From positions 1 through 18,272 of the forward strand of contig DAOWLL010000002.1 in assembly GCA_030641945.1 (NCBI GenBank): DNA of 18,272 nt, in the 5' to 3' direction. The notes under the pieces were generated by a model. It ran no database searches. It worked only from the letters and a program-made list of their open reading frames with translations, and was not told where the DNA came from. The DNA is from Gammaproteobacteria bacterium. GTDB taxonomy: Bacteria; Pseudomonadota; Gammaproteobacteria; SZUA-229. Both the position numbers and the translations under genes were made by a program. Shown in pieces: positions 1-18,272 of this stretch (its first letter is position 1; each line of letters begins with the position of its first letter).

Positions 1-167
1 TCATGCTGATCGTGTTTACGCTGGTCAATTTATCGTTGTTGCAGGTAAAGCGATAATATGGGTAAGCGGAAGGCTTGATTGTCTTTCCAATGATAATTCC
101 GTTGCTGGGTTTTCTAGTGAGTGCCGGTTTCGTTGCATCGGAGATAATGCGTCTATTCAGCGTCTGA
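1..167 (+). pseudogene. Decayed C-terminus of an APC-type amino-acid permease
   Basis: Read in one frame from base 3, this stretch gives MLIVFTLVNLSLLQVKR, a TAA at 54-56, Tyr-Gly, a TAA at 63-65, then AEGLIVFPMIIPLLGFLVS and a further hydrophobic tail ending at a TGA (165-167). A membrane helix ending in a basic Lys-Arg pair, a short loop, then VFPxxIPLxGFLxS resembles the last two helices of amino-acid/polyamine permeases. No frameshift is needed: both stops lie in the same frame as recognisable protein on each side. Both could be explained by CAA (Gln) to TAA changes, which is inference. A compensated pair of indels in the loop is an alternative. The rest of the gene lies outside the window. 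The remnant's final stop overlaps the 3' end of the convergent hydrolase gene by about 15 bases. Family assignment rests on pattern memory only. Confidence 0.5.
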
Positions 168-1058
168 TGCATGCCACCAGTCAGCGATGATTTTTCCTGT
201 CGCCGGATTCACCAGGTAGCCGTACGAGCGATGGCAATTGAGTCCCTCTTCATTATGGTAGAAGTTGTATATACCATCGGTGTGGTCTTCGATTGATTCG
301 ATCATGCCAAGATCAAGCATGGGCTGGAAATCATCATGGAAATGCCGGTCGAGCGCCGTGATATCACCGACAGCGGCAATATTGATCCAGCGCCTGATAA
401 TGCCCGGGTACTTGCGAATATCCTGCTCGTTGTTGCCCAGCAGCCGGTGCTGAACAAAGTTCATTCCCAAAGGGCTGCCGATAGAAAGAAAATCAAGCTT
501 GTCTTTTCTGTGCTCGATGTGGGACAGCTCCCACAATGCGTCGTAGGCAATGATTGAACCCATGCTGTGGCCTATAACAAGCACAGCTTCGTTATTATCG
601 AGCATGGGACGTATTTCTTTCTTCAACTGCTCGCGAATGTGATAGGCAATATTGTGGCTGTTTTCGAAATAACGCCTGAGCTCATTAACCGTGGCACAGG
701 CGCGGCCGGGAAGAAAACGAATAATAAACGGAAAATGGTCGGCGACAGCATACAGTGTGCGGTCAAGTTTCCTGTGCCATGAATGTGATTCCCTGATGTC
801 TTCCTCACTCGGGCCATGCCTGTTAACCAGTGCATCGATCCATGGCAGGTCACGACTGCCGTCCTTCTCTGTCTCGTAGTAGAGGTGATTCCATGCTATC
901 AGCCTGAAGCGTTTACTTTGCTTCTCGAGCTCTGCTGCGAATCCCGGTTGCGCGCGTCTCACACCTTCCAGCAGCGTGCGCCACAACATGTCGTTATGCT
1001 GCCTGGGCGGAGGTTTAGGATTTTTTCCGGGTATAAATATTATGTTTTTGTTATGCAT
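153..1058 (-). CDS. Alpha/beta-hydrolase (lipase/esterase-like), 301 aa
   Basis: A predicted soluble serine hydrolase of unknown substrate. The nucleophile elbow GHSMGS places the catalytic serine at about residue 165, in the sequence VLVIGHSMGSIIAYDAL. A likely acid is Asp232 (AVGDITALD), and a likely base is His276 (NCHRSYGYL, a His-x-x-x-x-Tyr-Leu pattern common at the end of this fold). The N-terminus IIFIPGKNPKPPP looks like the first strand and oxyanion loop. There is no signal peptide or membrane segment, so it is probably cytoplasmic. The ATG at 1058 is the natural start, preceded by the spacer shared divergently with ycaO. Its stop overlaps the permease remnant. The fold assignment is good. 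A real substrate (lipid, ester or peptide) cannot be read from the sequence, and no neighbour suggests one. Confidence 0.75.
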   Translation of the reverse strand: MHNKNIIFIPGKNPKPPPRQHNDMLWRTLLEGVRRAQPGFAAELEKQSKRFRLIAWNHLYYETEKDGSRDLPWIDALVNRHGPSEEDIRESHSWHRKLDRTLYAVADHFPFIIRFLPGRACATVNELRRYFENSHNIAYHIREQLKKEIRPMLDNNEAVLVIGHSMGSIIAYDALWELSHIEHRKDKLDFLSIGSPLGMNFVQHRLLGNNEQDIRKYPGIIRRWINIAAVGDITALDRHFHDDFQPMLDLGMIESIEDHTDGIYNFYHNEEGLNCHRSYGYLVNPATGKIIADWWHASDAE

Positions 1059-1173
1059 CGTTCATATCACGGCCATTGCATCTGTCAGTCGCACTTTTAT
1101 ATCAATTACTGATCGCCAATGCGGTAGACTTCGCTGCTGAAACGCACTTGACCTGTATTATGCATAAAACCAT

Positions 1174-1178
1174 AGGAA
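1174..1178 (+). promoter_or_regulatory. Shine-Dalgarno serving the mini-ORF upstream of ycaO
   Basis: AGGAA lies 7 bases before the ATG at 1186. It is the only convincing ribosome-binding site in the ycaO leader: neither the ATG at 1223 nor the in-frame GTG at 1214 has a purine-rich site at a normal distance (a GGA near 1200 is 11 and 20 bases away respectively). Ribosomes are therefore expected to load at 1186 first. A possible -10 (TATTAT, 1156-1161) lies just upstream, but I see no good -35 for it. Confidence 0.4.
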
Positions 1179-1185
1179 TAATCCG

Positions 1186-1230
1186 ATGAAGCGATATCTG
1201 GAACAATCTTGTTGTGGCTGTTATGTCTGA
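1186..1230 (+). CDS. Possible 14-codon Cys-rich leader ORF overlapping ycaO
   Basis: The ATG at 1186 opens a 14-codon frame encoding MKRYLEQSCCGCYV, ending with TGA at 1228-1230. It has a good Shine-Dalgarno (AGGAA, 7-base spacing). The ycaO ATG at 1223 lies inside its last codons in a different reading frame, so translation of the two would be coupled. Three of its last six residues are cysteine (TGT TGT GGC TGT), right before the ycaO start. Cys-rich upstream ORFs that sense cysteine supply or metals are known in other bacteria. Here that role is only inferred. A peptide substrate for the YcaO-fold enzyme is a more speculative idea. It could also be chance, because the frame is very short. 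Confidence 0.35.
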   Translation: MKRYLEQSCCGCYV

Positions 1231-2971
1231 AATCACTTTCATAAAGGGCAAGGACCGTGATCTCGAGTCATCGATCGACAGCATGCTGAGGAAGTTAAAG
1301 GCGCTCGACATCGAGATTGAAGAAGCATCATGGTTGAATCCTGTGCCGAATGTCTACTCGGTCCATATCCGCGACAGGGAATGTGGTTTGATGTTCACCA
1401 ACGGCAAGGGCGCCAGCCACAAGGCCTGTCTTGCCAGCGCCCTGGGTGAATATTTTGAGCGTTTGAGCTGCAATTATTTTTTTGCGGACTTCTACCTCGG
1501 TGAAAAATTCTGCAACGATGATTTTGTGCATTACCCGGATGAGCGCTGGTTCCCGATCAATGGCGATAGCATGCCGGACGGACTGCTCGATAAGGCTCTG
1601 TGGAATTACTATGATCCAGACAAACAGCTGAAACCCGATCAGATTTTCGATACCAACTCGGGCACAGGCCAGCGCGGCATATGCGCGGTTCCATACCAGC
1701 GGCAAAAAGACGGCCGGGAAACCTGGTTCCCGGTGAACATTATCGGCAACGTCTACGTCAGCAATGGCATGTCAGCCGGTAATACGGCAAATGAAGCGCG
1801 CGTACAGGCATTGTCCGAGGTGTTTGAGCGCTATGTAAAGAACAGGATCATCGCAGATGGAATCTGTTTGCCTGAAGTCCCTCGTGAGGTCATCGATCGC
1901 TTCCCGAGCATCGCTGCTTCGATCGACGAATTGCAGCAGCATGGTTACCATCTGCGCGTCGCCGATGCCTCATTGGGTGGTAAATACCCGGTAATGAGCG
2001 TGACGCTGATTAATCCGCATAATGGCTCTGTGTTCGCATCATTCGGCGCGCACCCGTGTTTTGAAGTCGCGTTGGAGCGTACCGTAACCGAGCTGCTGCA
2101 GGGCAGAGGCCTGGACCAGCTGGATGGATTTCAGCAACCAAGTTTCGATCTTGATGAGGTGGCTGACCACCATAACCTGGAATCGCACTTTATCGATTCA
2201 AGCGGCCTCATTGCCTATGATTTTTTCAGGCACACACCGGATTTTGGCTATGTTGACTGGGAGCATGATGCCACCACGCATGACGAGTTTGAGTATCTAT
2301 GCAATATCATCCATAACATGGGTTTTGATATCTATATCTCGGATTACCAGCACCTGGATGTCTATTCATGCCGCATCATCGTGCCGGGCATGTCAGACAT
2401 TTATCCCGTCGATGACCTGGTATGGAACAACAACAATGAAGGCGCTTTGTTCAGGAAAGATATTCTGTCTTTGAACAATCTTGATAGCGGGCGCTGGCGC
2501 GACATCTATCATCGGCTAGAGCAGGCAGGCTATAACGATTTCCAGCGTGTTGCCGAGTTCATCGGCATTGCACCGGATCCGGGCACTGCCTGGGCGACGT
2601 TGAGAATCGGCGAGCTGAAAGCGATGCTGTGCCTGGCCACGCAGGATCAGCAGGCCATAGACTGGGTCGACTGGTGTGTACAGATCGATCAGCTTGGTGA
2701 GAAGCGAACCAGCGAATACCGCTGTATCAACGCACTACTGGAAATAAAGCATGATGAAAGTCGTCAATTCGAAGATTACAGCAACAGCCTGTCATTGATG
2801 TATGGCGAAGACACGGTCAACAGGGGCATGGAAATAGCCGAGGGCAGGGTGGTGTTTCATGGCCTGCACAGTCCCGGTTTAAGCCTGCAGGGTTTTGACC
2901 TGCATAACCGGTTGCTGGAAGGTTACAGAAAACTGCACAAGGCGAAACAGGCGAACTGGGCAAAAAGTTAA
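1223..2971 (+). CDS. ycaO: YcaO, S12 methylthiotransferase accessory protein
   Basis: A standalone YcaO-domain protein (about 582 aa; E. coli YcaO is about 586). In E. coli it assists RimO in beta-methylthiolation of Asp88/89 of ribosomal protein S12. The family uses ATP through an unusual nucleotide site. The N-terminus (FIKGKDRDLESSI, then IEEASWLNPVPNVYSVHIRD) and the blocks TNGKGAS, SALGEYFERLS, NYFFADFYLG and ALSEVFERYVKNR match the E. coli protein closely from memory. The YcaO ATPase core fills the first two thirds. The C-terminal third resembles the extra TPR-like region of this subgroup. I chose ATG 1223 because it aligns with the E. coli start. A GTG at 1214 in the same frame would add three residues. 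The gene has no clear ribosome-binding site and its start overlaps a 14-codon ORF. No radical-SAM gene lies nearby, so a natural-product role is less likely than the ribosomal one. Confidence 0.95.
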   Translation: MSEITFIKGKDRDLESSIDSMLRKLKALDIEIEEASWLNPVPNVYSVHIRDRECGLMFTNGKGASHKACLASALGEYFERLSCNYFFADFYLGEKFCNDDFVHYPDERWFPINGDSMPDGLLDKALWNYYDPDKQLKPDQIFDTNSGTGQRGICAVPYQRQKDGRETWFPVNIIGNVYVSNGMSAGNTANEARVQALSEVFERYVKNRIIADGICLPEVPREVIDRFPSIAASIDELQQHGYHLRVADASLGGKYPVMSVTLINPHNGSVFASFGAHPCFEVALERTVTELLQGRGLDQLDGFQQPSFDLDEVADHHNLESHFIDSSGLIAYDFFRHTPDFGYVDWEHDATTHDEFEYLCNIIHNMGFDIYISDYQHLDVYSCRIIVPGMSDIYPVDDLVWNNNNEGALFRKDILSLNNLDSGRWRDIYHRLEQAGYNDFQRVAEFIGIAPDPGTAWATLRIGELKAMLCLATQDQQAIDWVDWCVQIDQLGEKRTSEYRCINALLEIKHDESRQFEDYSNSLSLMYGEDTVNRGMEIAEGRVVFHGLHSPGLSLQGFDLHNRLLEGYRKLHKAKQANWAKS

Positions 2972-3082
2972 TCTGTAATAGTCAGAATTCAATCCAGTTG
3001 AATTTAGTCACTTCGCTTCATCCATGCGATGGGGCTGTTATCTCAAACATGTGATTAACCGCAGAGGCGCGGAGACGCAGAG
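2969..3082 (+). repeat. Long inverted repeat, copy 1 (left flank of trhA-grx)
   Basis: Starting exactly at the ycaO stop codon, this segment matches the reverse complement of 4853-4968. Shared blocks include GTAATAGTCAGAATTC near the outer edge, ATCCA, GTTATCTCA, ACATGTGATT and the 8-nt-unit run CCGCAGAG-GCGCGGAG. By eye identity is roughly 80% with small indels. The outer ~88 bases look unlike the common GC-rich repeats next to them, so this is a distinct sequence joined to them. Confidence 0.7.
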
Positions 3083-3207
3083 TTTTTTTGATTGTTGTAG
3101 GAGCGGTTTTAACCGCGAACCAACGGGTGTGTCTACGATCAGCAGTGTTCGCGGCTAAAGCCGCTCCTACGAAAACCTGTAATAACCTCTGCGCCTGTGC
3201 GGTGAAA
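3057..3207. repeat. Nested palindromic element: 8-nt-unit arms around a REP pair
   Basis: The outer left arm (3057-3082) holds three 8-nt units CCGCAGAG, GCGCGGAG, ACGCAGAG. Its inverted partner is at 3186-3207 (CCTCTGCGCCTGTGCGG). Inside sit two facing REP-like sequences. The whole can fold as a long cruciform or as an RNA hairpin between ycaO and trhA, and may serve as a bidirectional terminator or RNA stabiliser (inference). Confidence 0.75.
3097..3170. repeat. BIME-like pair of inverted REP sequences
   Basis: The left REP (3097-3120) begins GTAG and continues with the palindrome GCGGTTTTAACCGC. The right REP (3147-3170) is its inverted mate, with GCGGCTAAAGCCGC and ending CTAC. The arms agree at 22 of 24 positions and the two changes compensate within each hairpin. 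A 5' GTAG followed by a hairpin is the layout recognised by REP-associated tyrosine transposases (RAYT) in known systems. No RAYT gene is in this window. Confidence 0.75.
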
Positions 3208-3249
3208 TATAGATTAAAGATCTACAAAACATATCGCCGGGAACGGCAA

Positions 3250-3310
3250 AGCCCTGGTTGAACCTTGCTGATTAGTCGTTGACTAATAACGTGGTTATTT
3301 TTACCAGGCT
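3250..3310 (+). promoter_or_regulatory. Nested stem-loop in the trhA leader
   Basis: An inner perfect stem ATTAGTC (3271-3277) - GTT - GACTAAT (3281-3287) is enclosed by an outer stem AGCCCTGGT (3250-3258) pairing with ACCAGGCT (3303-3310), with one bulged C. The structure ends 5 bases before the Shine-Dalgarno GGAGA (3316-3320) of trhA. It could be a structured 5' leader, or the inner dyad could be an operator. Neither function is shown. Confidence 0.35.
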
Positions 3311-3326
3311 TAACCGGAGAATGTAT

Positions 3327-3992
3327 ATGCAACAACAGGCAATAGCTGGCGGTTACAGCATTAAAGAAGAAATTGCTCACAGTGTTAGCCACGGCATTGG
3401 CCTGCTATTGAGTGTTATTGGCCTTGCGACGCTAATCGTGTACTCAAGCCAGTATGGTGATCGCTGGCATGTCGTCAGCTCCAGCATTTACGGTGCGACG
3501 CTGATTGCGCTTTATACCTCATCGACACTGTATCACGCAGTAACTATACCTGATCTTAAGAAAGTTCTGCAAAGGATTGATCATGCTGCAATTTTCCTGC
3601 TCATTGCGGGTACTTATACGCCGTTTACACTGGTCAATCTGCGCGGCGGCTGGGGCTGGACCCTGTTCGGCATGGTCTGGTCTATAGCGATTGCCGGCAT
3701 GATCATGGAATTGATTGTGAAGCAGCGTTTCAAGCGCATCTCCTTAGGTTTATATCTTGGCCTGGGCTGGCTGGTGATGATCGCAATCGAGCCCATGATC
3801 GCCAACGTTGACATGAGCGGGCTGATATTACTGCTGGTCGGCGGGCTGTTTTATTCGCTGGGTGTCATATTCTATGTGTGGAAAACGCTCGTATACCACC
3901 ATGCTATCTGGCATTTGTTTGTACTCGCAGGCAGCGCATTCCACTTCTTTGCCATTTTCCTCTATGTCATTCCAGACGGCACCGCAGCTTAG
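3327..3992 (+). CDS. trhA: TrhA / hemolysin III family membrane protein
   Basis: An inner-membrane protein of the hemolysin III (HlyIII/YqfA, now TrhA) branch of the PAQR superfamily, 221 aa (E. coli TrhA is about 219). It has seven hydrophobic segments. Family signature residues are visible: SVSHGIG in helix 1, STLYHA, RIDHAAIFLLIAGTYTPF, and the C-terminal HHAIWHLFVLAGSAFHFFAI with its conserved histidines, likely a metal site. The E. coli homologue is linked to membrane homeostasis; the old haemolysin name is probably misleading. I chose the ATG at 3327 because GGAGA ends 6 bases before it and the family begins about here. The open frame extends upstream to a TTG at 3279 with no ribosome-binding site. 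The gene is followed 61 bases later by the tandem glutaredoxin, and both lie between inverted repeats. Confidence 0.9.
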   Translation: MQQQAIAGGYSIKEEIAHSVSHGIGLLLSVIGLATLIVYSSQYGDRWHVVSSSIYGATLIALYTSSTLYHAVTIPDLKKVLQRIDHAAIFLLIAGTYTPFTLVNLRGGWGWTLFGMVWSIAIAGMIMELIVKQRFKRISLGLYLGLGWLVMIAIEPMIANVDMSGLILLLVGGLFYSLGVIFYVWKTLVYHHAIWHLFVLAGSAFHFFAIFLYVIPDGTAA

Positions 3993-4024
3993 TCACTGAA
4001 ATCTGTACTGTATCGACTAGTATC

Positions 4025-4044
4025 TGAATGAAACTATTCATTCA
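4025..4044 (+). promoter_or_regulatory. Perfect 8-bp dyad upstream of the glutaredoxin gene
   Basis: TGAATGAA (4025-4032) and TTCATTCA (4037-4044) are a perfect inverted repeat with a 4-base spacer. It abuts the ribosome-binding site (AGGGA, from 4044) of the gene at 4054. It is either a small operator or an RNA hairpin that could limit ribosome access. The stem is AT-rich with no U tract, so it is not a convincing terminator. Confidence 0.35.
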
Positions 4045-4053
4045 GGGACAACT

Positions 4054-4686
4054 ATGCGCAATCTACTTATTCTGGCCATTATTGTGGCAGGTGGTTATCA
4101 GCTATATGTTCGATATCAGGCGTATGCCACCGCAGCCTATGATGAAAACGGCAATCCTCTGACGCTGTTGTTCACCTTCAACGGCTGCAAACCGTGTGAT
4201 GATGCAAGGACGTTACTGAAGAAAAGACAGGTTGATTTTGAGGAGTTCAATGTGTCTGACGGAGATGCCCAGGCTGAGAAAATGAAGGCTTATGGCGGAG
4301 GCAGGCTTCTGCCGTACATTGTTACCGGCAACCGCAAACTCTCAGGTTATAACAAGTATGAAATGATAAGCACTCTCGCCGAAGTGCATGGCCAGAAATT
4401 ACTGACCCGGCAGGAACAGAAAATCATGAACACGCATTTTGACTCAGCGGGTAACCCGCGTGTGGTCATGTATGCAACACAAAGATGCGGCTACTGCATC
4501 AAGGCGCGAGAGTATTTTAATGACGAGGGGGTTGAATTCACCGAGTTCGATATCGACAAAAGTGCCGTTGCGAAACGCAACTTCAAGGCACTGGAATCGC
4601 CAGGAACGCCTTTAGTTTATGTCGGCTACAGAAGAGTAGACGGTTTTAACAAAAACAAGCTGGACGAAGCTTTAGCAGCGCTTTAG
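4054..4686 (+). CDS. Membrane-anchored tandem glutaredoxin-like protein
   Basis: A 210-aa protein with one N-terminal hydrophobic helix (about residues 3-17, an uncleaved anchor or signal) followed by two glutaredoxin/thioredoxin-fold domains. Domain 1 has the redox pair Cys45-Lys-Pro-Cys48 and a cis-proline candidate at Pro87 (LLPYIV). Domain 2 has Cys145-Gly-Tyr-Cys148 and Pro186 (GTPLVYV). Each domain then carries a similar Gly-Tyr/Phe-Asn motif (SGYN, DGFN), consistent with internal duplication. With the anchor as drawn, both domains are most simply placed on the periplasmic side, but the few basic residues near the helix make orientation uncertain. The role is presumably thiol-disulfide exchange; no substrate is visible. 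The ATG has a good site (AGGGA, about 5 bases upstream). It probably shares a transcript with trhA, though a dyad between them may set it apart. Confidence 0.8.
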   Translation: MRNLLILAIIVAGGYQLYVRYQAYATAAYDENGNPLTLLFTFNGCKPCDDARTLLKKRQVDFEEFNVSDGDAQAEKMKAYGGGRLLPYIVTGNRKLSGYNKYEMISTLAEVHGQKLLTRQEQKIMNTHFDSAGNPRVVMYATQRCGYCIKAREYFNDEGVEFTEFDIDKSAVAKRNFKALESPGTPLVYVGYRRVDGFNKNKLDEALAAL

Positions 4687-4741
4687 CTGTAGTAGTTCAG
4701 AAAGCGTAATTCGGGAATGATTCCCGTATTCAAGAATATTA

Positions 4742-4880
4742 TTTCACCGCAGAGGCGCGGAGACGCAGAGGTCGATTATAAATGCAGCGCTTGTAGTTGA
4801 TGCTGGAGATGTTACTTAATATAAATGCAATTGCATAAAATATATTGCATTTCTCTGCAACTCCGCGCCTCTGCGGTAAA
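4742..4880. repeat. Inverted 8-nt-unit repeat element downstream of grx
   Basis: The left arm contains the same 24 bases as the first element (CCGCAGAG, GCGCGGAG, ACGCAGAG at 4747-4770). The right arm at 4853-4880 is its inverted partner (CTCTGCAACTCCGCGCCTCTGCGG). The ~80-base interior differs from the first element: it lacks the REP pair and holds AT-rich sequence, including the palindrome ATGCAATTGCAT (4826-4837) and a nearby TTGCATTT. It sits between the convergent grx and hflD genes. Confidence 0.7.
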
Positions 4881-4968
4881 TCACATGTATGAGATAACTG
4901 TCGCATGGCCTGGATAAAGCGAGTCGGCTCAATTTCAAATGGATCGAATTCTGACTATTACAAATTAG
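4853..4968 (-). repeat. Long inverted repeat, copy 2 (right flank of trhA-grx)
   Basis: The reverse complement of this segment aligns with 2969-3082 over its whole length at roughly 80% identity by eye. It includes GAATTCTGACTATTAC at the outer edge, which is the complement of GTAATAGTCAGAATTC in copy 1. It ends about 10 bases before the hflD stop. Together the two copies enclose trhA and the tandem glutaredoxin in an inverted-repeat bracket of about 2 kb. Confidence 0.7.
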
Positions 4969-4977
4969 CCCGGGTGA

Positions 4978-5601
4978 TTACAGTTCACGCAGCAGCAAGG
5001 TGCTCTCATTCTCGTATTTCTTTCTGTTAAACAGAATAGTCCAGCGCGAGCCTCCACATTGACGCCATAAAATAGCCGAACGTAAGCCAGCCAGTAGCAG
5101 TGCCCTGATGCGGCTGGCATTTTTTTCGTTGCTCAAATGCGTCTGTTCACCGCTGACGATGATGCGCGGGTTCAGGTTGCTGACGGTGTCCTTATAGAGC
5201 TGCCCGATTTTCAGAATCGTGTTTTCGTGCATTAACGAGAAATAATCGAGCCCGGATTTAATGTTATCGAGTGATTTTGCGATTTGATCCAGCATCTCCC
5301 TGTTGGCGGACAGTTTTTTCTCCAGTGTCAGCAGTGAAATGACATAACGCGTTATTTCCATATCGCGTTCACCTCTGGCAGAGCTGAATTGCTTGTTGAG
5401 TTCGCGTATTCCTGCGCCGGCGCCAGCCACACCACCATAAACGTCCTCGACAGTTTCGGCATCGAATTTGAACAGGGTTTCCATACTGGACTCAATCACG
5501 GCGCTGTTGGCCATACCGGTATTGGCGATTTGTTTGACCAACGAAGCAGCCTGAAAAACACCGGCAAGGGCGAGCGTTAAATCACGTTTAGTATATTTCA
5601 T
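4978..5601 (-). CDS. hflD: HflD, high-frequency-lysogenisation family protein
   Basis: A 207-aa, mostly helical protein of the HflD (YcfC) family (E. coli about 213 aa). In E. coli HflD is a membrane-associated factor that binds phage lambda CII; its housekeeping role is unclear. Family features are present: DLTLALAGVFQAASLVKQ at the N-terminus, then ITRYVISLLTLEKKL, NPRIIVSGE, IRALLLAGLRSAILWRQCGGSRW and ILFNRKKY. I chose the ATG at 5601 (MKYTKRDLTLAL) because it matches the family start. The frame extends 13 codons upstream to 5640 with residues that look non-homologous. In many gammaproteobacteria hflD lies directly after mnmA and before purB. Here mnmA ends 2.7 kb away beyond the arsenic module, and purB is not seen downstream. 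Confidence 0.9.
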   Translation of the reverse strand: MKYTKRDLTLALAGVFQAASLVKQIANTGMANSAVIESSMETLFKFDAETVEDVYGGVAGAGAGIRELNKQFSSARGERDMEITRYVISLLTLEKKLSANREMLDQIAKSLDNIKSGLDYFSLMHENTILKIGQLYKDTVSNLNPRIIVSGEQTHLSNEKNASRIRALLLAGLRSAILWRQCGGSRWTILFNRKKYENESTLLLREL

Positions 5602-5700
5602 GGGCGTATTCTGCCACAGCAGGGACGTCTGACACATCAAATGCGGTTTGCATACTGAAATAGACCCAATACGTGGATAGAAGGTGACTTCGCAATTTAA

Positions 5701-5720
5701 ATATATGCTTGAACATATAT
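5701..5720. promoter_or_regulatory. Likely ArsR operator
   Basis: ATATATG (5701-5707), a 6-base spacer, then CATATAT (5714-5720) is a perfect inverted repeat of the AT-rich kind bound by ArsR/SmtB repressors. It overlaps the -35 of the arsR promoter, so a bound repressor would block transcription. Autoregulation is typical of the family; the exact site is inferred. Confidence 0.55.
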
Positions 5721-5737
5721 ATGTCTTAGCGTATATT
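5709..5737 (+). promoter_or_regulatory. Sigma-70-type promoter of arsR-acr3
   Basis: TTGAAC (5709-5714) and TATATT (5732-5737) are separated by 17 bases, close to the consensus. Transcription would begin near 5744, one base before the arsR ATG at 5745, so the transcript would have essentially no leader. No Shine-Dalgarno is visible. Confidence 0.6.
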
Positions 5738-5744
5738 CCGCGGC

Positions 5745-6098
5745 ATGCTTAACGAGACAGATACCTTTTTCAAGATGCTGGCGGACAGAACCCGCTTGCG
5801 TTGCCTTCTGTTGATGCAGGCAGAAGGAGAATTGTGCGTATGCGAGCTCACGCATGCGCTGAACCTGTCCCAGCCAAAAATTTCACGCCACCTGGCGCAT
5901 TTACGCGAGGCAGGTGTGCTCGTCGCCAGACGTAACGGCACCTGGATGAACTACCGCATTAACCCGGAACTACAGGCCTGGGCTGTTGAAATCATGCAAA
6001 CCACACTCGATGGCGTACGTAACACCGAACCTTTTGTATCCGACAGGAAAATACTCGGCAACATGACTAACCGGCCTGGGCTTGCGTGCTGTGCATGA
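5745..6098 (+). CDS. arsR: ArsR-family arsenite-responsive repressor
   Basis: A 117-aa winged-helix repressor of the ArsR/SmtB family that releases DNA on binding As(III). The N-terminus FFKMLADRTRLRCLLLM is typical. The metal site lies in ELCVCELTHAL (Cys31 and Cys33). The third cysteine found in E. coli ArsR (ELCVCDLC) is replaced by Thr36, which is tolerated because the first two are the main ligands. The recognition helix region SQPKISRHLAHLREAGVLVARRNG is intact. The protein ends in Cys115-Cys116-Ala, possibly extra ligands. It starts at the ATG 5745 without a ribosome-binding site and probably without a 5' leader. Its stop overlaps a 29-codon ORF, followed by the exporter gene, so it forms a classic autoregulated two-gene arsenic operon. 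Confidence 0.92.
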   Translation: MLNETDTFFKMLADRTRLRCLLLMQAEGELCVCELTHALNLSQPKISRHLAHLREAGVLVARRNGTWMNYRINPELQAWAVEIMQTTLDGVRNTEPFVSDRKILGNMTNRPGLACCA

Positions 6099-6184
6099 AT
6101 AAATCCTTCATTGCAAACCGTGATGATATTAAACAGTGTATTCAGGGCTTGATGAATAAACAAAACAAGACAGAGACTAAATAA
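6095..6184 (+). CDS. Possible 29-aa coupling ORF between arsR and acr3
   Basis: The ATG overlaps the arsR TGA (ATGA at 6095-6098). The frame runs 29 codons to a TAA at 6182-6184, five bases before the acr3 ATG. It nearly fills the 91-base gap. The product begins MNKSFIANRDDIKQCIQGLM and is rich in Lys, Asn and Gln, with one cysteine. acr3 has only a weak ribosome-binding site, so termination and re-initiation from this frame would be a natural way to translate it. I do not recognise a family. It may simply be a spacer that stays open by chance. Confidence 0.35.
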   Translation: MNKSFIANRDDIKQCIQGLMNKQNKTETK

Positions 6185-6189
6185 CGATT

Positions 6190-7302
6190 ATGTCAGTACA
6201 AAGTGAAACCACTGCTAAAAAATCAGCCCGCGCTGGCATGGGACTATTTGAACGCTACCTGACGCTATGGGTGGCATTGTGCATTATCGCCGGAATTGGA
6301 CTGGGTCACTGGACCCCAGATACGTTTCACAGTATTGCACAGCTTGAAATAGCACAAATCAACTTGCCTGTTGCCATGCTGATCTGGCTGATGATTATTC
6401 CAATGCTGCTGAAGATTGATCTGAAAGCGCTAAAAAATGTCGGTGAACACTGGCGCGGCATCGGCGTCACACTGTTTGTTAACTGGGGTGTGAAGCCTTT
6501 TTCCATGGCGCTGTTAGGCTGGTTCTTTATCGGTTACCTTTTTCGAGGCTGGCTGCCCGAAGAACAGATTGACAGCTACATCGCCGGCCTGATATTGCTA
6601 GCTGCAGCACCTTGTACTGCGATGGTGTTTGTCTGGAGCAACCTGTCAAGAGGTGAACCGCATTTTACGCTGTCCCAGGTTGCGCTTAATGACGTCATCA
6701 TGGTGTTCGCGTTTGCGCCGATTGTTGCATTGCTGCTCGGCATGTCATCCATTGTGGTACCGTGGGACACGTTGCTGCTGTCTGTTTTGTTGTACATCGT
6801 TGTGCCCCTGGTAATCGCTAATATCTGGCGCAGGTTGTTGCTCATTGGCCGCAATGGCCAGCAAAGACTGGAGCGCACACTCAATACACTCCATCCCTGG
6901 TCACTGGGTGCATTACTCGCCACCCTGGTATTGCTGTTCGGTTTCCAGGGCGAACAGATCCTGAAACAGCCGCTGATTATTCTGCTGCTTGCTGTTCCAA
7001 TCCTGATACAGGTGCTGTTCAATTCGGGGCTTGCATACCTGCTCAACCGCGCCGTGAAATCACCACACTGTGTAGCCGGTCCGTCTGCCTTGATCGGCGC
7101 CAGTAATTTTTTCGAACTGGCGGTCGCTACTGCGATAGCCCTGTTTGGTTTCGAGTCCGGTGCAGCACTGGCAACGGTTGTTGGCGTGTTGATCGAAGTG
7201 CCGGTGATGTTGCTTGCCGTGCGAGTCGTTAACTCAACCGTTGGCTGGTATGAGCAGCGTGAAGGTATCCAGAGCTACGACGAGTGCTGTCCATCCAGCT
7301 AG
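6190..7302 (+). CDS. acr3: Acr3-type arsenite efflux transporter
   Basis: A 370-aa inner-membrane carrier of the ACR3 branch of the BART superfamily, with ten hydrophobic helices. It exports As(OH)3 or its anion using the proton gradient. The key residues are present: Cys142 in the fourth helix (LAAAPCTAMVFVWSNL), which is essential in characterised Acr3 proteins, and Glu309 in the GASNFFELAVA motif. Other family blocks are IPMLLKIDLKAL, NWGVKPFSMALLGW and QVALNDVIMVF. The C-terminal tail has an adjacent Cys pair (DECCPSS) not needed for the family. The start at ATG 6190 fits the length, but its ribosome-binding site is weak, suggesting coupling to the small ORF before it. Regulation is by the upstream ArsR. 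It often carries the symbol arsB in annotations, although it is unrelated to E. coli ArsB. Confidence 0.93.
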   Translation: MSVQSETTAKKSARAGMGLFERYLTLWVALCIIAGIGLGHWTPDTFHSIAQLEIAQINLPVAMLIWLMIIPMLLKIDLKALKNVGEHWRGIGVTLFVNWGVKPFSMALLGWFFIGYLFRGWLPEEQIDSYIAGLILLAAAPCTAMVFVWSNLSRGEPHFTLSQVALNDVIMVFAFAPIVALLLGMSSIVVPWDTLLLSVLLYIVVPLVIANIWRRLLLIGRNGQQRLERTLNTLHPWSLGALLATLVLLFGFQGEQILKQPLIILLLAVPILIQVLFNSGLAYLLNRAVKSPHCVAGPSALIGASNFFELAVATAIALFGFESGAALATVVGVLIEVPVMLLAVRVVNSTVGWYEQREGIQSYDECCPSS

Positions 7303-7370
7303 TGACCATAGAAGAATCTCCACTGTCCGCCATACGTGGAAGCTGGAAAAGGTTTGTTTTAAAGCCGAGG

Positions 7371-7395
7371 CCGCAAAGACGCGAAGGCCGCCGAG
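7371..7395 (+). repeat. Single arm of the 8-nt-unit repeat family
   Basis: CCGCAAAG, ACGCGAAG and GCCGCCGAG run head to tail, giving the same unit pattern as the other intergenic repeats in the window. I see no inverted partner in the following 500 bases, so it looks like an orphan half. It lies 68 bases after the acr3 stop. Confidence 0.4.
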
Positions 7396-7432
7396 AAAGC
7401 CTATGCTTTTATTGCATGGATATAAGAATAAT

Positions 7433-7789
7433 TTATAGGGTTTGAGTAAGTGCCATATATGCTGACTCAATGCTATCGCAGATAAAGACGTCCTTTTTAT
7501 CTAGATATGAATAGCTTGCACCGACTGCGTGACACATATTCTGTAACTCCTTCACCACATAAGCGATTTTAAAGAGGTCTCTATCTTCATTGAGCAAGCG
7601 AGATTTTGCTTCTATGGATAAACGATAATTACCCGTCCTGACTAATATTATCAAAAATGGCGGTGCAGACTTTTTGTGCAATGATTCCAGGACCCAATCG
7701 ATATCATCTAATGTTATTTCATCAGATGAATAGGCCTCCAGGATCTCTGTCCTGTTGTACTGCCAAAGTCGTATTTTGCCGTTATCCAC
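7433..7789 (-). CDS. Uncharacterised 118-aa protein, possibly STAS/SEC14-like fold
   Basis: The frame begins at a GTG (7789) with no clear ribosome-binding site. It is open for another ten codons upstream but without a better start. The N-terminus VDNGKIRLWQYN is followed by SDEITLDDIDWVLESLHKK, a strand PPFLIILVRTG, LSIEAKSRLLNE, LFKIAYVVKE and a closing DVFICDSIESAYMALTQTL. This strand/helix order, with a final IxSxExAxxxL helix, is like small bacterial proteins with a STAS/SEC14-like fold (the DUF7793-type group). That is a pattern-level guess, not a proven relation. No catalytic residues stand out. It looks more AT-rich than its neighbours and lies between the arsenic module and a repeat cluster, suggesting later arrival. 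Confidence 0.55.
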   Translation of the reverse strand: MDNGKIRLWQYNRTEILEAYSSDEITLDDIDWVLESLHKKSAPPFLIILVRTGNYRLSIEAKSRLLNEDRDLFKIAYVVKELQNMCHAVGASYSYLDKKDVFICDSIESAYMALTQTL

Positions 7790-7978
7790 GAAGTATTTAC
7801 TGCCTGTGCTTCTGTTTATGCCCTAAAAATTATTGAATTATGCCGTATATGGGTAAATAGTCCCACGTATTGGCGATGTCAAGTATTGATTGATTTTTAA
7901 TAAAGGGTCTTCACTGCATCAAGTGTGAAAAAAAATCAAATGATTACCACAGAGAACACAGAGGTACTTCGACTGTAT

Positions 7979-8030
7979 GTAGGAGCGGTTTTAACCGCGA
8001 ATTGTTAATGTTCGCGACTAAATCTCCTAC
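7979..8030. repeat. Degenerate REP pair
   Basis: The left REP (7979-8001) shares GTAGGAGCGGTTTTAACCGC with the REP at 3097. The right partner (8011-8030), TTCGCGACTAAATCTCCTAC, has lost about three bases and its inner complementarity compared with the copy at 3147-3170. It is a decaying BIME. Confidence 0.65.
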
Positions 8031-8033
8031 AGT

Positions 8034-8088
8034 GTAGCCCGGATGAAGTGCAACTGTTTAGACCGGACACATGGGTAACGTAATCCGG
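8034..8088 (+). repeat. GTAGCCCGGAT-type REP interrupted by a 25-bp insertion
   Basis: The flanks GTAGCCCGGATGAAGTGCAA (8034-8053) and GTAATCCGG (8080-8088) together give the familiar REP-like form. Between them lie 25 extra bases (8055-8079), beginning TGTTTAGACCGG and ending GGGTAAC. The trinucleotide AAC occurs on both sides of the junction (8052-8054 and 8077-8079). A 5' GTAG start is shared with the other REP class in the window. Confidence 0.5.
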
Positions 8089-8145
8089 TGATTCATGATA
8101 TATGGCTATTGAACCGCTGGATGCCAGCAAGGAACAGGACTTATG

Positions 8146-8219
8146 TCCACAGATAAACGCAGATGAACACGGATGAAAGCGATTTTAAGTTTCTAAATAT
8201 CTGTGTTCATCTGTGGATG
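8146..8219. repeat. Inverted CCACAGAT-type repeat
   Basis: The left arm (8147-8177) is built of CCACAGAT, AAACGCAGAT and GAACACGGAT. The right arm (8198-8219), ATCTGTGTTCATCTGTGG, is the inverted partner. The 20-base interior is AT-rich. Units are 8 to 10 bases long with the same CRCAGA core as the other elements. Confidence 0.65.
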
Positions 8220-8316
8220 TTGTTTTTAAACATTTGCGTGGGGCCGTGTAGCGGCAGGCGGACAAATATTCCCTATTCACCTCTGTGCACTCTGTGCCCT
8301 CTGTGGCAAATATTTT

Positions 8317-9405
8317 TTACATGTCGTACATCGTTTCTATAACACCACCGCCAAGACATACCTCATCCTGGTAAAACACTATCGACTGCCCGGGTGTGAT
8401 TGCGCGCTGCGCTTGTTCGAAATGAATGATGTATTTATCTTCTGACGGGCTTTCTATAGTGCACTGCTGGTCAGCCTGTCGGTAACGTATTTTTGCAGTG
8501 CAGGTTTTTACTGCCGATTCAGTACCATTAATCCAGTGGATATGACTGGTTTCCAGCGTGTTGTGATACAGGCGAGGGTGGTCCTGCCCCTGGGCGATGA
8601 TCAGTATATTGTTTTCAAGGTCTTTGTCGATCACATACCAGGGTGTTTCGTCGGCATTTTGCAGGCCGCCGATTCCCAGGCCTTTGCGCTGGCCCATGGT
8701 GTAGTACATCAGGCCATTGTGTTTGCCTAATGTTTCACCTGCATCTGATTGAATGATGCCCGGTTTTGCCGGCAGGTAGCGTTGCAGGAAAGTATCAAAA
8801 CGTCTTTCGCCGATAAAGCAGATGCCGGTGCTGTCTTTCTTGTCGTGCGTAGCCAGCTCGTGTTTGCGCGCAATCTCGCGTACTTCATTTTTTGGCAGCT
8901 CACCCACAGGAAACAACGCGTGTTCAAGCTGACTCTCGTTCAAGGCATGCAGAAAATAACTCTGGTCCTTGTTGTCATCGATGCCGCGCAGTAGTTGTGT
9001 CTGGCTGTTTGCGACGCGGGTACGCACATAATGGCCGGTGGCGATCCTGTCTGCACCCAGGCTCATTGCATGATCGAGGAAAGCGTGAAACTTGATTTCC
9101 CTGTTGCACAGAATGTCCGGGTTAGGTGTGCGCCCGGCGCTGTATTCATGCAGAAAATGCCTGAACACGCGGTCCCAGTATTCACTGGCGAAGTTGACAC
9201 TGTGTAAAACGATACCGAGCTTGTCGCAAACAGACTGGGCATCAGCGAGGTCTTCGGCTGCAGCGCAATAGTCCGCATCGTCATCTTCTTCCCAGTTCTT
9301 CATGAACAGGCCTTCGACGCTATAGCCCTGTTCGATCAGCAGCAATGCTGCAACGGAAGAGTCGACACCACCGGACATGCCGACCATGATTTTCTCTTTG
9401 CGCAT
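8317..9405 (-). CDS. mnmA: MnmA, tRNA-specific 2-thiouridylase
   Basis: A cytoplasmic enzyme (362 aa; family about 360-370) that installs the 2-thio group on wobble U34 of tRNA-Lys, -Glu and -Gln, using ATP and sulfur relayed by TusE. The PP-loop SGGVDSS lies at residues 11-17. The catalytic cysteines are Cys100 in [12 protein letters not shown] and Cys196 in [21 protein letters not shown]-like tRNA contacts ([11 protein letters not shown], 145-155) and [11 protein letters not shown] are also present. The N-terminus [13 protein letters not shown] is short but normal. An internal ATG at 9387 has a better upstream purine run but would cut the first strand. It is the last gene of the run DUF2062-nudJ-mnmA, 19 bases after nudJ. 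Its usual downstream partner hflD is displaced. Confidence 0.96.
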
Positions 9406-9424
9406 GTTAATGAGAGGTTGCCGG

Positions 9425-9889
9425 TTAGAGGCCGATATCGGATGCTATATGTTCGAGGATATCCAGGCTGTAGCGTCTGCCTTCCAGGTAATCGTCAATG
9501 GTGCGTAAGACCATTGGACTGCGGAGCTTGTGGTTATTGTCCATCAACTCATCACGGCTTAACCACAATGCCTGTTCAACACCATGATCCAGCACGTGGC
9601 TCTTGTTGTGCTCATAACAGGAGCCGCAGAATGAAAAGCGCAAATAGGATTCACTGTGTACCGGGTGGCGCCACAACTGGATACCAACCAGTGCATCCGG
9701 CTGGAATGTCCATGCGGTTTCCTCGAAGGTCTCGCGTATGACGGCTCCAATCAGGCTTTCGCCTGAATCCAGGTGGCCTGCAGGCTGGTTGTAGACCAGT
9801 TGCCCATCAACCATTTCCTCGACTATAAGGAACTTGCCGTCTTTTTCAGCAATAGCAGCAACGGTGACATGTGGCTTCCAGATCATCAT
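9425..9889 (-). CDS. nudJ: NudJ-type Nudix phosphatase
   Basis: A 154-aa Nudix hydrolase resembling E. coli NudJ (YmfB), which removes phosphate from nucleoside di/triphosphates and from hydroxymethylpyrimidine pyrophosphate. The Nudix box reads [20 protein letters not shown]. The glycine that normally follows (EExG) is Ala and the next hydrophobic position is Trp, a small departure from consensus, while the metal-binding glutamates are kept. The start [22 protein letters not shown], the strand NQPAGHL and the end [24 protein letters not shown] match NudJ. The ATG overlaps the stop of the DUF2062 gene (ATGA), and mnmA follows after 19 bases, so the three genes are probably one operon. NudJ next to MnmA is a common gammaproteobacterial pairing. 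Confidence 0.92.
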
Positions 9890-10401
9890 AGTGGTGTGCC
9901 TTTTCGTTTGGAGCGTTTTTTTCTGACGGCGTAGATCCAGAGCTGGCTGACCGTGAAATAGCCGAGCATACTACTGCTGGTTGCGAGTATGAAGCATCCG
10001 GTCAAAAACGGCTTCCAGCTGCTGGCAAGTTCATTCGCCAGCCATTCGAAAGTCAGCTGGAACTCGAAATCCTGTGGCGGTTCGCCAATCACCCAGGTGC
10101 CGACCAGGTAGGCGAAATAGAACATCGGCGGGATGCTGACCGGATTGCTGATCCACACCAGCACAACGGACAGCGCCATGTTCGTGCGGAACATGATCGC
10201 CGCAGCCGCGGCGAATAACATCTGAGTTGGCACCGGTACCCAGGCGAAGAACAGGCCGACGGCGACCGCACCCGCCATGGAACGCCTGTTAATGTGCCAC
10301 AAATTCGGTTCATGCAATACATCGCCAAATACACGCAGGTATTTATGTTTCTTTACCTCGGTATGGCTGGGCATGAAGCGTTTGAAGAATTTGCGCGGCA
10401 T
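9886..10401 (-). CDS. DUF2062 small membrane protein
   Basis: A 171-aa inner-membrane protein of the DUF2062 family, function unknown. The start MPRKFFKRFMPSH is preferred, as the frame extends 24 codons further upstream (to 10473) with residues unlike the family. Family blocks: LHEPNLWHINRRSMAGAVAVGLFFAWVPVPTQM, a membrane segment LFAAAAAIMFRTNMALSVVLVWISNPVSIPPMFYFAYLVG, and a final helix FLTGCFILATSSSMLGYFTVSQLWIYAV before a basic tail. Its stop overlaps nudJ, so it leads the nudJ-mnmA operon. It is divergent from comEC. In other gammaproteobacteria DUF2062 genes are also often found next to comEC. Confidence 0.88.
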   Translation of the reverse strand: MPRKFFKRFMPSHTEVKKHKYLRVFGDVLHEPNLWHINRRSMAGAVAVGLFFAWVPVPTQMLFAAAAAIMFRTNMALSVVLVWISNPVSIPPMFYFAYLVGTWVIGEPPQDFEFQLTFEWLANELASSWKPFLTGCFILATSSSMLGYFTVSQLWIYAVRKKRSKRKGTPL

Positions 10402-10561
10402 CAGGTCGGTTTTGGTGTTGGTTGTAACTGCATCCCTTGTTACTGCTTGAATCAGGATGTGATCTAAATTCAATTGGCGTAAATTATGGTCCTAAATCTA
10501 ATTATTGGCAAACCGGCCATAGCGCGGCTGGCTAACTGACATAATGTCACAGGAACATGGA

Positions 10562-12883
10562 ATGTTTCATATTGCACTATCACTCCTGGCAGGTATTCTC
10601 AGCCTAAATCTTTTCCCGGAATTGCCCGGGAACATCATCTACCTTGCGCTGTTTGTAGCAGCAACGGCATGGTACGTCAAAACAGGCAGCGTATTCGAAA
10701 ATGTCTATCGTTCGCTAGCCATATTTGTGTTCGGTATGTGCTGGGCACAGCTTCATGCATCAGATTATCTGCAGCACCTACTTCCAGAAGAGCTCGCGGG
10801 TAAAGATTTCGTCATCACTGGCACTATATGCGACATTCCGGCTTCAGCTGAAACAGTACAGCGCTTTATTCTGGAGCTTGAGGCATTCAGCGCTCACGAT
10901 TATTCCGGTCCTGTGCCTGAAAAGTTAAAGCTAAGCTGGTACTACGGCGAGCCAGTACGTGCAGGTGAAACCTGGCAATTTAAAGTCCGCCTGAAACCGC
11001 CGCATGGTTTTATGAACCCAGGCGGGTTTGACTATGAAGCCTGGCTGTTTCAGAACGGCATCAATGCCACTGGCTATGTCCGCAAGAGTGAAATTAATCG
11101 AAAGCTACAGCCCGCTGCATTACTCGATGGCACGGCTACCCGGCAAACTATTGCAGAAAACATAGAATCAGTACTTCACGACTCGGCCTTTGCGGGATTT
11201 GTTGCCGCGCTGGCCGTAGGTGATCGTTCCGCTATCGATCCTCATCAATGGCGGGTGTTGATAAACACGGGCACCAATCATTTGATGGCGATTTCCGGTC
11301 TCCATATCGGGCTTGCCGCAGCATTTGGCTACTGGTTGTGCCGGCGGCTGTTTCCAGCCCGGGCTATGCAATTTATTCCCGCACAACATGCGGCGATGAT
11401 ATGTGCCGTCATCATTGCGCTGGCGTATGCAATGCTGGCAGGTTTTGCTATTCCAACACAAAGAGCCCTGCTCATGTTGATGTGCGTCGCCTGTGCATCA
11501 TTGCTCAGGCGCACCTCACGCCCCATGGATGTGCTTGCGCTAGCACTGGTGCTGGTACTGTTGTGGGACCCTGCATCAGTTATGTCTGCAGGATTCTGGT
11601 TCTCTTTTCTTGCCGTTGCAGTCATCTTCTATGCGCTTACTGGCCGCATGGCCCAGTCACGCTGGTTGAAATGGGGATGGATGCAGATTGTGATCGCACT
11701 GGCCCTGTTTCCCCTGTCATTGTTTATGTTTCAGCAAACTTCTCTGGTTTCTCCGCTGGCAAATTTATTCATGGTTCCCTATGTCAGTTTGCTGGTAGTG
11801 CCGCTTATTCTGCTGGCTTTAGTGATGCTGCCATTATCAGCGACTGCATCTGCTGCACTGTTCAGTGTTGCTGGCCGCCTGTTTGAGCTCATCTGGCCCT
11901 TGTTGCAGTGGCTGTCTGATTTGCCTTATTCACACTGGCTCAAGCCACAGCCCGGTATCCTGATAACAATACTGGCACTGCTGGGTGTGGCCATCATGCT
12001 TGCACCACGAATACAGTACTGGCGTGCTGCGGGTGTCATATTATTGATACCGGCAGTGACATGGCAACCGCAAGCACCGCAACACGGGGCCTATGAGCTG
12101 AATGTACTCGATGTCGGACAGGGACTGGCTATCGTTGTCAGGACGCACTCCCATACCCTGGTGTATGACACCGGCGCACATTTTAGTGACCGCCTGGATA
12201 GCGGTAATGCAGTGCTGCTGCCTTTCCTTACACATGAGGGTATTGAGTCAATTGATCTGCTGATGATCAGCCACGGCGATGACGACCATATCGGCGGTGC
12301 GGCATCACTGCTCGAGGCTTACCCGCAAACGCCGGTGTTGGGTCAGGGTATCGAAAAGCTGGCTGCGGCTAGCCGCAATCCATGCAAAGCAGGTCAGAAA
12401 TGGCAGTGGGATGGCGTCGTATTTACACTACTGCACCCGGATGGTGCAGTTTACACAGCGACAAATAACCGTTCTTGTGTGCTGAAGATAACGGGCATGG
12501 GTGGTTCGGTACTGCTTACCGGGGATATAGAAAAAAAGGTTGAAACCAGGCTGTTGCAGCATAAAAAGGACCTGCTGTCAGCAGACATCCTCATCGCGCC
12601 CCATCATGGCAGCAAAAGCTCGTCTGGCACCGATTTCATCGAGGCGGTATCTCCGCAGATAGTGGTTTTTGCTGCCGGTTACCGTAATCGTTACCAGTTT
12701 CCGAAGCCGGAAATTGTCGAGCGTTTCGCCGCGCAGGGGGCACAGATGTATATGAGCGGCCATGCGGGCGCCATCAGAATGGTCGTTCATCCACAGTCTG
12801 GCATTGCTCCCGTTGAGAGCTACCGGGAGAACCACGGAAAATATTGGAATCAACTGCTACCGAAGCTTCGCCAAGATGGCTAA
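10562..12883 (+). CDS. comEC: ComEC/Rec2 DNA-uptake channel
   Basis: A 773-aa inner-membrane protein that forms the channel for single-stranded DNA in natural transformation. An N-terminal helical hairpin and DUF4131-type OB-like region (about residues 1-180) precede the Competence domain: FAGFVAALAVGDRSAI, NTGTNHLMAISGLHIGLAAAFGYWL, then many helices. A metallo-beta-lactamase domain ends the protein, with ELNVLDVGQGLAIVV, the metal motif SHGDDDHIGGAASLL, VLLTGDIE and IAPHHGSKSSSG. All are intact, so nuclease function is plausible. ATG 10562 is preferred because AGGA lies 7 bases before it and the family begins with a short hydrophilic stub; ATG 10544 is in frame and adds six residues. Whether the strain is competent cannot be told, as no pilus or comEA gene is here. 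The divergent partner is DUF2062. Confidence 0.93.
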   Translation: MFHIALSLLAGILSLNLFPELPGNIIYLALFVAATAWYVKTGSVFENVYRSLAIFVFGMCWAQLHASDYLQHLLPEELAGKDFVITGTICDIPASAETVQRFILELEAFSAHDYSGPVPEKLKLSWYYGEPVRAGETWQFKVRLKPPHGFMNPGGFDYEAWLFQNGINATGYVRKSEINRKLQPAALLDGTATRQTIAENIESVLHDSAFAGFVAALAVGDRSAIDPHQWRVLINTGTNHLMAISGLHIGLAAAFGYWLCRRLFPARAMQFIPAQHAAMICAVIIALAYAMLAGFAIPTQRALLMLMCVACASLLRRTSRPMDVLALALVLVLLWDPASVMSAGFWFSFLAVAVIFYALTGRMAQSRWLKWGWMQIVIALALFPLSLFMFQQTSLVSPLANLFMVPYVSLLVVPLILLALVMLPLSATASAALFSVAGRLFELIWPLLQWLSDLPYSHWLKPQPGILITILALLGVAIMLAPRIQYWRAAGVILLIPAVTWQPQAPQHGAYELNVLDVGQGLAIVVRTHSHTLVYDTGAHFSDRLDSGNAVLLPFLTHEGIESIDLLMISHGDDDHIGGAASLLEAYPQTPVLGQGIEKLAAASRNPCKAGQKWQWDGVVFTLLHPDGAVYTATNNRSCVLKITGMGGSVLLTGDIEKKVETRLLQHKKDLLSADILIAPHHGSKSSSGTDFIEAVSPQIVVFAAGYRNRYQFPKPEIVERFAAQGAQMYMSGHAGAIRMVVHPQSGIAPVESYRENHGKYWNQLLPKLRQDG

Positions 12884-12934
12884 TTTCAAGTATCATAGGC
12901 CGCTGTACGGGCCTTGCCCGCAAATAACTAATAA

Positions 12935-13092
12935 GGAAGCTCTGATCAAGTCGTGAACTCGTGTCTTGCGCCCAAAAATTTCCGGTATCGGCGTTGCAAA
13001 TCTTCGCAATAGCTCGCTCACGCGCGATTCGCGCCTTGATACCGAACATTTTGAATCGCAATCTACTTCGTCCAGACTTAATCAGAGGTTCC
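12935..13092. mobile_element. 158-bp MITE between comEC and exbB
   Basis: Terminal inverted repeats GGAAGCTCTGATCAAGTC (12935-12952) and, inverted, GGAACCTCTGATTAAGTC (13075-13092) match at 16 of 18 bases. Both ends are flanked by the direct repeat ATAA (12931-12934 and 13093-13096), a 4-bp target duplication. There is no transposase gene. The GGAAnCTCTGA end resembles ends of some IS5-family elements, and IS5 itself makes 4-bp duplications at similar targets, but that link is from memory. One minus-strand frame stays open across the whole element. It separates comEC from exbB and ends 25 bases before the exbB start, so it may alter transcription of the essential lipid A genes. Confidence 0.8.
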
Positions 13093-13117
13093 ATAACATA
13101 ATAAAAACAGGTGGGAT

Positions 13118-13729
13118 GTGTTTGAGTTGGTAAAATCCGGCGGCTGGCTGATGCTGCCAATAATAATCTGTTCTGTCATTTCTATTTCAATCATCGTCGA
13201 GCGATTCTGGAGCCTGCAGCGTGAGAAGGTACTACCCAGGCACCTGGTCGCATCGGTCTGGCACATGATCAAGACCGGCAAGCTGGAAGCCTCGAAAATT
13301 GAAGAAGTCGGCAGACAGTCTGCGCTCGGCAAGGTGCTGACCGCAGGGGTTAATAACAGGCAGCACAGGCGCGAGCGCATCAAGGAGAGTATTGAAGAAC
13401 GTGGCCGTGAAGTTGTGCATGAACTCGAACGCTTTCTCAATCCGCTCGGTACCATCGCCTCGATTTCGCCATTACTGGGTCTGCTTGGTACTGTGGTTGG
13501 CATGATCAAGGTGTTTACTGCTATCACCACGCACGGCGTCGGCAATCCTGCCGTGCTGGCCAATGGCATATCACAGGCCATGATTACAACCGCTGCGGGC
13601 CTGTCAGTTGCCATCGTAAGCCTGATCTTCTATCGCTATTTCAGGCGCCGTGTCGACACCATCGTGGTAGAGATAGAACGTGAAGCCATCAAGATGGTCG
13701 ATGTCATCCACAAAAACCGTGAAAACTAA
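13118..13729 (+). CDS. exbB: ExbB/TolQ-family proton channel subunit
   Basis: A 203-aa MotA/TolQ/ExbB-type inner-membrane protein that, with ExbD, uses the proton gradient to energise envelope processes. Three membrane helices are seen: about 10-30 (WLMLPIIICSVISISIIVERF), 112-134 (TIASISPLLGLLGTVVGMIKVF) and 156-174 (ITTAAGLSVAIVSLIFYRY). A basic cytoplasmic loop lies between helices 1 and 2. The start is a GTG with AGG six bases upstream, and VFELVKSGGW matches the family start. Its TAA stop abuts the exbD ATG with no gap. In gammaproteobacteria this exbBD pair upstream of msbA/lpxK is common. The TonB-like partner is not in the window, so its exact client is unknown. Confidence 0.93.
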   Translation: MFELVKSGGWLMLPIIICSVISISIIVERFWSLQREKVLPRHLVASVWHMIKTGKLEASKIEEVGRQSALGKVLTAGVNNRQHRRERIKESIEERGREVVHELERFLNPLGTIASISPLLGLLGTVVGMIKVFTAITTHGVGNPAVLANGISQAMITTAAGLSVAIVSLIFYRYFRRRVDTIVVEIEREAIKMVDVIHKNREN

Positions 13730-14146
13730 ATGAACCTCCGGCCTGACAGACGCGATGAAAGAGTAGACGTCAATCTGACGCCATTGATTGATGTGGTATT
13801 TCTGCTGCTGATCTTTTTCATGGTGTCCACGACTTTTGATCGCCATGCAAAACTTAAAGTCGAGTTGCCCGAAGCAAGTGCAAAGAAGGAGCAGCAAGCT
13901 GAGGACGCGGTCGTTTTATCTATTGATGTAAAAGGAAATTATTTTATTAATGATCGCCAGGTTGTCAATACAACGTTGGAAACATTGAAAACTGCTCTGC
14001 AAAAAACAGTGGCTGATAAAAAAGACGTGACGCTGGTATTAAGGGCAGATGCCAAAACACCTCATCAATCGGTTGTAAGGGCAATGGATGCCGCTTCACA
14101 GCTAGGTTTAACACGGCTTTCAATCGCAACAATTGAAAGTAAATAA
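13730..14146 (+). CDS. exbD: ExbD/TolR-family energiser subunit
   Basis: A 138-aa partner of ExbB with a short cytoplasmic tail, one membrane helix (about residues 18-38) and a periplasmic domain. The proton-carrying aspartate is Asp21 in VNLTPLIDVVFLLLIFFMVSTTF. The periplasmic part (VVLSIDVKGNYFINDRQV, LVLRADAKTPHQSVVRAMDAASQLGL) is typical of ExbD. The ATG directly follows the exbB stop, so translation is coupled. msbA begins 18 bases after its stop. Confidence 0.94.
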   Translation: MNLRPDRRDERVDVNLTPLIDVVFLLLIFFMVSTTFDRHAKLKVELPEASAKKEQQAEDAVVLSIDVKGNYFINDRQVVNTTLETLKTALQKTVADKKDVTLVLRADAKTPHQSVVRAMDAASQLGLTRLSIATIESK

Positions 14147-14164
14147 ATTAATACAATTCCAGAT

Positions 14165-15925
14165 ATGAGCACGGACCAGGGCGAACATACAGATGTGGGT
14201 CAATACTACAGGCGGCTGTTAGCGCTGGCTTTTGTTCACTGGAAGATTTTTTCTGTATCAATCGTCGGTATGATTCTTGTTGCTGGCACGGATACTGCTC
14301 TTGCCGCCTTCATGAAGCCATTAATGGATGATGGCTTCGTAAACCGGGATCTTGAAACAATACGTCAACTTCCCCTGATACTTATCGGTATATTTGTCGT
14401 ACGTGTGTTTGCGATATTTATTTCCATGTATTGCATCAGCTGGGTTGGACGGAAAGTTATCATGGTGTTGCGCGAGAGAATGTTCAGCAAGCTTTTGCTG
14501 TTACCAAAAGATTTCTATGACAGGGCAACCAGCGGCGAAATAATTTCCAAGTTTACATACGACGTAGAACAGGTTGCCAATGCATCTACCAAGGCAATCA
14601 CCATAATCGTGCGTGACACCTTTACGGTGATTGGAATATTGGCCTGGATGTTTTACCTCAGCGTATCTTTGACACTGGTGTTGCTTACAACAGGCCCATT
14701 GATTGCAATACTCATCAGTCTTGTAACAAAGAAATTCAGAAAACTGAGCAAGCGAATTCAAAGCAGTATAGGCGATGTTTCCAGGATCGTTGAAGAGTCG
14801 ATAAAAGCACAAATCGTCGTCAAGGTTTTTGGTGGACGTGATTACGAGGAATCACAGTTTGAAAAAATCAACGACCAGAACCGTCGCCAGAACATGCGCA
14901 TGATTGCAACTCAGGCACTGAGTACACCAATAATTCGCCTGATTGTCGGCATCTGACTGGCTGTAATCATCTACCTCGTCACCAAAGATGAAAAGATGAG
15001 CATTGTTACACCCGGAACATTCGCTTCCTACATGGTTTCACTGACCTTTTTGTTCGGGCCTGTCAAGCGATTAGCTGATGTAAATGTTGATTTACAACGG
15101 GGAATCGCCGCTGCTGAGAGTGTTTTCAAGCTGACGGACCTTGATAGTGAGCAGGACAATGGAACTTATACTGCTGAACGTGTTGATGGGGACATCGAAT
15201 TCAGTCATGTTGGCTTTCGTTATAGCAGCGCAAAAGAAGCGGCACTGGTTGATATCAAGCTTGATATCAAGGCAGGTGAGACAGTCGCTTTTGTCGGCAG
15301 ATCAGGCAGCGGCAAGTCGACATTACTTCACTTGCTGCCGCGGCTATATGAAGTGGGTGAAGGTTCTATTACGCTCGACGGTCATGATATTCGTGATTTC
15401 AAACTGGAAAACCTGCGCAGCCATATAGCGTTTGTCGGTCAGGATGTGGTGCTTTTTAATGACACTGTCGCGCACAATATTGCCTATGGATCAATGCGCG
15501 ATGCTGATATAAGCCAGATAGAGCAGGCCGCCAGCTCCGCTTATGCCGACGAATTCATCAGGGAGCTCAAACACGGCTACCAGACAATTGTTGGAGAGCG
15601 CGGCTTGATGCTGTCGGGCGGACAGCGTCAACGCATCGCAATTGCCAGGGCATTGCTTGCGAATGCCCCGGTATTGATACTGGATGAAGCAACCTCGGCG
15701 CTCGATACAGAATCTGAAAGATTTATCCAGTCTTCACTGGAAGCGCTGATGAAAAACCGTACAACACTGGTTATCGCGCATCGGCTTTCAACGATTGAAA
15801 ATGCAGACAAGATCGTTGTGCTGGATGCAGGAAAAATTGTCGAGACGGGTACCCATCAACAACTGCTTGATATAAATGGACAGTATGCTGTGCTTCACCA
15901 GATGCAGTTTGAAAATCAGGCCTGA
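14165..15925 (+). pseudogene. msbA: msbA lipid A flippase with one in-frame TGA
   Basis: MsbA is an essential ABC exporter that flips lipid A-core across the inner membrane. Read through, this gene encodes 586 residues (E. coli 582) with every block intact: YCISWVGRKVIMVLRERMF, DFYDRATSGEIISKFTYDVEQVA, TKKFRKLSKRIQ, Walker A GRSGSGKST, Q-loop VGQDVVLFND, signature LSGGQRQRIAIARA, Walker B VLILDEATSALD and the H-loop IAHRLST. Codon 264 (14954-14956) is TGA. The 263-codon piece (14165-14956) ends inside a transmembrane helix (LIVGI-stop-LAVIIYLV). The same frame continues without any indel, with a possible restart ATG at 14996 leading to 15925. E. coli has Ala there, so a small residue is expected; GGA or TCA to TGA is a one-base change. 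The final TGA overlaps the lpxK ATG. Possibilities are a base error, readthrough (TGA followed by C) or real loss. Confidence 0.9.
14954..14956 (+). other. Premature TGA codon within msbA
   Basis: The codon is TGA followed by CTG. A C after TGA is the leakiest stop context known in bacteria. The genome uses TGA as a genuine stop in lpxK, kdsB and arsR in this window, so it is not a reassigned code. Confidence 0.9.
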
Positions 15926-16914
15926 TGAAAAGACTGGATCATTACTGGTATAGCCAGAATCCAGTAGCCTGGGTGCTGTTGCCGTTATCCTGGCTATTCT
16001 GCGCTGTATCGGTTCTGCGGCGTTTCATGTATTCAACTGGACTGCTGCCAGGCTATGCCATGTCAGTACCGGTTATTATTGTTGGCAATATTTCTGTCGG
16101 CGGTACAGGTAAAACGCCCCTGTTGATTGGTCTATGCGAAATTCTGCATCAACATGGCCTCAAACCCGGTGTTGTCAGCCGCGGATATGGCGCCGCAATA
16201 AGCGGTGAATACTCGGTTGCAGCAAATGATGATGCTGCAACTTGTGGAGATGAGCCGCTGCTGATAAAGCAACGCACAGGATGCCCTGTGATAATTGGCC
16301 GGGACAGGGTCGCCGCAGCAAAAAAGCTGTTGGCAGAAAATGATTGCGATGTCATTCTCAGCGATGATGGCATGCAGCATTATCGATTGAAAAGAGATAT
16401 CGAAATTGCGGTTGTCGATACGCAAAGAAAATTTGGTAACGGATTTTGCCTTCCTGCAGGTCCTTTACGCGAACCCGAATCAAGACTGCGCAGCGTAAAT
16501 ATGGTTGTTCATCACGGTAATTCCGGCGATAAATACCATTTTTCTCTCAAATTTGAACAAGCAGTTAACCTGGCAACAGGGGAAAACAGAAAGCTGGAAT
16601 CGTTTACAACCGGGATGGTTCATGCTGTCGCAGGCATCGGTCATCCTGAGAGATTCTTCAACCAGTTACGGGCCCAGGGGCTGGAAGTGATTGAACATGC
16701 CTTTCCAGATCATCATGTATATACATCCAGTGATATTGATTATGCAGATAATTCATCAATACTGATGACGGAAAAAGATGCGGTTAAATGCAAACGCCTG
16801 CAACCGACCATGAACTCTGGCGGTATAACTGAAAATACCTGGGCTGTGCCGGTGAGCGCAATAATATCAGCCCAGCTTGGCTATGATTTGATTGAACTGA
16901 TCAAGCAGTGTTGA
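15925..16914 (+). CDS. lpxK: LpxK, tetraacyldisaccharide 4'-kinase
   Basis: A 329-aa inner-membrane-associated kinase that phosphorylates the 4' position of the tetraacyldisaccharide-1-phosphate precursor to form lipid IVA. An N-terminal membrane helix (about 15-35, VAWVLLPLSWLFCAVSVLRRF) is followed by the P-loop VGNISVGGTGKTPL. Further family blocks are VSRGYG, GDEPLLI, VIIGRDRVAAAKKLL, DVILSDDGMQHYRLKRDIEIAVVD, GFCLPAGPLREP and FPDHHVYTSSD, plus MTEKDAVKC. The start ATG overlaps the stop of msbA (TGATG) and the stop overlaps the ATG of ycaR, so translation is coupled along the operon. No defect is seen, in contrast to msbA. Confidence 0.96.
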   Translation: MKRLDHYWYSQNPVAWVLLPLSWLFCAVSVLRRFMYSTGLLPGYAMSVPVIIVGNISVGGTGKTPLLIGLCEILHQHGLKPGVVSRGYGAAISGEYSVAANDDAATCGDEPLLIKQRTGCPVIIGRDRVAAAKKLLAENDCDVILSDDGMQHYRLKRDIEIAVVDTQRKFGNGFCLPAGPLREPESRLRSVNMVVHHGNSGDKYHFSLKFEQAVNLATGENRKLESFTTGMVHAVAGIGHPERFFNQLRAQGLEVIEHAFPDHHVYTSSDIDYADNSSILMTEKDAVKCKRLQPTMNSGGITENTWAVPVSAIISAQLGYDLIELIKQC

Positions 16915-17090
16915 TGAATAAGAAATTACTTCATATCCTGGTTTGCCCGCTATGCAAAGGTAAACTTCAATACAATAAAAAAAATGCTGAGCTTGAATGC
17001 CGCCATGACAATCTCGCATTTCCGCTTCGTAACGGCGTACCCATTTTGCTTGAAATGGATGCCCGGCAACTCACACCAGAAAATAAATAG
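16914..17090 (+). CDS. ycaR: YcaR/Trm112-like small zinc-ribbon protein
   Basis: A 58-aa protein of the Trm112p-like (UPF0434) family: LLHILVCPLCKGKL carries a CPxC zinc-knuckle-like pair, followed by LECRHDNLAFPLRNGVPILLEMDAR. E. coli YcaR is about 60 aa and sits at the same place. The family member Trm112 partners methyltransferases in eukaryotes; the bacterial role is unclear. Only three cysteines (Cys11, Cys14 and the Cys of LECRHD) are visible, so full zinc coordination is not certain. The start is the ATG overlapping the lpxK TGA (16912-16914). Upstream GTG and TTG codons in frame are less likely. It lies between lpxK and kdsB, the normal order. Confidence 0.92.
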   Translation: MNKKLLHILVCPLCKGKLQYNKKNAELECRHDNLAFPLRNGVPILLEMDARQLTPENK

Positions 17091-17122
17091 TCTACAATGC
17101 AACTTACCAGATTGACCGTACT

Positions 17123-17878
17123 ATGACTGAACAATTCAATATCGTTATACCTGCCCGTTATGACTCCAGCCGGTTTCCAGGAAAACCGCTGGCGGATATT
17201 AATGGTAAACCAATGATCCAGCGTGTTTACGAAGCAGCGGTGGATGCGGGCGCCAGTGAAGTGGTTATCGCTACTGACAGCACCCTGATCGGCATGGCTG
17301 CAGAAGAGTTCGGTGCTACGGTATGTATGACACTGGAGGAACACGCATCAGGAACCGACCGTTTATGCGAGGTCGTCGACAAATTGGAATGGGCAGACGA
17401 TACCGTCGTGGTTAACGTGCAGGGCGATGAGCCATTGATGCCATCGACGATAATCAACCAGGTTGCTGTTGACCTGATAAAAAATAATGAAGCTGGTTGC
17501 GCCACGCTCTATACAGGTATCTCGCACGAAGATGCCAGTGATCCAAACATCGTTAAAGTGGTTACAGATGCAAAGGGTTTTGCCCTGTACTTCAGCAGGT
17601 CAGTCATACCGTATATTCGCGATACCGATGATGCAGCAGTCACCGAGCTTGTTTATAAAAGACATATTGGTCTTTATGCGTATAGAGTTGCCTTGCTTAA
17701 ATCATTTCGGACGATGAAACCCTGTGAACTTGAGCAAGCTGAGAAACTTGAGCAACTCAGATTAATGTGGCACGGTACAGCAATCCATGTTGCACAGGCC
17801 GCTTCGATTCCCGGGCATGGGGTAGATACACCGGAAGACCTCGAAAGAGTCAAAGCCGCAATTGCACCAGATTTTTGA
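17123..17878 (+). CDS. kdsB: KdsB, CMP-KDO synthetase
   Basis: A 251-aa cytoplasmic enzyme (3-deoxy-manno-octulosonate cytidylyltransferase) that activates KDO with CTP for attachment to lipid IVA. The nucleotide-binding start IVIPARYDSSRFPGKPLADINGKPMIQRVYE, VVIATDS, EHASGTDRLCEVVDKL and VVNVQGDEPLMPSTII are all present, followed by the family end blocks YFSRSVIPYIRD, HIGLYAYR, ELEQAEKLEQLRLMWHG and GHGVDTPEDLERVK. Its ATG is 32 bases after ycaR, with only a weak ribosome-binding site in the gap. It is the last gene of the lipid A/KDO run before a repeat-containing spacer. Confidence 0.96.
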   Translation: MTEQFNIVIPARYDSSRFPGKPLADINGKPMIQRVYEAAVDAGASEVVIATDSTLIGMAAEEFGATVCMTLEEHASGTDRLCEVVDKLEWADDTVVVNVQGDEPLMPSTIINQVAVDLIKNNEAGCATLYTGISHEDASDPNIVKVVTDAKGFALYFSRSVIPYIRDTDDAAVTELVYKRHIGLYAYRVALLKSFRTMKPCELEQAEKLEQLRLMWHGTAIHVAQAASIPGHGVDTPEDLERVKAAIAPDF

Positions 17879-17950
17879 AAGCGCATTTCAAACAACTATC
17901 TTTTAGCCAGACTGATTGAGATCGGCTACTATGATTCCGAATGAACTATT

Positions 17951-18046
17951 TTAGCCGCAAAATACGCAAACAGCGCAAATAGGTTTTTCTGTAGTAGAAA
18001 TAGCACAGTACGTAATCTTCGCGTAATTTGCGTTATTTGCGGCTAA
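17951..18046. repeat. Inverted CCGCAAAA-type repeat between kdsB and rlmL
   Basis: The left arm TTAGCCGCAAAATACGCAAA plus CAGCGCAAAT (17951-17980) is mirrored by CTTCGCGTAATTTGCGTTAT plus TTGCGGCTAA (18017-18046). The left arm reads as units CCGCAAAA, TACGCAAA, CAGCGCAAA, the same 8-9-nt layout as the other elements. It could act as a terminator for the lipid A operon. No U tract is visible. Confidence 0.65.
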
Positions 18047-18078
18047 TACTTAATGAGTTCAAAAATTAGAGATATGAC

Positions 18079-18272
18079 GTGAGTCAAAACCTTACACTGT
18101 TTGCTACCTGCCCAAAAGGCGTGGAAGATCTGCTCGCAGCAGAATGCAGCCAGCAGGGCCTGACTGGCGTCAGTACAACGCATGGCGGAGTTTTTTGTCA
18201 GGGTAGCCTTAGCAACGCCTACAGTCTCTGTTTATGGTCAAGGGTGGCGAGCAGGGTACTATTACAATTGCA
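18079..18272 (+). CDS. rlmL: RlmL/RlmKL 23S rRNA methyltransferase, N-terminal fragment
   Basis: The frame from GTG 18079 to the window edge codes for about 64 residues: SQNLTLFATCPKGVEDLLAA, then the blocks TTHGGVFCQG, AYSLCLWSRVASRVLLQL. E. coli RlmL has the like blocks LFASTARGLEELLKTEL, VQGGVHFKG, YQSLMWSRLASRI, which mark its N-terminal ferredoxin-like/THUMP region. RlmL methylates G2445 of 23S rRNA. An in-frame TAG at 18067-18069 limits the choice of start, leaving GTG 18079 as the only good one, with an AGAGA about 6 bases upstream. An ATG at 18074 is in another frame and stops after two codons. The gene is cut by the window edge, so the methyltransferase domains are not seen. Confidence 0.85.
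   Translation, partial: MSQNLTLFATCPKGVEDLLAAECSQQGLTGVSTTHGGVFCQGSLSNAYSLCLWSRVASRVLLQL

Follow-up and report, generated by a model that had tools for sequence, protein, structure and literature searches.

The lipid A flippase MsbA is described by the protein profile TIGR02203, which has a curated cut-off of 602 bits, and by solved chains such as 3b5x and 7sel, and its gene usually lies beside lpxK and kdsB. Two further described systems are close to an msbA gene with an in-frame TGA. One is recoding of the selenoprotein type, in which an in-frame UGA is accompanied by a downstream hairpin, and the other comprises the TGA-reassigned genetic codes (tables 4 and 25), in which TGA stands for a sense codon. 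The msbA gene analysed here matches the MsbA model in two successive parts and differs from it by one internal stop. It resembles selenoprotein-type recoding in having an in-frame UGA followed by a predicted hairpin, but departs from it in that no selenocysteine machinery scores over cut-off in its genome, no Cys is found at the site in 29 other loci and the hairpin is partly common to relatives with a sense codon. Likewise, it resembles the reassigned codes in that TGA takes the place of a sense codon, whereas its own genome uses TGA as a regular stop, has RF2 and contains in-frame TGA only rarely in the conserved open reading frames (ORFs) sampled.

The DNA analysed, referred to here as the window, comprises 18,272 nucleotides, the entire contig C533 in the draft metagenome genome of an uncultured gammaproteobacterium. 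This draft has 2,710,206 bases in 634 contigs, with 86.03% completeness and 3.53% contamination. Metagenome genomes of uncultured Gammaproteobacteria are the nearest named records among the best 80 of 372 confirmed matches. CALLCZ010000110.1 (90%) is the closest, and CP070838, named 'Thiotrichales bacterium isolate bin102', is also among them; the search may leave out records very close to the window's own genome. A literature search on msbA nonsense mutation and readthrough returned nothing on point, PMC8607383 being a review of drug resistance, and no matching paper was found on stop codons in metagenome-assembled genomes.

The msbA Reading Frame and Its Neighbourhood

Translation of positions 14,165–15,925 of the forward strand gives an msbA frame that runs from an ATG at 14,165 to a terminal TGA at 15,923–15,925 and contains a single internal stop. 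This is the TGA at 14,954–14,956, in the place of residue 264, which is Gly, Ala or Ser in homologues. The first 263 codons (14,165–14,953) and the last 322 codons with the normal stop (14,957–15,925) are open on either side of it, without any indel. The two parts match consecutive positions of TIGR02203, 2–249 with 240.2 bits and 253–571 with 480.1 bits, and it is because of the single internal stop that neither passes the cut-off alone. An intact copy found in the protein database, P0001, passes it at full length (740.5 bits), and its residues 13–582 align to chain 3b5x_A. Downstream of the TGA, the translation retains the motifs GRSGSGKST, LSGGQ, LILDEA and AHR, which we take to be the Walker A, signature, Walker B and H-loop motifs, respectively. 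Residue 264 of the window MsbA corresponds to residue 262 of the 582-residue chain 3b5x_A, in an ungapped region that presumably forms transmembrane helix 5.

As each half is an open frame and the stop is followed by an ATG, at 14,996, it could be proposed that MsbA is made here as two polypeptides, the second one starting at that position or nearby. This is exceedingly improbable, as the break would fall within the region aligned without gaps to solved MsbA, neither half reaches the MsbA cut-off by itself, and a stop is present in the aligned parts of none of the 29 other loci.

The genes that follow on the forward strand are intact: lpxK (15,925–16,914; TIGR00682) and kdsB (17,123–17,878; TIGR00466) are both over their curated cut-offs, and the ORF of 58 amino acids at 16,914–17,090 encodes a small protein matching Trm112p; the name YcaR used for it previously comes from the initial annotation. 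The gene order with lpxK and kdsB is the one usual for an MsbA lipid A flippase. With collinear open halves, ABC-transporter motifs in place and intact neighbours, the initial annotation was right in describing an in-frame TGA that interrupts an otherwise preserved msbA.

The window also contains repeated intergenic sequences. A palindromic element with inverted ends lies at 17,940–18,055, between kdsB and the next gene, and partial similar copies of it are found in five other records of the own genome (62 sampled) and in 2 of 60 stretches of G002, a genome of the same genus. A dispersed repeat family occupies 3,040–3,200, 4,743–4,895 and 7,956–8,001, with matches in 37 of the 60 G002 stretches and, counting the window, in 12 of the 62 own-genome records. 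Between two ORFs, at 7,790–8,316, there are repeat pieces in common with 15 other own records of the 62 sampled and with 13 of the 60 G002 stretches.

Codon 264 in Relatives and in Near-Identical Copies

The comparison with close relatives that the initial annotation had proposed was carried out by a DNA search for msbA in 58 genomes, including the own one, of which 48 matched, that is, 47 of the 57 relatives. The 29 relative loci given out of these 47 were all read, and the codon aligned to residue 264 is a sense codon in every one of them (Ala in 19, Gly in 9 and Ser in 1). None of the 29 has Cys or Trp at this site or an internal stop in the aligned parts of msbA. Six genomes of the same genus were searched besides the own one; five contain a full-length msbA match (L010–L014), all with Gly at the site and no gap there, and the sixth (G005, 69% complete) gave merely a 26-base match. 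In G004, a second msbA-lpxK-kdsB end is found at a contig end (C12, L066, positions 1–2,529), collinear into lpxK-kdsB and 87% identical to the other G004 copy over 735 bases. It was rejected as a paralogue, and it probably represents a second strain or species in the bin.

At the protein level, the 8000 database candidates sharing most words with MsbA were scored and 7,999 passed; in the best 120 of these, the column of residue 264 contains Gly in 110 and Ala in 10, with no Cys among the 120. This count is evidence on the residue only, because full-length database proteins cannot show a stop. The closest of them, P0001 (586 amino acids, on a contig 8,372 bases long), is the same as the window MsbA at 585 of 586 residues, the sole difference being Gly at 264. 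P0002, whose contig measures 7,133 bases, also has Gly at 264, together with three further differences, and after these two the nearest proteins among the best 120 of 7,999 are at most 92% identical to the window MsbA. Neither is encoded letter for letter by the window, and their contigs differ from it in size. Their source is given as '-', a mark that is also given to the window's own proteins, so that they could come from the same sample or from another one. Therefore, an intact msbA exists within the same species or very close to it.

Selection on Both Sides of the Stop

L010 is the relative that the DNA search ranked nearest, and Nei-Gojobori dN/dS values between it and the window msbA are 0.051 for the 263 codons upstream of the stop and 0.055 for the 322 codons downstream; against L012 and L013, the part before the stop is saturated and gives no value. 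Judged by these ratios, purifying selection on msbA is strong both before and after the TGA, and any release of its C-terminal part from selection has been too brief to be visible. With dN/dS near 0.05 on both sides, it follows that the lesion is either an error or very recent.

Search for a Second msbA and Possible Tolerance of a Fixed Stop

A second copy of msbA elsewhere in the genome had been suggested as a solution to the puzzle of a stop in an essential gene. The C-terminal half of msbA gives 25 matches in the own assembly, 24 of them besides the window copy and 27–48% identical to it, and the N-terminal half gives only one other match, 20% identical. For the best two of the 24, L002 and L003, MsbA is the top NCBIfam model, but at 395.5 and 359.4 bits they score far under the cut-off of 602 and were rejected as a second msbA; we take them to be other half-size exporters. 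No second msbA over the MsbA cut-off was thus found in the assembly, which is 86% complete, so that a copy could be missing.

These data bear on the reading that the stop is true and fixed, or common, in the strain, where it would be tolerated through a second msbA, another flippase or reduced lipid A export. Such a reading could draw on the incompleteness of the assembly, on the two half-size exporters with MsbA as best model, although below cut-off, and on the fact that a few bacteria survive without MsbA. It is nevertheless improbable, as the search gave no second gene above the MsbA cut-off, the three genes that follow (lpxK, Trm112p-like and kdsB) are intact, and the gene itself displays no further decay, with 585 of 586 residues equal to the intact copy and low dN/dS on either side of the stop.

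TGA Usage and Recoding Machinery

In the own genome, TGA is an ordinary stop. Among 82 sampled ORFs whose match to a G002 homologue reaches to 5 residues or fewer from the C-terminus, 42 end in TAA, 24 in TGA and 16 in TAG, and prfB, encoding RF2, is present over cut-off. A genome-wide reassignment of TGA was therefore rejected, given these 24 of 82 ORFs ending in TGA and just 2 in-frame TGA per 29,788 aligned codons. An ABC-transporter match on contig C200 that spans three TGAs was also considered as a case of recoding and discarded, since an ordinary ABC ATPase ORF of 234 amino acids ends inside the match and all three TGAs lie at or beyond the stop of this ORF.

As for selenocysteine, the 86%-complete assembly gives four matches to tRNA-Sec and five to SelB, none of them over cut-off, and the four weak tRNA-Sec matches overlap genes for tRNA-Ser, -Trp, -Leu and -His. 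A selenoprotein recoded at UGA was rejected both on this machinery and on the relatives, where Cys or UGA occurs at the site in 0 of 29 other loci. Programmed readthrough with a stop conserved in relatives was rejected in the same manner, the stop being present in 0 of 29. None of the 17 tRNAs found in the own genome has a UCA anticodon, which is weak evidence because this tRNA set is plainly incomplete. As a separate observation, the 210-residue protein encoded at 4,054–4,686 of the window has two glutaredoxin-like parts, the first of which matches the Uxx-star (seleno)protein family with 70.8 bits against a cut-off of 66, in a genome with no Sec machinery over cut-off.

Of 200 shuffles of the 60 bases that start at the msbA TGA, 199 are predicted to fold less well than the actual sequence (z −2.69). 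For the corresponding bases of the five same-genus relatives, which all have a sense codon, the z values are −1.57 (L010), −2.36 (L011), −0.94 (L012), −1.35 (L013) and −1.30 (L014). A similar inner hairpin is predicted in L010 and L011, and L012, L013 and L014 are predicted to fold otherwise; therefore, the hairpin is not linked to the stop, and it is not a conserved feature of the genus.

The initial annotation had raised readthrough as a possible case of recoding in an essential gene; here, a functional insertion of Sec, Trp or another near-cognate residue at the TGA would yield full-length MsbA. The z value of the hairpin, which only L011 approaches among the five same-genus counterparts, and the C that follows the TGA, a leaky context for termination, would speak in its favour. 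The presence of a similar hairpin beside sense codons in L010 and L011, the different folds of the other three, the lack of tRNA-Sec and SelB over cut-off and of a UCA anticodon among the tRNAs found, the presence of RF2 and the regular use of TGA to end other genes speak against it, as does the finding of Gly, Ala or Ser, and never Cys or Trp, at the site in 29 of 29 loci. Readthrough is thus not supported and has a very low probability. We give equally little credence to a strain that truly has the TGA in its sole msbA and survives by near-cognate readthrough of TGA-C, perhaps aided by the hairpin.

Frequency of Similar Lesions in the Assembly

To place the msbA stop among other lesions, 62 records of the own genome (356,935 bases, 13% of it) were set against 60 stretches of G002 (1.2 Mb in all), one of which was picked to cover msbA, so that the msbA TGA is counted by design. 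Of 1,120 G002 ORFs, 102 had a best match of at least 60% identity, amounting to 29,788 aligned codons with three internal stops (two TGA and one TAA) and one apparent frameshift. These counts are a lower bound, because only the best aligned piece per ORF was scanned and stops 8 residues or fewer from its ends were left uncounted. The two stops other than that of msbA belong to L169 (TAA) and L185 (TGA). The former is in frame at position 9,764 of contig C280, at residue 28 of 284 aligned, in an ORF that is open in G002 and whose G002 product has no Pfam match. The reverse comparison, in which 96 of 290 own ORFs matched G002 over 29,310 codons, gave two stops, both TGA and both in ORFs without a Pfam match. 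These two and the L185 TGA were rejected as gene lesions, as their ORFs have no Pfam match and look spurious. The apparent frameshift, in L164 (contig C225, about 5,808–5,829, against a G002 ORF), is probably not within a gene, being upstream of the true start, because it lies before the HolC domain of the ORF.

With three stops per 29,788 codons, one of them included by design, such a stop is uncommon in this assembly. Real genes of the sample seldom carry a lesion, the L169 TAA being the one candidate besides msbA, and no pattern specific to TGA emerges. This rarity indicates that errors do not abound in the assembly, and a true rare variant thus keeps some probability; the survey neither shows an error-prone assembly nor excludes a single base error.

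Origin and Meaning of the msbA Stop

We are confident that the msbA TGA is an isolated nonsense change of a single codon, likely a base error or the call of a minority strain and otherwise a very recent mutation, in a population whose msbA is otherwise intact. According to this model, the TGA would have entered the assembly consensus of one contig through a base error or the call of a minority strain or, failing that, would be a nonsense mutation that some cells acquired very recently, and the msbA of the population, otherwise intact, would encode an ordinary lipid A flippase of 586 amino acids. The initial annotation had named both a base-call error and a very recent mutation, and both fit the intact P0001 and the selection on both sides of the stop. 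The fragmented state of the assembly, with its 634 contigs, also speaks for this model. As to the choice between them, we infer that an error or a minority-strain consensus is most likely, with a very recent true mutation ranked next.

When an essential gene of a draft metagenome genome has a lone in-frame stop, the first check to make is therefore against near-identical copies elsewhere. Should the msbA stop be real and subject to readthrough, MsbA would be a naturally occurring example of an essential membrane protein that depends on leaky termination.
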